Assembly (NCBI RefSeq): GCF_002795805.1
Contig: NZ_CP018799.1
Location: 613,001-677,000, forward strand
Reading direction: 5' to 3'
DNA from: Mariprofundus aestuarium
Lineage (GTDB): Bacteria > Pseudomonadota > Zetaproteobacteria > Mariprofundales > Mariprofundaceae
Length of the DNA stretch: 64,000 nt
Shown: piece by piece, positions 1 through 64,000 of the stretch
How the letters are laid out: each line of letters starts with the position of its first letter
Numbering within the stretch: the stretch's first letter is position 1
Translations under genes and position numbers: made by a program
Notes under the pieces: generated by a model
What the model was told of the DNA's origin: nothing
Database searches by the model: none
Seen by the model: the letters and a program-made list of their open reading frames with translations, nothing else

Positions 1-870
1 CTGAGCCACAAGAAACTGAAAGTGACGGTGATGGACAAGGCCGCGATAGAGGTGGCGGGGTTCACTGCGCTGCTGGCAGTCAATCAGGGCTCTGCAAAAG
101 AGCCACGTTTTATCGTGCTGGAATACAACGGTGGCAAAAAATCGGAAGCGCCTGTCGCATTGGTTGGCAAGGGACTCACATTTGATGCGGGCGGCATCTC
201 GATTAAGCCCGGAGCACAGATGGATGAGATGAAGTTCGATATGTGTGGTTCAGCTACTGTATTGGGCATCTTCAGGTCGATAACGGAGCTGGACCTGCCG
301 ATCAACCTTCTTGGAGTAATTCCTGCCACAGAGAACCTGCTGGGTGCGGCAGCTTATAAACCGGGCGATATCATTACCAGTTACAAAGGAATTACCATCG
401 AAGTACTGAATACCGATGCTGAAGGCCGTATCATTCTTTCCGATGCACTTGCCTATGCCGCTGAGAGAAAGCCTGCCGAAATTATCGATTTTGCCACACT
501 CACAGGTGCCTGTGTCATTGCGCTGGGAGGGCAGGCGTCGGGATTGCTGGGGACCGGTGAGAAGCTGAAAAAATCCCTCATGTTATCGGGCGACTATACC
601 TACGACAGGGTGTGGGAGCTGCCGATGTTTGAGGAGTACCAAGAGCAGATCAAGTCTGAAATCGCCGATATCAAGAATATCGGAGGTCGCGAGGCGGGCA
701 CGATCACGGCTGCCTGCTTTCTCTCCCGTTTTGTCGATGATATCCCGTGGGCACATCTCGATATTGCAGGTACGGCCTGGAACATGAAGGGGACCGATAT
801 TTCCGCTAAGGGCGCGACCGGAGCAGGCGTGCGGCTTGTGGTTGATTATCTATCTAGGAAGCCTTGTTAA
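1..870 (+). CDS. pepA: Leucyl aminopeptidase PepA (M17 family), 5' end missing
   Basis: Cytosolic metallo-aminopeptidase that removes N-terminal residues from peptides. The reading frame is open from base 1, so the N-terminal domain and start lie outside the window. What remains is the M17 catalytic domain. The metal-binding segment GKGLTFDAGGISIKPG and the family signature NTDAEGRIILSDALAYA are both visible, followed by the usual C-terminal stretch with GREAGTITAA. No frameshift is seen. The gene ends at a TAA without an obvious terminator. In many proteobacteria pepA lies just ahead of holC and valS; here both lie downstream but separated by inserted genes. Confidence 0.95.
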   Translation: MSHKKLKVTVMDKAAIEVAGFTALLAVNQGSAKEPRFIVLEYNGGKKSEAPVALVGKGLTFDAGGISIKPGAQMDEMKFDMCGSATVLGIFRSITELDLPINLLGVIPATENLLGAAAYKPGDIITSYKGITIEVLNTDAEGRIILSDALAYAAERKPAEIIDFATLTGACVIALGGQASGLLGTGEKLKKSLMLSGDYTYDRVWELPMFEEYQEQIKSEIADIKNIGGREAGTITAACFLSRFVDDIPWAHLDIAGTAWNMKGTDISAKGATGAGVRLVVDYLSRKPC

Positions 871-1311
871 GGCATCATTTGTCCCATATTTGTAGAAAAC
901 CTTGCCATTGATGTGGAACTTTTCCTATAAGGCTGCTGTGCTCCTTTCGAACATGATGAAATAAAAGGCCCCTGTCTTTCAGTTTGTTGCTGTTTCAGCT
1001 AAAGCAACGAAGGGTCGAACTATGATGCGCTAGTTCACAGGTTTTGGAGTGGTCGGCTGGCACAGAGGGGTGAACTTTGTCATCAACCAGTAAAGGCATT
1101 AGGTGAACATCGGTGACTTTAGGAGAGTCTCCATTTTTTTGGTTAATTCGAAGGGCAGGCCAGAAGTCAGGAAGTGGAGTCGAACAGCTGATTTTACAAA
1201 TGTTTCACAGTAAGAATCTGGTGTGTATAGTCGCTTTGGGATTGTGGAACGCAGGCGTAGTGAATATGGTCATAATGTATGACTGTGTAGCTTGTTGGAA
1301 GGGAGTGGCTA
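871..1311 (+). other. 441-bp intergenic region, no convincing gene
   Basis: No open frame here has a good ribosome site or recognisable product. A weak hairpin (GGAG-AGT-CTCC near 1121-1131) followed by a T run might terminate upstream transcription. The promoter for the downstream ATPase gene should lie here, but I cannot place it with confidence. Confidence 0.5.
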
Positions 1312-3744
1312 GTGAACACGAATAAACTGAAAGGCCGTTATCTTGAAGTAACTGTCAAGCTAATGAACGGGGAGGGCCTTGATGGCTACCTGCTCGGGTT
1401 TTCTCCAATCATGAAGAAACTCCTTTTCTTTCTAGAGGCGGGAAAAGCTGAAGAGGGACGTAAGCTCAATGCAAAGGATATTGTCTATATTGGTTTCAAG
1501 AGCGCCAAGACCGGCATAGCTGATCGTCCATCAAAGTTGCTGCATATGGATGAGTTAAAGGTAGTTACCATGACTTCGGAGTCATTCAGTGTGCTTGCGC
1601 AAGCACCAGCAACGCATGCACCGGGCTTTTTTGCTATTGGCAAGGATAACGACTTTCCCTTTGAACGTATTTTCTTCTATTCCCATGGAGTTCGCCTGCA
1701 GGAGAGTCCCGAGCGACTGGGCGACCTTCTCGTTGATCAGGATATTATCTCAGCAAAAGATATTGAGGTGGCACTGGAACTTCAGACACAGGCGCTGCTG
1801 CCTCTGGGGACCATTCTGAAAGGGCATGGTAAGCTCAAGGATGAGGATATGGACCAGTTTCTGTCCGAGCAGCGTAGTCGTGACATGAGGCTTGGGGATC
1901 TGCTGGTTGATCAGGATCTGGTAACGACTGAGGATATTGATCAGGCGCTGGAAGAGCAGGCCGAGAGCCAAAAGGATAGCAAGGTGGAGGTGCCGCTTGG
2001 CCACATCCTGTTGAACAAGGGCAAGGTGAAAGATGTCGACATTGATTCGGCGCTTCTGATCCAGAGTCGCCGTAGAATGCGGCTGGGAGAACTGCTGATC
2101 GAGGCCAAGCTGATCACAGAACAGGATCTTCAGTATGCGCTTGAGGAGCAGAAGGTTCGCGGCCAACGTATTGGTGAGGTTTTGCTCAGTACGGAGATCA
2201 TTACCGAAGATCAACTTCTCGAGGCGCTTGCCAAGAAATTCCGTCTGCCAACGCTCAATCTGGATGAATACGAGATCAACCCTATGGCGAGTGTCGAAGT
2301 TGGCCGTGCAACCATTGAGAAGTACAGGATTGTGCCAATCGATACGGACAAGCGATCACTGACTATTGCGCTTGCAGATCCGATGGGGCTGGAGGCATTT
2401 GACGGCATCAGCTTCACGACTGGAAAGAAGGTGCATGAGGTGCTGGTTAAAACCTCGCAGTTGAACTCCCATCTTGAGAAGCTTTTGCAGGAAGAGATCA
2501 TGGAGGATGATCTTGCCTGCGAGTTCCTGCATCACGAGGACCTTGAAGAAGAGGAGCCATTCAATGAGATGCAGATTGCACAGTCGGCTGAGGATGCGCC
2601 GATTGTCCGGCTGGTGAACCGAATTATCCGCAACGGTCTGAGTAAGAAGGTGTCCGATATCCATATTTTGCCACAGGCTAAGAAGATTACGGTGGCTTAT
2701 CGCAAGAACGGCGAGCTGATTGCCGAAAATGCCCTGGACAAGAGCCTGCACCGCCAGATTTCTGCGCGTATCAAGATACTTTCCGATATGGACATCTCAG
2801 AGCAGCGACTGCCGCAGGATGGGCGCCTGCTTCTCAGGGAGGGCAAGCATACCTACGAGTTCCGCGTCTCCTGTATCCCCAATACCTTCGGGGAGTCGCT
2901 GGTACTGCGTGTCCTGAGCAAAGATGTGGCGGTTGATCTCGATACACTGGGCCTGCGTGAGCCGGACATGAAGCAGCTCTCGCTGATGTCGCGTAAACCA
3001 TTCGGCCTAATTCTGGTGACCGGTCCAACGGGTTCCGGTAAGTCGACCACGCTGTTTGCTGTTTTAAAGTCGATTTCCCATCTTCCTGCTCATATTCTCA
3101 CCATTGAGGATCCGGTGGAGTCGGAAATTCCCGGTGCTAACCAGATTCAGGTGCACCAGAAGATCGGCATGACCTTTGCGCGCATTCTGCGCAATGTGCT
3201 GCGTCACGATCCCGACATCATCATGATTGGTGAGATGCGCGATACGGAAACGGCTGAAATCGGTATCGAAGCAGCCCTGACCGGTCACCTGATGTTCTCC
3301 ACGCTGCATACCAATTCGGCTGTGGACACCATTATCCGCCTCAATGATCTAGGTATTCCCAACTATCTTATTGCTCCTGCTCTTCTGGGTATTATCAGCC
3401 AGAACCTGCTAAAGAAGCTCTGCCCTGACTGCCGGCGCCCGATTGATAAGAGTGATCCATCCTTCACGATGATTCGTGACCTCGGGCTGGAGGTGCCGGA
3501 AAACCTCTATGAGAAGGTGGGTTGCGATAAGTGCGAGCAGAGCGGTTATGTCGGCAGGGTGATGCTCTACGAGTTTCTCGTGGTCAACGATAAGATTCGC
3601 CAGGCTATTCACACGGGGAAAAGCGGAGGTGAACTACAGGAGATTGCCGTTGCGAATGGTCTGCAGCCAAAATCTCTACATGCCTTGAAAATGGCGGCTG
3701 ATGGTGAGATCGACCATCACGACTTCATCTACTCGTTGATGTAA
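1312..3744 (+). CDS. PilB/GspE/MshE-type secretion ATPase with repeated MshEN modules
   Basis: Hexameric cytoplasmic ATPase that powers assembly of a type IV pilus or type II secretion-like machine. Starts at GTG with GGAAGGGA about 8 nt upstream. Residues 1-130 form an N-terminal region I do not recognise. Six copies of a roughly 24-residue motif of the form RLG-x2-L-(I/V) follow, at about residues 135, 164, 193, 228, 257 and 286. These are the motif pairs of MshEN domains, which in MshE bind c-di-GMP. A GspE N-terminal-like segment covers about 312-390. The ATPase core has Walker A GPTGSGKST (about 571), Walker B IMIGEMRD, and a tetra-cysteine zinc site (CPDC then CDKC). At 810 aa it is longer than usual PilB (about 570), and the extra length is the repeats. 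It has no pilus genes next to it, but a PilZ gene lies 1.2 kb downstream. PilB, MshE and GspE cannot be told apart here. Confidence 0.9.
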   Translation: MNTNKLKGRYLEVTVKLMNGEGLDGYLLGFSPIMKKLLFFLEAGKAEEGRKLNAKDIVYIGFKSAKTGIADRPSKLLHMDELKVVTMTSESFSVLAQAPATHAPGFFAIGKDNDFPFERIFFYSHGVRLQESPERLGDLLVDQDIISAKDIEVALELQTQALLPLGTILKGHGKLKDEDMDQFLSEQRSRDMRLGDLLVDQDLVTTEDIDQALEEQAESQKDSKVEVPLGHILLNKGKVKDVDIDSALLIQSRRRMRLGELLIEAKLITEQDLQYALEEQKVRGQRIGEVLLSTEIITEDQLLEALAKKFRLPTLNLDEYEINPMASVEVGRATIEKYRIVPIDTDKRSLTIALADPMGLEAFDGISFTTGKKVHEVLVKTSQLNSHLEKLLQEEIMEDDLACEFLHHEDLEEEEPFNEMQIAQSAEDAPIVRLVNRIIRNGLSKKVSDIHILPQAKKITVAYRKNGELIAENALDKSLHRQISARIKILSDMDISEQRLPQDGRLLLREGKHTYEFRVSCIPNTFGESLVLRVLSKDVAVDLDTLGLREPDMKQLSLMSRKPFGLILVTGPTGSGKSTTLFAVLKSISHLPAHILTIEDPVESEIPGANQIQVHQKIGMTFARILRNVLRHDPDIIMIGEMRDTETAEIGIEAALTGHLMFSTLHTNSAVDTIIRLNDLGIPNYLIAPALLGIISQNLLKKLCPDCRRPIDKSDPSFTMIRDLGLEVPENLYEKVGCDKCEQSGYVGRVMLYEFLVVNDKIRQAIHTGKSGGELQEIAVANGLQPKSLHALKMAADGEIDHHDFIYSLM

Positions 3745-3784
3745 ACGCTGTTTTGCTCCAGATATGTAGAATCCGCAACAGCAG

Positions 3785-4495
3785 ATGAGTAGTGTCGCTC
3801 CCATGCAGGCTGTGACCGACTCCCATACCCTTTTTCGACTGATCAACGATGCTCATTCTCCCGTGGGTGACCTCTTTTTCGGCATTGTAAGTGGACTCGG
3901 GGATGGATTGGTGATCGCGCTGCTTGCCTCGCTTTTGATGCTGTTTCGCCTGCGTCTTGGCATGGTCGCCCTGATTGGCTATCTCGCATCCGGGCTGATT
4001 GCCCAGATCTTCAAACGCCTTTTTGATATGCCGCGTCCTCCTGCAGTGCTGGAGAATGTACATGTGCTGGGGTCCGCATTCACCTCTCACAGCTTTCCCT
4101 CCGGGCACGCCACCTCTGATGGCGTGCTTGTACTGATTCCTTTCCTTTTATGGTCACTTAAAGACTGGCGCAGCTGGTCTGTTGCAGGACTGTTCGTGCT
4201 TGCTGCCATCGGTCGCGTTTACGGTGGCGTTCATTTTCCGATCGATGTGGTGGCGGGGCTAACTATTGGCATCACAACAACCTGGCTGCTCTGGCTCTGG
4301 TCGGAGAAGTGGCCGGTTGAGCAGTGGCTGAAGTCGGCATGGTCGTGGAAGATTCCGGCTATGATTGTAATCGGCGAAGCGGCGGCATTGGGGCTGGGTT
4401 ATAAGATGCAGCCCTCAACTGCGCAATCGCTGGCGCTGGTGCTGCCAGTGGCTGCACTGATTATTTTGATGCGCAGCTGGAAGGAGCGCTCATGA
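3785..4495 (+). CDS. PAP2-family membrane phosphatase
   Basis: Integral membrane lipid phosphatase of the PAP2 superfamily. Likely substrates are undecaprenyl diphosphate, phosphatidylglycerophosphate or lipid A phosphate; the sequence does not decide. The three signature motifs are present: KRLFDMPRP (KX6RP), PSGH, and RVYGGVHFPIDV (SRX5HX3D-type). Six or so hydrophobic segments span the 236 residues, which is normal for the family. The start has only a weak ribosome site; an in-frame ATG 18 nt later is an alternative. Its stop overlaps the holC start (ATGA), so the two are translationally coupled. Confidence 0.9.
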   Translation: MSSVAPMQAVTDSHTLFRLINDAHSPVGDLFFGIVSGLGDGLVIALLASLLMLFRLRLGMVALIGYLASGLIAQIFKRLFDMPRPPAVLENVHVLGSAFTSHSFPSGHATSDGVLVLIPFLLWSLKDWRSWSVAGLFVLAAIGRVYGGVHFPIDVVAGLTIGITTTWLLWLWSEKWPVEQWLKSAWSWKIPAMIVIGEAAALGLGYKMQPSTAQSLALVLPVAALIILMRSWKERS

Positions 4496-4932
4496 GTGTT
4501 GATATGCAGGTGCATTTCGAACTGCTGGAGAAGCCCGACCGGGTCGAGGGGATCGCTCGCCTGCTGCTTCGGCGCGGACGACTTACGCCGCATATGCTCG
4601 TGCTCTGCCCCGATGCTGGTTTTGCTGCCCAACTGCATGAGCGGCTGTGGACGGTGCATCCCGAATCATTTCTGGCCAACGGTATTGCCGGTGCCGATAG
4701 CCAGGCCAATGCGATGCAGCCTATCCTTCTATCCACCGATATCGTACGTGATAACAGCCCTGAAGTGCTGATTAATGGTGGCCTTGAGATTCCAACCGAC
4801 ATCTCAGGGTTTGCCCATCTGGTTGATTTTGTCGATGGCTGGGATGAGTCTCTGAAACAGGCGGCACGGGAGCGATTCCGTACCTACCGGCAGATGGGAC
4901 TGGATCCAAAATATCTGGGGGTGAAGTCATGA
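4492..4932 (+). CDS. holC: DNA polymerase III chi subunit
   Basis: Chi joins the clamp loader of the replicative polymerase to single-strand-binding protein. Identification rests on overall fold-like pattern and on the conserved C-terminal segment VDFVDGWDESLKQAARERF followed by YRQMGLDP, which is typical of HolC. Length (146 aa) matches the family. Both ends overlap neighbours by 4 nt (ATGA with the PAP2 gene and with the PilZ gene), so it sits inside a tight operon. holC is commonly found between pepA and valS in proteobacteria, which supports the call. Confidence 0.9.
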   Translation: MSVDMQVHFELLEKPDRVEGIARLLLRRGRLTPHMLVLCPDAGFAAQLHERLWTVHPESFLANGIAGADSQANAMQPILLSTDIVRDNSPEVLINGGLEIPTDISGFAHLVDFVDGWDESLKQAARERFRTYRQMGLDPKYLGVKS

Positions 4933-5366
4933 GTGAATCAGAGCACGATACTGAACGCAGGGAATACCATCGCCATCCGGTGGATGTGCCGATTCAGATA
5001 TTTCCCCAGAAAGAGCCGGTCGAACGCGTGCCATTGCATGACCTGAGTGAGGGCGGTCTTGCCTTTCATACCAATGTTTATATTGAGAAGGATGCAGTGC
5101 TTAAGGTTAGGATTCCCTTTATTAAGCCCCGGCTCGAAGCGCTCTGCGTTGTCTGCTGGCGTCGGGTATCCAAGGGTGCCGGCTTGTTTGAAGTCGGTGT
5201 GAAGTTTCTCAGCGAGGAGGCCTCATTCCGGGTCAAGATGGTAGAGCAGGTCTGCAGTATCAAGAACTACCAGCTACAGCAGGCGCAGAAGGGGCGTAAC
5301 CTCACATTCGAGGAGGCTGCAATCGAGTGGGTTGACCGTTTTGCCGAGGGTTTTGGAAGCTCCTGA
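4929..5366 (+). CDS. PilZ-domain c-di-GMP-binding protein
   Basis: Small cytoplasmic protein of 145 aa with a single PilZ domain. The c-di-GMP contacts are visible: RREYHR (RxxxR) near residue 10 and DLSEGG ((D/N)xSxxG) near residue 39. A C-terminal helical extension of about 40 residues follows the beta barrel. Its start overlaps the holC stop. With the MshEN-bearing ATPase 1.2 kb upstream it suggests c-di-GMP control of pili, secretion or surface attachment, but no partner can be named from sequence alone. Confidence 0.9.
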   Translation: MSESEHDTERREYHRHPVDVPIQIFPQKEPVERVPLHDLSEGGLAFHTNVYIEKDAVLKVRIPFIKPRLEALCVVCWRRVSKGAGLFEVGVKFLSEEASFRVKMVEQVCSIKNYQLQQAQKGRNLTFEEAAIEWVDRFAEGFGSS

Positions 5367-6047
5367 ATGAGTCATTTTTCTGCTGCCACATTCTCTTTTC
5401 TCGAAGCGTTGGCTGAGAACAACAATCGCGACTGGTTTGCCGACAATAAACAGCAGTACGAAGACCTGGTACGTACTCCGGCTCTCGAATTTATCGAAGC
5501 GGTAGGGGAGCGGTTGCCAGAGATTTCCCCCAATTTTAGAGCCGATGCCCGCAAGATGGGTGGCTCGCTGATGCGTGTTTATCGTGACAGCCGCTTCTCC
5601 AAAGACAAAACACCCTACAAAACCAACATCGGCATCCAGTTTCGCCATGAAGCGGGCAAGGATGTACACGCGCCGGGTTATTATCTTCATATCAGCGCTG
5701 CTGATTGTTTTATCGGCGTTGGCACATGGCATCCGCCAGCCGATGCCCTGTTCAAAATCCGTGATTTGATGGCCAATGATCCCGATCTCTGGCTGGCAGC
5801 ACGAGATGATGCCCAGTTCAGCCGCTGGTTCCGGCTGGCCGGTGATAGCCTCAAAACTGCACCGCGCGGTTTTGATAAGACCCATCCGGTGATCGAAGAT
5901 ATTAAACGCAAGGATTTCATCGGCCTTAGCGATATTGCTCCGGCCCTGATCGAGCAGGAAGAACTCGCTGAAATCGCCTGCGACTATTTTGCAGCAGGCC
6001 GCTCATTGATGCGGTTCCTATGCAAAGCCCAGCGCGTTCCATTTTAG
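5367..6047 (+). CDS. DUF2461 / TIGR02453 family protein
   Basis: Soluble protein of 226 aa of a widespread family with no established function. Family hallmarks include the N-terminal FLEALAENNNRDWFADN, the middle VYRDSRFSKDKTPYKTNIG and the GYYLHI segment. The ATG directly abuts the TGA of the PilZ gene, so it belongs to the same operon. No signal peptide or membrane segment. Family assignment is firm; function is unknown. Confidence 0.9.
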   Translation: MSHFSAATFSFLEALAENNNRDWFADNKQQYEDLVRTPALEFIEAVGERLPEISPNFRADARKMGGSLMRVYRDSRFSKDKTPYKTNIGIQFRHEAGKDVHAPGYYLHISAADCFIGVGTWHPPADALFKIRDLMANDPDLWLAARDDAQFSRWFRLAGDSLKTAPRGFDKTHPVIEDIKRKDFIGLSDIAPALIEQEELAEIACDYFAAGRSLMRFLCKAQRVPF

Positions 6048-6129
6048 GGCGGACATTCACAGGTTGCCCGATGGGTGGCAGGACGTAGGATGGCGAGCCA
6101 ATCTGTAACCAGCACCGAGGATTTTCCCC

Positions 6130-8772
6130 ATGAGCCAGCACGAGCTTGCTAAAATTTATGACCCGCAGGCAGTTGAACCTGCCATTAACGAACAGTGGCT
6201 GAGTTCGGATGCATTCCGTCCGAAAGCTGATGGCGACGATGCATACTGCATCGTGATTCCTCCACCGAATGTGACCGGCAGTCTGCACATGGGCCATGCA
6301 TTCACCTTTACTATTCAGGATATGCTGATTCGCTGGCAGCGGATGAAAGGTAAATCAGTACTTTGGCAGCCGGGTACCGACCATGCCGGCATTGCAACGC
6401 AGATGGTGGTTGAGCGTATTCTTGATAAAGAGGGGGTTCATCGCCGGGATTTGGGCCGTGAGCGTTTTCTTGATCGTGTTTGGGAGTGGAAAGAGGAGTC
6501 AGGCGGCACAATTGTCTCACAGCTTAAACGCCTTGGTGCTTCGTGTGACTGGAGCCGTGAGCGTTTCACCCTTGATGAAGGGCTCTCTGATGCCGTTCGT
6601 GAAGTCTTTGTCCGTCTCTATGAAGAGGGATTGATCTATCGCGGTAAACGTCTGGTTAACTGGGACCCGGTACTTGAGACCGCCGTTTCCGATCTTGAGG
6701 TTGAACACGAAGAGGAGCAGGGCCATTTCTGGCATATCCAGTATCCGCATGCCGATGACCCATCCAAACATGTGATTGTTGCTACCACACGCCCTGAAAC
6801 CATGCTGGGCGATGGTGCGGTTGCGGTTCACCCTTCTGATGAGCGTTATAAGGATCTGATTGGTAAGCAGCTCATCCTGCCACTCTGCAATCGTACGATT
6901 CCGGTGATTGCCGATGAGTATGTTGATCCCGAATTTGGCACAGGCTGTGTGAAAATTACACCTGCACACGATTTTAACGATTACGATGTCGGTAAGCGCC
7001 ATAACCTTCCACTGCTGAATATCTTCACCAACCGTGCCCATATTGCTGAGGAAGATTTCATCCCTGAACAGTATCACGGCCTGGATCGATATGAGGCGCG
7101 TGAGCGTATGGTCGCCGATCTGGAAGCTGAAGGGCTGCTTTATAAGATCGAAGATCATCAGCATAAAGTGGGTCGCGGTGACCGTTCACATGCAGTGATC
7201 GAGCCTTACCTGACCGATCAGTGGTATGTGGACATCAAACCACTGGCTGAGCCTGCCATTAAGGCAGTGGAAGATGGCGATATCAAGTTTGTGCCGCAGC
7301 ATTGGGAAAAAACCTATTTTGAATGGATGCGAAATATTCAGGACTGGTGCATCTCCCGTCAGCTCTGGTGGGGTCATCGTATTCCTGCCTGGTACTGCAG
7401 TGATTGCGACCATATCTCGGTAAGCCGTGAAACCGTGGAGTGCTGTGGCGGATGTGGCTCCAAAAACATCCGTCAGGATGAGGATGTGCTCGACACATGG
7501 TTCTCTTCAGGTCTGTGGCCATTCTCAACCCTTGGCTGGCCTGAGAAGACCAAAGAGATGGAAGATTTCTACTCCACCAACGTACTGGTCACCGGTTTTG
7601 ATATCATCTTCTTCTGGGTTGCCCGCATGATCATGATGGGCATGAAATTCACCGGTAAGGTTCCCTTTAAAGATATCTATATTCATGCGCTGATTCGTGA
7701 TGCGCAGGGGCAGAAGATGTCCAAGTCCAAGGGCAATGTGATTGACCCTTTGGCTATTATTGCTGATTTCGGTGCCGATGCCCTGCGCTTTACTCTGGCG
7801 CATATGGCGACACCGGGTCGCGATGTGAAACTGGATATCAAGCGCATCGAATCCAACCGTAACTTCATGAACAAGATCTGGAATGCGGCGCGTTTTGTCT
7901 TTATGAACCGAGGCGACGCCAAACCGGATGCTTCGATTGAGCCGACACTGGATGTGAACCGCTGGATTCTCAGTGAGTTGGATGCTTGTGCAGTTGATGT
8001 TGAGAAGGCACTGACTGACTACCGCTTTAATGAGGCGGCTGGCACTCTGTACAACTTCATCTGGGGCAGCTACTGCGACTGGTATGTGGAAGCGGCCAAG
8101 GTGGCACTCTACGGGGATGATGAGGCTGCAAAAGCTGAAACCCAAGTCGTTATGCTGACAGCACTTGATGGCTGGTTGCGTCTGCTGCATCCAATCTGCC
8201 CATTCATCACTGAAACCCTGTTCCAGGAGCTGCATGGTGCTGATGCGAGATTGGTGACAGATGATTGGACTCAGAGTTATGCGACTGATGCACAGGCCGT
8301 ATCACGCATCAATCGTGTGATGGATGTGGTCTCTGCGATTCGTTCGGTACGCGGTGAGATGAATGTAGCTCCGGGTAAACGCATTGATGCAATCATTGCC
8401 TGTGGTCCTGAGGTTCAGGCGGATCTACTCGCCGAGAAGAAGCTGCTTATGAGTCTGGCCAGACTTGAGTCAGTTGCATGGCAGGATGCTGATACAGAGG
8501 TGGATGGTGCTGCCGTGGCTCCATTGGTTGGTGCCAAGGTCTATCTGCCGCTGGCAGGCCTAATCAATGTTGATGAGGAGACCGCACGCCTTAACAAGAA
8601 CATCGCCAGGCTCAATAAGGATATTACGATGAACGAAGGCAAACTTGCCAATCCGAAGTTCTGCGGCAGTGCACCGGAGGCCGTTGTGGCCAAGGTTCGC
8701 AGCGACCTTGAAGAGGCCAAAGCCAAACGTGAAGAGATGTCGGCTGCGATCAAACGTTTGAGTACGCTCTGA
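6130..8772 (+). CDS. valS: Valyl-tRNA synthetase
   Basis: Class Ia aminoacyl-tRNA synthetase that charges tRNA-Val and edits mischarged threonine. The HIGH-type motif sits in PPPNVTGSLHMGHAF near residue 40, the KMSKS motif in GQKMSKSKGNVIDP near residue 530, and the CP1 editing domain lies between them. The anticodon-binding domain and a C-terminal coiled coil (about 815-880, leucine/lysine/glutamate rich), typical of ValRS, complete it. At 880 aa it is slightly short of E. coli ValS (951) but intact. The GAGG at 6117-6120 supports the chosen ATG. A strong intrinsic terminator follows. Confidence 0.97.
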   Translation: MSQHELAKIYDPQAVEPAINEQWLSSDAFRPKADGDDAYCIVIPPPNVTGSLHMGHAFTFTIQDMLIRWQRMKGKSVLWQPGTDHAGIATQMVVERILDKEGVHRRDLGRERFLDRVWEWKEESGGTIVSQLKRLGASCDWSRERFTLDEGLSDAVREVFVRLYEEGLIYRGKRLVNWDPVLETAVSDLEVEHEEEQGHFWHIQYPHADDPSKHVIVATTRPETMLGDGAVAVHPSDERYKDLIGKQLILPLCNRTIPVIADEYVDPEFGTGCVKITPAHDFNDYDVGKRHNLPLLNIFTNRAHIAEEDFIPEQYHGLDRYEARERMVADLEAEGLLYKIEDHQHKVGRGDRSHAVIEPYLTDQWYVDIKPLAEPAIKAVEDGDIKFVPQHWEKTYFEWMRNIQDWCISRQLWWGHRIPAWYCSDCDHISVSRETVECCGGCGSKNIRQDEDVLDTWFSSGLWPFSTLGWPEKTKEMEDFYSTNVLVTGFDIIFFWVARMIMMGMKFTGKVPFKDIYIHALIRDAQGQKMSKSKGNVIDPLAIIADFGADALRFTLAHMATPGRDVKLDIKRIESNRNFMNKIWNAARFVFMNRGDAKPDASIEPTLDVNRWILSELDACAVDVEKALTDYRFNEAAGTLYNFIWGSYCDWYVEAAKVALYGDDEAAKAETQVVMLTALDGWLRLLHPICPFITETLFQELHGADARLVTDDWTQSYATDAQAVSRINRVMDVVSAIRSVRGEMNVAPGKRIDAIIACGPEVQADLLAEKKLLMSLARLESVAWQDADTEVDGAAVAPLVGAKVYLPLAGLINVDEETARLNKNIARLNKDITMNEGKLANPKFCGSAPEAVVAKVRSDLEEAKAKREEMSAAIKRLSTL

Positions 8773-8798
8773 CAACAGACTGAAAGTTGTTAATATTT

Positions 8799-8830
8799 AA
8801 AGAGGAGGCTTTGGCCTCCTCTTTTTTTTT
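8799..8830 (+). terminator. Intrinsic terminator of valS
   Basis: Perfect 11-bp stem AAAGAGGAGGC / GCCTCCTCTTT with a 4-nt loop, followed by nine T. It lies 26 nt after the valS stop. Confidence 0.9.
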
Positions 8831-8885
8831 GTCTGAGAATAGCAGCTTGGAAGTAGGGCTGATTACTTATCGATAGAATCAAGTC

Positions 8886-8900
8886 TGGCACGAGTTATGC
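8886..8900 (+). promoter_or_regulatory. Candidate sigma-54 (-24/-12) promoter
   Basis: TGGCAC-GAGTT-ATGC matches the consensus TGGCAC-N5-TTGC at all but one position, with the required 10-nt spacing between GG and GC. It precedes a small open frame starting at 8957. Single-site matches can arise by chance. Confidence 0.35.
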
Positions 8901-8956
8901 GATATATAAGAGTAAGAAAACGGGAGGATAAAAATATAGCATAACAGGAGTTGCAC

Positions 8957-9139
8957 ATGGATGGCATTCGGGCAAAAAAAATTGCAGATCGATTTTCAGG
9001 GAATCAGAATTTTATCGTAAATACATTTTCTGAAGGTCTATTGGTTCACCATCATCGACATACACACTATTTTGTGCGTGAGTCATGTTTCTGGGCCTAT
9101 GTTTACAAACAGGCGGGCCTGCCTGTTGGACACTGTTGA
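8957..9139 (+). CDS. Small hypothetical protein, histidine-rich centre (60 aa)
   Basis: Unrecognised small open frame between the valS terminator and the convergent sensor kinase gene. Support for translation is an AGGAG six bases before the ATG and a sigma-54-like promoter about 70 nt upstream. The predicted protein has a HHHRHTHYF stretch and two cysteines, but no signal peptide or known motif. An inverted repeat (AACAGGC / GCCTGTT) overlaps its 3' end. It could be a spurious frame. Confidence 0.35.
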   Translation: MDGIRAKKIADRFSGNQNFIVNTFSEGLLVHHHRHTHYFVRESCFWAYVYKQAGLPVGHC

Positions 9140-9150
9140 TTTCCCTGCAC

Positions 9151-10512
9151 TCACTGATCCAAACACGGCAGCGCGATGGTGATGATCAGTCCGCTCTCTT
9201 TGTGGTTGGCTGCACTTATGTCGCCATCGTGGAGTTCAATGGCATCTCTGGCGATGGCCAGTCCAAGCCCATAACCTGAGCTTCCAGAGTGCCGTTCACG
9301 CGCCTCTGAGCCACGCACAAATGGCTCGAACAGTTTCGCCAGTATCGCCTCATCCGCACCGCTGCCAAAATCTCGAACCTCAATCTTTATCTGTTCACCG
9401 GACCTAGTTAGAGAGACCTCGACACCACTGCCGACAGGCGTATGCCTGATCGCATTGCGGATGACATTGTCCAGCGCGCGAGAGATCCATAAATGATCGC
9501 CTGAAATCCGGCAGGCCACTTGTTCAGTTATTCTAATGGTTTTGTCTTGCGCTTCGGCTTCGAATGCCGCATCTGCAACAATCTCATCCACGATTTCGTC
9601 CAGCTGCAGTGGCTGGCGCTGAATCTCAACCGCGCCCTGTTCGATTCGGGCCAGCGTCAACACCTCGCTAATCAGTTCATTGAGCAGGTTTGCCTCTTTT
9701 TCAATGCGGTTAAGCTCTTCCTGAGCACTCTTTCCAGCGGCACTCCTCGCCAGTTCAAGCCCTACATGCAGTCGCGCTAGGGGTGAACGTAGCTCATGGG
9801 AGATATCGCGCAGCAGCTGTTTGTGGCTACTGATCAGGGATTCCAGCTGCACGGCCATTTTATCGATGCTGCATGCCAACGCACCCAGCTCATCTTTGCG
9901 GGATGCCACGTATGGGTCTGTTCGTGCATTTAGCGAGCCCGCACCGAGCTGTTCGGTGGTTTTCTGAAGTATGCGGATCGGGCGGGTAAACATGCGTGTC
10001 AGCAGCCAGCTGATCAGCGCGATGGCAAGCAGCGCAACGGTAAGTCGCACAACAAGGGATTGCCTGACGCTGTGTTGTATGCTTTCAGGTTGCAGGCGCG
10101 TGAACGCAGCCCAGTAATAGGTTTCTCCCTGATAGCTCACAGGCAGTGCAACGGCCAACAGAGGCGGGTTTACCACTTCGATTTTCCCCTGCTGCTTGAT
10201 GACCTGTTGGGAAAGTTCCTGCAGTTCGGGAGGCAGCGATCGCATATGGAGGTTGTTACCCTGTTTATCAAGCAGACGCCCATGAATGTGCTGGTCTCTT
10301 CTCAAGGTATGGCGTTGCCACTGACGGTAGGCTTCGAGGCCTCCATCGCGGTAGAGGGCTGCAGCCGTTTCAGCTGGCGCTGCCAGTGCTGCCATCTGCA
10401 GTTCGATTGAACGGTTCTCCTCCAGCCATTTCTGGCTTAGCCAGCCGGAAATGGCAGCTGTCAAAACCAATGTTGCCAACAGCAACAGGAATACCTTCCA
10501 GAACAGACGCAT
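9151..10512 (-). CDS. Sensor histidine kinase, CpxA-like
   Basis: Inner-membrane kinase of an envelope-stress type two-component system. An N-terminal membrane helix (about residues 5-27), a periplasmic domain of about 130 residues and a second helix (about 155-172) are followed by a HAMP linker. The dimerisation box RDISHELRSPLARL carries the phospho-accepting histidine near residue 245, and the ATPase domain has N, G1 (DFGSGADE) and G2 (GYGLGLAIA) boxes. Length (453 aa) matches CpxA (457). The start is supported by AGGAGCT upstream. It lies 10 nt behind its response regulator and diverges with it from a CpxP-like gene, as in E. coli. The name CpxA is likely but rests on architecture and synteny. 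Confidence 0.88.
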   Translation of the reverse strand: MRLFWKVFLLLLATLVLTAAISGWLSQKWLEENRSIELQMAALAAPAETAAALYRDGGLEAYRQWQRHTLRRDQHIHGRLLDKQGNNLHMRSLPPELQELSQQVIKQQGKIEVVNPPLLAVALPVSYQGETYYWAAFTRLQPESIQHSVRQSLVVRLTVALLAIALISWLLTRMFTRPIRILQKTTEQLGAGSLNARTDPYVASRKDELGALACSIDKMAVQLESLISSHKQLLRDISHELRSPLARLHVGLELARSAAGKSAQEELNRIEKEANLLNELISEVLTLARIEQGAVEIQRQPLQLDEIVDEIVADAAFEAEAQDKTIRITEQVACRISGDHLWISRALDNVIRNAIRHTPVGSGVEVSLTRSGEQIKIEVRDFGSGADEAILAKLFEPFVRGSEARERHSGSSGYGLGLAIARDAIELHDGDISAANHKESGLIITIALPCLDQ

Positions 10513-10522
10513 GTTTTAGCTC

Positions 10523-11209
10523 CTATTCAACGGGGACAAACAGCCAGCCGACACCACGTACGGTTTTGATGCGTGGTTCGTCATTGGCCAGTGGTGAAAG
10601 CTTTTTACGAAGATGGCCGATATGAACATCGAGCGTGCGGTCGAATGGTCCATAGTGCTTACTCAGGGCTATCTTGCTCAGCTCCTGTTTCGAGACCACT
10701 TCACCGGCCTTCTCCATCAGTGCCACGAGGATGTTGTACTCGGTGGCGGTCAGGTCCAGTGCGACACCGGACTCTGAAAGGGTGCGGGATTGCGGTTGCC
10801 ATTCGATATTGCCGAAACGGCTGGTTGTATGGCTCCTCTGTTCGGGCTGCTGTTCGGTTCTGCGCAATATGGCCCGTATTCTGGCTGCCAGTTCACGCGG
10901 ATTGCATGGTTTGGGAAGGTAGTCGTCCGCTCCGAGTTCTAGGCCGATGATGCGATCCACCTCCTCGCCCCGGCCGGTCAGCATGATTACCGGGACCTGG
11001 CTGAAGCCGCGCAGTTCGCGCAGCACATCCATGCCATTTTTACCCGGCATCATGATATCTAGAATCAGCAGTTCAAAATCGTTTGCTCTGACCTGTTCAA
11101 GGCCGCTGTTGCCATCGTGGGCGCAGGCCAGTTCAAATCCCTCACCGGCAAGGAACCGTTGCATCAGTTCGCACAGTTCGACATCGTCATCAACCATCAG
11201 AATAGCCAT
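10523..11209 (-). CDS. OmpR/PhoB-family response regulator, CpxR-like
   Basis: DNA-binding regulator of 228 aa paired with the kinase that follows it. The receiver domain has the acidic pair DDD near residue 7, the phospho-acceptor aspartate in LLILDIMMPG near residue 51 and a conserved lysine in LPKP. A winged-helix output domain with TATEYNILVALM and RTLDVHIGHLRKKL follows. It is divergent from the Spy/CpxP-like gene across a short region with a candidate CpxR box. Confidence 0.9.
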   Translation of the reverse strand: MAILMVDDDVELCELMQRFLAGEGFELACAHDGNSGLEQVRANDFELLILDIMMPGKNGMDVLRELRGFSQVPVIMLTGRGEEVDRIIGLELGADDYLPKPCNPRELAARIRAILRRTEQQPEQRSHTTSRFGNIEWQPQSRTLSESGVALDLTATEYNILVALMEKAGEVVSKQELSKIALSKHYGPFDRTLDVHIGHLRKKLSPLANDEPRIKTVRGVGWLFVPVE

Positions 11210-11249
11210 ATCGCTATATTGCCATGAAAAGCATCTTCGGGAAGCTGCT

Positions 11250-11265
11250 TTTACGCTTCCTTTAC
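11250..11265 (-). promoter_or_regulatory. Candidate CpxR box
   Basis: On the minus strand this reads GTAAA-GGAAGC-GTAAA, two perfect CpxR half-sites spaced by 6 nt (the E. coli consensus has about 5). It sits in the divergent region between the regulator gene and the CpxP-like gene, where autoregulation and target control would be expected. Confidence 0.55.
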
Positions 11266-11366
11266 ATTTATTTGCATCTCCTTTGCAGAGCCCATGCCCA
11301 ACGTTGCACTAAAAGGCTCATCATTCGACCTGCGCCGGAGAGCGTAGTTGAGAACCCAAGGAGTTA

Positions 11367-11879
11367 ATGATGAATGAGCAGAAAGTAATCAAAAGAGAGA
11401 GTGGCCTGAAAACTGTTGTGTTCTTCGTGATTGCATCGGCCCTGTTTATTACCGGTGCCAATATGGCTTATGCATTCGGTGGTCATGGCAGTGAAAAAAA
11501 CATGGAGCGCCATTCACAACGAATCGCTGAAAAACTGAACCTTAGCGATAGCCAGCGTGATCAGTTCAAACAGATTCACGAGCAGGGACGTGCCGAAGCC
11601 AAGGGTATTCACGAAGCAATGCAGAAAAATCGTGAGGCACTGCAAAACCTTGACCCATCTGCCAAGAATTATGTCAAACAGGTGGCCGTACTAGCCAATG
11701 AAAAGGCGGAGCTGGTTAAGCAGATGGTGACCCACAAGAGTGAGATTCGTGCCGAAGTGCATGCGATGCTGACACCTGAACAGCGCGAAAAAACCAAAGC
11801 GATGAAGATGGAGCGCAAGGGTAAAGGAAAACGCTCCGGTGATGGCCCGAGAGGCAAAGGCGACTGTAAGAACCGTTAA
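11367..11879 (+). CDS. Spy/CpxP-family periplasmic protein
   Basis: Predicted periplasmic chaperone-like repressor or adaptor of the envelope-stress system. A hydrophobic export signal covers about residues 17-37, ending near AYAFGG. The mature part is helical, with the family LTxxQ-type motifs seen as LNLSDSQRDQF and LTPEQREK. The C-terminus is unusually basic and glycine-rich (about the last 25 residues, KGKGKRSGDGPRGKGD), which is not typical of CpxP. AAGGAG precedes the start; two adjacent ATG codons are possible. Divergent position next to the Cpx-like pair supports the role. Confidence 0.85.
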   Translation: MMNEQKVIKRESGLKTVVFFVIASALFITGANMAYAFGGHGSEKNMERHSQRIAEKLNLSDSQRDQFKQIHEQGRAEAKGIHEAMQKNREALQNLDPSAKNYVKQVAVLANEKAELVKQMVTHKSEIRAEVHAMLTPEQREKTKAMKMERKGKGKRSGDGPRGKGDCKNR

Positions 11880-11908
11880 CTGACCAAAGGCTCAGCCCAG
11901 TGAAGAGG

Positions 11909-11935
11909 CGCCCTGCAAATGCAGGGCGTTTTTTT
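11909..11935 (+). terminator. Intrinsic terminator of the Spy/CpxP-like gene
   Basis: Perfect stem CGCCCTGC / GCAGGGCG with an AAAT loop and seven T. It shows that a longer upstream start for the next gene is not used. Confidence 0.9.
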
Positions 11936-11960
11936 ATGCGTTCACGGTTATGATGCGCCC

Positions 11961-13880
11961 ATGCCAATCATGACCCTCAACCATCTTGATAAAGCCTTCG
12001 GATCACAGGTGCTGTTAGATGACATCAGCCTGAGTATCGGGCGCGGTGTGCGCATCGGGCTGATCGGCCGCAATGGTGAGGGTAAATCGACCCTGCTCAA
12101 GATTATGGCGGGCCTCATCGAGCCGGATCACGGTGACGTGACGTGCCGATCGGGCACAAGAGTTGCCTATCTGCCGCAGGCGCCCCATTTTGATGCTGGA
12201 TTCAGTGTGTTCCATGTTGTGGCCGAGGGACTTGGTGATGTGGCACGAACGCTTGAGTTGTATCACGAGACGTTGAAGCTGCTTGAGAGTGATAGCTCGG
12301 AAGTCCTGCTGCGTAAGGTGGATAAGCTTCAGGGCGAGTTGGAGAGAACCGGAGCCTGGCAGTTGCATAACCGAATCGAGACGGCGATATCTAAGCTGAA
12401 GCTGGATGCCGATCGCGATGTGGGCGAACTCTCCGGTGGCTGGCTGCGTCGTGTGGCATTGGCGCGTGCAGTGGTCTCTGAGCCGGATGTGCTGCTGCTC
12501 GATGAGCCGACCAACCATCTCGATATTGCATCGATCGAATGGTTGGAAGATTTTGTCGCCTCCTTTCCGGGATCTGTTCTGTTTATTACCCATGATCGTT
12601 ATTTCCTCGACGCTGTAGCAGAGGAGATTATTGAACTTGATCGTGGGCACCTGACTCATTTCCCCTGCTCCTATGCTGAATATCTGGAGAAGAAATCAGA
12701 GTTGTTATCTCAGGAGGAGAGCACTCATCGTAAGTTCGACAAGTTGCTGGCTGGTGAAGAGCGCTGGATCCGGCAGGGAATTCCAGCCCGGCGCACGAGA
12801 AATGAGGGGCGGGCACGGGCCCTGGAGGATCTGAGAAAGCAGCGGGCAAGCCGACGCATGCGCGGAGGTGATGTCGATCTGCGTGTATCTTCCGGCATTA
12901 AGCCCGGCAAGATGTTGATGGAGGCGGTTGAGGTCTCGCATGCCTTCGGTGAGACACTGATATGTGAGAAATTTAGTCACAAGATTATGGCGGGTGACCG
13001 GGTGGGTTTGATTGGCCCCAACGGTGTTGGTAAAACGACCCTGCTCAGGATTCTTCTCGGCGAGATGAATGCCGATGCTGGCCGGGTACGCCACGGCGTG
13101 CGGTTGGCTCCTGCCTTCTTGACCCAGATGCGCGAACTGAATCCGGAAACCAGAATTAAGGATGTACTGCTTCCGCAGGGTGGCAACTATGTGCATATCG
13201 GTGGCCACGAGCCCCGCCACATTGTCAGCTATATGCAGGACTTTCTGTTTGATAAAGAGAGGTTGAATTCGCGTGTAGCTGCGCTTTCCGGTGGTGAGCG
13301 TGGACGATTGATGCTGGCGAAACTACTACTGGAACCCGCCAATCTTCTGGTGCTTGATGAGCCGACCAATGATCTCGATATAGGCACACTTAGCGTACTG
13401 GAGCAGGCGTTAGCCCGTTATGACGGCACCGTGATTTTGGTTTCCCATGATCGTGCTTTTATGGATCGCGTTGCTTCGCGTGTGCTGGCCTTTGAAGGTG
13501 ATGGCATCATCATTCCGATTGAGGGTGGTTATTCCGATTATCAGGCCTGGAAAACGCGGCAGCTGGAGAAGGCACAGCAGCAGGCAGAGGAAGAGAAGAA
13601 GCGGACGCCGGTGCAAACTGCTCCGAAAACAGCGAAAAAATTAAATAAGCTCTCCTACAAAGAGCAGCGTGAACTGGATGGGCTGCCGCTGGAGATTGAG
13701 GTTATGGAAAAAGAGAAGGGTGAGATTGAGGTCCGTTTCTGTGAGCCTGACTATTTCAGCAGCAACCCTGAAGGTTTCCAGAATGACCAGGCACGTTTGA
13801 ATGAACTGGAGTCTAAGCTTGAGCTGGCTTACGCACGCTGGGAAGAGCTCGAAGCCAAACAGGAAGAGCTAGCCGGATAA
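11961..13880 (+). CDS. uup: ABC-F ATPase Uup
   Basis: Soluble duplicated ABC ATPase of the ABC-F group; Uup acts on ribosomes or branched DNA intermediates and is not a transporter. Two nucleotide-binding domains are complete: Walker A GRNGEGKST and GPNGVGKTT, signatures LSGGWLRR and LSGGERGR, Walker B LLLDEPTNHLD and LVLDEPTNDLD. A C-terminal lysine/glutamate-rich coiled-coil domain (last about 80 residues, after KLSYKEQRELDGLP) is diagnostic for Uup. An in-frame ATG at 11919 would overlap the preceding terminator, so I start at 11961; ATG 11970 is also possible. Confidence 0.93.
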   Translation: MPIMTLNHLDKAFGSQVLLDDISLSIGRGVRIGLIGRNGEGKSTLLKIMAGLIEPDHGDVTCRSGTRVAYLPQAPHFDAGFSVFHVVAEGLGDVARTLELYHETLKLLESDSSEVLLRKVDKLQGELERTGAWQLHNRIETAISKLKLDADRDVGELSGGWLRRVALARAVVSEPDVLLLDEPTNHLDIASIEWLEDFVASFPGSVLFITHDRYFLDAVAEEIIELDRGHLTHFPCSYAEYLEKKSELLSQEESTHRKFDKLLAGEERWIRQGIPARRTRNEGRARALEDLRKQRASRRMRGGDVDLRVSSGIKPGKMLMEAVEVSHAFGETLICEKFSHKIMAGDRVGLIGPNGVGKTTLLRILLGEMNADAGRVRHGVRLAPAFLTQMRELNPETRIKDVLLPQGGNYVHIGGHEPRHIVSYMQDFLFDKERLNSRVAALSGGERGRLMLAKLLLEPANLLVLDEPTNDLDIGTLSVLEQALARYDGTVILVSHDRAFMDRVASRVLAFEGDGIIIPIEGGYSDYQAWKTRQLEKAQQQAEEEKKRTPVQTAPKTAKKLNKLSYKEQRELDGLPLEIEVMEKEKGEIEVRFCEPDYFSSNPEGFQNDQARLNELESKLELAYARWEELEAKQEELAG

Positions 13881-13890
13881 CCCCGTTTAA

Positions 13891-16662
13891 TTAATCCAGC
13901 AGTATCCGGATTGATTTACTCAACTCCTGAATCTTGAACGGTTTGGATAGAACAGGGATTGATTCAATGCCTTTAAACGACAGCAGCGAGTCAGCTTTAT
14001 CGTAACCTGTTGCGAAAATGATCTTTGCCATAGGGTTTTTTTCCAGTATCTCCCGGGCAGCCTCAGGGCCACCAACTTCAGGCATCACTACATCCAGAAG
14101 AACTACATCAACTGCAATGGATTGGCAGATTTCGACAGCCTCTCTTCCGTTTTCTGCCATCATAGTTTTATAGCCTAGGGTTTCCAGTGCTTCGGCTGCT
14201 GTGTGGCGCAGGTTGCTGTCATCATCAACGACCAGAATGATTTCGCCGTTACCCTCCACGGCAACAGACGGTACTTCGATATTTTTCAGGTCCTCTTTTT
14301 CATCGGCAAGCGGTAGGTAGACATGGAACTCTGTTCCAAGCCCGGGTTCGCTTTTTACCTCGATAAAGCCGTGGTGGGATTTCACAATGGTCATCGACAT
14401 TGAGAGCCCGAGACCGGTACCTTTGCCGACCTCCTTGGTCGTAAAGAAGGGGTCAAAGATTCGCTCAAGGTGTGCTTCTTCAATGCCCTGACCATTATCA
14501 TGTAGCATCAGGTGAGCGTAGTTGTCAGATTTCGCACCGATGTGTTTTGTACAGAAGCTCTGATCGGCATAAAACTGTGCAGTACGGAAGGTGATGGCCG
14601 GATTTTTTGTCTTCTTTACAGCATCCACGGCATTGCCGAAGAGATTCAGAATCATCTGCTGCAACTGGGTTGGGTTACCCATAATGATTAATTTATGAGA
14701 GTCGATCTGTTTATCCAACTTGATGTTTTCAGGAATGACAATCTGATGCAGCCTGAATGCCTCCTTGATGAAGGTGGTGAGTGACAGGGGATGCATCTTC
14801 ACCTCTTCACTGCGGGCAAAGACCATCATCTGCTTGATCATGTCGGCAGCCTGAAAACCTACCTTTTCAACCCGTTCTATTTTCTCAGTCAGCTCAGGCA
14901 TGCCATGCATTTTCTTTTTGACCATGAAAAGATTGCCGATCATGCCTGCCAGCATGTTGTTGAAGTCGTGGGCGATGCCGCCGACCAGTGTACCAAGCGC
15001 CTCCATCTTCTGTGCCTGGCGGAACTGTGCCTCCAGCGTTTTGTGTTCGCTGAGGTCTTCATGGATGCCGACGAAATGTGTGATCTCGCCATCGCTGGCA
15101 CGAATAGGAGAGATGGTGAGCATGGCGGGATAGAAGCTGCCATTCTTGCGTTTTTCAATGATCTCGCCCTGCCATACCTCACCGGATTTTATCGTTTTCC
15201 ACATCTTTTCGTAAAATGCTACATCCTGATTTCCACTGTTAAGCAGGGATGGGTTCTGGCCTATTGCCTCCTCTTCGCTATAACCCGAATTGGAGCAGAA
15301 TGCCTGATTGACGTATTCGATGACACCATTGAAGTCGGTGATCAGAACAGCCTCACCAGCCTGATCGATTGCCTTGAATATCTTGTCCGCCTGACTCTCC
15401 AGCTGCTTGTTCTGGATGATGTTGGCAACAGCATCAGCAACTGCTGTAAGGAATGTGGACTCTTCATCGTTCTGCTGGTGACCATGCTGAACATAAAGAT
15501 TAATGATGCCGAGTAACCCTCCGGGAGCGAGAATCGGGATGCAGTAATGACCGTGGTTCGTTACCCCATCTGGACGAGTCACGTGATCGTTGTCCAGACA
15601 CGCTTTGAAAAGCAACTTTTTGTTTTGGGCAGCAATACCGCAGAGACAGCGGTCGTACTCTACGGTCGAGCAGAGGCTGCGAAGTTCTTCACCAAGGTTT
15701 CTTTCCACAACCATCGTCAGTTCCGACTTTTTATCATCGGCAAGGAAGATGCTCCCTTTTTTATCCAGGGCCAGCCACTTGATATCCAGTATGACATCCA
15801 GAACCTTACTGAGAGTTTCAGAGAGGGTGCGAGACTCAAGTGCAAGCGATAAGATTTCGGAGAGTGATTGATTGATATCCGCACGTTGCTTCAGCGCTTT
15901 AGCTGCACTCTTTGAGGTTGAGTAGGCCTCATCGAAAAGAGCGACAATAATAATGCCACCCTGAATCAGGAAAGCGACAATGAGGATAAAAATTGCCATG
16001 ATCAGTGGTTCGATGACCGCCTCGAAATGAAGTTTCGTTGTGGTTTCAAAGAAACTCATGCCTTCCATGGCGGTATAGTGCATGGCTGAAACAGCGACCC
16101 CCATGACGATGGCGGCCAGGGTTTTTGTGGGTAACTGACTGAAGATATGCGTATCACGTAGTTTGTTTGCGATCAGCAAGGCGGTAGTCGAGGCGATGAT
16201 AGCGATGGCAACGGCAATCATGACGATGACAGCATCGTGATGCATGGTCGCATTCATTCTCATGGCAGCCATGCCGGAGTAGTGCATGCCTGCAATGCCG
16301 AGTCCCATGATCGTTCCTATGAAATATGTTCTAAGGGAGGAGGGTTTTAGACCCCCGCTGAAACGAAGCGGGTAGATGGCAATGGAGCTGACTGCGACTG
16401 CCAACAGCAGTGAAATTGCAGTAAGTGAAATATCAAACTGCACAGGAATTGGCATCTTCAGTGCCAGAATCGCAATAAAGTGCATGGTCCAGATGCCTGC
16501 GCCCAGGCTCAGGCCAAATGCTGCTACCCACGCCAGAGAGCGCCTGTCAGAACTGGAGGAGTAAATTCGGGGAACGGTTGAGAGAGTGACAAAGGATGCT
16601 CCAACCGCCGCCATTACTGAGATGGCAACCAGAATCCAGTTGTATGTACCTGTAATTTCCAC
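13891..16662 (-). CDS. MHYT-domain hybrid sensor histidine kinase
   Basis: Large membrane signalling protein of 923 aa. Residues 1-about 250 form a seven-helix MHYT sensor with three conserved repeats, seen as TMHFIAILA, GMHYSGMAAM and AMHYTAMEGM. MHYT is thought to sense oxygen, CO or NO, probably through copper. A GAF-like region (about 270-420), a PAS domain (about 435-550), a histidine kinase (GGIAHDFNNML near 564, GKGTGLGLSM) and a C-terminal receiver (VVDDD near 809, LLDVVMPEVGG) follow. GTG start with AAGGAG upstream. No dedicated regulator gene is adjacent, so phosphotransfer to an unlinked partner is likely. Confidence 0.92.
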   Translation of the reverse strand: MEITGTYNWILVAISVMAAVGASFVTLSTVPRIYSSSSDRRSLAWVAAFGLSLGAGIWTMHFIAILALKMPIPVQFDISLTAISLLLAVAVSSIAIYPLRFSGGLKPSSLRTYFIGTIMGLGIAGMHYSGMAAMRMNATMHHDAVIVMIAVAIAIIASTTALLIANKLRDTHIFSQLPTKTLAAIVMGVAVSAMHYTAMEGMSFFETTTKLHFEAVIEPLIMAIFILIVAFLIQGGIIIVALFDEAYSTSKSAAKALKQRADINQSLSEILSLALESRTLSETLSKVLDVILDIKWLALDKKGSIFLADDKKSELTMVVERNLGEELRSLCSTVEYDRCLCGIAAQNKKLLFKACLDNDHVTRPDGVTNHGHYCIPILAPGGLLGIINLYVQHGHQQNDEESTFLTAVADAVANIIQNKQLESQADKIFKAIDQAGEAVLITDFNGVIEYVNQAFCSNSGYSEEEAIGQNPSLLNSGNQDVAFYEKMWKTIKSGEVWQGEIIEKRKNGSFYPAMLTISPIRASDGEITHFVGIHEDLSEHKTLEAQFRQAQKMEALGTLVGGIAHDFNNMLAGMIGNLFMVKKKMHGMPELTEKIERVEKVGFQAADMIKQMMVFARSEEVKMHPLSLTTFIKEAFRLHQIVIPENIKLDKQIDSHKLIIMGNPTQLQQMILNLFGNAVDAVKKTKNPAITFRTAQFYADQSFCTKHIGAKSDNYAHLMLHDNGQGIEEAHLERIFDPFFTTKEVGKGTGLGLSMSMTIVKSHHGFIEVKSEPGLGTEFHVYLPLADEKEDLKNIEVPSVAVEGNGEIILVVDDDSNLRHTAAEALETLGYKTMMAENGREAVEICQSIAVDVVLLDVVMPEVGGPEAAREILEKNPMAKIIFATGYDKADSLLSFKGIESIPVLSKPFKIQELSKSIRILLD

Positions 16663-16769
16663 CAGGGCTCCTTGTCACTTTAAGGCCATTTGCTGCATTT
16701 AATGGGTGATTCTAACGCCTCTCATCAAATCACTGCAACTTCGTTGATCAGAGGTTAGATTGCCGCGCT

Positions 16770-17963
16770 ATGCCAAAACTATTATTTCATCTCGGAGAGC
16801 TATCTCTCAAGGGTAAGAACCGTTCCGTATTCGAGCGCCGTATGGCACAGAACATTAAACGTGTCATTCTCCCTGTTATTAAACCCGGTGGTATTCATCG
16901 TGAGCATGGCCGCATGACAGCTGATGTAGAATCAGTTTCGGATGAGCTGATCAACCTGCTCTCGCTGATCCCCGGCATTCGAAATTTCTCAGTGGCGGAA
17001 TCTTGTGAGCTTGATCTTGCTGCGATGCAGGAGGCTGCAAAGGCTGCTGTGCTTGCCGATTTCGGCCCTGATGTGGAGGGCAAACGCTTCCGCGTCACCG
17101 CCAAGCGTAGCGATAAACGTTTTCCGATTAAAACGCCGGAGTTGAATTTCGAGATCGGTGGTTTTCTGAAAAACCAATTGAATTTGCTTGTGAATCTTAA
17201 TAATCCCGAAATTGATGTGCGTATTGAGATCGGCTTGAAAGAGGCCTATATCTATACCCGAAAGATAGCGGGTATTGGTGGCCTGCCTGTCGGTTCATCC
17301 GGCCGTGGTGTTGTGCTTTTTTCCGGAGGTATTGATTCTCCGGTAGCAGCTTACACGATGATTAAACGCGGCATGGAAGTGGTGCTGGTTCACCTTTATA
17401 ACAGTACGATCAATCGAGACTTTGTTAAAATCAGGGATCTGGCACGCCAGCTTTCACTCTATCAGGGTAGGGTGAAGCTTTACCTTATCGATCTTGAAGA
17501 GTTTCAGCGCCATGCCATCGCCAATGTGTCGGCTGAGTACCGCATGATCATCTACAAGCGCCAGATGATTCGCTCAGCCGCCAAAATTGCACATCTGGAA
17601 AAAGCGCAGGCACTGGTGACCGGGGATTCGCTTGGCCAGGTGGCAAGCCAGACGCTGGCAAATATCCACGCAATTTACGACGCCTCTGACCTGCCACTGT
17701 TGCCGCCGTTGATCGGTATGGATAAAGAGGAGATTATCGCTCTTGGGCGCCGTATTGGCACCTATGAGATCTCTATCGAGGAGTACTGCGATATCTGTTC
17801 ATTCCTGATTGCCAAGCACCCGGAAACACACGGTAGCCGTGATCGCGTGGCAGAGCTTGAAAGCCTGCTGCCGCTGGAAGGACTGGAGTATCCAACCCGG
17901 ACGATCTGGTTTAATGGCGGCCATGAGCAGGGCGATGAGCGGGAGCAGGTGCCCCCTGCATGA
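16770..17963 (+). CDS. thiI: tRNA sulfurtransferase ThiI
   Basis: Makes 4-thiouridine at position 8 of tRNAs; in some bacteria it also donates sulfur for thiamine. The N-terminal ferredoxin-like and THUMP domains (about 1-165) contain GELSLKGKNRS. The PP-loop ATP pyrophosphatase motif SGGIDSP sits near residue 187. The conserved cysteine corresponds to EEYCDICSF near residue 344. At 397 aa the C-terminal rhodanese domain of E. coli ThiI is absent, as in many bacteria, so sulfur must come from a separate carrier. Overlaps the next gene by 4 nt. Confidence 0.95.
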   Translation: MPKLLFHLGELSLKGKNRSVFERRMAQNIKRVILPVIKPGGIHREHGRMTADVESVSDELINLLSLIPGIRNFSVAESCELDLAAMQEAAKAAVLADFGPDVEGKRFRVTAKRSDKRFPIKTPELNFEIGGFLKNQLNLLVNLNNPEIDVRIEIGLKEAYIYTRKIAGIGGLPVGSSGRGVVLFSGGIDSPVAAYTMIKRGMEVVLVHLYNSTINRDFVKIRDLARQLSLYQGRVKLYLIDLEEFQRHAIANVSAEYRMIIYKRQMIRSAAKIAHLEKAQALVTGDSLGQVASQTLANIHAIYDASDLPLLPPLIGMDKEEIIALGRRIGTYEISIEEYCDICSFLIAKHPETHGSRDRVAELESLLPLEGLEYPTRTIWFNGGHEQGDEREQVPPA

Positions 17964-18229
17964 GTGAAAGGTTGAGTCTCACCAAAAGGAGTCTCGGCCT
18001 TCTTCTTTTCTGGTCTTCGTGGCTATTATGGGGGGTGGTGCTTATCGTGCCTTTCATGCTCGATAGCGATGCAGCGACAATTGCGGTCATCGTAACCTCG
18101 CTGCTGGTCGCGGCGGAGGTTTGTTTTGCGGCAAGCCTGCTGTTACTCGGGCGGCCCTTTTGTCATGCAGTTAAGGCGAAGCTGAAGCCGCTGTGGCAGA
18201 GAATCAGCGACAACAACGCTTCTGGATAA
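17960..18229 (+). CDS. Small two-helix membrane protein (transporter-suffix-like)
   Basis: Predicted inner-membrane protein of 89 aa with two hydrophobic helices (about 12-32 and 40-65), including LLLFWSSWLLWGVVL and LLLLGRPF. It resembles the short transporter-suffix domain found alone or at transporter C-termini. Translationally coupled to thiI (ATGA overlap). Convergent with the small cysteine-rich gene, with only two bases between their stops. Function unknown. Confidence 0.75.
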   Translation: MSERLSLTKRSLGLLLFWSSWLLWGVVLIVPFMLDSDAATIAVIVTSLLVAAEVCFAASLLLLGRPFCHAVKAKLKPLWQRISDNNASG

Positions 18230-18231
18230 AG

Positions 18232-18429
18232 CTATTTAGGATTACCTTTTTCAATTTCGGATGGAGTATTTTTACTATCCTTCAGCCTGCGCGAAATGTT
18301 CTTTTCACTGCTGCTGAAAGTGAACCTTCCCGATAACGTACACCCTTTCATGCCGGGGTCGCATGCTTTGCCCGGCACCCTGCGGCACATACCATCTACC
18401 TCATGCGGGCAACCCCAGCCGCTACTCAA
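18232..18429 (-). CDS. Small cysteine-rich protein, TTG start coupled to upstream gene
   Basis: Sixty-five-residue protein with a conserved-looking block WGCPHEVDGMCRR...CDPGMKGC...GRFTF containing four cysteines and a histidine, suggestive of a metal site. The TTG overlaps the TGA of the upstream 75-aa membrane protein gene (TTGA), with AGGAAAG just upstream, so translation is probably by re-initiation. A longer frame from ATG 18483 would lie inside the upstream gene and adds no conserved-looking sequence. I recall similar CPHE-x-DG-x-C proteins in other proteobacteria, always unnamed; no function can be given. Confidence 0.65.
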   Translation of the reverse strand: MSSGWGCPHEVDGMCRRVPGKACDPGMKGCTLSGRFTFSSSEKNISRRLKDSKNTPSEIEKGNPK

Positions 18430-18653
18430 TCGGCACTTTCCTGTTTGCGGCTGCGAACGAACTTCAACACCAGCAGGATACATGGCAGCAGATGCCAGAA
18501 GAGGTCGAAGATATCTATCGGTTTGGTCAGGGTTCCATCTGCAAGCATCTTAAGCTTCTCGCTCAAGTGCGGCTCCGGTTCAAATGGCAGCATGGCCATC
18601 AGTACCGCAATAGCGATCAGGGCAAACCAGGGTAATTCATCCAGCCATTTCAT
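18426..18653 (-). CDS. Small conserved membrane protein (75 aa)
   Basis: Short inner-membrane protein with two hydrophobic segments flanking a soluble loop. The patterns PWFALIAIAVLMAMLPFEPEPH and LTKPIDIFDLFWHLLP resemble a family of unnamed small proteins in proteobacteria that are sometimes labelled RND-associated. GGAG lies 7 nt before the ATG. It follows the creatininase-family gene by 19 nt and its stop overlaps the cysteine-rich gene. Role unknown. Confidence 0.8.
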   Translation of the reverse strand: MKWLDELPWFALIAIAVLMAMLPFEPEPHLSEKLKMLADGTLTKPIDIFDLFWHLLPCILLVLKFVRSRKQESAD

Positions 18654-18672
18654 ATATCTGCTCCTTGCTGTT

Positions 18673-19407
18673 TCAACTCTTGATGAAGGTGAGGAAATCT
18701 TCTCTCAGCGTTTCAACGGCAAGCTGATAGAAGCGCTCACCATCTGCAACCGTGGCCAGTTGCGGGCTGGAGCCGATACGTCCATCAGGGAATTTACGCC
18801 TGAAGTCAGCGGCATCGTAAAACTCGCCTGTAGCTGCAACTGCCGGATTCATCGCTGCCTGCTTCACCGCCTCGGGATGGGCGTAATAGCTTAAAGCCAC
18901 TTCGCTGACCGTGGCATGATGCCCCTCGGCATCACCGTATAACGCTTTAGCCAGTTTGGCGATCGCGGCATCGCGCCACCAGTTGGCAAGTCGGCAGCGG
19001 GGAGCCTGCTTTCCATCGTTCGTGAAATCGGCATAGATCTCTGAGAAGGCTGAGGTCACTGGTGCAATATTGCCGCCATGGCCGTTGAGGAAATAGAGGT
19101 GGGTGAAACCATGTTTTTCGAGTGAGCCCACGATATCAATGATCAGCTGTATCAGGGTGGAGGGTCTGAGTGTTACCGATCCTGCAAAACCCATGTGATG
19201 CTGAGACATGCCATAGCTGATCGTTGGCGCAATCAGAACATCCTCTTTCTCTGCAATTCCTGCTGCAATGGTTGTTGGGCAGATGCTATCTGTGCCTATC
19301 AGGCCGTTGGGTCCGTGCTGCTCGGTTGAGCCGATCGGGATGATAATCGCTGTCGAGCGTTGCAAATATCGTTCGACCTCCGGCCATGTGCTCAACGCAA
19401 GTTGCAT
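18673..19407 (-). CDS. Creatininase-family amidohydrolase
   Basis: Metal-dependent amidase of the creatininase/MftE superfamily, 244 aa. Metal-ligand motifs are visible: GSTEQHGPNG near residue 27, GTDSICPTT, and FLNGHGGN near residue 105. The true substrate is unknown; creatinine itself is unlikely in such a context. I start at ATG 19407, which has a strong GGAGG 6 nt upstream, rather than at the longer frame. First gene of a three-gene minus-strand operon with two very small genes. Confidence 0.88.
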   Translation of the reverse strand: MQLALSTWPEVERYLQRSTAIIIPIGSTEQHGPNGLIGTDSICPTTIAAGIAEKEDVLIAPTISYGMSQHHMGFAGSVTLRPSTLIQLIIDIVGSLEKHGFTHLYFLNGHGGNIAPVTSAFSEIYADFTNDGKQAPRCRLANWWRDAAIAKLAKALYGDAEGHHATVSEVALSYYAHPEAVKQAAMNPAVAATGEFYDAADFRRKFPDGRIGSSPQLATVADGERFYQLAVETLREDFLTFIKS

Positions 19408-19522
19408 GCTTACCTCCGCTTCATTTGTCAGGGAGAGGCTAGTCGCATGCGATTTATTTTTCGAGTCCGCTACGCATTCAGCTGAAAATGGGCTACAATA
19501 AAAGTGTAGTCGGGAGTGCAAG

Positions 19523-20026
19523 ATGCCAGATATCCGTATACTGAAGGCAGATATTACCACCCTTCATGTCGACGCTGTCGTCAATGCTGCGAACAACAGT
19601 TTGCTTGGCGGTGGCGGTGTGGATGGAGCAATCCATCGTGCGGCTGGCCCCGAATTGCTGCAGGAGTGCAGGAAACTGGGTGGCTGCATCACCGGCGATG
19701 TAAGGGTGACCCGAGGTTATGAGCTGCCAGCCAAATGGGTGATCCATACGGTAGGGCCTGTATGGAAGGGCGGCATTTACGGTGAGCCGGAGCTTCTTGC
19801 CAGCTGCTATCGCAATGCGCTTGCAGTCGCGCTGCATAAGGGCGTTGAATCGGTCGCCTTCCCTGCTATATCTACCGGTGCATTCGGTTATCCGGCCCAG
19901 AAAGCAGCCAAGGTGGCTGTCCGTGAAATCCTTGATTTTCAGGATTTTCACAACGGGCCGGAGCTGATTGTTTTCGCCTGCTATGATGCTCCCATGGCTG
20001 ATCTCTACCGGGGACTTCTTATCTAA
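19523..20026 (+). CDS. Macrodomain protein (O-acetyl-ADP-ribose deacetylase type)
   Basis: Soluble 167-aa single macrodomain, the YmdB-like group that hydrolyses O-acetyl-ADP-ribose or removes ADP-ribose from proteins. The ligand-binding loops are recognisable: [24 protein letters not shown], then [22 protein letters not shown] and [12 protein letters not shown]. Length agrees with YmdB (177). Its last four bases overlap the 3' end of the convergent cytochrome gene. Confidence 0.93.
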
Positions 20027-20643
20027 AACTCATCCTCTTTCTGAATAGCTTTGCGGCCGGTAACCATCGCACGCGGCAGGTTCTCACCGTGCAGTAGGCT
20101 GGAGACAAAAACGCCTGCGATATGCACGAAGATCAGTAGCAGCATCAGGCTTACGGAGAATTCGTGCAGCTCCTCCCAGAACTCCTCGCCACCTCGTTGC
20201 CAGTTGCCATGGTCGTCATCCGCATGGGCGGCAGTGATTTCAAGCGATACATTTGCCAGCGGCCCCTTGCCTTCGGCTGCATAGGTCTCAAGCCCGGTCC
20301 AGGTAGCCAGTGCAAGTGTCAGGAGCATAACTACCACCATCAAACCGCCAGCCGGGTTATGCCCGAGGTAGTGTTTGGGGTGCCTAGTCATCAGGCTCTG
20401 AAGATAGGCCTTGATCTCGGAAGGGCTGCAGATGAAGCTGGAGAAGCGAGCATATTTTGTGCCGATCACTCCCCAGATCAGCCGGAGGCCGATCAGTCCA
20501 GCAATGAGATACCCGATCAATGCATGAATTGCTTCCAGATCGCCTTCGCCGGTGAGATAGGCGAGAGTGAAGAATATCACCAGTGACCAGTGAAACAGGC
20601 GCACGAAAATATCCCATACCTTAATTGATTGTTGCATCTGCAT
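20023..20643 (-). CDS. Cytochrome b561-type membrane protein
   Basis: Di-heme membrane cytochrome of the b561/Ni-Fe hydrogenase cytochrome b group, 206 aa with about four hydrophobic helices. Histidines in [30 protein letters not shown] and [18 protein letters not shown] are candidate heme ligands. Likely transfers electrons between quinone and a periplasmic carrier. AGGGAGA precedes the ATG at 20643; a second in-frame ATG at 20637 has better spacing to that ribosome site. Confidence 0.88.
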
Positions 20644-20770
20644 TCTCCCTGGAAGCGAATTGGGCGAATCGTAATGCGTGATCCTTAACTCAGTATGAAC
20701 AGATGCCCGTGGTATGTATGTCTGCAACGGGGTGTTTCCACTGGGTGTGGTTTTTGCTTAGAGTGCGCCC

Positions 20771-20971
20771 ATGAATAATGCAATTGGACTTTTTCTCGTA
20801 TTCGGCATTCTTGTTGCCGTGGTTGTTGCAACCAACTGGCAGAACAAAACAGGCAGAAAGCTTACTGAGTTCGCATGGTATCGTTATGGAAAAATGGTAG
20901 TTCTCGGCCTGCTTATCCTGGGGGCTGGAAGTATCGTGCTTCTTTCGATTTATGGAGCAACCCTGAGCTAA
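20771..20971 (+). CDS. Small hypothetical membrane protein (66 aa)
   Basis: Two hydrophobic helices (about 4-22 and 42-62) separated by a basic loop with WYRYGK. No recognised family and no strong ribosome site. The hydrophobic pattern and stop/start position between real genes favour a real gene. Confidence 0.5.
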   Translation: MNNAIGLFLVFGILVAVVVATNWQNKTGRKLTEFAWYRYGKMVVLGLLILGAGSIVLLSIYGATLS

Positions 20972-21063
20972 CTCCACCTGCAGCGCTGATGACCGGGGAA
21001 GAGTGAAACCTTCAAAGAATATCGAAGTCGTAGCTGTAATGATCCTTCTGCTATTATAGATTT

Positions 21064-21534
21064 ATGCAGCGATTTCTGTGCGATGAGATGGTGGTGCGAC
21101 TGGGAAAATGGCTCAGGGCAGCTGGCTACGATACGCGTATCGCCAGCCCCGGCACAGAAGATCGCGATCTTCTCAATTGCGCTATCCGCGAGGAAAGAAT
21201 CCTGCTGACGCGTGATCGCAAATTTCTCGAAAGGAGGGGCGCAACGGGTGTCGTCTTTCTGCTTGCAGGGAACGATATCCGGAACTGGATAGCCCAGTTG
21301 TCGCAAGGCTTCGATATCGACTGGCTCTACGCCCCATTTTCCCGCTGTCTTATCTGTAATGGTGAACTCAAGCCGGGTGTGGGGCCGCATGCGCAAGCCA
21401 TGCCTGACTATGTGGTTAGGGAAAACATTCCCTGTTTTTACTGTTCCAACTGCGCCAAAACCTATTGGAAGGGTGGTCATGTCGAGCGAATGTCTCGCAA
21501 GCTCAAGCTATATCAATCGATGAATCAGGCTTAA
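21064..21534 (+). CDS. Mut7-C family (PIN-like) RNase-domain protein
   Basis: Soluble 156-aa protein of the Mut7-C/DUF82 group, a PIN-like nuclease fold with a C-terminal zinc ribbon. Acidic residues in FLCDEMVVRLGKWLRAAGYDT and LLTRDRKF fit the putative active site. The zinc ribbon is seen as CLICN and CFYCSNCAKTYWKGGH. Likely an RNA-processing nuclease; substrate unknown. Confidence 0.88.
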   Translation: MQRFLCDEMVVRLGKWLRAAGYDTRIASPGTEDRDLLNCAIREERILLTRDRKFLERRGATGVVFLLAGNDIRNWIAQLSQGFDIDWLYAPFSRCLICNGELKPGVGPHAQAMPDYVVRENIPCFYCSNCAKTYWKGGHVERMSRKLKLYQSMNQA

Positions 21535-21539
21535 ATAGG

Positions 21540-21683
21540 TCAGTGGGGCAGTCCGATAGTTTTCAGTATGACGAAGCCGAGAATCAGGCAGGAGGCGATT
21601 AAAAACCATATCGCCCAAGCAGGTGGGGTGATAAACACTGCGGTCATGCAGAGCGGCGCCAGTGGTCCGGGGTGCTTGAACAT
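21540..21683 (-). CDS. Tiny membrane protein (47 aa)
   Basis: Short open frame with an ideal ribosome site (AAGGAGG, 5 nt before ATG). The product begins MFKHPGPLAPL, has a single long hydrophobic helix (about residues 12-43, including AWAIWFLIASCLILGFVIL) and ends in GLPH. It is convergent with the Mut7-C gene, six bases from its stop. No family recognised; a one-helix membrane peptide is the best description. Confidence 0.65.
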   Translation of the reverse strand: MFKHPGPLAPLCMTAVFITPPAWAIWFLIASCLILGFVILKTIGLPH

Positions 21684-21763
21684 AAACACCTCCTTAATCA
21701 CTATTATATCAGAAAAAACCGGATCTGCTTTAACTTGGCAAGCCGACTGGCTAGTTTGCCGTA

Positions 21764-22471
21764 ATGAAACCCAGTCCGAACTTCGATTTGCTGAATGCTA
21801 ATGGCCTGAATATGCAGGCCGTATTTAACCTTTCCGACCTGCCGGAAACGATCCGAACGGGGCTCTTGGAGCAGACCGAAATTGTTTCCAGTTTCAGGCA
21901 GCTTATTCTGATTGGTCATGGTGGAAGAGGGATGTGGGAGGCGGTCCAGGCTTCCGAGTTCAGGGAAAATTCTGATCCGATCGACAGCTTTTCGATCGAT
22001 AGGGTAGAGCGCTGGTTTGCAGGGCAGGTCCCTGCAGCCGACTACGAGATCATCTATCCAGCTTCAAAATGTATCGTGCCGCTGCAGTCACTGGGTCGGC
22101 TTGCCGGATGGCATCACACCTCACCGTTTCGCATCGGTATTAATCAAGCATGGGGATCGTGGTTTGCCTACCGCGTGGCGGCCCTGGCTGACACTGATTT
22201 CGCACCGACAGATAGAATGCAGCTTGCCTCCCCCTGCGACAGCTGTGTTGATAAACCATGTGTCAGCGCATGCCCTGCCGGTTTACTTGCGTGTGGAGAC
22301 TTCTCGCTGAAAGGCTGTATCGACTATCGCCTGGTGAGCGAATCGAGCTGCAAAGCCCGGTGTCTTGCGCGCCTTGCCTGCCCGGTGGCATCGGAACATC
22401 GGTACAGCACGGAGCAGATCAACTATCATTATGGCCGCTCGATGAAGACGATAGAGGAATATTACAGATGA
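21764..22471 (+). CDS. 4Fe-4S ferredoxin-like protein
   Basis: Soluble 235-aa protein with a C-terminal cysteine-rich region CDSC-x3-PC-x3-CPAG followed by further cysteines (GC, SC-x3-C, LACPV), suggesting one or more iron-sulfur clusters. The architecture recalls the C-terminal part of epoxyqueuosine-reductase/reductive-dehalogenase-like proteins, without the cobalamin domain being evident. Translationally coupled (ATGA) to the next gene. Precise function not known. Confidence 0.75.
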   Translation: MKPSPNFDLLNANGLNMQAVFNLSDLPETIRTGLLEQTEIVSSFRQLILIGHGGRGMWEAVQASEFRENSDPIDSFSIDRVERWFAGQVPAADYEIIYPASKCIVPLQSLGRLAGWHHTSPFRIGINQAWGSWFAYRVAALADTDFAPTDRMQLASPCDSCVDKPCVSACPAGLLACGDFSLKGCIDYRLVSESSCKARCLARLACPVASEHRYSTEQINYHYGRSMKTIEEYYR

Positions 22472-22992
22472 CGAATAACGATATAATGCGCCGTATCCGC
22501 TACGCCTTCGACTTTGACGATTCGAAAATGATTGCACTGTTTGACCTGGCTGATTTGAAGGTGACGCGGCAACAGATCAGTGCTTGGTTGAAAAAGGATG
22601 ATGATCCTGCATTTGTGGAGTGCAGTGAACGTGAATTGGCAATCTTCCTCAATGGCCTGATTAACGACAGGCGCGGCAAAAAAGAGGGGTCACAGCCTGT
22701 AGATGACTTGCGGCTGAATAATAATATTATTTTCAGGAAACTGCGGATCGCACTGAACTTGAAAGATGACGATCTTTTAGCGCTGTTGAAGCTGGCGGGT
22801 TTCCCCATTAGTAAACCTGAGTTAAGTGCGCTTTTTCGAAAGCCTGACAACAGGCACTTTCGTGTCTGTAAAGATCAGATTTTACGCAACTTTATCAAGG
22901 GCGTGCAGCTTAAATACCGTCCCGATAAGGCTGCAAAAAAGGATTTGGAAACAGATCAGCCAGTGGCAGAAGGTTTTAAGTGGCCGAAATAG
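22468..22992 (+). CDS. DUF1456 (YehS-like) family protein
   Basis: Cytoplasmic 174-aa protein with a duplicated domain. Each half begins with N-x2-(I/M)-x-RK/RR-(I/L)-R-x-A: NNDIMRRIRYAFDFDDSKM and NNIIFRKLRIALNLKDDDL. Function of YehS is unknown. The frame is open much farther upstream, but the ATG at 22468, overlapping the TGA of the ferredoxin-like gene, gives the family's standard length. Confidence 0.9.
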   Translation: MTNNDIMRRIRYAFDFDDSKMIALFDLADLKVTRQQISAWLKKDDDPAFVECSERELAIFLNGLINDRRGKKEGSQPVDDLRLNNNIIFRKLRIALNLKDDDLLALLKLAGFPISKPELSALFRKPDNRHFRVCKDQILRNFIKGVQLKYRPDKAAKKDLETDQPVAEGFKWPK

Positions 22993-23029
22993 CAGCTATT
23001 GCAGTGAGTGCTGCAGGGCTGTTTTTTTT
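22993..23029 (+). terminator. Intrinsic terminator after the DUF1456 gene
   Basis: Two-part stem CAGC...TGCAG / CTGCA...GCTG directly after the stop codon, followed by eight T. Confidence 0.75.
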
Positions 23030-23052
23030 AATTCACTGACAATAATAAATAA

Positions 23053-23074
23053 CAGCCGCTATAGTTCGCGGCTG
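23053..23074 (+). other. Hairpin in the dbpA leader
   Basis: Perfect 7-bp inverted repeat CAGCCGC / GCGGCTG with an 8-nt loop and no T run, 68 nt before the dbpA start. It could shape the mRNA leader; no known element is recognised. Confidence 0.35.
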
Positions 23075-23141
23075 GACTGATTTAGTCTAAGACACTGACA
23101 GTCATATTGTACCCAGCACTGGTCAACACAGGATAATCATT

Positions 23142-24536
23142 TTGAGCGACACACCTTTTTCAATTCTAAAGATGCATGCCGACCTGCTGCAGAACCTCTC
23201 TTCTCTTGGGTTTCAGAGCATGACGCCCATTCAGGCAGAGAGCCTTCCTGCTATCCTGGATGGTAAAGATGTGATTGCTCAGGGCAAAACCGGCTCGGGG
23301 AAAACTGCTGCGTTCGGTCTTGGCCTGCTGGATAAGCTGGATGTGTCACGCTTGCATGTGCAGTCACTGGTGTTGTGTCCTACACGCGAACTTGCCGATC
23401 AGGTCTCTAAAGAGATCCGCAGGCTGGCTCGTAGCATATCCAACATTAAGGTGCTAACCCTCTGTGGTGGCATGCCGTTCGGCCCACAGATTGGTTCGCT
23501 GGAGTATGGGGCGCACATTATTGTCGGCACCCCCGGCCGCATTGAAGACCACCTGGGGCGCGGCACGCTGAAGCTGGATCGTGTGAGCACACTGGTGCTC
23601 GATGAAGCCGATCGTATGCTGGAGATGGGCTTTCAGGCCTCAATGGATGCCATCGTTGCTCAGCTACCCCAACAGCGTCAGACGCTACTGTTCAGCGCAA
23701 CCTTCCCTGATCAGATCAAAGCGATATCCAAACGCATCATGATTAAACCGGTGATGGTGCAGGTGGAGTCCACACACGATAGCAGCACGATTTCGCAGCA
23801 CTTTTATCAGGTAGGTGATTTTAAACAGTCTATGACCGCGTTGCGTCTGCTGCTGCTTCAGCACAACCCAGAATCCACGGTGGTATTCTGTAACACCAAA
23901 CGGGAGACCCAGGAGATTGCTGACGAGCTTGTTTCTCATGGCTTCAGTGCGCTGGCGCTTAATGGTGATCTTGAGCAACGGGATCGTGATCAGACGATGG
24001 TACGCTTTGCCAACCGCAGCACCTCCATTCTTGTAGCCACCGATGTGGCGGCGCGAGGACTTGATATCGATGCTCTGGATGCCGTGATCAACTTCCAGCT
24101 TCCGCATGAGCCTGAAACCTATGTCCACCGTATCGGACGCACGGGTCGAGCAGGCAGCAAAGGGGTGGCCTTCACGTTGCATAATGGCAATGACTATAAG
24201 TTGACCATGCTCGGTGACTACATCAACCGCACCATTACCAGTGAGTCGCTGCCACCGCTGACCGTACTAGACAAAAAACCAATGAAACCGGCCATGGCAA
24301 CCCTGCAGATCGGCGGCGGCAAAAAGCAGAAGGTTCGCCCCGGTGATATTCTTGGTGCCTTAACCGGTGAAGGCGGCATCGCCGGAAAACAGGTCGGCAA
24401 GATCCACATCCTCGAAAACTGGGCCTATGTGGCGGTCAGCCGGGATGTCGCTAAAGTAGCCCTCAAAAAGTTGGCCGATGGTCAGCTCAAGGGGCGTTCG
24501 TTCCGCGTCCGTTTGATGTTTGACTGGCCCGTTTGA
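23142..24536 (+). CDS. dbpA: DEAD-box RNA helicase DbpA
   Basis: ATP-dependent RNA helicase that acts late in 50S subunit assembly by binding hairpin 92 of 23S rRNA. Helicase motifs are complete: Q motif FQSMTPIQAESLP, Walker A GKTGSGKT, DEAD in VLDEADRMLEMG, SAT, and HRIGRTGRAG. The C-terminal RNA-binding domain (about 390-464), starting KQKVRPGDILGALTGEGGI, is diagnostic for DbpA. The start is TTG with CAGGA about 8 nt upstream; no good ATG exists in frame. Confidence 0.95.
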   Translation: MSDTPFSILKMHADLLQNLSSLGFQSMTPIQAESLPAILDGKDVIAQGKTGSGKTAAFGLGLLDKLDVSRLHVQSLVLCPTRELADQVSKEIRRLARSISNIKVLTLCGGMPFGPQIGSLEYGAHIIVGTPGRIEDHLGRGTLKLDRVSTLVLDEADRMLEMGFQASMDAIVAQLPQQRQTLLFSATFPDQIKAISKRIMIKPVMVQVESTHDSSTISQHFYQVGDFKQSMTALRLLLLQHNPESTVVFCNTKRETQEIADELVSHGFSALALNGDLEQRDRDQTMVRFANRSTSILVATDVAARGLDIDALDAVINFQLPHEPETYVHRIGRTGRAGSKGVAFTLHNGNDYKLTMLGDYINRTITSESLPPLTVLDKKPMKPAMATLQIGGGKKQKVRPGDILGALTGEGGIAGKQVGKIHILENWAYVAVSRDVAKVALKKLADGQLKGRSFRVRLMFDWPV

Positions 24537-24560
24537 TCTCTCTGGCGGGTTGCCCTTCGT

Positions 24561-25097
24561 TTACCTGTTTGTGAGACGGTAAATATAGATCGGTGTGTTG
24601 TAGAGGTCTTTGAGCCGGATGGTCTCTACGGGGCTGCTCTCGGGTAGGGCAAAGGTGCTACTGATCAGCAGGCTATTAACGCCTTGCCTGTTTGATGAGA
24701 GTTTCTTCTGCAGATCAATCATGCCCTTTGGGTGAAGATAACAGACAAGCAGGGATGCTTCAGGCAGCTCGGTAGTTAAAAAGTTCAAACGGCAGAGCTT
24801 GAGGTTTTGAAGCTGCAATATGCTTTTACAGAGCTTTGACCATGCCCAGGGCAACCATGAAACTTCATATCCAATAACCTGACGATCGGGATACTTTCGT
24901 GCCAATGCAAATGCCATTCCTCCCCAGCCGCAACCGAGATCAATGATTGTGCCTTCTGAAGCCTGTTCACTGGCCTTTAGTATGCAACGGCAGACTTTCC
25001 CCGAACTGGGCATCGGCGAGATGCCTGTTTTGAGCGTAAACCACAAAATCGAGAGGCAGCAAAGCGTGATGACTGCAATCACTACAATTTCAAGCAT
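24561..25097 (-). CDS. Membrane-anchored class I SAM-dependent methyltransferase
   Basis: Protein of 178 aa with an N-terminal membrane helix (about 3-25) and a Rossmann-type methyltransferase fold. The SAM-binding glycine loop is IIDLGCGWGGMAFALAR. The C-terminal half is short and lacks a recognised substrate domain. Convergent with dbpA. Substrate unknown. Confidence 0.8.
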   Translation of the reverse strand: MLEIVVIAVITLCCLSILWFTLKTGISPMPSSGKVCRCILKASEQASEGTIIDLGCGWGGMAFALARKYPDRQVIGYEVSWLPWAWSKLCKSILQLQNLKLCRLNFLTTELPEASLLVCYLHPKGMIDLQKKLSSNRQGVNSLLISSTFALPESSPVETIRLKDLYNTPIYIYRLTNR

Positions 25098-25197
25098 GCG
25101 ATAAGCCTCTCCCTTCTGACAACTGCTGATTTGTAGGGGGGTAGCGCTGCTGCGTCAACTGATGGCTGGAGTTATCTTTTCTGCATATACACAGAGA

Positions 25198-25226
25198 TTG
25201 ACAGTCGAGGCCTTCTTCCCACTATT
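25198..25226 (+). promoter_or_regulatory. Candidate sigma-70 promoter of groESL
   Basis: A perfect -35 box TTGACA at 25198-25203 with a weak -10 16-17 nt later (CACTAT/ACTATT), running into the CIRCE operator. This is the usual arrangement for HrcA repression. Confidence 0.45.
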
Positions 25227-25251
25227 GGCACTCCCTTTTGGAGAGTGCCAG
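25225..25251 (+). promoter_or_regulatory. CIRCE operator (HrcA binding site)
   Basis: TTGGCACTC-N9-GAGTGCCAG matches the CIRCE consensus TTAGCACTC-N9-GAGTGCTAA with a compensated change in both arms, so the full 9-bp inverted repeat is nearly kept. It lies 119 nt before groES and overlaps the end of a candidate sigma-70 promoter. Confidence 0.9.
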
Positions 25252-25269
25252 AAAAATGCACTTGGGGGG

Positions 25270-25295
25270 TTGAAACGATTTCAGCCGAGCCCCAT
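25270..25295 (+). promoter_or_regulatory. Sigma-32-type heat-shock promoter of groESL
   Basis: TTGAAA (25270-25275), 14-nt spacer, CCCCAT (25290-25295): an excellent match to the RpoH consensus. The -10 lies 75 nt before the groES ATG. A 7-bp inverted repeat GAATCGG / CCGATTC (25306-25325) sits in the expected 5' leader. Confidence 0.8.
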
Positions 25296-25369
25296 AAAGG
25301 GACTTGAATCGGCTACAACCGATTCTTATATACCAGTTTCCATATTATATATCGAAAGGAGAAACATCG

Positions 25370-25666
25370 ATGGCAACAACAGTCCGTCCTTTGCATGATC
25401 GCGTAATCGTTCGCCGCCTGAACGAGGTAGAGAAGTCCGCAGGTGGTATCATCATCCCGGATTCCGCCAAGGAAAAACCGGTTGAAGGTGAAGTGATTTC
25501 CGCAGGTAAAGGTAAAATCATGGAGAACGGTGATATCCGCCCGCTGGATGTTAAAGCAGGCGACAAGGTTATCTTCTCCAAATATGCCGGCACCGAGATC
25601 AAACTCGACGGCGAAGAGTTCCTGATGATGCGTGAAGACGACATCCTGGGCGTAATCGAAGGCTGA
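25370..25666 (+). CDS. groES: Co-chaperonin GroES
   Basis: Ten-kDa heptameric lid of the GroEL folding chamber. The 98-aa sequence is complete, with [11 protein letters not shown] at the start, the mobile loop around [16 protein letters not shown] and the C-terminal [17 protein letters not shown] precedes the ATG; an upstream in-frame start is not used. Transcribed with groEL from two kinds of heat-responsive control element. Confidence 0.98.
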
Positions 25667-25762
25667 TCCTTTTCAGTCAAGCAAAGATTAAAGATTTACC
25701 GCTTTTCGTAGGCGGGAATCACAGAATATTAGAATTAGATTTAATGGATAATAGGAGATTGA

Positions 25763-27403
<1,641 letters not shown>

Positions 27404-27456
27404 GACCACTCATCTGAGTTGGTTTTATATCAGTCGCTTTAATGCTGATGATTGAG

Positions 27457-27489
27457 AAGGGCGGTTCCGAAAGGGCCGCCCTTTTTTTT
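27457..27489 (+). terminator. Intrinsic terminator of groESL
   Basis: Perfect 8-bp stem AAGGGCGG / CCGCCCTT with an 11-nt loop and eight T, 54 nt after the groEL stop. Confidence 0.9.
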
Positions 27490-27502
27490 GTTGGCCATTG
27501 CA

Positions 27503-27609
27503 CATTGCTCTGATTCGTTATGACTATCGCGTAATTTAGAGCAACCCCATTGCTCTGGTTGATTTGTACTGTCGCGCTTTTTAAAGCAACACCCATTGCT
27601 CTAAAAAGC
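27503..27609 (+). repeat. Imperfect 45-46-bp tandem repeat
   Basis: Three copies of CATTGCTCT start at 27503, 27548 and 27594. The first two are followed by related sequence, including an internal TCGCG and an end of (G/A)AGCAAC. Each unit can fold because TTGCTCT pairs with AGAGCAA (imperfect in the second copy). The third copy is partial. No coding role is apparent. Confidence 0.7.
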
Positions 27610-27702
27610 TTGCTTCGGTAGCGTCCCGAATCCTTATTTTTACAGGGGAACAATAGTTTTTGCTGGTTGTTGTTTCTTCTAACTTTTGAACCGGGGTTTA
27701 TC

Positions 27703-29610
27703 ATGCTCGAATCGATGCGTAATCACGCGCAAGGCTGGATAGCTAAAGTCATACTCGGCGGTATCGCTCTGTCGTTTGTACTCTGGGGTGTTGGCGACTA
27801 CTTCACAGGTGGCCAGAATGAGCCTGTTGCGACTGTGAACGACAAGCCGATCGGACAAAACGAATTCCATATTGCCTATAATCGCCAGGTTGAAGCCTAT
27901 CGCCGCATGCTGGGCAAGCAGTTCTCAAAAGAGCTGGCCGACTCACTGAACCTGAAAGAGACAACAATCCAGACCATGATCAATCGCAGGATTATGATCG
28001 ATGCCGCTGGCAAGCTCGGACTTGCCGCTCCGGCCGCGATTGTACTGGCAACCATTCAGACCGATCCTTCATTCCAGTCTGCTGGAAGTTTCGATCCGCA
28101 ACGCTACCAGATTCTTACGCGTAACATGGGCTTTGGCTCCGCTCAGGATTATGAAAATGAAATGCGGATCAACATCATGATTGATGCGTTGCAGAGGGCA
28201 GTTTCCGATTCGGCTCAGGTATCGGAGTCCGATATTCGCGATGCCTTTAACAGCCAGAACGAGCAGCGTGTGCTCTCCGCCATTGTTGTTGATCCCGACA
28301 GCCTGCTGAAATCTGTGAAGGTGGAAGAGCCTGCTGCCAAGGCATGGTACGAAGCGCATAAAGAGCGCTACATGTCGCCTGTGCGTATCAAGCTCAATGC
28401 TGTGGAGATTAATCCGACTGAGGTGGCTGCTGACATTACAGTGGACGATGCGGATCTTCAGAAAGCCTATGATGAGCGCAAAGAGAGCTACACCGAGCCG
28501 GAGAACCGCAAGGCACATCACATTCTGGCAAAGGTGGCTGCTGATGCCTCAGAAGCAGTGCGTTTAGCAGCTCGTGAGAAGATTGAGAAGGCACTGGCAC
28601 GCATCAAGGCTGGCGAGGCGTTTACCGCTGTGGCAGAGGATGTCTCTGATGACGTAACCGCGAAAAAGGGCGGTGACCTAGGCTGGTTCAAACAGGGCGT
28701 CATGATTGCACCATTTGAAGAGTCTGTATTTTCGCTTAATAAAGGTGATGTCAGCGAGATCGTGGAGAGTGAACTTGGCTATCACCTGATCCAGCTGGAC
28801 GATGTACGTCCTGCTTCCACTAGGGCCTTTGATGAAGTGAAAGAGACACTGCGTTTCGAGCTGATTCAGGCGCGTGTGATGGATGAGACCTACAAACTCT
28901 CCCAGGACCTCGACAATGCACTGGGTATGGAAGATTCACTTAAGGCTGCTGCTGATTCGCTGAACCTAAAGGTGACGACCATTGAACCGGTGAGCATGGA
29001 TGAGGCGCTTGCCCAGCCACTGCTCTACGACTCCGAACTGCGCGCCAAGGTGTTTTCATCCATGCCGGGCCAGGCAGTTGAGATTCACGATGCCGGTAAG
29101 GGACGATATGTTGCATTTGAGGTGCTGGAACGCATTGAACCTGAGGTGCGGGACTTTGCCGAGGTGGCTGCCAGCGCTTATGAAGATGCCCGACGTGATG
29201 AGGCCCGCAAGCAGGCTGTTACAATGGCAGATGAGATCCGTAGCCATAGCGACAAATCACTGGATGATCTGGCGCAGCAGTATGGCCAGGCTAAGTTTAT
29301 CTCCAAGCCTGTTCGCAGTAATGGTGAAGGCGATGAAGCAGGCTGGCTGACCGGTGAGGTGGTAGGGCAGGCATTCCGTGTGAGCTCCGGCGACTGGGTG
29401 GCGCGGAGCATGAGTGTACCTCAGGGCATGGCCGTGGTGCGTGTGGATAAGGTGATTGCACCGGATGAGAAGGACCTTGAGGCACAGCGTGAAGCCATTT
29501 CCAAGGCTGTGAAGCAGGCTAAGGGTCAGGCGCGTTTCTCTCGCTGGATGGCATCGCTTCGCGACCGCTACGAGATCGCCGTGGATGAGAAGGTGCTTGA
29601 GCGTTATTAA
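27703..29610 (+). CDS. ppiD: Periplasmic folding chaperone PpiD (SurA-N/rotamase)
   Basis: Inner-membrane-anchored periplasmic chaperone near the Sec translocon. One N-terminal membrane helix (about 13-33, WIAKVILGGIALSFVLWGVGDYF), a SurA-N-like helical region, a parvulin-type PPIase domain (about 265-365, with AHHILAK, GGDLGWFKQG and GYHLIQLDDV) and a C-terminal helical part make 635 aa, matching E. coli PpiD (623). ATG at 27703 gives the standard PpiD N-terminus; a GTG/TTG frame upstream is not needed. Confidence 0.9.
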   Translation: MLESMRNHAQGWIAKVILGGIALSFVLWGVGDYFTGGQNEPVATVNDKPIGQNEFHIAYNRQVEAYRRMLGKQFSKELADSLNLKETTIQTMINRRIMIDAAGKLGLAAPAAIVLATIQTDPSFQSAGSFDPQRYQILTRNMGFGSAQDYENEMRINIMIDALQRAVSDSAQVSESDIRDAFNSQNEQRVLSAIVVDPDSLLKSVKVEEPAAKAWYEAHKERYMSPVRIKLNAVEINPTEVAADITVDDADLQKAYDERKESYTEPENRKAHHILAKVAADASEAVRLAAREKIEKALARIKAGEAFTAVAEDVSDDVTAKKGGDLGWFKQGVMIAPFEESVFSLNKGDVSEIVESELGYHLIQLDDVRPASTRAFDEVKETLRFELIQARVMDETYKLSQDLDNALGMEDSLKAAADSLNLKVTTIEPVSMDEALAQPLLYDSELRAKVFSSMPGQAVEIHDAGKGRYVAFEVLERIEPEVRDFAEVAASAYEDARRDEARKQAVTMADEIRSHSDKSLDDLAQQYGQAKFISKPVRSNGEGDEAGWLTGEVVGQAFRVSSGDWVARSMSVPQGMAVVRVDKVIAPDEKDLEAQREAISKAVKQAKGQARFSRWMASLRDRYEIAVDEKVLERY

Positions 29611-29631
29611 GCTTCCCTGAAAATGAGCATA

Positions 29632-29660
29632 AAAAAAACCGCCCTTGTGGCGGTTTTTTT
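29632..29660. terminator. Bidirectional terminator between ppiD and lpxK
   Basis: Perfect 12-bp stem AAAAAAACCGCC / GGCGGTTTTTTT with a CTTGT loop serves both converging genes. Its last two bases belong to the lpxK stop codon. Confidence 0.9.
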
Positions 29661-30651
29661 ATGGCCTGATTTTAAGGTTCTTGAGTATCGCTTTAATGAG
29701 GCCGGGCGGGCCAATTCCTTCTAACTTCAACAGCCAGAGCGGTCTCCCTTTAGGCCAGTTCGGTGCAAGTTTGACGGCATCTTTGCCGGTCACTGCAACA
29801 TTCGGTTGATGCAGCATTGCATCAACCTCCTGCTGGCTGAAACAGTGATGATCCGGAAACGATTTTGTTCCAGAGAGTTCAAATCCACTTGTCGTGAGGC
29901 TGTCGAAAAAACGCTGCGGCCGTGCTATCGCTGTGACCGCATAAACTGATGAGGGAAGCTCGGCACCGCTGTTCATCAGATCAATCAATTCCGTGGCTTT
30001 ACTCTGCCAGTGCCATTCGCCTCCTGTGCTCAGCGGAGACGGTTGCTCCAGTTCCGCTGCATCTCCTGTGCGTATGACAATATCGGCCCGCACAAGTGCC
30101 TCGATCGGCTCGCGTAGCGGCCCTGCTGGGATCAGGTGACCATTGCCAACGCCTTCGCCGGGCACAAGAACAATGTCACAGCTGCGCTTGAGATGGCGAT
30201 ACTGGAAACCATCGTCGAGTATAATGATATCACCCATGCCTTTAGCCATCTGGCTGCCTGCAATGCGATCTTTTGCTGCGATCACAGGGCATCCGGATAG
30301 ATCGGCAAGCAGGCGTGCCTCATCGCCGACCACGGCTGGGTCAGCCTGCTTGTCGATGAGTGTTGGCATAGCATTTTTTCCACCATCGCCGCGACAGAGA
30401 ATGACCGGCGAATAACCTTCAGCTTTCAGGGCATGCGCCAGCCAGATCACAAATGGCGTTTTACCGCTGCCGCCAGCTGTAATATTACCGACTGAAATCA
30501 GTGGCAGTGGCGGCTCGACAGTTTGTCTGGCGCGGCGATTGAGGTTACGGCTGCTGATGCAGTGATAGAGTGGCTCAAGGAGCCGAAGCAGCAGAGGTGG
30601 TTCAGACCTTGACCACCAGATGCCCTCTATACGGCTGTGTAGCCCGCTCAT
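29659..30651 (-). CDS. lpxK: Tetraacyldisaccharide 4'-kinase
   Basis: Phosphorylates the 4' position of the lipid A disaccharide at the inner membrane. The 330-aa length is typical. The P-loop is GNITAGGSGKTPFVIWLA near residue 56, and DDGFQYR near residue 145 is a family hallmark. Upstream waaA overlaps by 4 nt, forming a two-gene lipopolysaccharide operon. Confidence 0.95.
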   Translation of the reverse strand: MSGLHSRIEGIWWSRSEPPLLLRLLEPLYHCISSRNLNRRARQTVEPPLPLISVGNITAGGSGKTPFVIWLAHALKAEGYSPVILCRGDGGKNAMPTLIDKQADPAVVGDEARLLADLSGCPVIAAKDRIAGSQMAKGMGDIIILDDGFQYRHLKRSCDIVLVPGEGVGNGHLIPAGPLREPIEALVRADIVIRTGDAAELEQPSPLSTGGEWHWQSKATELIDLMNSGAELPSSVYAVTAIARPQRFFDSLTTSGFELSGTKSFPDHHCFSQQEVDAMLHQPNVAVTGKDAVKLAPNWPKGRPLWLLKLEGIGPPGLIKAILKNLKIRP

Positions 30652-31859
30652 GCGCTTGTTTTCACGGTGCTGGACAGCCAGGGCTTGATCTCATGCATCA
30701 TGCGCTCCAGGACCGCCCCCTTATCCCGGATAAAGAGTACTGCGCTGGCATTGAGCTGTTGTAACTCATCCGGATGGGCCAGCAGGCGTGAGATGGCCTG
30801 CTCAAGCTCTCGCTCATCAGCAGCCACGATGGCTGCGTGTTCAGACTGCATCTCCTCCATGATTTCACGAAAGTTCTGGACATAGGGGCCGGTGACCGCT
30901 CCGCGGCCGCAGATGGCCGCCTCCAATGGATTATGGCCACCGATATTGGCAAGGCTGCCGGCAATGATTACCAGATCGGCAACCGTATAGAGCTTGCCCA
31001 GAACACCCATGGCATCAATCAGTACAACATCAGGTTGGGTACTGCTCTGCAGTGCTGACCAACGGGTTAGTTTGAGTCCGCGCCCGCTGATCATGGTAGC
31101 CACCTGCTCAAAACGTTGCGGATGGCGTGGCACAATCACGGTCAGAAGATCAGGGCAACAGGCGTGCCAGACGGGCCACATATCGAGGATCTTTTCATCC
31201 TCTTTTTCATGTGTGCTGGCGACCAGCAGAATCGGGCGACTGCCGCTGGGATCGAGTTGCTCGCGAAGCGCGGATGCATCGACCTCCGGAGGAGTGATGG
31301 CGTACTTAAGGTTGCCTGCAACGCGAACCTTGTCGCTGGCCACACCCATCGCAATCAGCCGAGATGCGTCGACCTCACTCTGGGCCAGAAAGAGGGATAC
31401 GGGTTTAAGAACGCGCTTCCAGATAGCCCGACTGGCATGGTAACGGGGGAACGAGCGGTCAGATATGCGTGTGTTGATGCCGACCACGGGCACACCCTGT
31501 TTGCGACAGGCGGCGAACATGCCGGGCCAGAATTCGGTTTCGGCCAGCAGCAGAAGGGCAGGTTTCAATGTGCGGACAAAGCGGGAGAAGATGGTCGGAA
31601 CATCCCACGGAAGGTAGGAGATAGTAATGCGCTCCCCAAGCAGCCGGTGGGCATGGGCGAAACCTGTGGCGGTTACCACCGTCAGGTGGACCTCATCTCC
31701 GTGGTCGAGAATGGCCTTGATCAGCGGCGCAACCGAACCTACCTCGCCGACTGAACAGGCGTGCACCCAGATACAGCCTGCGCGGGCCGCAGGGGGCTGC
31801 AGCATCAAATGCTGCTTCCACTTAATGATGGCGCCCGAATCTCCTGATGATGCACTCAT
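30648..31859 (-). CDS. waaA: Kdo transferase WaaA lacking the usual N-terminal anchor
   Basis: Transfers 3-deoxy-D-manno-octulosonate to lipid A precursor (GT30 family). The acceptor-domain segment IWVHACSVGEVG contains the catalytic glutamate. TETEFWPG appears as LLAETEFWPG, and HNPLEAA near residue 310 with GPYVQNF completes the family set. At 403 aa it begins only 28 residues before IWVHACSVGEV, whereas E. coli has about 52 there. The membrane-anchor helix is therefore missing. The frame upstream meets a stop at 31887 with no other start. Confidence 0.92.
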   Translation of the reverse strand: MSASSGDSGAIIKWKQHLMLQPPAARAGCIWVHACSVGEVGSVAPLIKAILDHGDEVHLTVVTATGFAHAHRLLGERITISYLPWDVPTIFSRFVRTLKPALLLLAETEFWPGMFAACRKQGVPVVGINTRISDRSFPRYHASRAIWKRVLKPVSLFLAQSEVDASRLIAMGVASDKVRVAGNLKYAITPPEVDASALREQLDPSGSRPILLVASTHEKEDEKILDMWPVWHACCPDLLTVIVPRHPQRFEQVATMISGRGLKLTRWSALQSSTQPDVVLIDAMGVLGKLYTVADLVIIAGSLANIGGHNPLEAAICGRGAVTGPYVQNFREIMEEMQSEHAAIVAADERELEQAISRLLAHPDELQQLNASAVLFIRDKGAVLERMMHEIKPWLSSTVKTSA

Positions 31860-31951
31860 AGGCGTATTCGAACAGGAACGCGTCGCCTAAGCACGCTTTT
31901 TACTCTGACTATTCGCAGATAAGAAGCCGTAGAGGAAAAAATGGGTAGGGT

Positions 31952-31968
31952 GGTCTGGTTTTCAGACC
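31952..31968 (+). other. Hairpin in the antiporter leader
   Basis: GGTCTG / CAGACC with a short loop, about 65 nt before the antiporter start. It has no T run. A cation-responsive leader is conceivable, but I do not recognise any known riboswitch. Confidence 0.3.
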
Positions 31969-32032
31969 GGTTCATGTTAAGAATGCCGTGAAAAATCAGA
32001 TTGTTTTGAGCAGAAACCAGAGGGACCCGAAT

Positions 32033-33421
32033 ATGATTATTACCGTACTATCGATCGCCGCCATTCTCTATCTTGCGCTGCAGCTGGAGGACAAGGTGGG
32101 TGTTCCCTCTCCGGTCGGATTGATTGCACTGAGTTTCGGCTTCCATCTCGCATTCGGTGACCTCTTTATGCTGACCGGTGATCCAGAACATTTTGCGGCA
32201 CTGGTGATTTTGCTGTTACCGATCCTGTTGATCGGCGATTCACTGGAGCTGAAGGTTTCTGACCTCAAAGAGCACGGTATAAGCCTTTTCTATCTGGCCG
32301 TGGTGGCCGTTACCCTTTCCGTTGTCACAGCACTGCTGATCGGCGATGCCTTGTTCGGGCAGTACAACCTTTCAGTTGCTGCGATCATCATGCTTTTTGC
32401 CATGGTTCTGGCGACCGACCCTGTTTCTGTGGTCAGTATCTTTTCCAACTTCGACCTGCCGCACCGGCTTAAAATCCTCTGTGAGGGCGAGAGCCTGTTT
32501 AACGATGCAACGGCCCTGATCGTATTTGTGTTTGTTGGCCTCTATGCGCTGGATGGTGGTGAGATCACCTTCGCCTATGTGGTGCAGACAAGCCTTGTCG
32601 TGGTACTTGGTTCGGCGCTGCTTGGCGTTCTGGTCGGATACATTGGCCTGATGGCAATGAAAACAACTGACAATCGCATTGCCGAACTACTGGTGTTGAT
32701 CCTGACCGGTTACGGTGCATTCGAAATATCCGAACACTTTTATGTGATTCTCAACCTTTTCGGCGGCCATTCGCATATGCATCTCTCAGGTATTCTGGCT
32801 TGTATTATCGCTACAGTGACGGTGCACCACGTGCTCTCCAGAGCCGTGGTGGATGGCGAGAAGCGCCTTGAGAAGGAGGCGGCGGAGCTGGATCGTGAAT
32901 CAGCAGCCCACTCCACCTCACGAAACATTATTCATGCACTGGTTGAGAAGATTAAAGCTACCGTCGAAGAACGCGACCGCCATCTGCGTACTAAAGAGGA
33001 TGTCCAGTTGCTGGCCATTGTCGCCAATACCATGCTCTTTGTGGCGATGGCTGAGATTATCGATATGGAGCTGCTATGGAGGTTCAAGACTGAGATCATT
33101 GTAATGTTCCTGGCTACAACGCTGATTCGCGCAGCCATGATGGCCAAGTTTGCCTTCATCACCAACCGGACGGAGAAGATGGCCAATGTGAATTTCCGTT
33201 GGTGGGGCGTACTAACCTTTGCCGGTATCAAGGGGGGGCTATCCGTGGTCATGCTGATGATGATCCCCTCCACATTTGAACACCTTGAGATGTTCAAAGC
33301 GATTGTGGTCGGTGTGATCATGCTCTCCACCTTCATCTACTCATCTGTCCTGATCGCGATTATCGGTAAGAATAGGACGGTGTTTGCCCGTGAATTGGAA
33401 GAGGAGGGTGGTCACCACTAA
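32033..33421 (+). CDS. Cation:proton antiporter, CPA1/NhaP type
   Basis: Inner-membrane Na+ (or K+)/H+ exchanger with about 12 hydrophobic helices in 462 aa. The family core ATDPVSVVSIF followed by LCEGESLFNDATALIVF is clear; the aspartate pair in these segments binds the ion. A charged cytoplasmic loop of about 60 residues (about 275-335) interrupts the helices. ATG at 32033 has AGAGGGA seven bases upstream and is preferred over the GTG at 31988. Confidence 0.9.
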   Translation: MIITVLSIAAILYLALQLEDKVGVPSPVGLIALSFGFHLAFGDLFMLTGDPEHFAALVILLLPILLIGDSLELKVSDLKEHGISLFYLAVVAVTLSVVTALLIGDALFGQYNLSVAAIIMLFAMVLATDPVSVVSIFSNFDLPHRLKILCEGESLFNDATALIVFVFVGLYALDGGEITFAYVVQTSLVVVLGSALLGVLVGYIGLMAMKTTDNRIAELLVLILTGYGAFEISEHFYVILNLFGGHSHMHLSGILACIIATVTVHHVLSRAVVDGEKRLEKEAAELDRESAAHSTSRNIIHALVEKIKATVEERDRHLRTKEDVQLLAIVANTMLFVAMAEIIDMELLWRFKTEIIVMFLATTLIRAAMMAKFAFITNRTEKMANVNFRWWGVLTFAGIKGGLSVVMLMMIPSTFEHLEMFKAIVVGVIMLSTFIYSSVLIAIIGKNRTVFARELEEEGGHH

Positions 33422-33462
33422 GAAGATTCTACCTCTGCTTCCCATATCCTTGTTGAAACGAA

Positions 33463-33490
33463 AAAAGGCCCCGCTGCAGCGGGGCCTTTT
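33463..33490. terminator. Terminator after the antiporter gene
   Basis: Perfect 28-bp palindrome: the arm AAAAGGCCCCGCTG is followed by its exact complement. Ends in TTTT, 42 nt after the stop. Confidence 0.85.
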
Positions 33491-33500
33491 CTATAAAGGG

Positions 33501-33563
33501 TGTCTGATGTCGGGGAGGGAGGGGAGGAGGGTGACACCAGACAGGCACGACTTTAGGAAAGTG
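33501..33563 (-). ncRNA. Two-hairpin element with C-rich loop (copy A)
   Basis: Read on the minus strand: a small hairpin (GCACTTT-CCT-AAAGTCGTGC) and then an 11-bp stem (33501-33511 with 33533-33543) enclosing a 21-nt loop. The loop is almost all C and T, includes CCTCCTCCC and repeats CCTCC. The one imperfect pair of the stem is G-U on the minus strand but A-C on the plus strand, which argues for minus-strand transcription. It lies 100 nt downstream of the RND pump gene, so it may be its terminator and/or the 3' end of a small RNA. Its T run is poor. A sister element is at 50741-50814. Confidence 0.4.
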
Positions 33564-33662
33564 CAATGAGGAGCCAGTGAATCCGGCATTAAAAAACATT
33601 TATAATACACAAGCAAAAAAGTCAGGTATTCCCTGTCTGTGGTCGCTCACTATCTCCGTGTA

Positions 33663-36600
33663 TCAGTTAACAGTGACCCTTCTTCCCAGCAGTTTCTGCA
33701 TTCTATGTTTGATATCCAGTGCAATACCCAGTGCTGCAGGTACAGAGAAGAGCGTGATCACGGTGGAGAACATCAATCCCCATGATAGAGCCAGTGCCAT
33801 TGGGGCAACAAACGGATCATGACCTCCCCAGCCGTAAGCAGTGGGTAACAATCCAACAACGGTGGTGATGGCGGTCAGAAGAACGGCGCGAAGACGGCGT
33901 TTTCCACTCTCCAGGATTGCATCGCGCCATGGTACACCATCAATGATCTGACGCTGGATAAAGACAGCCATGACCAGCGATGAGTTGACCACCACGCCGG
34001 TGAGGGCAACAAAACCCATCATTGCCATGAATGAGAGGGGAGCGCCGTGCAGGAAGAAGCCGATGACAATACCGATAATGCCAAAGGGTATCGCCAGCAT
34101 AACGAGGATGGGATAACCGACACGGTTAAACTGCACAGCCAGAATGGCGAAGATACCAAGCAGGGCGAATACAAAACTGAAGATCAGCCCGCGCACCGAC
34201 TCCTGCGTTTTCTCCTCTTCACCACCAAGGTTCACTTTGACCATGTCGGCATCTTCACCCATCCATTCAGCCCTGCGCTGAGTGACAATGGTATTGAGCT
34301 CTTTAGAGGTCATATTCTTCTGATCAACCTCAGCTGATACGTTAATCACACGACGTGCATCTTTATGTCGGATGCTGCTGGTACCGGGTTTGCTCTCCAG
34401 ATGGGCGATGTGGTGAAGTGGAATCAGGCCACCTCGCTGATTGGGGATCTCCAGATTCATCAGAGTATCGATATCTCGTTGTGCCTCTTCAGGATAGCGG
34501 ATGGTGACATCGATCTCCTCTTTGCCACGTTTAATGGTAGAGACACGCAGACCATCGAATGCAGCACGGATGTGCGTGCCAGCTGTCGCCAGATTCACAC
34601 CGGCATAGGCTGCCAGTTTACGATCCATGACAATGCGGATTTCAGGATCGCCCGGCTCCAGATCACTCTCCACGGCATAAACACCATGGATCGATTCAAG
34701 CATGCCAATCAAGCGTTCCGCCACACGGGTCATGGTGGGCTCATCACCACCGGTCAGTTCAACTTGCAGGGCACGGCCAACGGGTGGCCCCGGTTTTTGC
34801 ATGGCAAAACTGATATCCATTTTCGGGAATAGCGGTGGAATCTCCTTCTCCAGCACAGACATGACATCGTAGGCTTTGACATCACGTTCGGTAAATGGAA
34901 TCAGAATAATACGCTCAAAACCAAAGCGGTCGCCGATCTGCTTCAGAGCCTCGCGCTGATCCGCACTGTTCTCTCCGGCAATCATGGTGGTGGTTTCAAG
35001 CAGGGTTGGATCAATGCGTTTGCGCACTTCAACATCCAGCTTAATCAGCTCATCGCGCATCTCCTCCAGGGTTGTACCGGTAGGCATGGCGACACGCAGA
35101 TAAAATGTTGTCTCTGCCCCGGACGGAAAGAGTTGAAATTTCATAGTGCTGGCCAGTGCGAAACTACCGAGCAGGCCGGCAATGGTCAGTAGAATGGTCA
35201 GGTAACGCAGCTTAACCGCTTTATGCAGCATCCAAGTATAAATGCGGGTGATCCAGATAAACAGAGGCCGCTCTTTCGGGTGTTTATTGGCGTTGGCAAC
35301 ATCGCGGATATGATTGGGAAGGATAAAGATCGCTTCAAACCATGAGAAGGCGAGCAGAATCACAACCACCAGAGGAATATTGGCAATAAACTTACCGATA
35401 ATGCCATCCATAAACAGCAGTGGCATAAATGCCACGATGGTGGTCAATACCGTGGCGGTAACCGGTCCGATTAGCTCATAGGTGCCTTCAATGGCAGCCT
35501 GTTCAGGTGAGAGGCCACGCTCCATATGGTAGGTGGTATTTTCGCCAATGATGATCGCATCATCGACCATCAGGCCGAGCACCATAATAAAGCCGAACAT
35601 CACCAGCAAGTTGAGGGTGATGCCCATAAAATAGAGTACGCCGATACCGGCAAAGAAGATGATCGGTAGTCCCCAGGCCGTAGTCAGTGCCACAGCAGGA
35701 CGAAGGAAAAGCATCAGCATCGCCAGTACCAGTATCAGGCCGATCGTGCCGTTACTGGTCAGTACACCGAGCCTCAGGCGCGTGATGGTGGAGAAGTCAT
35801 TGTAGGTGCTGACATGAACCTCTTCACCATACTTTTCCGGAACCGTGTCGAGGTAGGCGCGCACTTTATCGACAAGCGTGATGATATCGGCATCGCCTTT
35901 TTTGATCACGATCATGGTGATGGCCGGATCACCACGCGCAGCAACGTAACGGTAAGGGCGCTGCAGGGTTTGCGTTACTTCAGCGACATCCTTCAGATAT
36001 AGCGCCTGCCCACGTTCATTGGCACGCAGTACCAGATTGCCAGCATCTTCAGCAGATACAAATTCACCCGTAATGCGGATGATGCTCTGACCATCTGTGG
36101 CTTTCAGGCGTCCACCAGGTGCATTGATATTCCATCCTTTGACCAGCGCAATAATGTCGTTAATGGAGATTCGGCTATCGCGCATCTTCTCTGGATGAGG
36201 AACGATGCGAATCTCCTCCTTGCGGTCACCCTGTACAAAAACATTGGCAACGCCGTTGATATCACGCACATCATCTTCGATTTGGCCACTCAGATGTTTG
36301 AGTTCCAGCTCCTTGAAGTTACCGAAGATGGAGAAGGTAAGCACTGGTGTCTGCTCCGATTTTACCTCCATAATGATCGGGTCGGCAGGCAGATCGACAG
36401 GCAGATCGGCGCGATTAATCGCCTGCTGAATATCAGAGACCAGTCTTGCGCGGTCTTCAAAATTGGGGTCCACCTCAATGGTAATCTGCATGGTTCCTGA
36501 ATAGGCCGTGGAGCGGATCACATTGATGCCATCAATGCCTTTTAACTCCTGCTCAATCGGAGCCACCATGAGTCGTTCCACTTCACGCGGAGCAGCTCCG

Positions 36601-36758
36601 GGATAAGCACCGGATACAGCTATCACATCAAAGTTGATGCTCGGGAATGCCTCGCGCTGCATCTGTGTGGCAGCATAGATGCCTCCCAGCAGCAGGATCG
36701 TGGAGATGAGGTTGACTACTACTCCGCGTTTAACGAAATAGGCGATGAGGCTTTTCAT
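33663..36758 (-). CDS. RND-family efflux transporter (AcrB-like inner-membrane pump)
   Basis: Proton-driven inner-membrane pump of 1031 aa with 12 predicted helices and two large periplasmic loops. The family N-terminus (VNLISTILLLGG), GLMVDDAIIIGENTTYHMERG with its essential aspartates in helix 4 and VALTGVVVNSSLVMAVFI are all present. It starts three bases after the TolC-like stop, so the two are coupled. No membrane-fusion protein gene is present in the operon, which is unusual. Substrate unknown. Confidence 0.93.
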   Translation of the reverse strand: MKSLIAYFVKRGVVVNLISTILLLGGIYAATQMQREAFPSINFDVIAVSGAYPGAAPREVERLMVAPIEQELKGIDGINVIRSTAYSGTMQITIEVDPNFEDRARLVSDIQQAINRADLPVDLPADPIIMEVKSEQTPVLTFSIFGNFKELELKHLSGQIEDDVRDINGVANVFVQGDRKEEIRIVPHPEKMRDSRISINDIIALVKGWNINAPGGRLKATDGQSIIRITGEFVSAEDAGNLVLRANERGQALYLKDVAEVTQTLQRPYRYVAARGDPAITMIVIKKGDADIITLVDKVRAYLDTVPEKYGEEVHVSTYNDFSTITRLRLGVLTSNGTIGLILVLAMLMLFLRPAVALTTAWGLPIIFFAGIGVLYFMGITLNLLVMFGFIMVLGLMVDDAIIIGENTTYHMERGLSPEQAAIEGTYELIGPVTATVLTTIVAFMPLLFMDGIIGKFIANIPLVVVILLAFSWFEAIFILPNHIRDVANANKHPKERPLFIWITRIYTWMLHKAVKLRYLTILLTIAGLLGSFALASTMKFQLFPSGAETTFYLRVAMPTGTTLEEMRDELIKLDVEVRKRIDPTLLETTTMIAGENSADQREALKQIGDRFGFERIILIPFTERDVKAYDVMSVLEKEIPPLFPKMDISFAMQKPGPPVGRALQVELTGGDEPTMTRVAERLIGMLESIHGVYAVESDLEPGDPEIRIVMDRKLAAYAGVNLATAGTHIRAAFDGLRVSTIKRGKEEIDVTIRYPEEAQRDIDTLMNLEIPNQRGGLIPLHHIAHLESKPGTSSIRHKDARRVINVSAEVDQKNMTSKELNTIVTQRRAEWMGEDADMVKVNLGGEEEKTQESVRGLIFSFVFALLGIFAILAVQFNRVGYPILVMLAIPFGIIGIVIGFFLHGAPLSFMAMMGFVALTGVVVNSSLVMAVFIQRQIIDGVPWRDAILESGKRRLRAVLLTAITTVVGLLPTAYGWGGHDPFVAPMALALSWGLMFSTVITLFSVPAALGIALDIKHRMQKLLGRRVTVN

Positions 36759-36761
36759 GAG

Positions 36762-38249
36762 TTATTGTCCATGGCTGTTTGCGATGTCGATATGCAGTGA
36801 TTCGAGAAGATTGCCTTGCGCCCAGAGTAGCTGTCTGGATGCTAGTTGCAGTGTGAGTGCCTGCAGATCGGCATTGAGCTCAGCTCTTGCCAGCTCACCT
36901 TCGAACTGTACCAGCGTGGCCGTATCGGAGCGGCCCTCGCGATATCGTTTCATTTCAGCTCTAAATTTTCTCTTTTCCGCTTCAGACTGCTTGCGAGCCG
37001 CCAACAGTGTGGGTTTGCCATTGCGCAGTGCAGTGATGGCCGTGGCAAGGTCACTTCTTATCTGCTCCATTGTGCTTCTGAGCTGGGCATTCACGCGCTG
37101 ACGCTGCAGCTCTGCCTTTGCCATGGTTGCCCGTGCTGAGTTGCGCCCCAGAACCTCACTGAGCTCAACTGAGAGTGAGGCGTAGTGATCGTTAGCGCTT
37201 AAGCCTCCAGCTGCAGCGCCTGCGGCACTGGTATCAAGTGCCCTAGTCCCTACTTCAGCAACCAGATTAAGTTTCATATTATCACCGTCACGGGCGATCA
37301 TGAGCTGCGCCTCGGCAGCATCCATCTGGGCTTTCAGAAGCTTCAACTCTGCCCGCTTCTGCTCGGCAATCGCCATTGCCGTGTGCATTTCAGGGGCAGT
37401 ACGCTCATCAGTGGCTTCGATACGAATATCAATTGCTGATTCCGGTGCGCGCCGCATCAGCATATTCAGGTTGTTCAGGCTTGAAGCCCTGCGTGCCCTG
37501 GCGCGCTGCAGGTCGGTTTTGCGTCCTGCAAGAAGCGCTTCGGCCTGCAAGCGGTCGGCAGTTTCAATCAACCCGAACTTTTCCCGCACCTGTTGGTAAT
37601 TAAGCAGCTCGTTTGCCCGTTGCACGGCCTGATCGGCAATACGGATATTGATGTCATCTGATGCCAGCTGGAACCAGGCGTTAGTCGCCTTAAGTGCCAG
37701 TATGCGTGCGGTCACCAGCTGCTGCATATTAGCAGCACGCACACCTGCCTCGCTGGCAATCAGCGACTGGCTGTAATCGGGGCGATCACTGCCTTTGAGT
37801 AAGGGATGGCGATAGTTCAGGTTGATCTGATTGCGATAGGCGGGATTGAAGCTTGAAAGCTGGGCAGCCAGTGGCGAGGGGGGGTAGGCCTGACTGGTGC
37901 GAATGTAATTGAAGTTGGCGCCAAGGGTTCCACCGCTGGCTAACGGTTTGGCGATACTGGCGGATAACTGACCGAGCCTTGTTTCAGAGGGCTGAAAACT
38001 ACTGGAGGTTGGTACGGTCTCTTCACTGGCTCCGATGCGGGCAGTGACTACCGGATCTAGCATGCCTTCAACACGTCGGCTGTCAGTCTGGGCGATTTGC
38101 CGGTCAATAAGGCTAACGTCCAGATCAGGGTGGCTGCTAATGACTCTTTCAATGGCCGTTTTCAGATCCATCTCTTCCGCAGCTGCAGGCATGGCCCATG
38201 CGGAAAGCAGTAGAGTGGTGACGATAATACGGTTGAACGATGGATTCAT
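36762..38249 (-). CDS. TolC-family outer-membrane efflux protein
   Basis: Exported channel protein of 495 aa that would link the RND pump to the outer membrane. A signal peptide ends near AMPAAAEE (about residue 24). The mature part has the duplicated coiled-coil pattern of the OEP domain, with long alanine/leucine/arginine-rich helices. ATG at 38249 has AAGGAG upstream; the longer frame is not used. First gene of a two-gene operon divergent from a MarR-type regulator. Confidence 0.9.
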   Translation of the reverse strand: MNPSFNRIIVTTLLLSAWAMPAAAEEMDLKTAIERVISSHPDLDVSLIDRQIAQTDSRRVEGMLDPVVTARIGASEETVPTSSSFQPSETRLGQLSASIAKPLASGGTLGANFNYIRTSQAYPPSPLAAQLSSFNPAYRNQINLNYRHPLLKGSDRPDYSQSLIASEAGVRAANMQQLVTARILALKATNAWFQLASDDINIRIADQAVQRANELLNYQQVREKFGLIETADRLQAEALLAGRKTDLQRARARRASSLNNLNMLMRRAPESAIDIRIEATDERTAPEMHTAMAIAEQKRAELKLLKAQMDAAEAQLMIARDGDNMKLNLVAEVGTRALDTSAAGAAAGGLSANDHYASLSVELSEVLGRNSARATMAKAELQRQRVNAQLRSTMEQIRSDLATAITALRNGKPTLLAARKQSEAEKRKFRAEMKRYREGRSDTATLVQFEGELARAELNADLQALTLQLASRQLLWAQGNLLESLHIDIANSHGQ

Positions 38250-38310
38250 GGGGCTCCTTCCGCAAACAAAAATCGCACCTAACGCGTGAAAGATGAATGA
38301 TTCGCATAAT

Positions 38311-38340
38311 ATTGACGATGTCAATTATTGGCAACATCAA
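38311..38340. promoter_or_regulatory. Candidate tandem MarR operators
   Basis: ATTGAC-GAT-GTCAAT (38311-38325) is a perfect inverted repeat. A second related site, TTGGCAACATCAA, follows at 38328-38340 and keeps the TTGRC...TCAA pattern. The pair lies between the divergent efflux operon and the MarR-type gene, 24 nt before the latter's start. Confidence 0.6.
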
Positions 38341-38363
38341 CCTTTTTTGTTTATGGTTCAGCC

Positions 38364-38831
38364 ATGAGTACTGTCATGCCAAAACGATTTGAGGATGGAC
38401 TGGGTTATCTGGTGCATCACCTGATGTACGCCTTGCGCCAGACGCTGGCTGAGCAGTGTGCCAGCAGCGGGTATCCTATTACAGCAGATGAGCTCGGTGT
38501 GGTGATGATGGTGCATCAGTCCGGCAGCGAGATGGGCCTCACCCAGAAGCAGCTGGCTGATATGCTGGCTAAGGATAAGGCGGTTATTACCCGTTTGCTC
38601 AATAGCCTGAGCAGTAAAGATCTGGTTGTGCGCTCTGTCGATGAGAAAGACCGCCGCGTCGTGCGCGTCTGCCTGACAGGGAGGGGCATGCAGGCAGCTG
38701 AAAAACTATATCCAAAGCTTGTCGAGGTTCTCAGTCAGGCCTATAGCGACATCAGTGAGGAGGAGTTTCTACTCACCCATGATGTGTTAACGCGCATGCT
38801 TAATAACGTCAGGGGTATTTCACCCGAATAA
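38364..38831 (+). CDS. MarR-family transcriptional regulator
   Basis: Dimeric winged-helix repressor, 155 aa. The recognition region LTQKQLADMLAKDKAVITRLLNSL and the wing DEKDRRVVRVCLTGRG near residues 65-110 are typical. Divergent from the TolC-RND operon and very probably its regulator. The start is uncertain because ATG codons at 38364 and 38376 both lack a clear ribosome site. Confidence 0.9.
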   Translation: MSTVMPKRFEDGLGYLVHHLMYALRQTLAEQCASSGYPITADELGVVMMVHQSGSEMGLTQKQLADMLAKDKAVITRLLNSLSSKDLVVRSVDEKDRRVVRVCLTGRGMQAAEKLYPKLVEVLSQAYSDISEEEFLLTHDVLTRMLNNVRGISPE

Positions 38832-38834
38832 AAA

Positions 38835-38863
38835 AAACGCGACCCTGTGCAGGGCCGCGTTTT
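38835..38863 (-). terminator. Terminator of efp (possibly bidirectional)
   Basis: Stem AAAACGCG-x-CCCTG / CAGGG-x-CGCGTTTT with a TG loop. The single mismatch is A-C on the plus strand but G-U on the minus strand, favouring efp, whose stop is 22 nt away. It also follows the MarR gene by 3 nt. Confidence 0.8.
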
Positions 38864-38885
38864 AATGATGCGTTGAATCGATCGC

Positions 38886-39446
38886 TCAGGCGCGTTCGAC
38901 GTATTCACCGTTTTCAGTATTCACTTTCACGCGTGTACCTGATTCCAGATAGGGCGGAACCATAATCGCAGCACCTGTCTCCAGACGGCCCGGCTTGTAG
39001 GAGCTGGTTGCGGTCTGACCCTTGATCGAGGCGTCACACTCCACTACTTCCAGTATCACAGTCTGAGGTAGCTTTACGTTCAGTGGACGTTCTTCATGGA
39101 ACTCAACCTGAACCATCATCTCGGGCAGCAGGTAGGGAAGTGCATTCTCCAGCATCTCCGCACTCAGTGTGATCTGCTCGTAGGTTTCCATGTCCATGAA
39201 GTGGTAATCATCGGCATCGGCATAGAGGTACTGCATATCGCGCTGGGAGAGGACAACACGCTCTACGCGTTCGGTAGAGTTGAAACGTTTGTTGGTTTTA
39301 TTGCCTGTTTCGATGTTGCGCATCTCCAGCTGCATGCAGGCCACACCTTTACCTGGTGTAACATGATTCGTTTTTATGACGCGCCACAGGCCGCCGTCGA
39401 CCTCGAGAATATTTCCGACGCGTACGCTGGTTACATTGATTTGCAT
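38886..39446 (-). CDS. efp: Translation elongation factor P
   Basis: Relieves ribosome stalling at polyproline stretches. All three OB-like domains are present in 186 aa. The loop with the modifiable lysine appears as HVTPGKGVACMQ near residue 34, and PYLESGTRVKVNTENGEYVERA closes the protein. GAGGAAC before the ATG at 39446 supports the start. The modifying enzymes (EpmA/B or others) are not in the window. Confidence 0.96.
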   Translation of the reverse strand: MQINVTSVRVGNILEVDGGLWRVIKTNHVTPGKGVACMQLEMRNIETGNKTNKRFNSTERVERVVLSQRDMQYLYADADDYHFMDMETYEQITLSAEMLENALPYLLPEMMVQVEFHEERPLNVKLPQTVILEVVECDASIKGQTATSSYKPGRLETGAAIMVPPYLESGTRVKVNTENGEYVERA

Positions 39447-39651
39447 GGGTTGTTCCTCGCTATTCATCGGCTGCAAATAGAACAGCCAGAGTGAAACTCT
39501 CTTCTGAAATGGCCCGGGACGATAGCTATTTGTATCATTTCGGGCAACAATTCGACTTCGGCCGCTTCCGGCCAACTCAGGGAGCAATCATGTTTTTCTG
39601 CCAAAATATCCGTCAAAACCTCTGCCTGAATCTCCTTTTATGGGGGAGTGC

Positions 39652-40467
39652 ATGAGTTCCAGCTATAAACTTCAGGAAGCGATGGATGATTTTATCCAGA
39701 GCAGCACAGCAAGCTTCTCTTCAGAATCTTCCGTGAACTCGTCCGAGGAGCAGTGTATGGAGATGCTGGCACAGTATCTTATCCACTACTCCGACCTGTT
39801 TCAGGATATGGAGCTGGCTGATGAGGGCGATTTTGCCGAATGGGAGGACGGGCTGGAGCAGCATATGTCCGACCTTTTGGAGGGCGATGTTGAGCCATCC
39901 GGTGATCTTGGCCCCTTGCCCGTGGATGCGCTTGATCCCGAGCATCTGCGCGATTTCCTTGGCTGGTTCGCGGTGCGCGAGTCCAGCAATGCCGAACTGA
40001 TTCAGGCTTATGCCGATGTCCTGCTGGCATGGGTCAACTTTGTGCATGATCGGGGCTGGCTCAAGGATGAGGAGTATATGGGTTTTGTCGAGATCCTGGC
40101 CGAGGTGACGCCGGATGCTGTGCGGGTGGCGCGCCTTTCACGGGTACTGTTCCACTTTGTCCGTTGCGGCGGCGGTATTTCGCCGCGTCTGCGCGGCAAA
40201 CGGTTTTCCCGTTTTGTAGAGGGACATGGTCGCGTTGTTACCATCGATAGTCATTCGATTCTATTTGATTTTGACAATATGCAGGAGAAGATTGGTCCGG
40301 TTGCGCTGCCGCAGGTGATTCTCGATATGATTGAAGAGGGTGATGTCTTCGATATCGAGTTGGGAAAACGTGGCGATGATTGGGTGATTGTTGATATTGG
40401 TCCGGTTTATCCGGGCTCTGTCTATGTTGAGGTAGAGGAGTATCAGGGGCTGGATAAACGCTCCTAG
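39652..40467 (+). CDS. Unrecognised acidic protein (271 aa)
   Basis: No family recognised. The N-terminal 50 residues are serine-rich and low complexity; the middle (about 50-175) is helical and acidic. The C-terminal 90 residues (GKRFSRFVEGHGRVVTID...GPVYPGSVYVEVEEY) look like a compact beta-rich domain. No signal peptide or membrane helix. GGGGGAG lies 4 nt before the ATG. It stands alone between efp and dapA. Confidence 0.8.
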   Translation: MSSSYKLQEAMDDFIQSSTASFSSESSVNSSEEQCMEMLAQYLIHYSDLFQDMELADEGDFAEWEDGLEQHMSDLLEGDVEPSGDLGPLPVDALDPEHLRDFLGWFAVRESSNAELIQAYADVLLAWVNFVHDRGWLKDEEYMGFVEILAEVTPDAVRVARLSRVLFHFVRCGGGISPRLRGKRFSRFVEGHGRVVTIDSHSILFDFDNMQEKIGPVALPQVILDMIEEGDVFDIELGKRGDDWVIVDIGPVYPGSVYVEVEEYQGLDKRS

Positions 40468-40660
40468 GGGGGGCACTCAGTCTACAGATAAGCCACCTGA
40501 GCAAAAAAGTTTAATCATGCTTAATATGAGACTCATTCGTATGGTGTGAATATATCTCCTTTCTCCAACAGATGGAGCGGTTATAGTTCAGGCAGATTCA
40601 GATGACATCTGCCAAAGGTGCGCAGCGCGTTCTTTAAGGTGTCATATTTCGGAGGCAGGC

Positions 40661-41560
40661 ATGTTCCATGGTACGATGACCGCACTGGTCACACCATTCT
40701 CGAACGGAAAGATTGATGAAGAGGCTTTTCGTAAGCATCTGGAGCGGCAGGTCGAATCCGGCATTAACGGTGTGATTCCGGTGGGTACCACCGGAGAGGC
40801 AGCAACTCTCTCCTTTGAAGAGCACAAGCAGGTCATCCGTATTGCCGTAGATCAGGTGGCTGGCCGTGTGCCGGTGATCGCAGGGACAGGAAGTAATAAT
40901 ACCGCTGAATCGATTGAGCTTACGGCAGATGCCAAGGCGATCGGTGCAGATGCAGCATTGTTGATTTCACCCTATTACAACAAGCCGACGCAGGAGGGCA
41001 TCTATCGCCACTACAAGGCGGTTGCCGATGCTGTGCACCTGCCACAAGTGATCTACAATGTACCTGGGCGTACCAACTCCAATATCGAGCCTGAGACGGT
41101 GGGTAGGCTCTCCCATGTTACTAATATCATTGGCATCAAGGATGCCACGGCAAACATGGAACAGTTGGCCCACACCATGGCCGCCTGTGATGGACGTATT
41201 GAATTTTACTCAGGTGATGATGCTTCGGTGCTACCGTTTATGGCGATGGGTGGACAGGGCGTCATTTCCGTGGTTTCCAATATCGTGCCGAAAACCATGC
41301 TGGCGCTGACCGGTGCAATGCGCCGCGGTGATCTTGAAAATGCTCACCGGGCACAGTTTGCCATGCGCGAGTTGAACAGGATGCTCTTTGTTCAGTCCAA
41401 TCCGATTCCGGTGAAGGCTGCATGTGCTGCCCTTGGCTGGATGAGCAATGAACTGCGTTTGCCGTTGTTGCCACTGGATGGTGAGTTGCTGAATGGCTTG
41501 CGCCAAACCATGGATTCCTTTGAATTCGAAGGCGAACGGTTGGAGCTTGCAGAAAGCTGA
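40661..41560 (+). CDS. dapA: 4-hydroxy-tetrahydrodipicolinate synthase
   Basis: Condenses pyruvate with aspartate semialdehyde in lysine and diaminopimelate synthesis. The TIM-barrel signatures are GTTGEAATLSFEEH, VIYNVPGRTNS with the catalytic tyrosine (near residue 132), and the Schiff-base lysine in IIGIKDAT (near residue 161). Length 299 aa is slightly above the usual 292. GGAGG before the ATG. Followed eight bases later by a kinase gene that looks functionally unrelated. Confidence 0.96.
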   Translation: MFHGTMTALVTPFSNGKIDEEAFRKHLERQVESGINGVIPVGTTGEAATLSFEEHKQVIRIAVDQVAGRVPVIAGTGSNNTAESIELTADAKAIGADAALLISPYYNKPTQEGIYRHYKAVADAVHLPQVIYNVPGRTNSNIEPETVGRLSHVTNIIGIKDATANMEQLAHTMAACDGRIEFYSGDDASVLPFMAMGGQGVISVVSNIVPKTMLALTGAMRRGDLENAHRAQFAMRELNRMLFVQSNPIPVKAACAALGWMSNELRLPLLPLDGELLNGLRQTMDSFEFEGERLELAES

Positions 41561-41567
41561 GGCCTCA

Positions 41568-42899
41568 ATGTCACGTCTGCGCCTGATCTTCAGCTTCAGG
41601 CGGCTGGTGCACTCATTCGCCTATTTTGGTGCCACACTAGCGGCGATTGCTGTCTTCGTGCTGGTGCTGATGCTGGCAGAGTCTGCCGTTTATCTGCTTA
41701 CGGGGCAGCCGGTATCGGTCTGGGCGATGGTGATTGCAGCTGTCTCCGCCGCCTTCGGCTTTGCGCCATTGGTGCAGTCGATGCAGCGCGCCCTTGATCA
41801 CCTCTTTTTCCGCCATCAACTCGATACGCTGGCTGCCATTCGCCAGCTGGGGGCAGGGGATCTTGCGCAGATGCCGCTTCAGGATATTGAAACAGCGCTG
41901 CTGGAGCGAATCTGCAAGGTGAGCCACCGCCGCTATGTGGCACTCGATGAGCGCAATAGGCCGGATGGTGAGTGGTACGCTTTTCCCGCCAATGCACCGA
42001 TGATTGATGCATATCCTGACGAGGGTGTGCATGAGGCATATGACCTCTGTCTGGAACTGCCAGATGCCACGGGCGATGCCTATCTCTGGCTCGGGCCGAG
42101 GCTGGATAGCTGGCCGATGGACAGTGAAGAGCGAGCCAGCCTTAAGAGTCTGGCGAGGTTTGCAGCCATGAGCCTGGAGCATGCACGCCTGACCCATCAG
42201 CAGGCGGAGGCGGCAAGGCTCGATTCGCTCTCGCGCGTTACCAAACAGCTGCACTCCCATGATCTGAAGAACCGTCTGCACGATCTCTCATTCCTAGCCC
42301 ATCATCTGGGATCGGGCAAACTGGATGAGGAGGATGTGGTGCGGATGTTGACTGCGATCCGCAAGGTGACAGGGAGGATGCAGACGCTGATGCAACGCAT
42401 GAATGATCCCAATGCGCCGGTTGAGCTGACCATAAAACCGGTTGATCTTGTTGAGATGCTTAAGCGGAGTGTTCGCGATCGCCTCTGGCCCGAATCAATC
42501 ACGATTTCAGATGACTATCAGATACTGCCTGCAGTGGCAGGTGACAGCGATCAGCTGCAGGGGGTGTTTGAGAACCTCTATGATAACGCTGTGCAGTCGA
42601 TGCAGCGACAGGGTGAAATCCACATTGAGACCAGGGTTGTGAAAAACAGCGCCAATGAAGAGGTAGCTGAGGTGCGGGTGAGCGATCAGGGCTGCGGTAT
42701 GACGCCGGAGTTCCTGAAAAACCGTTTGTTCAGGCTCTTTGCCACCAGTAAGAGCAACGGACTGGGTGTTGGGCTCTATCTCTCACGCAGGATCGTAACA
42801 GCCCATGGCGGAAACATTACGGCACAAAGCGAAGGGCCGGGCAAAGGTTCCACCTTCATCGTACAGCTGCCGCTGTGGCAGAGTCAGCTTGTGGAATGA
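41568..42899 (+). CDS. Sensor histidine kinase, PrsK-like
   Basis: Membrane kinase of 443 aa with two N-terminal helices (about 18-65), a GAF-like middle and an ATPase domain. The phospho-acceptor box QLHSHDLKNRLHDLSFL with HDLKN is the form seen in PrsK, the kinase of PEP-CTERM/exosortase systems. N, G1 (DQGCGM) and G2 (GLGVGLYLS) boxes are present. It is shorter than typical PrsK, which carries more membrane helices. Paired with the sigma-54 activator 33 nt downstream. No PEP-CTERM or exosortase genes are in the window. Confidence 0.85.
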   Translation: MSRLRLIFSFRRLVHSFAYFGATLAAIAVFVLVLMLAESAVYLLTGQPVSVWAMVIAAVSAAFGFAPLVQSMQRALDHLFFRHQLDTLAAIRQLGAGDLAQMPLQDIETALLERICKVSHRRYVALDERNRPDGEWYAFPANAPMIDAYPDEGVHEAYDLCLELPDATGDAYLWLGPRLDSWPMDSEERASLKSLARFAAMSLEHARLTHQQAEAARLDSLSRVTKQLHSHDLKNRLHDLSFLAHHLGSGKLDEEDVVRMLTAIRKVTGRMQTLMQRMNDPNAPVELTIKPVDLVEMLKRSVRDRLWPESITISDDYQILPAVAGDSDQLQGVFENLYDNAVQSMQRQGEIHIETRVVKNSANEEVAEVRVSDQGCGMTPEFLKNRLFRLFATSKSNGLGVGLYLSRRIVTAHGGNITAQSEGPGKGSTFIVQLPLWQSQLVE

Positions 42900-42932
42900 G
42901 TAAAAGAGTCAGGTGACAAGGGAGCGACAGAT

Positions 42933-44345
42933 ATGAAGCAAACGGTACTGGTAGTTGATGATAACGATATCAATCGTCTGAATCTGAAGCTGCTGCTGAA
43001 AGAGTCCTACCAGATTCTGGAGGCAGGTGACCTAGAAAGAGCGGATGAGATGCTCTCTGGCCACAGGGTAGACCTGGTGGTGCTCGATCTGGCGTTACCC
43101 CCTGAGCCGGACAACCCGGAAATCGGCATGGGCTATCTCAAACGCTTAAGGGCTGAAAGCCCGGATACGCCGGTGGTGGTGATTACCGGCCATGATGAAC
43201 GTGCATTTGCAGTGCGGGCGCAGGAGATGGGAGCTTTAGACTTTTTCGGCAAGCCATTTGATCCGGATGAAGTGAAAAACACCATTGATCGAAGTATGGA
43301 GACAAGCTGGAAGGTCATGCGCGAGCAGGAGATGGAACGCGCACTTCAGAGTCAGGTGAATACGGAGATATTAGGTCAATCCGAAGTGATGTGCCAGTTA
43401 AGGCAGCTGATTGATCAGGTGGCATCCGCTCCATCCACGGTTCTGGTTCGTGGTGAAACGGGCACGGGAAAGGAGCTGGTCGCCCGTAAATTGCATGCTG
43501 CAAGCAATCGTTCAGAACAACCGTTTATCGCGATTAACTGTGCGGCAATGAGCGCGGAGATGCTGGAGTCTGAGCTGTTTGGCTATGAGATGGGGGCATT
43601 TTCTGGGGCGGGCAAGCGTAAGCTGGGCTGGTTTGAGAGAGCCAGTGGCGGCACGCTGTTTCTTGATGAGGTCGCAGGCCTGCCGCTGCCGGTGCAGGCT
43701 AAACTGCTTCGCGTGCTGGAGTCGGGTGAGTTTTCGCGTCTTGGCGGTGAGGCTATTCTACGGTCTGATGTGCGCCTGATCTGCTCTACACGCGAGGATT
43801 TGGAGGGGAATGTTGCGGACGGTTCGTTTCGCGATGACCTCTACTACCGCATCCATGTGGTGGAGGTCGTGGTGCCGCCTCTTCGGGATCATATCGATGA
43901 TCTGCCTGAGCTGTCCGATGCGATCCTGTTGCGCAAGGCGGCGATGTGCGGCAAGCGCATGGATGGTTTTTCCGATGATGTACTTGAGCAGATGTCCCGC
44001 TACAGCTGGCCGGGCAATGTTCGGGAGCTGGAAAACGTGATCGAGCGTGCCGTGGTTCTGGCAGAGGGAGATCTGGTTGAATCGATACCCTCACTTGTCG
44101 GTCCGCAGTTTGTTCCCGGGGATGTTGATCCGTTGCAACTCTGGTTTCAGCAGCTGCCGGAGACAGGCATTCGTGCTGAGAAAGCCGTGGCTGAATTTGA
44201 ACGCCAGCTTGTTGAGGCGGCACTGGAGCGAAACCATCACATTAAAGCTAGGGCAGGACGCTGGCTCGGCTTTGGTGATCGCGCCAAGGACAAAATGCGT
44301 TACCTTTGCGATAAGTATGACATCGAGGTTCAGGAGGGTTTATGA
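42933..44345 (+). CDS. Sigma-54-dependent response regulator, PrsR-like
   Basis: NtrC-type activator of 470 aa. The receiver has VVDDNDIN near residue 7, aspartate in VLDLALPPEPD near residue 51 and lysine in FGKPF. The AAA+ domain has Walker A GETGTGKE (about 170), GAFSGAGKRKLGW in place of the usual GAFTGA, Walker B GGTLFLDEV and YSWPGNVRELENV. The C-terminal DNA-binding segment has an atypical AGRWLGFGDRAKDKMRYL. The LPPEPD loop is characteristic of PrsR. Overlaps the next gene by 4 nt. Confidence 0.88.
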   Translation: MKQTVLVVDDNDINRLNLKLLLKESYQILEAGDLERADEMLSGHRVDLVVLDLALPPEPDNPEIGMGYLKRLRAESPDTPVVVITGHDERAFAVRAQEMGALDFFGKPFDPDEVKNTIDRSMETSWKVMREQEMERALQSQVNTEILGQSEVMCQLRQLIDQVASAPSTVLVRGETGTGKELVARKLHAASNRSEQPFIAINCAAMSAEMLESELFGYEMGAFSGAGKRKLGWFERASGGTLFLDEVAGLPLPVQAKLLRVLESGEFSRLGGEAILRSDVRLICSTREDLEGNVADGSFRDDLYYRIHVVEVVVPPLRDHIDDLPELSDAILLRKAAMCGKRMDGFSDDVLEQMSRYSWPGNVRELENVIERAVVLAEGDLVESIPSLVGPQFVPGDVDPLQLWFQQLPETGIRAEKAVAEFERQLVEAALERNHHIKARAGRWLGFGDRAKDKMRYLCDKYDIEVQEGL

Positions 44346-44749
44346 GGAAGCTGTTTGGCCTGCTGGTGATAGGAATTGGACTGTCAGTGTTCGGGCAGGC
44401 CAGTGCCATCGACGCGGCTGAAGCAGACTATCTCTATTATCGTGATGCCAATGTGCCGCCATTCCAGAAATCGCGCGAATTTTTCGATATGCCGAACCGT
44501 CCCGGACTTTATGAGGTGACGATGGTTTCCGATGCTGTTGGTCCCCTGACCTTCCGGATTGTCAGGGTACATGAGGATAAAGAGGAGACGATGCACCAGC
44601 AGCGTAGCTACAAGGTTGGCGGTCATGAGTTTCAGGCCCGTTTCAATAATCCCGGTGGTAGCGATGATCTGATTGTTGAAATTGCCAACTCTAATCCGGC
44701 GGCTGTTGCCAAGGTTGCCGTCTTTGTCGTGGAACTTCCCAAGCATTAA
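44342..44749 (+). CDS. Secreted small hypothetical protein
   Basis: Protein of 135 aa with an N-terminal signal peptide (about 1-23, ending QASAIDA). The mature part is predicted mainly beta. ATGA overlap with the sigma-54 activator gene implies co-expression. No family recognised. It may be an output or periplasmic accessory of the two-component pair, but that is only inferred from position. Confidence 0.75.
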   Translation: MRKLFGLLVIGIGLSVFGQASAIDAAEADYLYYRDANVPPFQKSREFFDMPNRPGLYEVTMVSDAVGPLTFRIVRVHEDKEETMHQQRSYKVGGHEFQARFNNPGGSDDLIVEIANSNPAAVAKVAVFVVELPKH

Positions 44750-44818
44750 ACAGGTTTGAAATCCGGGCAGTTGTATTGCCGTTTGCCGTCGGCCTTCGCA
44801 GGCTTTAATCTGTTTGCC

Positions 44819-47470
44819 ATGAGGCGATTTTTTACACTTTTTATTCTTTTGTTGATGCCGCTGGGGTGGGCGTTTTCTGTTTCTGCCCATGAGGATGACC
44901 TTGAGACTGTCGGGTTACACCTGAAATGGAAGCACCAGTTCCAGTTTGCCGGTTATTATGCGGCCATTGAGAAGGGCTATTATGCCGATGAAGGGCTGAG
45001 CGTTGAACTCATTGAGGGTGGCCCTGACAAGAATCCGGTCAGGGAATTGCTGGAAGGGCATGCTCAATATGCCGTCGGTAATGCCAGTGCCCTTCTAGAC
45101 AGGGCTGAGGGCAATCCAGTCGTTGTTCTGGCCTCTGTTTTTCAACACACAGCGCAGGTGATCTATACGCGTCCTGATATCAACTCCCCTGAAGAGTTGC
45201 GGGGCAAGCGGATTGTTATGCTTCAAGACGGACGGCGTGAGCTTGAGGCTTTTGCACTACTGAAAAAGTTTGATATCAACAAAGCGGATTTTGTTCTCCG
45301 GCCAGATGGGACTCCTGAAGACCTTGTTTCCGGCAAGGTAGATGCATGGCCCGGTTATAGCAGTAATGAGGCTTATCAGTTTAAGCAGAACAGGGTGGGC
45401 TATCGAATGTTCAGGCCTCAGGACTATGGTCTAGATATTTACGGCGATACGCTGCTGACAACGGAAATGGAGCTGCAGGAGAACCCGCAGCGCGCAGATG
45501 CTTTCCATCGCGCAACGATCAAGGGATGGGAGTATGCCCTGAATCATGTCGATGAAATGATTGAACTGATCAAGACGAAATATGACAGCCAGCAGAAGTC
45601 GCGTGATTACCTGAAATTTGAGGCTGATGTCATTGGCGACCTGATGATTCCGAATGTCATCCCGATTGGCCTTTCAAATTTGAAACGCTGGCAGCGAATT
45701 GCCACTGAATTTGAAGCGTTGGGTTACCCCGTGGGTCAGGTGGAGTGGAAGATGTTTATCTACCAGCCCAAGCCAACATTGGCGCACCTTCTTGATCACC
45801 ATGTCTACCCCTATCGTTATTGGATTGGTATGGCGCTACTTATCACCCTAGTTCTTACCCTCTATGCATTCAACCGGCAACTGCTCCGTGGTATTTCAAG
45901 TCGTACGGCGGAGCTGGAGGCGCTCTCAGTCGAGTACAGGGATATCCTCGATCAAATGCAGGATACCTACTATCGCGTCGACACCGAGGGTAAGTTGCTC
46001 TGGGTATCAGCCTCTGTTAAAAATCACTTGGGCTATGATCGGGAGTCGCTGGTTGGGAATTATTCTACGGGGCTTTATTTTGAAAAAGATGGACGTAAGA
46101 AGCACCTGCAGGCTATTGCCGAAAGTGGCGGAAAAGTCGAACACTATGAGCTCTGCCTGAGGCACAAGGATGGAACTCCCTTCTGGACAGAATCCAACTC
46201 CCAGTATGTGTTTGATGAGAACCGAAAAGTCATCGGCGTAGAGGGGAATCTTCGTGATATCAATGCGCGCAAGCAGGCACAACTGGAGAACGAGGAGCTG
46301 ACGAGCCAGCTGCAGCAGGCGCAGAAGATGGAGAGTATCGGTGTGCTGGCCGGGGGGATTGCGCATGATTTTAACAACCTTTTGGCGGCAGTAATGGGTA
46401 ATGCCGAGCTAGCCTTGCTGGATGCGCCCGAGCATGGCGAGATGCGCCATTTCCTAGCGCAGATATTCAAGGCTTCGAGGAAGGGCGCTGATTTGGTGCG
46501 TCAGTTGCTCGCCTATTCGGGGCAGGGGCGATTTGCGATGGGAGAGCAGAACCTCAACACATTGATTGCTGAGGTTTCAGATCTTCTCGGTACGGTGATC
46601 GGCAAAAAAATTCAATTGGAGATGGAACTGGAGGATGGGCTTGCAAACATCAACGGTGATAAGAATCAGCTTACCCAGATGCTTATGAACCTGATGACCA
46701 ATGCCGCCGAATCCATGAGTGGTAGCCCCGGCACCATCAGTCTGCATACAGGTAGCGTGAACCTGACCCAGTCGGATTTCGCTCGTATGTATCTTAACGA
46801 TGACCTGCAGGATGGGGCGTTTGTATTTATTGAAGTGCGGGATAGTGGCTGTGGAATGGACAGACACACGCAGAAGCGGATTTTTGACCCCTTCTTTACC
46901 ACCAAGGAGACCGGAAGCGGCCTTGGGCTGGCCGCTCTACTCGGCATTGTCCGCAGCCATGGCGGTGCTCTGACGCTTGATAGTGAGCCGGGGCGTGGTT
47001 CCTGCTTTACAATTTACCTTCCAGCCCTTGAAAGCACTGTTTATAAACCTGCTGAAACAGCACTCATCCAGCCCGAATCCCTAAAGGGTTTATCCGGTGT
47101 TGTATTGCTGGTGGATGATGAGGCGCAGGTACGCGATGTAGCCACCCGTATTCTGGAGCGGGAAGGGATGTCTGTGATCAGTGCTGCTGATGGGAAGGAG
47201 GGGCTGGCCCTGTTCCGTAAGCATGCCGATGAGATTAGCTTGGTACTGCTTGATCTGACCATGCCGATCATGGATGGGGAGCAGGCATTTCGCCTGATGC
47301 ATGCGTATCGACCGGAGATTCCGGTTCTTCTCAGTAGTGGCTTCTCGGAATCCCAGGCTGCTACAGACCTGAGCCAGCAGGGGCTGGCAGGCTTTGTAAG
47401 GAAACCCTATACCCGAAATACATTGTTACAGGCCGTTATCGAATCTGGCGAGATCTCAAAGGCTTCCTGA
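44819..47470 (+). CDS. NMT1/THI5-domain hybrid sensor histidine kinase
   Basis: Membrane sensor of 883 aa that fuses a transporter-type binding protein to a phosphorelay. A signal/anchor (about 1-24) precedes an NMT1/THI5-like periplasmic domain (about 28-310) with KWKHQFQFAGYYAA and EKGYYADEGL. A membrane helix follows near 338-358, then a PAS domain (about 375-500), a kinase (GGIAHDFNNLL near 515, GSGLGLAALLG) and a C-terminal receiver (LVDDEAQVRDVA near 763, LLDLTMPIMDG). The ATG at 44819 gives a proper signal sequence; an upstream in-frame ATG does not. It may sense a pyrimidine- or thiamine-like ligand, but that is only a guess from the domain. Confidence 0.92.
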   Translation: MRRFFTLFILLLMPLGWAFSVSAHEDDLETVGLHLKWKHQFQFAGYYAAIEKGYYADEGLSVELIEGGPDKNPVRELLEGHAQYAVGNASALLDRAEGNPVVVLASVFQHTAQVIYTRPDINSPEELRGKRIVMLQDGRRELEAFALLKKFDINKADFVLRPDGTPEDLVSGKVDAWPGYSSNEAYQFKQNRVGYRMFRPQDYGLDIYGDTLLTTEMELQENPQRADAFHRATIKGWEYALNHVDEMIELIKTKYDSQQKSRDYLKFEADVIGDLMIPNVIPIGLSNLKRWQRIATEFEALGYPVGQVEWKMFIYQPKPTLAHLLDHHVYPYRYWIGMALLITLVLTLYAFNRQLLRGISSRTAELEALSVEYRDILDQMQDTYYRVDTEGKLLWVSASVKNHLGYDRESLVGNYSTGLYFEKDGRKKHLQAIAESGGKVEHYELCLRHKDGTPFWTESNSQYVFDENRKVIGVEGNLRDINARKQAQLENEELTSQLQQAQKMESIGVLAGGIAHDFNNLLAAVMGNAELALLDAPEHGEMRHFLAQIFKASRKGADLVRQLLAYSGQGRFAMGEQNLNTLIAEVSDLLGTVIGKKIQLEMELEDGLANINGDKNQLTQMLMNLMTNAAESMSGSPGTISLHTGSVNLTQSDFARMYLNDDLQDGAFVFIEVRDSGCGMDRHTQKRIFDPFFTTKETGSGLGLAALLGIVRSHGGALTLDSEPGRGSCFTIYLPALESTVYKPAETALIQPESLKGLSGVVLLVDDEAQVRDVATRILEREGMSVISAADGKEGLALFRKHADEISLVLLDLTMPIMDGEQAFRLMHAYRPEIPVLLSSGFSESQAATDLSQQGLAGFVRKPYTRNTLLQAVIESGEISKAS

Positions 47471-47473
47471 GGC

Positions 47474-47499
47474 TTGGATTTTCCACATTAAAACCCCAT
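47474..47499 (+). promoter_or_regulatory. Sigma-32-type heat-shock promoter of clpB
   Basis: TTGGAT, a 14-nt spacer, then CCCCAT, 40 nt before the clpB ATG. The -10 is perfect, the -35 is one or two bases off, and the spacer equals that of the groESL promoter in this window. Confidence 0.7.
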
Positions 47500-47539
47500 A
47501 GACCCATTGATAAGATCTGTTACGAGCAGGAGTTGATTC

Positions 47540-50140
47540 ATGGATATGAACAGGATGACGCAAAAAGTAAGCGAGGCTATCGCATCAGCGCAGACACTGG
47601 CTACCCGCCTGTCGCACCAGGAGGTCGATGGTGAACACCTGCTGGCTGAGCTGCTGGCGCAAGCTGATGGCCTGGCCCCACGGTTGATCGAGAAGTGTGG
47701 CCTCTCCATTGATGTCATCAAAGCAAAGGTTGAGAAGTCGCTCTCAAAACGGCCAAAGGTGACGCTTGGTTCTACGCAGGCCAACACCCTCTATATCACC
47801 CCGCGTCTTCAGCAGCTCTTTATCCATGCCGAGAGTGAAGCGAAACAGCTTCAGGATGATTATATCTCGGTCGAACATCTGCTGCTCGCTTTTATCGCAG
47901 AGGGTGATGCAACAGATGCTGGCAAGGCATTTAGGGAGGTTGGCATTACCCGTGATGCTTTCATGCAGGCACTGGAGAAGGTGCGTGGCCATCAGCGGGT
48001 CACCAGCGATGCTCCTGAATCACAGTACGAAGCCCTGAAGAAATATGGTGTCGACTTAGTTGAGATGGCCAAGCGCGGCAAGCTTGATCCGGTGATCGGC
48101 CGTGATACGGAGATTCGTTCTGTGATCCGTATCCTTTCCCGCAAAACCAAAAATAACCCGGTACTGATCGGCGAACCCGGCGTCGGTAAAACTGCAATTG
48201 CCGAGGGGCTTGCTCAGCGTATCGTTTCCGGAGATGTGCCGGAAGGGCTGAAGGATCGCAACCTCTTCTCACTCGATATGGCCGCGCTGATGGCCGGTGC
48301 GAAATACCGTGGTGAGTTCGAGGAGCGCTTAAAGGCGGTACTCAAAGAGATCAAGGAGTCGGAAGGGCGTACGCTGCTCTTTATCGACGAGCTGCATACG
48401 ATTGTTGGTGCAGGTAAAACCGAGGGTAGTTCTGATGCTGGCAATATGCTCAAGCCGATGCTGGCGCGCGGTGAGCTGCACTGTATAGGTGCGACCACAC
48501 TGGATGAATACCGCCGCTATATTGAAAAGGATGCAGCCCTTGAGCGGCGTTTCCAGCCGATCATTGTCGATGCTCCCAATGTCGAGGATACCATCTCAAT
48601 CCTGAGGGGGTTGCGCGAACGATTCGAACTTCATCACGGTGTACACATCGCGGATGCTTCACTGGTGGCGGCGGCCACCCTCTCCGATCGCTATATATCT
48701 GATCGTTTCCTGCCCGATAAGGCGATTGATCTGGTCGATGAGGCGTGCGCTTCGATTCGTACCGAGATGGACTCAATGCCGGCCGAGCTGGATGAGATCA
48801 CCCGCAAGACAATGCGCCTAGAGATTGAGGAAACGGCACTCAAAAAAGAGAAGGATGCTTCAAGCCAGGAGCGATTGAAGAGCCTGCGCAAGGAGCTGGC
48901 CAATCTACAGGATAGGCGCGATGTGATGCGGTCGCAGTGGGAGAAGGAGAAGGGGGCGATCAGTCTGGTCCAGTCATTGCGTGAGAAGATCGAGAAAACC
49001 CGACTGGAGATCGAAGCTGCCGAGCGCAGGTATGAGCTGGAGAAGGTGGCTACACTGCGCTACGGCACCTTGCCTGACCTGGAGAAGGAGCTGGCAGAAG
49101 TGGAGCAGCAGGCCAGCGCTCATCGCAGTATACTGCGCGAGGAGGTGAGCGAGGAGGAGATTGCCGAAGTGGTGGCGCGCTGGACCGGCATTCCGGTAAC
49201 GCGCCTGCTGGAAGGTGAACGCGAAAAACTTCTCAAGCTCGAGTCGGTTCTGCATGAGCGGGTGATCGGGCAGGACGAGGCGGTGAAGGCTGTAGCTGAT
49301 GCAGTGCTGCGTGCACGCGCCGGCATCCGTGATCGCCATCGCCCGATTGGATCGTTTCTTTTCCTAGGCCCTACCGGTGTCGGTAAAACCGAGCTTGCGC
49401 GCACCCTTGCCCGCTCCCTGTTTGATGCCGAGGAGAATATGGTGCGTATCGACATGTCCGAATATATGGAGAAGCATACCGTCTCAAGGCTGGTCGGAGC
49501 GCCTCCGGGGTATGTCGGTTTTGAAGAGGGCGGGCAGCTGACCGAAGCGGTACGGCGCAAACCCTACTGCGTACTGCTACTCGATGAAGTGGAGAAGGCG
49601 CATCCGGATGTGTTCAACATCCTGTTGCAACTGCTTGATGACGGCCGACTGACCGACAGTCACGGGCGTACCGTCAATTTCCAGAATACAATTATTATTA
49701 TGACCAGCAATATCGGGTCGGAATACCTGCTTGATGGTATTGATCTCCATGGTGTGATCAGTGATTCGGCCCGGGCGCAGGTGATGGCAGCACTGCGTGG
49801 CCACTTCCGCCCCGAGTTTCTTAACCGGGTGGATGATACGGTCCTCTTTCAGCCGCTTAGCGAAGCAGCGATTGCCGAGGTGGTGGCGCTGTTCCTTTCT
49901 GAACTGCAGGCACGCCTGCATGACCAGCAGATTACACTTGAGGTAACAAAAGCTGCTACAGCATGGCTGGTCAGTGAGGGTTATGATCCCGTCTACGGCG
50001 CACGGCCACTGAAACGCTTTATCCAGCAGCACCTGGAGACACCAGTGGCACGGCTGCTGATCGCGGGTGAGGTGCTGCCCGGCGGCAGCATCACGGTTGA
50101 TGTGGATGGCGGCGTATTAACCGTGAAAAACAGGCCTTAG
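47540..50140 (+). CDS. clpB: Disaggregase ClpB
   Basis: Hexameric Hsp100 ATPase that, with DnaK, rescues aggregated proteins. The N-terminal Clp-N repeats (about 1-145), the first AAA domain (Walker A GEPGVGKT near 211), a coiled-coil middle domain (about 410-530) and the second AAA domain (Walker [10 protein letters not shown] near 610) complete 866 aa, as in E. coli ClpB (857). AGGAG precedes the ATG. Only 69 nt separate it from the preceding kinase gene, and these contain a sigma-32-type promoter. Confidence 0.98.
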
Positions 50141-50170
50141 AACTAAAAAGTAAACCAGAGAAAAACGGGT

Positions 50171-50193
50171 TCCCCCCTAAGGGGGATTCTTTT
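50171..50193 (+). terminator. Intrinsic terminator of clpB
   Basis: TCCCCC-CTAA-GGGGGA followed by TTCTTTT, 30 nt after the stop. Confidence 0.7.
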
Positions 50194-50224
50194 CCACTGC
50201 CCTTCGTTCTTGTCAAGCTTAGGG

Positions 50225-50253
50225 TTGACACCATGAGGCGGCATGCGTAGCAA
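50225..50253 (+). promoter_or_regulatory. Candidate promoter of the cytochrome c gene
   Basis: Perfect -35 TTGACA (50225-50230), 17-nt spacer and weak -10 TAGCAA. It lies 32 nt before the cytochrome ATG and its strong ribosome site. Confidence 0.4.
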
Positions 50254-50284
50254 GTCATCTCCAAATTCGAGAGGAGGATTTATC

Positions 50285-50653
50285 ATGAAAAAAGCACTAA
50301 TGATCGCAGCTGCAGCTGCATTCGTAATGGGCGGCATGGCAGCTACTGCTGATGCAAGCGCTCTGGGCAAGTGTAAAGCTTGTCACAAACTGGATTCTGC
50401 TGACAAAAAAGTTGGCCCAGGCCTGAAAGGCATTGCTGGCAAGACTCAGGGTTCTTTGGAAGGCTTCAAGTATGGTTCATACCTGAAAGCCCAGAACGCT
50501 GCTGGCGCAGTATGGGACGACGCAGCTCTGGAAGCATGGGTATGTGGTTCTAAAGACGTTGCCAAGGCTGCACACGGCAAGTCCAAGATGCCTAACCAGA
50601 AAGTATGTGGTGATGATGCCAAGGCTGCTGTTGCTGAGCTGAAAGCTCTGTAA
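50285..50653 (+). CDS. Small periplasmic cytochrome c
   Basis: Mono-heme class I cytochrome c, 122 aa with signal peptide (cleavage after ATADA near residue 24). The heme site is CKACH, directly after the signal, and the axial methionine is probably the one in KSKMPNQ. Two further cysteines (WVCGS and KVCGD) may form a disulfide. GAGGAGG lies before the ATG. Codons are strongly biased to GCT/GCA, CTG and AAA, as in groEL, which suggests high expression. A soluble electron carrier in the main respiratory path is the likely role; in an iron oxidiser it could take electrons from the outer membrane. Closed by its own terminator. Confidence 0.9.
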   Translation: MKKALMIAAAAAFVMGGMAATADASALGKCKACHKLDSADKKVGPGLKGIAGKTQGSLEGFKYGSYLKAQNAAGAVWDDAALEAWVCGSKDVAKAAHGKSKMPNQKVCGDDAKAAVAELKAL

Positions 50654-50674
50654 GAAGGTTTAAACCTGATTGAG

Positions 50675-50705
50675 GCGGTCCATGGAAACATGGGCCGCTT
50701 TTTTT
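50675..50705 (+). terminator. Intrinsic terminator of the cytochrome c gene
   Basis: GCGGTCCATG-GAAA-CATGGGCCGC with seven T; a GAAA tetraloop closes the stem. Confidence 0.9.
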
Positions 50706-50740
50706 GTGTCTGTTGATGAATCAAGCCGGGAATAAAAAAA

Positions 50741-50814
50741 GACCGGACGCCTTTCTGAGGGGGGAGGGGAGTGAAAGGCGCCCGGTCCGTGCTTCCGAAG
50801 GTATGGAGAAGCAC
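50741..50814 (-). ncRNA. Two-hairpin element with C-rich loop (copy B)
   Basis: On the minus strand: a perfect 7-bp hairpin (GTGCTTC / GAAGCAC, 12-nt loop), then a 15-bp stem (50741-50755 with 50773-50787) with a 17-nt loop ACTCCCCTCCCCCCTCA, then TTTTTTT. The only imperfect pair is G-U on the minus strand and A-C on the plus strand. It lies downstream of the lipoprotein gene and can serve as its terminator. Architecture, orientation and C-rich loop match the element at 33501-33563. Confidence 0.5.
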
Positions 50815-50946
50815 TTCTTTCTGTAGTTTTTATCCAGCAAATCCTATGCCAATACGATTATAGACCAGTTCATGCCGAATGGATAGGTATAGGCCGAAAC
50901 TGTGCCAAAATTACAGGCAGCAGCTATTTACGAATTGGGCTGTGGA

Positions 50947-51435
50947 TTAATAGCTTTTCGGATTTGAGAGTGATTTAATGATCGGCTTTGCATAGCCCAT
51001 CTTCCCCAACTCTTTGTGGGCAACCTCTTTTTCAATCGCATCAACAAAATTGATATCTGCGGCGAACAGTTTACAGATGCGGTGATACTTGATGTAGTAG
51101 GTTTGTCCTGCCTCGAACTCAAAAATCTCTTTTCCCTGGTCGAATTGCGTATAGCGGGTCAGCATATTCTTGACTTCGATGATATACAGGCCGGGTTTTG
51201 CAAGAACGGAGCTGTAGGCACCGTTACCGAGAATGACGACATCTTCGCCGTTCGCCAGGAAATAGAGTGGGTCGGTCAGGTTGCAGAGATCGGCTGGCCG
51301 GTAAATGACAACCAGTGCCTTGCTCTGATCAGTCAGCTCTACAGGTTGAAACTTCGCCCCGAGTGAGACGCAGCCTGCACTCAACAGGATGAGGCCGATG
51401 GTAATGGCTCTGGATATGGAGCGAACACCTTTCAT
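50947..51435 (-). CDS. Lipoprotein (DUF2846-like)
   Basis: Predicted lipoprotein of 162 aa. The lipobox is LLSAGC near residue 22, so the mature protein starts at that cysteine. The rest is a beta-rich domain with ALVVIYRP and ETYYIKY-like (QTYYIKYHR) features reminiscent of DUF2846. ATG at 51435 has GGAGG 12 nt upstream; a TTG at 51471 that overlaps the ligase stop is an alternative. Last gene of the large minus-strand operon by position, but perhaps not part of its function. Confidence 0.75.
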   Translation of the reverse strand: MKGVRSISRAITIGLILLSAGCVSLGAKFQPVELTDQSKALVVIYRPADLCNLTDPLYFLANGEDVVILGNGAYSSVLAKPGLYIIEVKNMLTRYTQFDQGKEIFEFEAGQTYYIKYHRICKLFAADINFVDAIEKEVAHKELGKMGYAKPIIKSLSNPKSY

Positions 51436-51463
51436 ATTACGCAATATCCTCCACGTTTCATGT

Positions 51464-53152
51464 TTATTCAAGCGATTCCATCATGATCTCGCGCATGCGG
51501 AACTTTTGCAGTTTACCTGTAATAGTTACCGGGAACGCATCCACAAAGCGGATATGGTGTGGCACCTTGAAGTGGGCGAGCCTCTCCCGGCAGAATTCGC
51601 GTAGCTCATTCTCATTCAATGTTTGACCATCATGCAGCTCGATCCAGGCGGCAATCTCTTCACCATAATAGTCATCAGGAATCCCGAACACTGCCACTTC
51701 AGCTACCTTCGGATGAGAATAGATGACATCCTCGATTTCGCGCGGATAGATGTTTTCACCTCCCCGTATAATCATCTCCTTCAGACGTCCGGTGATACGC
51801 AGGTAACCATCCGCATCCATGAGACCGAGATCACCGGAGTGCAGCCAGCCTGCAGCATCGATGGCTGCGGCGGTGGCTTCTTTATCGCCGAAATATCCCT
51901 TCATAATATGGTAACCACGAAAACAGATCTCCCCAACTGTATTGATCGGTTGCGTTGCACCGTTTTGAGTATCGATAACTTTCACCTCCTGATGTGGAAG
52001 ATTGCTGCCCACCGTTTCGATGCGGCGCTCGAAGTTGTCCTCGCGCCGGGTTAGGTGGGTTAGCGGTGAAGCCTCGGTCTGTCCGTAACCGATCAGGATT
52101 TCACTGCAGTGCATCTCTTCGATCACCCGCCGCATCAGCACTGGCGGACAGGGGGCTCCGGCCATAATGCCTGTGCGAAGGCTGCTGAGGTTAAAGCTTT
52201 TGAATTGCGGGTGCTCCAGTTCAGCGATAAACATGGTTGGCACACCGTGCAGGGCTGTGCAGTGCTCTTGATCAATGGCTTTAAGAACCAGCCCTGCATC
52301 AAAGTGTTCACACGGAATCACGGCGCATGCGCCGACACTGAGGCAGAGAAGGTTAGCCAGTACCATGCCGAAGCAGTGGTAGAAGGGCACAGGAATAGCC
52401 AGACGATCGCATTCGGTGAAATGCATGGCAAGGGCTGAGCACCATGCGTTGTTGAGGATGTTGTGGTGGGTGAGGATCACCGCCTTTGGAAAGCCGGTCG
52501 TGCCTGAGGTGTACTGGATATTGATCGGGTCATCGATATCGAGTGTGGCAGTGATTGCATCAAGCTGCCCTGAGTTGATGGAGTCAGCTGCAGTGATCAC
52601 CTCCTGCCAAGTGGTGAAACCGGAATAGGGGTGCCCAGTATTTTCAGGTGAACTGGGCTCATAGAGCACAACACGCTTGAGGTCTGGGAATTGGCTGCTG
52701 GTCAATCTGTTTGCGGGCATCGCTTTCAGCTCAGGAATGAGTTCAACCAGCATGGTCACGTAATCGCTCTTCCTGAAGGCCGGTATGGTGAAGATGGCAG
52801 AAAGGTCGGAGCGCTCAATAGCATAGGCGAGCTCTTTTGAACGGTAGGCCGGATTAATGTTAACCAGCACTGCCCCGATACGGGTAGTGGCAATCTGCAA
52901 TAGCAGCCACTCAATATTGTTGGTCGCCCAGATGCCCACCCGATCGCCGCGTTTTATCCCGATACTGACCAGACCGCAGGCCAGACGGTCACTCTCCTCT
53001 TTTAGCCCTGCATAGCTCAAACGCCTGTTCTGGGGGAGTGATACCACTGCTTCACGGTCACCGAAGCGGGCGACGATGCTGGCAAAGTGTTCTGGGATCG
53101 TTACCCCGAGCAGTGGAACCTCTCCTCCGCGATGCAGGTAACTGTGTTTCAT
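51464..53152 (-). CDS. AMP-forming acyl-CoA ligase
   Basis: Activates a carboxylic acid to its CoA thioester through an acyl-adenylate. ANL-superfamily motifs are intact: IQYTSGTTGFPKAVILTHHN (P-loop, near 197), GYGQTEASP, SGDLGLMDADGYLRITGR and the catalytic lysine near the end in TITGKLQKFRMRE. Length 562 aa matches medium-chain FadK/AcsF-type enzymes. It overlaps the beta subunit gene of the 2-oxoacid oxidoreductase by 4 nt, suggesting that its product or substrate is shared with that enzyme. Chain length cannot be told. Confidence 0.92.
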   Translation of the reverse strand: MKHSYLHRGGEVPLLGVTIPEHFASIVARFGDREAVVSLPQNRRLSYAGLKEESDRLACGLVSIGIKRGDRVGIWATNNIEWLLLQIATTRIGAVLVNINPAYRSKELAYAIERSDLSAIFTIPAFRKSDYVTMLVELIPELKAMPANRLTSSQFPDLKRVVLYEPSSPENTGHPYSGFTTWQEVITAADSINSGQLDAITATLDIDDPINIQYTSGTTGFPKAVILTHHNILNNAWCSALAMHFTECDRLAIPVPFYHCFGMVLANLLCLSVGACAVIPCEHFDAGLVLKAIDQEHCTALHGVPTMFIAELEHPQFKSFNLSSLRTGIMAGAPCPPVLMRRVIEEMHCSEILIGYGQTEASPLTHLTRREDNFERRIETVGSNLPHQEVKVIDTQNGATQPINTVGEICFRGYHIMKGYFGDKEATAAAIDAAGWLHSGDLGLMDADGYLRITGRLKEMIIRGGENIYPREIEDVIYSHPKVAEVAVFGIPDDYYGEEIAAWIELHDGQTLNENELREFCRERLAHFKVPHHIRFVDAFPVTITGKLQKFRMREIMMESLE

Positions 53153-54069
53153 TCGACTTGTTCCCAGTAGCGGTCGATGCGCTGCTGGATCTCATTCAGG
53201 GTGCTCTCATGGCGTGAAGGGTTGAAGAGGTGGGCAAAGCGGCCCTGTCGTTTCAGGTACTCCTCTACCGGCAGCCGTTTACGTGGCACCTTCGTGTGTA
53301 TCACCTTGCCGTCGACATACTCCTTTAGCGGCCAGACACCCGTTTTCACAGCCAGCTCGCCGATCTCCACACTCTCCTTTGGATCAAATCCCCAGCCGGT
53401 CGGGCAGGGTGAGAGGGCAGTGATCATCTTCGGCCCCTTAAACTGCATGGCCTTGTCGATTTTGCGCGCCAGATCCAGCGGCTCTGCCCCGATTACGGTG
53501 GCTGCATAGGCAGGGTGGCCAGCAATCCAGATATCGAAAATCGACTTCTTGTAACCCGGATAACCGCGAGGACCGGTGCTTGTGGAGGTTTTTGCCCCGT
53601 GCGGTGTGGCTTCTGAATATTGCTGGCCAGTATTGCCGTAACCCTCGTTATCGTAGCAGAGGTAGATAAAGTCGAGGCCACGCTCAATTGCGCCTGATGT
53701 GGCTGAAAGTCCCATGCCGTAGGCGCTGCCATCACCGGTCAGTACCACGGTCGTGAGATTTTCACTCGGTTCAATACGTCCCTGCTCCAGCAGGATATCG
53801 AGCGCATCACGCACCCCCTGAGCGCCGGCAGGGGCACTGGCCATGGCAGTGTAGAGCCATGAACCGCGAAATGGAGTGAAGGGGTAGATTGAGAGCAGTG
53901 TCATGCAGCCTGCCGCGTTGATGAATACCGTCTTCTCTCCGAGAACTTCGTAGAGTTGGTGGATCACCTCCAGCCCTCCGCAGCCGGCGCAGGCAGGGGT
54001 GCCACTGCCGAAGATGTGGGTGGAGGGAATATCCTTCAGATGGCGGAATCGTTGATCACTCACGCTCAC
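53149..54069 (-). CDS. 2-oxoacid:ferredoxin oxidoreductase, beta subunit
   Basis: Thiamine-diphosphate subunit of a pyruvate/2-oxoacid:ferredoxin oxidoreductase, 306 aa. The TPP motif is GDGSAYGMGLSAT...YLCYDNEGYGNTGQQ near residues 112-150. CAGCGG near residue 29 and another conserved cysteine (AAGCMT) are consistent with a [4Fe-4S] site. Overlaps the alpha gene by 14 nt and the ligase gene by 4 nt. Which 2-oxoacid it uses is not set by sequence alone. Confidence 0.92.
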   Translation of the reverse strand: MSVSDQRFRHLKDIPSTHIFGSGTPACAGCGGLEVIHQLYEVLGEKTVFINAAGCMTLLSIYPFTPFRGSWLYTAMASAPAGAQGVRDALDILLEQGRIEPSENLTTVVLTGDGSAYGMGLSATSGAIERGLDFIYLCYDNEGYGNTGQQYSEATPHGAKTSTSTGPRGYPGYKKSIFDIWIAGHPAYAATVIGAEPLDLARKIDKAMQFKGPKMITALSPCPTGWGFDPKESVEIGELAVKTGVWPLKEYVDGKVIHTKVPRKRLPVEEYLKRQGRFAHLFNPSRHESTLNEIQQRIDRYWEQVE

Positions 54070-55300
54070 CTCCCGTGCGTTCTACATGGGCGATCAACTG
54101 CAGCTTCTCGATCTGCTTCAACTCATCCTCGGTATAGAGCAGTCGTGGTGCAGGTGTTTCTCCAGAAACAATTGCTCTTTTCAGGGTTGTGGCGATCTCA
54201 AAAAACTCTTCCGTGCTGATATCGCGGCCGCCCAGACCGCCGATAAAGCTGGCAAGAATATGCGGCATATCCGGCTGGCCGTAGAGGGCGCTGGCAAGCT
54301 CGCTGTGCAGCACACCGCCAAAGCCCATTGAGAGGTTCTGGTCGATCACCGCCACCCCATGCTTGCCGCGCAGGATGGTGCGGATGGCCTCTGCAGGGTA
54401 AGGACGAATCAATCGCGGCCGCACCAGACCTATCTTCCAGCCCGCTTCGCGCAGTCGGTCAACCGCCACCTTCGCCTTGGTGGCGAAACAGCCGATCATG
54501 AAAAAGAGCATCTCAGCATCATCGCAACGATAGGTTTCAACTGCCGGATGATTGCGTCCAAATTTCTCTTCGAACTCGGAGGCAATGGTCTCGTAAGCGT
54601 CCAGTGCCTGCAGTGCGGCCAGATGGGTCTCGTAGCGAAAATAGGAGTAGGGGGAGCCACCGAGGACGGCCATCGCCTGGCTGGTGGGAGCACTGGCTCT
54701 GAAACGGATATCTTCAGCATCGAATGCGCCGACAAAGGCCGCTGCAGCTTTGAGATCCGGAATCTGCACAGGTTCGCGCGTGAATGAGAGATAGAAACCA
54801 TCGAGATTGACGATGACCGGCAGCCGTACACTGCTCGCCTCGCTCAGTCTGTAGGCGATGAGAACCGAATCGAGTACCTCCTGGCAGGTGGCACAGTGAA
54901 TTTGCAGGAAGCCACAATCCCTTGCCGCCAGAATGTCGTTGTGATCCGGCTCCAGCGTGATCGGTGAGGCAAGCCCGCGTGATACATTCACCAGTACGAA
55001 CGGTGCTCGCCAGCCTGCCACTGTGTAGAGCATCTCCATGCCGTAGAGCAGTCCCTGGCTGGAGGTGGCGGAGAAGACCCGCACGCCTGTGGCTGCAGCA
55101 GCACCGGCAGCAGTGATCATCGAGTGCTCCGAATCGAGTGTAACCAGCCGTCCCGGCATCTCTCCGTTATCGATCCAGTCGGCGAGTGTTTCGATGATCT
55201 CAGTCTGCGGTGTGATCGGGAAGGCGGGCACATAATCGGCACATGCCAGCCTTGCGCCCCAGGCGGCAGCACCGTTTCCGGTCAGCAGGATGCGTTTCAT
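54056..55300 (-). CDS. 2-oxoacid:ferredoxin oxidoreductase, alpha subunit
   Basis: Large subunit of 414 aa that contributes the substrate and TPP pyrimidine sites. Family signatures are GNGAAAWGARLACADYVPAFPITPQTEI at the N-terminus, FSATSSQGLLYGMEML near residue 77 and VIDQNLSMGFGGVLHSEL near residue 320. It begins within the stop of the gamma-delta gene (ATGA). Together with the beta and gamma-delta genes it forms a complete four-domain enzyme. Confidence 0.93.
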   Translation of the reverse strand: MKRILLTGNGAAAWGARLACADYVPAFPITPQTEIIETLADWIDNGEMPGRLVTLDSEHSMITAAGAAAATGVRVFSATSSQGLLYGMEMLYTVAGWRAPFVLVNVSRGLASPITLEPDHNDILAARDCGFLQIHCATCQEVLDSVLIAYRLSEASSVRLPVIVNLDGFYLSFTREPVQIPDLKAAAAFVGAFDAEDIRFRASAPTSQAMAVLGGSPYSYFRYETHLAALQALDAYETIASEFEEKFGRNHPAVETYRCDDAEMLFFMIGCFATKAKVAVDRLREAGWKIGLVRPRLIRPYPAEAIRTILRGKHGVAVIDQNLSMGFGGVLHSELASALYGQPDMPHILASFIGGLGGRDISTEEFFEIATTLKRAIVSGETPAPRLLYTEDELKQIEKLQLIAHVERTGGERE

Positions 55301-56244
55301 GGTTTTGACTCATTCGGTTTCGATTTAGTTACCGATCCCGCAACCGATTCAGCTATCGCGGTAATGGCATGCGATGGGCACTGGCTCAGACAGACCAGAC
55401 ACCCCTTGCAGTGGTCGTAATCGATTTGTGGCTCTCCCTCCTCACTAACGTTAATGATTCCGTCGGGGCAGAAGCTGCTGCAAATCCACCAGCACCGCTT
55501 GCACTGCTCGGGATCGATTATGGGGCGCATCGTCCGCCACAGTCCGGTTTTGACCAGCACACTGGTGGCGCCGGCATGAATGGTAGGGGACGAGATACGT
55601 GCTGCTTCAAATGGCATATCAACCCATGACGGTGGTGCGTAACTTGAAAAAGAGAGCTCTTCACCTTCGGATATGATGCCTTTGTGCTCTGCCATGCTCT
55701 CATAGCTCTTGATTGCATTGTGGATGTTTTTTTCGATGGTTTCAGTGGCCATGCCGGCAAGCTCTTCTTTGATCGCTGCAATTAACCCCTCCTGCGGGAT
55801 GAGGCCTGTCATCATCGCGGCTGCTGCTGCACAAATGGTACCGAGATAGGGCTGTGCACTTCGGTCAGCATCACTTTCACCTGCGGGGATCACAATAATG
55901 GTGCAGTTGAGGTTCAGGCGTTCTCGCCATGTTTCGGCACCGGTGGCACTGCTGATCAGCAGTACGGTGTGATCGTCGATTCCCTGCAAAACACCAGCGG
56001 CAGGCATTGCCACCAGCGAGTCATCAGCAACTGCGACGAGATCGGGGCGCAGGATAATGCCGCGCTCACAAATCGTCTTTTTATCGGCTCGCACATAGGC
56101 GAAGATCGGTGCGCCGCGACGTTCGGCACCGTAGCGGGGGGCATCCTGAACCTCAAAGCCTGCATCGAAGAGGGCTGTGCCGAGAATGCGGCTTGCCGTT
56201 TTCACGCCCTGACCACCTCTGCCATGGAAACGGATGCGATACAT
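55297..56244 (-). CDS. 2-oxoacid:ferredoxin oxidoreductase, fused gamma-delta subunit
   Basis: Protein of 315 aa. The gamma domain (about 1-185) binds CoA and starts with RFHGRGGQGVKTASRILG. A C-terminal ferredoxin (delta) domain has two [4Fe-4S] motifs, seen as CKRCWWICSSFCPDG and CKGCLVCLSQCPSH. The first has spacing C-x2-C-x3-C-x3-C instead of the commoner C-x2-C-x2-C-x3-C. Gamma and delta are often separate proteins. Eight bases follow the dehydrogenase stop; the alpha start overlaps its end. Confidence 0.92.
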   Translation of the reverse strand: MYRIRFHGRGGQGVKTASRILGTALFDAGFEVQDAPRYGAERRGAPIFAYVRADKKTICERGIILRPDLVAVADDSLVAMPAAGVLQGIDDHTVLLISSATGAETWRERLNLNCTIIVIPAGESDADRSAQPYLGTICAAAAAMMTGLIPQEGLIAAIKEELAGMATETIEKNIHNAIKSYESMAEHKGIISEGEELSFSSYAPPSWVDMPFEAARISSPTIHAGATSVLVKTGLWRTMRPIIDPEQCKRCWWICSSFCPDGIINVSEEGEPQIDYDHCKGCLVCLSQCPSHAITAIAESVAGSVTKSKPNESKP

Positions 56245-56252
56245 GTGGAGCC

Positions 56253-57386
56253 CTAGATAAAGCCCGGTGCAGTGGAAAAGGTGTTGAAGCGGCGGAAGCC
56301 CATCACCTTGTGAATGCGTTTGAGCGCCAGATCGACAGCAGCCTGCCTAGGTAGAATATTCTGTGTGCGGGATGCTTCCAGAACCTGTCCGGTATTGCGG
56401 CGGATCTTCTCTTCAATGGCTGCAAAGACAACCGATTCGCTTGCCCCCCGGTACTCCATGGCAGCACAGATTACACCGCCGGCATTGGCGATAAAGTCGG
56501 GTACGACCAGCACACCTTTCTCGTGCAGTCGGCGTTCGGCATCGGCAGTAACCGGGATATTGGCACCCTGCACCATCAGCTTTGTGTTCAGTCTGTCAAC
56601 GTTGTCGGCATTGATGACATCGGGGCGGGCTGCGGGAATCCAGATATCGCACTCAACACCGATCACATCATCGCCGCAGATTGATTCACCGCCTAGGTAT
56701 TCCGCAACCGAATGACCAGCTTTTTTCAGCTCAAGCAGGGCATCCAGATCCAGCCCGTGTTTGTTACAGACGGCACCATGTGAATCGGCCACGCCAACAA
56801 TAATGGCCCCTTTTTCGGCGAGATAGCGGGCGGCATGTTTACCGACAGCGCCGAAGCCCTGAATCACCACGCGTGCGCCTTCGATACTGAAGTTGCAGTA
56901 GTTCAGGGCGATATCGGTCGCGTGACTGATGCCCCAGCCCGTTGCACCGATCTGGTCGAGCGGGATGCCGCCCAGCTCGCGCGGCAGGCCGACCACCCGC
57001 CCGATCTCATCGCGCACCCATGCCATGCACTCTTCATCAGTTCCCATGTCGGGTGCGAAGATATACTCCTCGACATTGCGCAGGGAGCTGGCCATGGCGC
57101 GCAGTAGTTTCTCTTTTCTCTTTCTGGGCATCTTGGGGTCACCCACCAGAACAGCCTTGCCGCCGCCGTGGGGGAGGCCGGCGGCGGCGTTTTTCAGTGT
57201 CATGGCCCGGGCAAGACGGGCACACTCTTCAACAGTGACATCCTTTGCCATGCGTACGCCGCCGATAGAGGGGCCAGCGGCGATATTATCGACCACCAGA
57301 ATGCCCTTCAGACCGATTGACGGTTCATACACGTGGATGATTTTTGAGGGGCCCAGATCGTCACCCAGCTTGAACAGCTCTCTCAT
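56253..57386 (-). CDS. Glu/Leu/Phe/Val-type amino-acid dehydrogenase
   Basis: NAD(P)-dependent dehydrogenase that interconverts an amino acid and its 2-oxoacid, 377 aa. The catalytic region is AGLPHGGGKAVLVGDP near residue 70, and the Rossmann motif GFGAVGKHAARYLAEKG is near residue 180. Being shorter than glutamate dehydrogenases (about 420-450) and close to leucine/valine dehydrogenases (about 365), branched-chain substrates are plausible. First gene of the operon; the 2-oxoacid it makes or uses is probably the substrate of the oxidoreductase encoded next. Confidence 0.9.
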   Translation of the reverse strand: MRELFKLGDDLGPSKIIHVYEPSIGLKGILVVDNIAAGPSIGGVRMAKDVTVEECARLARAMTLKNAAAGLPHGGGKAVLVGDPKMPRKRKEKLLRAMASSLRNVEEYIFAPDMGTDEECMAWVRDEIGRVVGLPRELGGIPLDQIGATGWGISHATDIALNYCNFSIEGARVVIQGFGAVGKHAARYLAEKGAIIVGVADSHGAVCNKHGLDLDALLELKKAGHSVAEYLGGESICGDDVIGVECDIWIPAARPDVINADNVDRLNTKLMVQGANIPVTADAERRLHEKGVLVVPDFIANAGGVICAAMEYRGASESVVFAAIEEKIRRNTGQVLEASRTQNILPRQAAVDLALKRIHKVMGFRRFNTFSTAPGFI

Positions 57387-57483
57387 TGGTTTGCCTCTCT
57401 GCCGATGAAATGACTTAACAGCATGGCTTACATTATTAATAATAGCATATCTCCGCTCTCTTTGTGCGGAGTGAGGGGTATGT

Positions 57484-58695
57484 ATGACGATTTCAATAGC
57501 GGATATCAGGCAGGCGGCGGAACTTATTCGGGATGTTACGATAGATACGCCCTGTACCCGTTCACTGCTGCTCTCACAGATAAGTGGAGCAGAGATCGTA
57601 CTTAAGTTCGAGAACCATCAGTTTACCGCTTCATTCAAGGATCGCGGTGCATTGGTTAAGCTGTTATCACTCAGCGAAGAAGAGAAAGGGCAGGGCGTCA
57701 TAGCCATGAGCGCAGGCAACCATGCACAAGCTGTCGCCTACCATGCCAGCAGGCTCGGAATTCCAGCCACGATTGTAATGCCTGCCCATACCCCCTACCT
57801 GAAAGTAAAGAACACCCGTGCGTTCGGTGCTGAGGTGATCCTCTTCGGCGACGGATTGAAAGAGGCCAGGCAGAGGGCTGAGGAGGTGGCATGTGAGAGA
57901 GGCCTCATCATGATCCACCCTTATGATGATGCGAAGATTATGGCTGGGCAGGGGACGGTTGCACTTGAGATGCTCGAGTCATTCCCCGACCTGGAGGTGC
58001 TGGTTGCACCTGTCGGTGGTGGCGGTTTGATATCAGGTGTTGCTGTTGCCGCTAAAGCGATCAATCCCGGTATCGATATCATCGGCGTACAGAGTGAACG
58101 CTTTCCAGCAATGAAACAGGCCCTTGCCGGCAACCCCAGAGAATGTGGCGATCGCACTATCGCAGAAGGTATTGCGGTGAAAACACCAGGCACTCTGACG
58201 CTCCCGGTTATCCGTGAATTGGTGGATGAGATTCTACTGGTTGATGAGGATCAGATTGAAGCGGCAGTCGAGATGCTGCTTGAAGTGGAGAAGAGTGTTG
58301 TTGAGGGAGCAGGGGCTGCAGGGCTGGCTGCTGTGCTGGCGCACAAAGATAAATTTCATGGCAGACGGGTCGGACTGATCCTCTCCGGCGGTAATATTGA
58401 CATGTTTACGCTCTCATCGGTCATCCAGCGCGGGTTGGTGCGTACAGGGCAACTGGTACGTATTTCGATTGATATCCCCGATGAACCCGATGCACTGGCC
58501 AGGATCACCGCGCTGCTTGGCAGGCAGAATACCAATATCGTTCAGGTCTACCATCAGCGTGACTTCACACACCTTTCGATTCGTCAGGTGCGGGTGGAGT
58601 TTCTGCTGCAGGTGCTTGGCAAGGCGCATCTGGATGAATTGCTGGAGCAGCTTATTGCCAGCGGTTATGAGGCAACTGTTCACGCTTCCGAATGA
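57484..58695 (+). CDS. ilvA: Threonine ammonia-lyase with ACT domain
   Basis: PLP enzyme that converts threonine to 2-oxobutyrate and ammonia, the entry to isoleucine synthesis. The PLP lysine is in FTASFKDRGAL near residue 53, the phosphate loop is GGGGLISG and the serine-side motif is LSGGNIDM. A single C-terminal ACT domain (about 325-403) suggests TdcB-like or Bacillus-type enzymes with allosteric control. GAGTGAGGGG before the ATG. Divergent from the dehydrogenase/oxidoreductase operon and possibly related to it through 2-oxobutyrate. tdcB is a possible alternative name. Confidence 0.9.
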   Translation: MTISIADIRQAAELIRDVTIDTPCTRSLLLSQISGAEIVLKFENHQFTASFKDRGALVKLLSLSEEEKGQGVIAMSAGNHAQAVAYHASRLGIPATIVMPAHTPYLKVKNTRAFGAEVILFGDGLKEARQRAEEVACERGLIMIHPYDDAKIMAGQGTVALEMLESFPDLEVLVAPVGGGGLISGVAVAAKAINPGIDIIGVQSERFPAMKQALAGNPRECGDRTIAEGIAVKTPGTLTLPVIRELVDEILLVDEDQIEAAVEMLLEVEKSVVEGAGAAGLAAVLAHKDKFHGRRVGLILSGGNIDMFTLSSVIQRGLVRTGQLVRISIDIPDEPDALARITALLGRQNTNIVQVYHQRDFTHLSIRQVRVEFLLQVLGKAHLDELLEQLIASGYEATVHASE

Positions 58696-58762
58696 CCCGT
58701 ATGCTGGAGTTATGGGACGGGGAGAAAACGTTTTTACTTTCGACGCAGCGCTGGAAATTTTC

Positions 58763-58771
58763 TGCTATACT
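58763..58771 (+). promoter_or_regulatory. Candidate extended -10 promoter
   Basis: TGC-TATACT is an extended -10 element (TGnTATACT) 58 nt before the DUF2934 gene. No matching -35 is present. Confidence 0.45.
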
Positions 58772-58829
58772 ATGAACGAAGGAGTGGGGCGTTCATTTTG
58801 AAGCTTTTTGCTGCAGGAGTATTGCCGTT

Positions 58830-59030
58830 ATGTCCCATCTATTACCTTCGCTAAGGCACAACCACTCAACATCTGTCGAGAGACGGTCGCTTGAAGATCT
58901 ACATGAGATGATTGAAGTGGCGGCTTACTTCCTGGCCGAGAAACGGGGGTTTGAGGGTGAGTGTCGACTACACGATTGGCTGGAGGCGGAAAAGATGATC
59001 TGCCGGACTTACGGAGAAGGCCAGTGTTGA
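58830..59030 (+). CDS. DUF2934 family small protein
   Basis: Sixty-six-residue protein. The family pattern MIEVAAYFLAEKRGF...DWLEAEKMI is clear. DUF2934 has no assigned function; members are short, soluble and often duplicated in genomes. A minimal open frame with normal start but only a moderate ribosome site (GGAG 13 nt upstream). Confidence 0.85.
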   Translation: MSHLLPSLRHNHSTSVERRSLEDLHEMIEVAAYFLAEKRGFEGECRLHDWLEAEKMICRTYGEGQC

Positions 59031-59107
59031 ATGGGTATGTGACTGTGGGCAAGGCTGCTGAGCATAGCTGATGGTTTCCACCTCACCATTTATGGAGGAG
59101 ATGTGTG

Positions 59108-59587
59108 ATGTTTAAAATGATGCCAACAACTTTAGTTTTTCTGGCGACCTGCTTGATAGCAGCATGTGCCCTCAAACCTGAACCTAAGGCGGATCTGAAG
59201 AATATGGGTGATGCCGATGTGCATGCTGTTTCCGATCAGGTGATCAGGACAGTGATGCAGAACATGAAGTCTAAAACCGTTGATAATGATGAAATCATAT
59301 TTAAAAACGAAGAGGAAAAAGAGAAATATTTCCGTGAATCGGTTGATGTTGCCAATTCAGTTCAAGCCTCGGCAGATTTTATCACAGGCATTGGTGAGCG
59401 GCTGCAACTCACCCGCCAAGAACAGCTGGAATTCTCAAGGCTTGCCAGCACACTTAGCCAACAGGCCGGTGAAGTCAGGAAGCTTGCCGTTTCAGAGAAA
59501 GCCAATGCGGTGCGCAACAAGATGAATCAGATGATCGGCACCTGTAACAGCTGCCATGACCGATTCAGGGTAATGTCTGCTGAGTGA
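59108..59587 (+). CDS. Lipoprotein cytochrome c'-like protein
   Basis: Exported 159-aa protein. A lipobox (CLIAAC near residue 18) predicts a lipid anchor, followed by a helical region of about 120 residues and a C-terminal heme motif CNSCHDRFR near residue 148. Helical body with CxxCH near the C-terminus is the layout of cytochrome c', a five-coordinate NO/CO-binding family, though the lipid anchor and charged linker (about 20-80) are unusual. GGAGG lies upstream of the ATG. Confidence 0.8.
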   Translation: MFKMMPTTLVFLATCLIAACALKPEPKADLKNMGDADVHAVSDQVIRTVMQNMKSKTVDNDEIIFKNEEEKEKYFRESVDVANSVQASADFITGIGERLQLTRQEQLEFSRLASTLSQQAGEVRKLAVSEKANAVRNKMNQMIGTCNSCHDRFRVMSAE

Positions 59588-59640
59588 GTCTAACCTTGTG
59601 CGTTAGAAGTTAAGCCAAGAGACTTATTTCCTTAAAAGAC

Positions 59641-59673
59641 AAAGGGCCCGCAGTGATGAACTGCGAGCCCTTT
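59641..59673 (-). terminator. Hairpin, terminator-like on the minus strand
   Basis: A 14-bp stem (59641-59654 with 59660-59673) and a 5-nt loop. The single mismatch is C-A on the plus strand and G-U on the minus strand, and the T-rich tail (TTTGTCTTTT) is also on the minus side. It resembles the hairpin at 61521-61553. Confidence 0.65.
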
Positions 59674-59706
59674 ATGGGGGCAAGCTTTAGCTTAAACTTG
59701 CTTGCT

Positions 59707-59793
59707 TTAGCAAGATAATTCCCAGGCTGGAATTTCAATAAATACCTTATCAACCGGCAGGGTGAATTGGTTGTCAGCTTTGACAGCCGTGTG
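59707..59793 (-). pseudogene. Possible 3' remnant of a minus-strand gene
   Basis: A minus-strand frame ending at 59707 reads HTAVKADNQFTLPVDKVFI and then EIPAWELSC, which looks like the C-terminal end of a normal protein. It has no start or upstream continuation, and a minus-strand terminator follows directly. It may be the tail of a gene replaced by the DUF523 region. This is a weak call. Confidence 0.2.
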
Positions 59794-59856
59794 AAGTCTG
59801 AGAACTCTAAGCTGGAACCTGCTATTATAAGAGTACTGAAAAGGGGGGTAGACAGT

Positions 59857-60807
59857 ATGGGTATAAAGCCGAAAGTAGTAGTTAGTCGCTGTCTGGGTTT
59901 TGAAGCTTGCCGATACAATGCACAATCGATTCAGGATGATTTCGTAAACAGAATAAAGCCGTTTGTTGAGCTGACAACGATCTGCCCTGAAGCAGATATA
60001 GGATTAGGAACGCCAAGGCAGCCGGTGCGACTTGTCCAAATACAAGGGCAAGTGAGAATGATTCAGCCAGCTACTGATAACGATGTGACTGATGCCATGC
60101 ACGATTATATAAGCGAACAATTACCTAAGTTTAGCAATGTAGATGGGGTTATCATGAAGGGCAGGTCACCATCATGTGGGCCATCAGTGGTAAAGGTATA
60201 TTGCGGCAGCCAAAAGGGTTCATCGGCGATAAAAGGTGTTGGTCTGGTTGCTCAGGCAGTGAACGAAAAACTCCCTTTTATTGCGATGGAAGATGAGGGC
60301 CGGTTAAAAAACTTCCATATTCGGGAAGCATTCCTGATGCGGCTCTATGCTCTGGCCCGATTGCGCGAACTTCTTGCCGCGCCTTCAATCAAAGCATTAA
60401 CTGAATTCCACGCTAGACATAAATTGCTGCTGATGTGTTATCATCAGGAGAACATGCGACTTTGCGGTCGTATAGCAAGCAATGGGGATAAAGAGTCGTT
60501 ATCAATAGTCATGCACAAATATGCTGAGAATTTTCGCAAAGCATTGCAGAGGGAGCCCAGCCAAAAAAATATTATCAACGCCCTTTACCATGGGTATGGC
60601 TGGATTTCTGATGAATTGAAAACGGAAGAAAAGAAAATGTTTATTGATGCTATCGAGGAGTATCGGGATGATCGCATCACGCTGGCTACATTGCAGCACC
60701 TTCTTAAGTCTTACGTTATTCGGTTTGAGCACGCTTACCTTGGCTCTCAATACTTTCTGGATCCTTACCCGAGAGAGTTGTGTGATCTTTCAAATTCCGG
60801 GCATTAA
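59857..60807 (+). CDS. DUF523-DUF1722 fusion protein (YbgA-like C-terminus)
   Basis: Protein of 316 aa. The N-terminal DUF523 domain (about 1-145) has VVVSRCLGFEACRYN and KGRSPSCGPSVVKVY with conserved cysteines. The C-terminal DUF1722 domain (about 175-310) carries ARHKLLLMCYHQENM and SYVIRFEHAYLGSQYFLDPYPREL. In many bacteria this fusion is linked to photolyase and light-response genes, which are absent here. ATG at 59857 has AAGGGGGG upstream, preferred over an earlier in-frame start. Confidence 0.9.
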   Translation: MGIKPKVVVSRCLGFEACRYNAQSIQDDFVNRIKPFVELTTICPEADIGLGTPRQPVRLVQIQGQVRMIQPATDNDVTDAMHDYISEQLPKFSNVDGVIMKGRSPSCGPSVVKVYCGSQKGSSAIKGVGLVAQAVNEKLPFIAMEDEGRLKNFHIREAFLMRLYALARLRELLAAPSIKALTEFHARHKLLLMCYHQENMRLCGRIASNGDKESLSIVMHKYAENFRKALQREPSQKNIINALYHGYGWISDELKTEEKKMFIDAIEEYRDDRITLATLQHLLKSYVIRFEHAYLGSQYFLDPYPRELCDLSNSGH

Positions 60808-60843
60808 GGGATATCGTCTTATGAGATCCAACTGGCGGTTTTG

Positions 60844-61470
60844 ATGAAGAAACGAATCATTTGGATAGTAGCAGTTTTGCTGTTGATTTCTTTCGCGCTT
60901 TGGGGGCCCATTGTGAGTAATGTCGAGCAAGCTAGATATACTGTGATTGAAACGTACGGAGAGATCGAAATCAGGGATTATGCTCCGATGATTGTGGCGG
61001 AAACCGAAGTGGCAGGTGAACGAAAAGATGCCATCGGCCAGGGGTTCAGAATTATCGCCGATTATATTTTCGGAAATAACAGACAGTCCAATAAGGTGGC
61101 GATGACTGCGCCGGTCATGCAGCAGCCCAGTGAGAAAATCGCCATGACCGCGCCGGTCATGCAGATGGCTGAAAACAGCGCATGGAAAATCCGATTTGTA
61201 ATGCCGTCAAGTTATACTATGGCCACATTGCCAACTCCGAATAATGATAAAGTGAGGTTGCGGGAACTGCCTGGCAAACGTTTTGCGGTTATCAAGTTTT
61301 CTGGCACAGCAAGCCAATCAAACCTCAAAGAGAATAGTGAACTGCTGGCTGATTTTATAAACAGGAAAAACATGATTGTGTTGTCTGAGCCAGCGTTTTC
61401 ATTTTTCAATCCACCTTGGACGCTCCCTTTTTTACGAAGAAATGAAGTGATGGTTGAGATTTCCAAGTAA
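60844..61470 (+). CDS. SOUL-family heme-binding protein
   Basis: Protein of 208 aa with an N-terminal membrane helix (about 4-24), then a SOUL/HBP domain. Repeated KVAMTAPVMQ and KIAMTAPVMQ segments, the RFVMPSSYTMATLP stretch and FNPPWTLPFLRRNEVMVEI at the end are family hallmarks. SOUL proteins bind tetrapyrroles in some cases. It lies 36 nt after the DUF523-DUF1722 gene; SOUL and DUF523/DUF1722 genes are often found together. Confidence 0.9.
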   Translation: MKKRIIWIVAVLLLISFALWGPIVSNVEQARYTVIETYGEIEIRDYAPMIVAETEVAGERKDAIGQGFRIIADYIFGNNRQSNKVAMTAPVMQQPSEKIAMTAPVMQMAENSAWKIRFVMPSSYTMATLPTPNNDKVRLRELPGKRFAVIKFSGTASQSNLKENSELLADFINRKNMIVLSEPAFSFFNPPWTLPFLRRNEVMVEISK

Positions 61471-61520
61471 TTAAATTTGCGACGCTTGTAGCGAGGCACA
61501 AATCTGTCACAGGCAAAGAA

Positions 61521-61553
61521 AAAGGGCTCACGGTGATATGCCGTAAGCCCTTT
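61521..61553 (-). terminator. Terminator of the tRNA-fMet gene (minus strand)
   Basis: A 13-bp stem AAAGGGCTCACGG / CCGTAAGCCCTTT with a 7-nt loop. The lone mismatch becomes G-U on the minus strand. A TTCTTT tail follows on that strand, 8 nt from the CCA end of the tRNA piece. Confidence 0.75.
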
Positions 61554-61560
61554 GCATGTT

Positions 61561-61605
61561 TGGTTGCGGGGGCCGGATTTGAACCGACGACCTTCGGGTT
61601 ATGAG
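61561..61605 (-). other. Integration junction: 3' 45 nt of initiator tRNA-fMet
   Basis: On the minus strand this reads the 3' part of initiator tRNA, from CTCATAACCCGAAGG to GGCCCCCGCAACCA, identical in my recollection to the E. coli fMet sequence over all 45 bases. Identity stops exactly at the 5' edge of the anticodon loop: after CTCAT the expected GTCGGG partner is replaced by unrelated DNA. This is a typical tyrosine-integrase att core. The 5' half of the tRNA is not in the window, so it should lie at the far end of the island. Confidence 0.9.
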
Positions 61606-61626
61606 TAGAACTAGCATCACCTTCTT

Positions 61627-61794
61627 TGCAAACCATTCAACACCCATTCAACACCCTATACTTTAATAGTGTTGATATATAACGAATTATGGCTACTGTT
61701 GGACACTCGTTAAGCGCCCGACCATCGGGCATTGATGCAAACCATTCTGCAAACCAACCGTTATTTTTCAGGTTTGCAAACCTGAATGCAAACC
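61627..61794 (+). repeat. Arm-type repeat cluster upstream of the integrase
   Basis: Five copies of TGCAAACC at 61627, 61736, 61748, 61775 and 61787, all in the same direction. Copy four lies inside a perfect 16-bp palindrome CAGGTTTGCAAACCTG (61769-61784). A tandem 11-bp repeat CATTCAACACC occurs at 61634 and 61645, with an inverted TCAACAC / GTGTTGA pair (61648 and 61669). They probably bind integrase, excisionase or a regulator. Confidence 0.75.
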
Positions 61795-61836
61795 TGCAAG
61801 AGTGGACTTGAAGGTAACTAATGGAGTCTGAAATAT

Positions 61837-62898
61837 ATGGCAATTATCGAACGAAATGGCAACTTTCGTGTACAAGTAGGCAAAAGAATAAACGGCAAGT
61901 ACACCATCCTATTTGATGCCACATATGATTCTAAAGAAGAGGCCACTGCTGTAGAGGGAGTAAAAAAATTAAAGCTCAAGGAAGGAGAGCTTGGAGATTA
62001 CCGGTCAGCTAAAAAAGTGACACTTTCAGACCTGTTGCTACGTTATAAGAAAGAGATTGTTCCTCATGTAACTAACTACCCAAATCGAGAAAATTCAAAA
62101 ATTGAAGGGATTAGAAAGCGGAAGTTTGCAAAAAATACTGTTGCTAAACTTAAGCCTATTCACTTTTCACAATACCGTGATGAACGAAGATTAGAGAAAG
62201 GCCGTGGTGGTGGTCTAATAAAGAAAAAAACCATTAAAGAAGAGCTGGCACTTATGGCGCGAGTTCTTGATTACGCGGCATCGGAGTGGGAGGTGAGTCT
62301 TCCCGCAGGCAATCCTGTAAATGTTCGAACACTATTAAAGTTACTCCCAAATGATTCCATAAAACGCAAACCTCTTCCTCGTGATGATAACGGTAAATCT
62401 TATGGTTCTGAACGTGAGTTGATTAAGGCCTGTGCTGCATATGCTGATGGGGAGCTTGCGCTGTATATGCGTTTTGCTATTGAAACCTCTTGTAGGCGTA
62501 GCGCTCTTGTTGACTTAAAATGGGAGAATATTTCCATTGATAAACGAATTGCAGTTGTCCGACAAAAAGGGCGTTCAAAAGACGAAACATATAAAGTCCC
62601 ATTAACACGCCGAGCAATTGCCACATTGAATAGGCTCGGTGTTAAAAAAGCAGGAAAGGTGTTTAGCTGGACACACCCGGATTCAATCAACACGGCTTTG
62701 AATCGTGCTTGCGAAAGGGCAGGGATCGAGAAAATAACTCCTCATCAACTTAGGCATGAGGCGACTACTCGCGCTCAAGCAAGGCGTTGGACATCTGCAG
62801 AGGTTAAAGCACTTACTGGCCATAAAACCACTCAGATGCTTGATAATTATGGTCATCTTGGAGCAGAAGATATATTACCATTGATGAAGAATAAGTAA
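61837..62898 (+). CDS. int: Tyrosine-type site-specific integrase
   Basis: Integrase of the phage type, 353 aa, which would drive insertion of the island into tRNA-fMet. The N-terminal arm-binding domain (about 1-60) and SAM-like core-binding region are followed by the catalytic domain. Catalytic residues are visible: arginine in ETSCRRSALVDLKW near residue 219, HQLRHEATT near 303, TGHKTTQMLDNYGH with the nucleophilic tyrosine near 337. The gene starts 232 nt inside the att junction and points into the island. Confidence 0.95.
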   Translation: MAIIERNGNFRVQVGKRINGKYTILFDATYDSKEEATAVEGVKKLKLKEGELGDYRSAKKVTLSDLLLRYKKEIVPHVTNYPNRENSKIEGIRKRKFAKNTVAKLKPIHFSQYRDERRLEKGRGGGLIKKKTIKEELALMARVLDYAASEWEVSLPAGNPVNVRTLLKLLPNDSIKRKPLPRDDNGKSYGSERELIKACAAYADGELALYMRFAIETSCRRSALVDLKWENISIDKRIAVVRQKGRSKDETYKVPLTRRAIATLNRLGVKKAGKVFSWTHPDSINTALNRACERAGIEKITPHQLRHEATTRAQARRWTSAEVKALTGHKTTQMLDNYGHLGAEDILPLMKNK

Positions 62899-62910
62899 AA
62901 AGTATTGACT

Positions 62911-62940
62911 TTTACATGTTATGTAACATACTGATATAAT
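62911..62940 (+). promoter_or_regulatory. Strong promoter with embedded palindrome
   Basis: TTTACA (62911), 18-nt spacer, then perfect TATAAT (62935). The spacer holds ATGTTA-TG-TAACAT (62916-62929), a perfect inverted repeat that is a good operator candidate. It drives the structured leader and the AlpA-like gene. Confidence 0.65.
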
Positions 62941-63238
62941 TGAATTATTTTAATTTAGCCCCTTGACTTTTAGACTTGAGCACATTATGTTTGCGCTCGG
63001 CCATTTGGATTAGTGAGATGAATATATAGGTTCCCAGAATCTCAAAAAAGCGACCAAGTGTAATATGCGGCTACAGTCGAAAAGACTGTAGCAGGGAATA
63101 AGAGGGCAGGGAGAAATCCTGTCACGCCATCTTCAGACATAGGATTGCGACGGTCACTCAGAGAAAACCGTTTCCTTTGCGAGGGGTCGAAACCTACTAA
63201 ATCCGTTTTACGGGTAAGGGTAGCTTTGGACTGCTGAG
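62941..63238 (+). ncRNA. Structured untranslated leader, possible regulatory RNA
   Basis: About 300 nt with no coding frame between the promoter and the AlpA-like gene. Hairpins include a perfect 9-bp stem GCTACAGTC-GAAAA-GACTGTAGC (63070-63092), GGCAGG / CCTGTC (63105-63123, one wobble), ACGGT / ACCGT (63149-63171 region) and CTAC...CCGT-TTT-ACGG...GTAG (about 63194-63233). In P4-type satellites a short structured RNA (CI/C4 type) sits in this position and controls premature termination; similarity here is by place and structure only. Confidence 0.4.
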
Positions 63239-63478
63239 ATGAAGGAATTAATAATATCAATTGAAGAGCTTGCTGACATTCGAGGGTGTTCTACTCGGAC
63301 AATCAAAAACATCTTATGGAGTGATAAGAGTGTAACTTTACCGCCAGCTCATAAGCTTGGTCGTAAAGTATTTTTCTTGAAGTCGGAAGTTGAAGACTGG
63401 CTAAGAAATGCACCTGTTATTAATGCGCCTGCGCAGCCAGTTCGTCGAGGGCGTCCAAGAAAGAACGGGAAACTATAA
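63239..63478 (+). CDS. AlpA/excisionase-like DNA-binding protein
   Basis: Small DNA-binding protein of 79 aa. A MerR-like helix-turn-helix (HTH_17 type) is formed by SIEELADIRGCSTRTIKNIL, followed by LPPAHKLGRKVFFLKSEVEDWL. The tail RRGRPRKNGK resembles an AT-hook. Such proteins act as excisionases or activators of integrase in satellites and islands. No clear ribosome site near the ATG (CTGCTGAG only). Confidence 0.8.
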   Translation: MKELIISIEELADIRGCSTRTIKNILWSDKSVTLPPAHKLGRKVFFLKSEVEDWLRNAPVINAPAQPVRRGRPRKNGKL

Positions 63479-63494
63479 TGGGCAGTACTCCTAC

Positions 63495-63590
63495 ATGAAT
63501 AAATATCTAAAAAGCACATGCGTCCCTAGTAATAGGAGCTGTTGCGGAACCAAACGGTCTAAAGGCATTATAAGTGGTGGCATGCGATGA
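63495..63590 (+). CDS. Possible 31-aa peptide coupled to the next gene
   Basis: MNKYLKSTCVPSNRSCCGTK and a short basic tail, ending in TGA that overlaps the next ATG (ATGA). It has three cysteines. It may be a leader peptide or chance frame. Confidence 0.25.
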   Translation: MNKYLKSTCVPSNRSCCGTKRSKGIISGGMR

Positions 63591-64000
63591 GAATTGGTTT
63601 GGAAATAATAATCAATCAAATACCAATCATTGATGACAATGAGAAACAAAGACTTATCAGTGAAATTCCACTTGATTCACTCATTCAGTCTGATGTTCAT
63701 GCTGCATTAGACCAAATGAGACAATACTTAAGTTCATTATCGACCATGATTGATGATGAAAAAGTAAAAGAAAATCTTCGTGACCTAATGAATAAAATTG
63801 AAAGTGCAGGCGTCATGTATGATCTGAATATCGAAACCTTTGAATGTAGCGAATGTGCGTTTAGGCGAATCGATTATGAACAAAATATTGAACATAATGA
63901 TTTTGATGGCGAATATATTCTTGAATATGAAAATGCATGCCTAGAGTGTTTTGAATGTGGGAATGAATATCAGCAAGCATGGAACAGTACTTGTTCAGTT
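63587..64000 (+). CDS. Unrecognised zinc-ribbon protein, cut by the window end
   Basis: Open frame of 138 codons from ATG to the window edge. The first 85 residues are acidic and helical (start MRIGLEIIINQIPIIDD). The visible C-terminal part has two cysteine pairs, CSEC and CLEC-x-EC, that form a likely zinc ribbon, followed by GNEYQQAWN. Codons are AT-rich like the rest of the island. No family recognised. Confidence 0.7.
   Translation, partial: MRIGLEIIINQIPIIDDNEKQRLISEIPLDSLIQSDVHAALDQMRQYLSSLSTMIDDEKVKENLRDLMNKIESAGVMYDLNIETFECSECAFRRIDYEQNIEHNDFDGEYILEYENACLECFECGNEYQQAWNSTCSV

Follow-up and report, generated by a model that had tools for sequence, protein, structure and literature searches.

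The window analysed here comprises 64,000 nucleotides of the genome of Mariprofundus aestuarium, a marine bacterium that oxidises iron. On its minus strand, a two-hairpin element, termed B, follows a same-strand gene encoding a DUF2846-like lipoprotein (33.2 bits, just below the cut-off of 34.3; 37 bits in the relative G015) and precedes a convergent gene for a small CxxCH protein, for which no Pfam match was obtained in the window copy. The features of B and of a related element, copy A, are listed in Table 1. The fold of B displays a 5' hairpin with a 7-bp core, GTGCTTC/GAAGCAC (8 pairs when a U-G is counted), which directly abuts a terminator stem of 15 pairs, or 16 with the terminal G-U, that includes one internal G-U. 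The preliminary description had proposed these components, namely a 15-bp stem with a 17-nt loop, which the fold locates exactly, a perfect 7-bp hairpin before it and seven T after it, and all of them are present; its statement that the loop consists purely of C and T holds throughout the interior but not at the ends, each of which carries one A. The minimum free energy of B is -39.8 kcal/mol versus -21.1 +/- 3.0 kcal/mol in 200 dinucleotide shuffles (z -6.2), none of which (0/200) is as stable; the two hairpins are genuine, and a fold of this stability is far from what chance would give. A minus-strand reading frame spanning the hairpins (50446-50814) was rejected as coding sequence, since it lies antisense to an adjacent gene and relatives differ in the length of the 5' hairpin loop. 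A separate short hairpin, TCCCCCCTAAGGGGGA, which is terminator-like on both strands, is located at 50171-50186 in the gap between the clpB-like gene and the CxxCH-protein gene.

Table 1. Sequence and structural features of element B and copy A (window coordinates).
Feature	Position	Strand	Basis
5' hairpin, 7-bp core	50789..50814	minus	fold; loop varies in sequence and length; covariation
Terminator hairpin, 16 pairs, C-rich loop	50740..50788	minus	fold; covariation
C-rich loop ACTCCCCTCCCCCCTCA, 17 nt, proposed pairing seed	50756..50772	minus	loop conservation
Terminator T run, seven T	50734..50740	minus	sequence
Predicted small RNA, ~92 nt	50734..50825	minus	inferred from promoter and terminator
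Sigma-54 promoter TTGGCATAGGATTTGCT	50836..50852	minus	11/13 consensus positions
TATAAT, possible overlapping sigma-70 -10 box	50857..50862	minus	sequence
Copy A, distinct RNA family sharing the loop type of B, and its terminator	33461..33543	minus	

DNA similarity searches over 100 genomes identified B in G001, G008 and G015 in addition to its own genome (G000), all of one genus; weak DNA matches of 24-27 nt in G007 and G076 lacked the hairpins. A covariance model of these four syntenic copies (R1), searched against the same 100 genomes, produced matches at E <= 1 in 25 of them, the best new ones in G016 (E 4.4e-12) and G002 (E 2.4e-8), the remainder being weak. One of the latter, a second G002 copy (E 0.0019), displays a sigma-54 site and a similar terminator hairpin. 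It scored below four promoterless R1 matches, in G022, G021, G061 and G083, which have other stems and were left out of the set, and it was admitted only after its sigma-54 site had been seen; having been chosen with its promoter already in view, it is not independent evidence. The set thus comprises seven copies in six genomes (G000, G001, G002 twice, G008, G015 and G016), all of the same genus, corresponding to 6 of its 23 genomes. When a model of all seven copies (R3) was searched against 78 genomes of the class, the seven were recovered at E <= 4.5e-11, scores that are high by construction because the copies are training members. The next match (E 1.1e-5) has another stem, and this search, whose filters lose some weak matches, yielded nothing B-like in the remaining 55 class genomes.

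Both helices covary. Over the seven copies, 11 of the 23 pairs changed on both sides and 95.6% of the cells show standard pairing compared with 84.6% after shuffling, in an alignment that was fitted to the model and is biased towards the structure. Neither value, nor the covariation score, was reached in any of 500 shuffles, and the number of pair types was reached in 8/500. Omission of the second G002 copy, again with a model-fitted and similarly biased alignment, gave 11/23 pairs and 96.4% versus 86.3% shuffled (0/500; pair types 6/500). In the 5' hairpin, five of seven pairs changed on both sides with or without the second G002 copy, each double change being carried by one sequence when that copy is omitted, and in the terminator helix 6 of 16 pairs did so, with 95.4% of cells paired. 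The structure of B is therefore well supported.

The terminator loop, which is 13-18 nt long with limits drawn by hand, is C-rich in 7/7 copies, 103 of its 112 bases being pyrimidine (92%) and 66% being C; for the 5' hairpin loops of the seven copies, the corresponding values are 75% and 42%. Across the four syntenic copies, the terminator loop has invariant bases at 10 of 17 positions and the 5' hairpin loop at none. The preliminary description had viewed B as a conserved RNA structure that keeps its loop type, a view that the covariation and the loop composition bear out; the relatives do not show an ordinary terminator whose loop varies, the outcome that it had named as speaking against it. 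It had also pointed to mRNAs with strong Shine-Dalgarno sites as possible targets of the loop, and had mentioned neither the sigma-54 promoter nor the other C-loop RNAs of the class nor the lack of Hfq. Such conservation bears on the proposal that B is a plain intrinsic terminator, or a 3'-UTR fragment of the upstream lipoprotein gene, whose C-rich loop is incidental. In favour of this proposal, the gene before B in the window is on the same strand, B terminates in a run of T, and an RNA derived from a 3'-UTR is conceivable. However, a simple scan for T-tailed hairpins in 424 kb of the M. aestuarium genome (the window plus 18 sampled stretches) retrieved 74. Loops of 10 nt or more occur in 24 of them, and B is the only C-rich one among these (1/24, against 7/7 copies of B), in a count that leaves out C-rich hairpins without a T tail of their own, such as copy A.

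Sigma-54 promoters follow the consensus YTGGCACG-N4-TTGCW used here, in which GG and GC stand ten bases apart. In TTGGCATAGGATTTGCT, GG occupies 50850-50849 and GC 50838-50837, with 10 bases between them, and the site ends 21 nt ahead of the 5' hairpin. Sites matching 11-12 of 13 positions are found in 6/7 copies (5/6 without the second G002 copy), and the sites stand 7-11 nt before the modelled RNA; the G008 copy has lost the promoter GG and retains 9/13 positions. Among random 100-nt stretches of the genome, at least 11/13 positions were matched in 20/5000 and 12/13 in 1/5000. None of 23 further R3 matches, representing other C-loop hairpins, has a site of 11/13 or better (maximum 10/13), on the basis of 30 of the 31 listed matches including the seven B copies, the last one having no locus. 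The promoter sequence lay outside the covariance models, and every one of the six genomes that carry B encodes RpoN (PF04552 over the cut-off). The promoter of B is well supported, and its sigma-54 type means that an enhancer-binding activator would be needed; the upstream regions of the seven copies contain no 8-mer common to at least four of them, and no common dyad was seen. From the spacing, transcription would start near 50825, 12 bases past the -12 C of the promoter. The TATAAT sequence occurs, among the four syntenic copies, only in the window and in G008, where it might serve sigma-70; no good -35 box was seen by eye for it and a promoter scan reports none.

The gene neighbourhood of B differs among the copies. 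In G000, G001, G008 and G015 the element is located between the lipoprotein gene and the convergent CxxCH-protein gene described above. The G016 copy and one of the two in G002 adjoin an SLT/LysM transglycosylase gene, and the genes downstream of them, of the His_Phos_1 and MFS_1 types, are convergent. The second G002 copy has a divergent GFA-domain gene upstream and a same-strand CP_ATPgrasp gene that begins 138 nt downstream; a convergent frame in this region was rejected as a mere shadow of the CP_ATPgrasp gene. The promoter box, which in the syntenic copies stands between the upstream gene and the hairpins, argues together with the divergent upstream gene of this one copy against B as the mere 3' end of a transcript, and a plain terminator or 3'-UTR fragment is thus an improbable explanation. 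The downstream genes bear likewise on a cis-acting leader or attenuator. Two hairpins of which the last is a terminator look attenuator-like, the CP_ATPgrasp gene would be suitably placed, and copy A has weak matches to leaders, below gathering thresholds. The next downstream gene is, however, convergent for 6/7 copies and co-directional for 1/7, so that six of the seven have no downstream gene to act on in cis. Gene order thus largely refutes cis regulation, which we consider very unlikely, although the second G002 copy might act on the CP_ATPgrasp gene.

Taken from its sequence features, B is very probably a gene for a regulatory RNA of ~90 nt and not just a terminator. The account that we favour, and judge to be reasonably probable, is that B specifies a sigma-54-driven, trans-acting small RNA whose C-rich terminator loop pairs with G-rich Shine-Dalgarno regions independently of Hfq. 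Sigma-54 RNA polymerase, together with an enhancer-binding activator that answers some signal, would transcribe ~92 nt; the 5' hairpin would protect this RNA, and the second hairpin would end transcription and display the C-rich loop of 13-18 nt. Pairing of this loop in trans, with no need of Hfq, to the G-rich Shine-Dalgarno regions of mRNAs would then reduce their translation. Transcription, activator, mRNA pairing and repression are all inferred. Because the loop stays rich in C while the stems change, its most plausible role is that of a seed that pairs with G-rich sequence. Predicted pairing energies with the B loop of -16 kcal/mol or lower were found for 22 of 329 start regions, mechanically called from the 424-kb sample, and for 8 of 329 internal regions, a modest excess that is expected for any C-rich sequence because Shine-Dalgarno sites are G-rich. 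The same search pointed to many G-rich Shine-Dalgarno sites. One candidate target, a FecR-domain gene (Shine-Dalgarno ggagggg), was followed and rejected, as it is not conserved alongside B: matches occur in 5 of the 23 genus genomes including M. aestuarium, three of them at 28-31% identity, and the five other B-carrying genomes gave no match. Support for the mechanism therefore comes from its analogy to the small RNAs B11, RepG, CtrR3 and NfeR1.

A different function for the same loop would be that of a decoy, in which it binds and titrates a C-preferring RNA-binding protein in a sponge-like manner. The existence of many RNAs in the class with the same loop on different stems would also be expected for a protein ligand. 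Known protein decoys, however, usually repeat their motif within one RNA, and the C-rich motif is single in B; moreover, the accessible reports on B11, RepG and CtrR3 describe their C-rich loops as base-pairing. A decoy is accordingly rated as unlikely.

Searches with Rfam at gathering thresholds over the window match B to no family, and at E values up to 5 over 50100-51500 neither 6C nor ar14 nor any other family was detected at B, apart from a weak sroB match (25.4 bits versus a gathering threshold of 44). This match was discarded, as it lies on the opposite strand and covers the terminator of the adjacent gene. B is therefore not a member of 6C RNA (RF01066), for which a sub-threshold match (22.2 bits; gathering 47) was found elsewhere, at the C-loop hairpin of locus L234 described below. 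Nor is it a member of ar14 (RF02344), since it has no model match and no CCUCCUCCC in its loop; sub-threshold ar14 matches were obtained for copy A (23 bits) and L234 (21.8 bits) against a gathering threshold of 58.8. B does share with RepG and B11 an intrinsic terminator hairpin with a conserved C-rich loop. The comparisons that follow refer to the accessible text of each report. In mycobacteria, which lack Hfq, the C-rich loop of the B11 terminator pairs with G-tracks near ribosome-binding sites (PMC12395582). B resembles B11/6C in carrying a C-rich loop in an intrinsic terminator, which is the proposed seed in B, and in a host without detected Hfq; it differs in having one such loop versus two cytosine-rich loops in B11, in belonging to another phylum and in its sigma-54 promoter. 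Similarly, RepG of Helicobacter pylori pairs with G-rich leaders through a C/U-rich loop in its terminator hairpin (PMC8295292), a resemblance to B drawn by description and not by sequence. The same holds for CtrR3 of Chlamydia trachomatis, a Gram-negative bacterium without Hfq, where a large hairpin loop, rich in C and complementary to ribosome-binding sites, constitutes the seed (PMC9426522); the accessible text places that loop in no terminator and mentions no sigma-54 promoter, both of which are features of B.

The NfeR1/ar14 RNAs of rhizobia have anti-SD loops, are Hfq-independent and are tied to nitrogen control (PMC10746234). They display the same anti-SD loop type on stems of differing sequence, but present it on three hairpins with identical CCUCCUCCC, in contrast with the one C-rich loop of B, which lacks this motif; copy A contains CCUCCUCCC. 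The NfeR1 promoter, as given in the accessible text, carries no sigma-54 signature (PMC10746234), unlike that of B. A terminator loop is also discussed for LhrC, a multicopy small RNA of Listeria (PMC4132741), which belongs to another phylum, is regulated by LisRK and is likened to B by description, not by sequence. Literature searches, with a coverage that misses most subscription papers and so is no proof of novelty, returned no earlier description of a small RNA in Zetaproteobacteria or Mariprofundus, and no earlier RpoN-dependent small RNA with a C-rich terminator loop such as B.

The preliminary description had taken B and copy A for two copies of one element in which the stems differ and the shape and loop type are kept. 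The stems do differ and the C-rich loop type is common to both, but the overall shapes are not alike: the C-rich loop is part of the terminator hairpin in B, and of a hairpin preceding the terminator in copy A. A and B are thus not copies of one sequence. The copy A hairpin (33501-33543, minus strand) has an 11-bp stem and a 21-nt C-rich loop, with a separate terminator after it. A covariance model of 25 copy A sequences finds matches in 72/78 class genomes at E 0.01 and in 63/78 at 1e-6, counts that include the training genomes and, among weak matches, plain terminators. Both helices of copy A covary (10/21 pairs) and its loop is C-rich throughout the alignment, from which G038 (a plain terminator only), the same-phylum genomes G076, G080, G088 and G099, the G061 row, G011 (one of a near-identical pair) and second copies without a locus were left out. 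In many members a TTAAT-N6-TTCAC repeat with 11-bp spacing precedes copy A (33461-33640 in the window, minus strand); these repeats recall, and may represent, OmpR-family sites. Some genomes, such as G025 and G050, contain closely spaced second copies of the A family. Two more A-like RNAs with C-rich loops, L120 (G000:C1:1832519-1832604) and L182 (near G000:C1:604995), are found in the M. aestuarium genome, with similar AT-rich repeats upstream.

Copy A also bears on the possibility that these loops act as DNA, forming a G-quadruplex or i-motif from the G-rich and C-rich strands, because its loop holds four C-runs of at least three. The loops of the seven B copies contain one to three such runs, too few for a canonical intramolecular quadruplex, and the flanking stems covary as RNA. 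A DNA-level element is the explanation of B to which we attach the least weight, as extremely unlikely.

C-rich loops also occur on further stems. The pattern YCCCCTCCCY has 22 sites in the M. aestuarium genome versus 16 for a reversed control, and six of the 22, judged by eye on folds, lie in clear hairpin loops: A, B, the pair of A-like RNAs, a GGCCTGCC hairpin and a sixth one. Another two GGCCTGCC hairpins bring this genome to at least eight C-rich-loop hairpins including B. Across the class, GGCCTGCC-loop-GGCAGGCC occurs 55 times in 31/78 genomes, compared with no occurrence of the reversed control, and in 46 of the 55 (26 genomes) the loop is C-rich on one strand. On their C-rich strand, all three GGCCTGCC hairpins of M. 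aestuarium run into a T-rich tail, and two of them come after 6S-like sequence. These are L234 (G000:C1:2043500-2046500), where a 6S-like sequence (39.2 bits and E 1.1e-6 against RF00013, below the gathering threshold of 46.4) is followed by a terminator-like GGCCTGCC hairpin with a C-rich loop, and L235 (G000:C1:2048300-2051300), which aligns with the 6S-like sequence of L234 and also has such a hairpin after it; a similar arrangement is found in G022 (L049). Stems of the GGCGGGTGCAGGCGG type with C-rich loops form another family (L174, L177, L166, L172 and L058, in G008, G001, G007, G022 and G028). At L198, a SAM riboswitch (RF00162, 58.7 bits; 1231-1364, minus strand) lies near a C-rich-loop hairpin with the stem GCCGTGTC.

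Hfq was detected in 0/78 class genomes with Pfam at the cut-off; many of these genomes are incomplete, but 39 combine a completeness of 90% or more with a contamination of 5% or less. The same search was positive for 5 of 14 control genomes, and G042 gave one weak sub-threshold match. In the accessible text of the Chlamydia study, its authors already connect G/C-rich pairing with the lack of Hfq (PMC9426522). A broader and more tentative proposal, which we hold to be possible but somewhat doubtful, is that Zetaproteobacteria possess a class-wide network free of Hfq, in which one C-rich seed loop has been grafted on many unrelated RNA scaffolds so that signals converge on G-rich ribosome-binding sites. 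The scaffolds would include copy A and the A-like RNAs with their OmpR-like promoter repeats, the sigma-54-dependent B and the 6S-like terminators, and differing signals would thereby reach a common set of such sites; strong G-C pairing would make an RNA chaperone unnecessary. A conserved case in Zetaproteobacteria would extend the idea that G/C-rich pairing accompanies the lack of Hfq to a whole class, and the C-loop loci named here, with sigma-54 as a clear regulator, would provide starting points for testing it.

What the first reader, a model, noticed from the sequence alone, without database searches (positions are those of the whole stretch)
61561..61605. Island inserted into the initiator tRNA-fMet gene
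Only the 3' 45 nt of the tRNA remain, ending exactly at the anticodon loop, with an integrase pointing inward. Initiator tRNA is essential if single copy, so the far end should rebuild a complete tRNA-fMet from an element-borne 3' half. The island thus runs from 61606 to an unseen intact tRNA beyond 64000.
Basis: partly seen in the sequence, partly recalled or inferred. Interest (0 to 1): 0.65.

Follow-up and report, generated by a model that had tools for sequence, protein, structure and literature searches.

The report
Defence island inside initiator tRNA gene
A 27.5-kb mobile DNA element carrying anti-phage genes has inserted into the middle of a bacterium's start-codon tRNA gene and rebuilt that gene at its far end, a textbook insertion with two less usual details: it brings its own transcription stop signal, and a second, integrase-less stretch lies beyond it with another complete copy of the gene.

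Summary
Confirmed. Window 61561-61605 is exactly the 3' 45 nt of tRNA-fMet (minus strand), cut at the first base of the anticodon loop, with a tyrosine integrase at 61837-62898 pointing inward. The genome (2.54 Mb, one contig; probably Mariprofundus aestuarium CP-5) holds just two more copies of the 45-mer, both in intact tRNA-fMet genes, 27.5 and 33.5 kb to the right. Joining the outer flanks gives one uninterrupted alignment (79% over 1263 bp) with a relative that has a single tRNA-fMet at this site. So the predicted intact gene exists, 25 kb beyond the window. Element A (27.5 kb, 43% GC against 52%) is a mobilisable-type integrative element with a defence cargo: type III restriction-modification, Kiwa, a PLD/SNF2 helicase cluster and a GmrSD-like protein. 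Three other species of the genus carry an island cut at the same place. Overall this is a new member of a well-known kind.

The parts
61561..61605 (-). Displaced 3' 45 nt of tRNA-fMet (anticodon loop to CCA), the attachment-site remnant at element A's left end
   Evidence: Exact 45-nt match to the two intact genes of the genome; no 5' half in the window
61521..61553 (-). Intrinsic-terminator hairpin of the displaced 3' end on the native side (13-bp stem, then T-run)
   Evidence: Fold -21.4 kcal/mol; flank 62-66% identical to the corresponding flanks of the right copy and of the relative G008
60841..61470 (+). Host flank: 209-aa protein, read here as a SOUL/heme-binding-like gene (name not tested); next to the intact tRNA-fMet in the empty-site relative
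   Evidence: 91% identical and syntenic in G008
61606..64000 (+). Left 2.4 kb of element A (element continues to G000:C1:702124, i.e. 25.1 kb past the window end)
   Evidence: Boundary fixed by divergence from the tRNA at the anticodon loop and by the empty-site alignment
61625..61796 (+). Putative integrase arm-type sites: repeats of TTTGCAAACCATT / TGCAAACC at about 61625, 61736, 61748, 61773 and 61786
   Evidence: Same-orientation copies also at the other end of the element (G000:C1:701980 and 701991)
61837..62898 (+). Tyrosine integrase, 353 aa, most likely the recombinase of element A
   Evidence: Pfam PF00589 E=3.2e-17; PHROG integrase E=2e-39; 61% identical to the integrase of a tRNA-fMet island in G020
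63239..63478 (+). 79-aa helix-turn-helix protein, probable excisionase/AlpA-type regulator
   Evidence: Pfam HTH_17 E=4.5e-8; PHROG 66 excisionase/regulator E=1.9e-6
63587..64000 (+). Element ORF of unknown function, 140 aa, runs past the window end
   Evidence: ORF call; no Pfam or PADLOC match

Best explanation
Element A (G000:C1:674606-702124, 27.5 kb) is an integrative, probably mobilisable element. Its tyrosine integrase recombined the element's attachment site with the host tRNA-fMet gene, most likely inside the 7-nt anticodon loop. The host's own 3' half and terminator were pushed aside and now lie at 61521-61605. The element's own copy of the 3' half, followed by the element's own terminator, completed the host 5' half at the far end, so initiator tRNA is never lost. 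Shown: fragment, intact far copy, empty site in a relative, element-borne terminator, arm-type repeats at both ends, integrase, relaxase, defence cargo. Inferred: exact crossover point, present mobility, and dependence of transfer on a helper conjugation system. Next to it lies region B (702155-708067, 5.9 kb: UmuC-like polymerase, GAF protein, PAS histidine kinase, no integrase), also with arm-like repeats at both ends but bounded by two complete tRNA-fMet genes. The likeliest reading of B (about 0.5, well below the confidence given here, which is for A) is an older integrated element whose attachment site was a complete tRNA-fMet gene with promoter and terminator, and into which A later inserted.
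For: Three exact copies of the 45-mer, two of them complete genes. Joined flanks of G000 align without a break to G008 over 1263 bp, with conserved gene order HAD - tRNA-fMet - 209-aa gene - DUF523-like gene. GC 43.0% (A) and 43.7% (B) against 52-53% on both flanks. Arm-type repeats shared by both ends of A (TTGCAAACCATT) and of B (AGTGTCCCAAAATTGTCCCA, 20 bp). Related element in G020 with a 61% identical integrase, same cut point, and a 3' flank with terminator 89% identical to A's but about 50% to native flanks. In G020 and G012 the rebuilt gene and displaced fragment differ by a compensating T-stem pair (T51:A63 rebuilt in G020, C51:G63 rebuilt in G012), as expected if the 3' half comes from the element. 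Mob_Pre relaxase; type III methylase/nuclease, KwaA and KwaB, PLD/SNF2 helicase.
Against: The A part has no serious contrary evidence; the 3' halves of A and host are identical in this genome, so the swap is visible only in relatives. For B: no integrase, no relative with the same left end, and no independent example of such an element. In several other species of the genus two tRNA-fMet genes stand in tandem about 61 bp apart, so an old gene duplication is possible. The middle copy does, however, have its own -35/-10 promoter, unlike the second tandem copies there.
Confidence: 0.93

Rival explanations
1. The extra intact tRNA-fMet between A and B comes from an ordinary tandem duplication of the host gene; B was then inserted into or between the copies, and the usual 3' remnant at B's left end was deleted.
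For: Tandem tRNA-fMet pairs are common in the genus. The 44 bp upstream of the middle gene are 80% identical to those of the right gene.
Against: No trace of a 3' fragment at B's left end (score no better than shuffled sequence, p=0.36). The second tandem copies in relatives lack a promoter and carry a different 5' flank (ACACCCTGA), unlike the middle copy. The closest relative (G008) has a single gene.
Confidence: 0.3
2. A and B are one 33.5-kb composite element that arrived together, carrying an internal complete tRNA-fMet gene.
For: Nearly equal GC (43.0 and 43.7%); together they make up the whole insertion relative to the empty site.
Against: Each part has its own, different arm-type repeats at both of its ends. 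The related island in G020 has A-type ends only, between a fragment and the intact gene.
Confidence: 0.15
3. The 45 nt are only the remains of a decayed duplicate tRNA gene, not an integration scar.
For: tRNA gene fragments are common in bacterial genomes.
Against: Exact 45-nt identity, an abrupt end at the anticodon loop at the same base in four species, an adjacent integrase, a GC shift at the boundary, and a clean empty site.
Confidence: 0.01

Closest known systems
tRNA-targeted genomic islands with anticodon-loop attachment sites (Islander database, PMC4383910)
   Same: 3' fragment displaced, intact gene at the other end, tyrosine integrase between, crossover at the anticodon loop (2083 of the Islander islands are anticodon-centred)
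   Different: Element A supplies its own terminator; the neighbouring stretch B has a complete gene at both ends and neither fragment nor integrase, so it would fail Islander's test for tandem islands
metV islands of Escherichia coli (PMC7545054, PMC2907695)
   Same: Island at an initiator-tRNA gene; metV is listed among the most frequently targeted tRNA genes in E. coli
   Different: E. coli has several initiator tRNA genes (own knowledge); the ancestral site here had one. Cargo differs (defence here, type VI secretion there)
ICEKp1 in tRNA-Asn (PMC13023037)
   Same: tRNA-integrated element with a tyrosine integrase
   Different: ICEKp1 displaces the tRNA terminator and lets the tRNA promoter drive int. 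Here the element brings a strong terminator, and int sits at the opposite end, beside the displaced fragment
tRNA-dependent lysogeny of actinophages (PMC10865867)
   Same: Mobile DNA that guards against loss of an essential tRNA; region B may have brought a complete promoter-bearing tRNA gene
   Different: There the shared core is about 10 bp, no tRNA is rebuilt, and a separate phage tRNA gene compensates; here the gene is rebuilt through a 45-bp core

Membership tests
tRNA-targeted genomic island (Islander definition) | Intact tRNA gene at one end and same-orientation displaced fragment at the other | tested here: met
   674561-674605 and 702080-702154, same strand
tRNA-targeted genomic island (Islander definition) | Tyrosine integrase gene inside the interval | tested here: met
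   PF00589, E=3.2e-17
tRNA-targeted genomic island (Islander definition) | Empty site in a relative | tested here: met
   G008, 79% over 1263 bp without a break
Integrative and mobilisable element (IME) | Own integrase and own relaxase | tested here: met
   Mob_Pre PF01076 E=1e-17 at L004:7792-9669; integrase
Integrative and mobilisable element (IME) | No type IV secretion genes of its own | tested here: inconclusive
   None among the ORFs of 80 aa or more that were searched; small or unsearched ORFs remain
Integrative and mobilisable element (IME) | Excision and transfer with a helper | not testable with these tools
   Needs culture experiments
tRNA-dependent lysogeny element | Short core (about 10 bp) so that no tRNA is rebuilt | tested here: not met
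   45-bp core and rebuilt gene for A; complete genes at both ends of B
ICEKp1-type tRNA-driven integrase | Loss of the tRNA terminator, with int directly downstream of the tRNA gene | tested here: not met
   Element-borne terminator of -24.4 kcal/mol; int lies at the opposite end
Tandem island array (Islander definition) for A plus B | Each member has its own integrase and fragment | tested here: not met
   B has neither

The most novel reading that the evidence does not exclude
Region B is the relic of an element whose attachment site was a complete initiator-tRNA gene with its own promoter and terminator. Its integration left two working tRNA-fMet genes, a second attachment site for later islands such as A, and a host that can no longer lose initiator tRNA through island turnover.
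Probability: 0.45. Interest if true: 0.45.

Novelty: new member of a known kind. Interest (0 to 1): 0.27.

Why it matters
It explains the cut tRNA without any loss of function, locates precisely a defence-rich mobile element in an iron-oxidising zetaproteobacterium, and shows that one tRNA-fMet site is used by several different elements across the genus. If element-borne terminators prove general in this group, they mark a choice opposite to ICEKp1, which displaces the terminator and uses the tRNA promoter to drive its integrase.

Tried and rejected
Decayed duplicate gene: rejected by the empty-site alignment. A 3' fragment at B's left end: searched by local alignment, none. B's left end in other genomes: only the promoter part matches other tRNA-fMet genes, plus one short unrelated hit in G003. 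B's histidine kinase as a marker: useless, as relatives of it are everywhere in the family. B's UmuC: 90% identical copy in G003 beside other recombinase-like genes but with no tRNA gene nearby, so the donor of B is not identified. Idea that a terminator is present only where int is far from the tRNA: rejected, since G024 has int right downstream of the tRNA behind a strong terminator. Integrase relatives in viral contigs: none; phage and plasmid records hold only distant ones, about 30% or less at full length. The Rfam Thr_leader hits are below the gathering score and are ordinary terminator hairpins.

Full report
What was checked. The window is G000:C1:613001-677000 of a single-contig 2,537,610-bp genome. 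Its size matches Mariprofundus aestuarium CP-5 (2.54 Mb, PMC5513912). A relative, G020, is M. micogutta ET2 by exact contig length (249,769 bp). G008 (2,301,665 bp) fits M. ferrinatatus CP-8. The names of G000 and G008 are inferred from size and kinship only.

Positions 61561-61605 read on the minus strand as tRNA-fMet from the first base of the anticodon loop (CTCATAA) to CCA. There is no 5' half in the window and no complete tRNA. An integrase of 353 aa starts 231 bp inside and points away from the fragment.

The prediction is right too. The 45-mer occurs three times in the genome: 674561 (fragment), 702080 and 708068 (both complete tRNA-fMet, identical in sequence). The nearest intact copy is 27.5 kb from the fragment. 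Joining the left flank plus fragment to the right flank of the last copy gives a sequence that aligns without a break to G008 over 1263 bp at 79%. There a single tRNA-fMet lies between the same neighbours, in the same order. That is the empty site.

Element A (674606-702124) has 43% GC against 52-53% around it. Same-orientation repeats of TTGCAAACCATT lie at both ends, the expected layout of integrase arm sites. Cargo in order: integrase, HTH regulator, a DUF3427/NO VEIN-C protein, a small second recombinase, a Mob_Pre/RepB-type relaxase, a PLD+SNF2 helicase with a DUF4391 partner, a GmrSD-C protein, type III methylase and nuclease, KwaA and KwaB, an AAA ATPase and a metallophosphatase. No conjugation apparatus was seen among the ORFs searched, so it is best called a putative mobilisable element.

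The 3' half and the terminator come from the element. In G020 an island with a 61% identical integrase sits in the same gene. The sequence just behind its rebuilt tRNA, hairpin terminator included, is 89% identical to that behind the rebuilt tRNA here, whereas either is only about 50% identical to native flanks. In G020 and G012 the rebuilt gene and the displaced fragment differ at T-stem pair 51:63, C:G in one and T:A in the other, so pairing is kept. Most other tRNA-fMet genes of the group, with or without a visible island, also have a strong hairpin right behind them. This contrasts with ICEKp1, which displaces the terminator and uses the tRNA promoter to drive int (PMC13023037).

The site is a hot spot. 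Four of the genomes examined in the genus (G000, G012, G015, G020) carry a fragment that begins at the same anticodon-loop base (G015's shares one base more, which may be chance), with four different upstream sequences. Their integrases differ: that of G020 is 61% identical to A's, that of G012 about 30%, and no relative of A's integrase is found in G015, which has other recombinases there.

Region B. Between the two intact genes lie 5.9 kb (43.7% GC) with a UmuC-like polymerase, a GAF protein and a PAS histidine kinase, and no integrase. Both ends share a 20-bp same-orientation repeat, AGTGTCCCAAAATTGTCCCA. The region upstream of the right-hand gene is host-like and matches G008. Upstream of the middle gene only about 44 bp (the promoter, TTGACA-17-TATGGT) resemble tRNA-fMet promoters; beyond that the sequence has no match in the family's genomes apart from one short hit. 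With the single-copy empty site and the absence of any 3' remnant at B's left end, the simplest account is that B arrived with a complete, promoter-bearing tRNA-fMet gene. Older gene duplication remains a serious alternative, because tandem pairs occur in the genus, though there the second copies lack a promoter.

Comparison with what is known. Islands that split a tRNA gene at the anticodon loop and restore it are a large, well-described class (Islander, PMC4383910), and the initiator gene metV is among the commonest targets in E. coli (PMC7545054). Element A is therefore a new member of a known kind. The papers found here, which are not an exhaustive search, did not describe an element bounded by two complete tRNA genes like B.

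Limits. No excision or transfer was tested. Fold energies are predictions. The names of G000 and G008 are inferred. Coordinates beyond 64000 are genome coordinates; subtract 613000 for window-equivalent ones.

Noticed in passing
L006:5483-5835 and G000:C1:733419-733771: 353 bp covering the 3' end of region B's histidine kinase occur as a 99.7-100% identical inverted copy 25 kb further right: a recent duplication.
   Followed up: partly
L006:5815-5928; G000:C1:2366054, 1834646, 1833184: A dispersed repeat of about 110 bp (91-93% identical), fold-prone, with the look of a small non-coding mobile repeat.
   Followed up: partly
L004:5554-5639 (G000:C1:679553-679638): A borderline tRNA-like sequence inside element A (ARAGORN Val-GAC, 86 nt; Rfam tRNA 29.7 bits against a cut-off of 29) beside a 237-aa second recombinase, which has a 240-aa sibling at 1328663.
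   Followed up: partly
G020:C1:236071-247801 and G012:C20:112010-122682: Rebuilt tRNA-fMet and displaced fragment differ by a compensating T-stem pair (51:63), so islands replace one functional version of the initiator tRNA by another.
   Followed up: partly
G020:C1:247757 onwards: A second island with its own integrase and TTGCTCCA repeats starts directly behind the displaced fragment in M. micogutta: another stacked array at this site.
   Followed up: partly
L121:3827-9013 (G003:C3): Several adjacent recombinase-like genes (754, 188, 485 and 177 aa) next to a UmuC gene 90% identical to that of region B; a possible lead to where B's cargo came from.
   Followed up: no
window 59637-59711: Sub-threshold Rfam Thr_leader hit that is just a terminator hairpin of the type seen behind tRNA-fMet genes in this genus.
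   Followed up: yes
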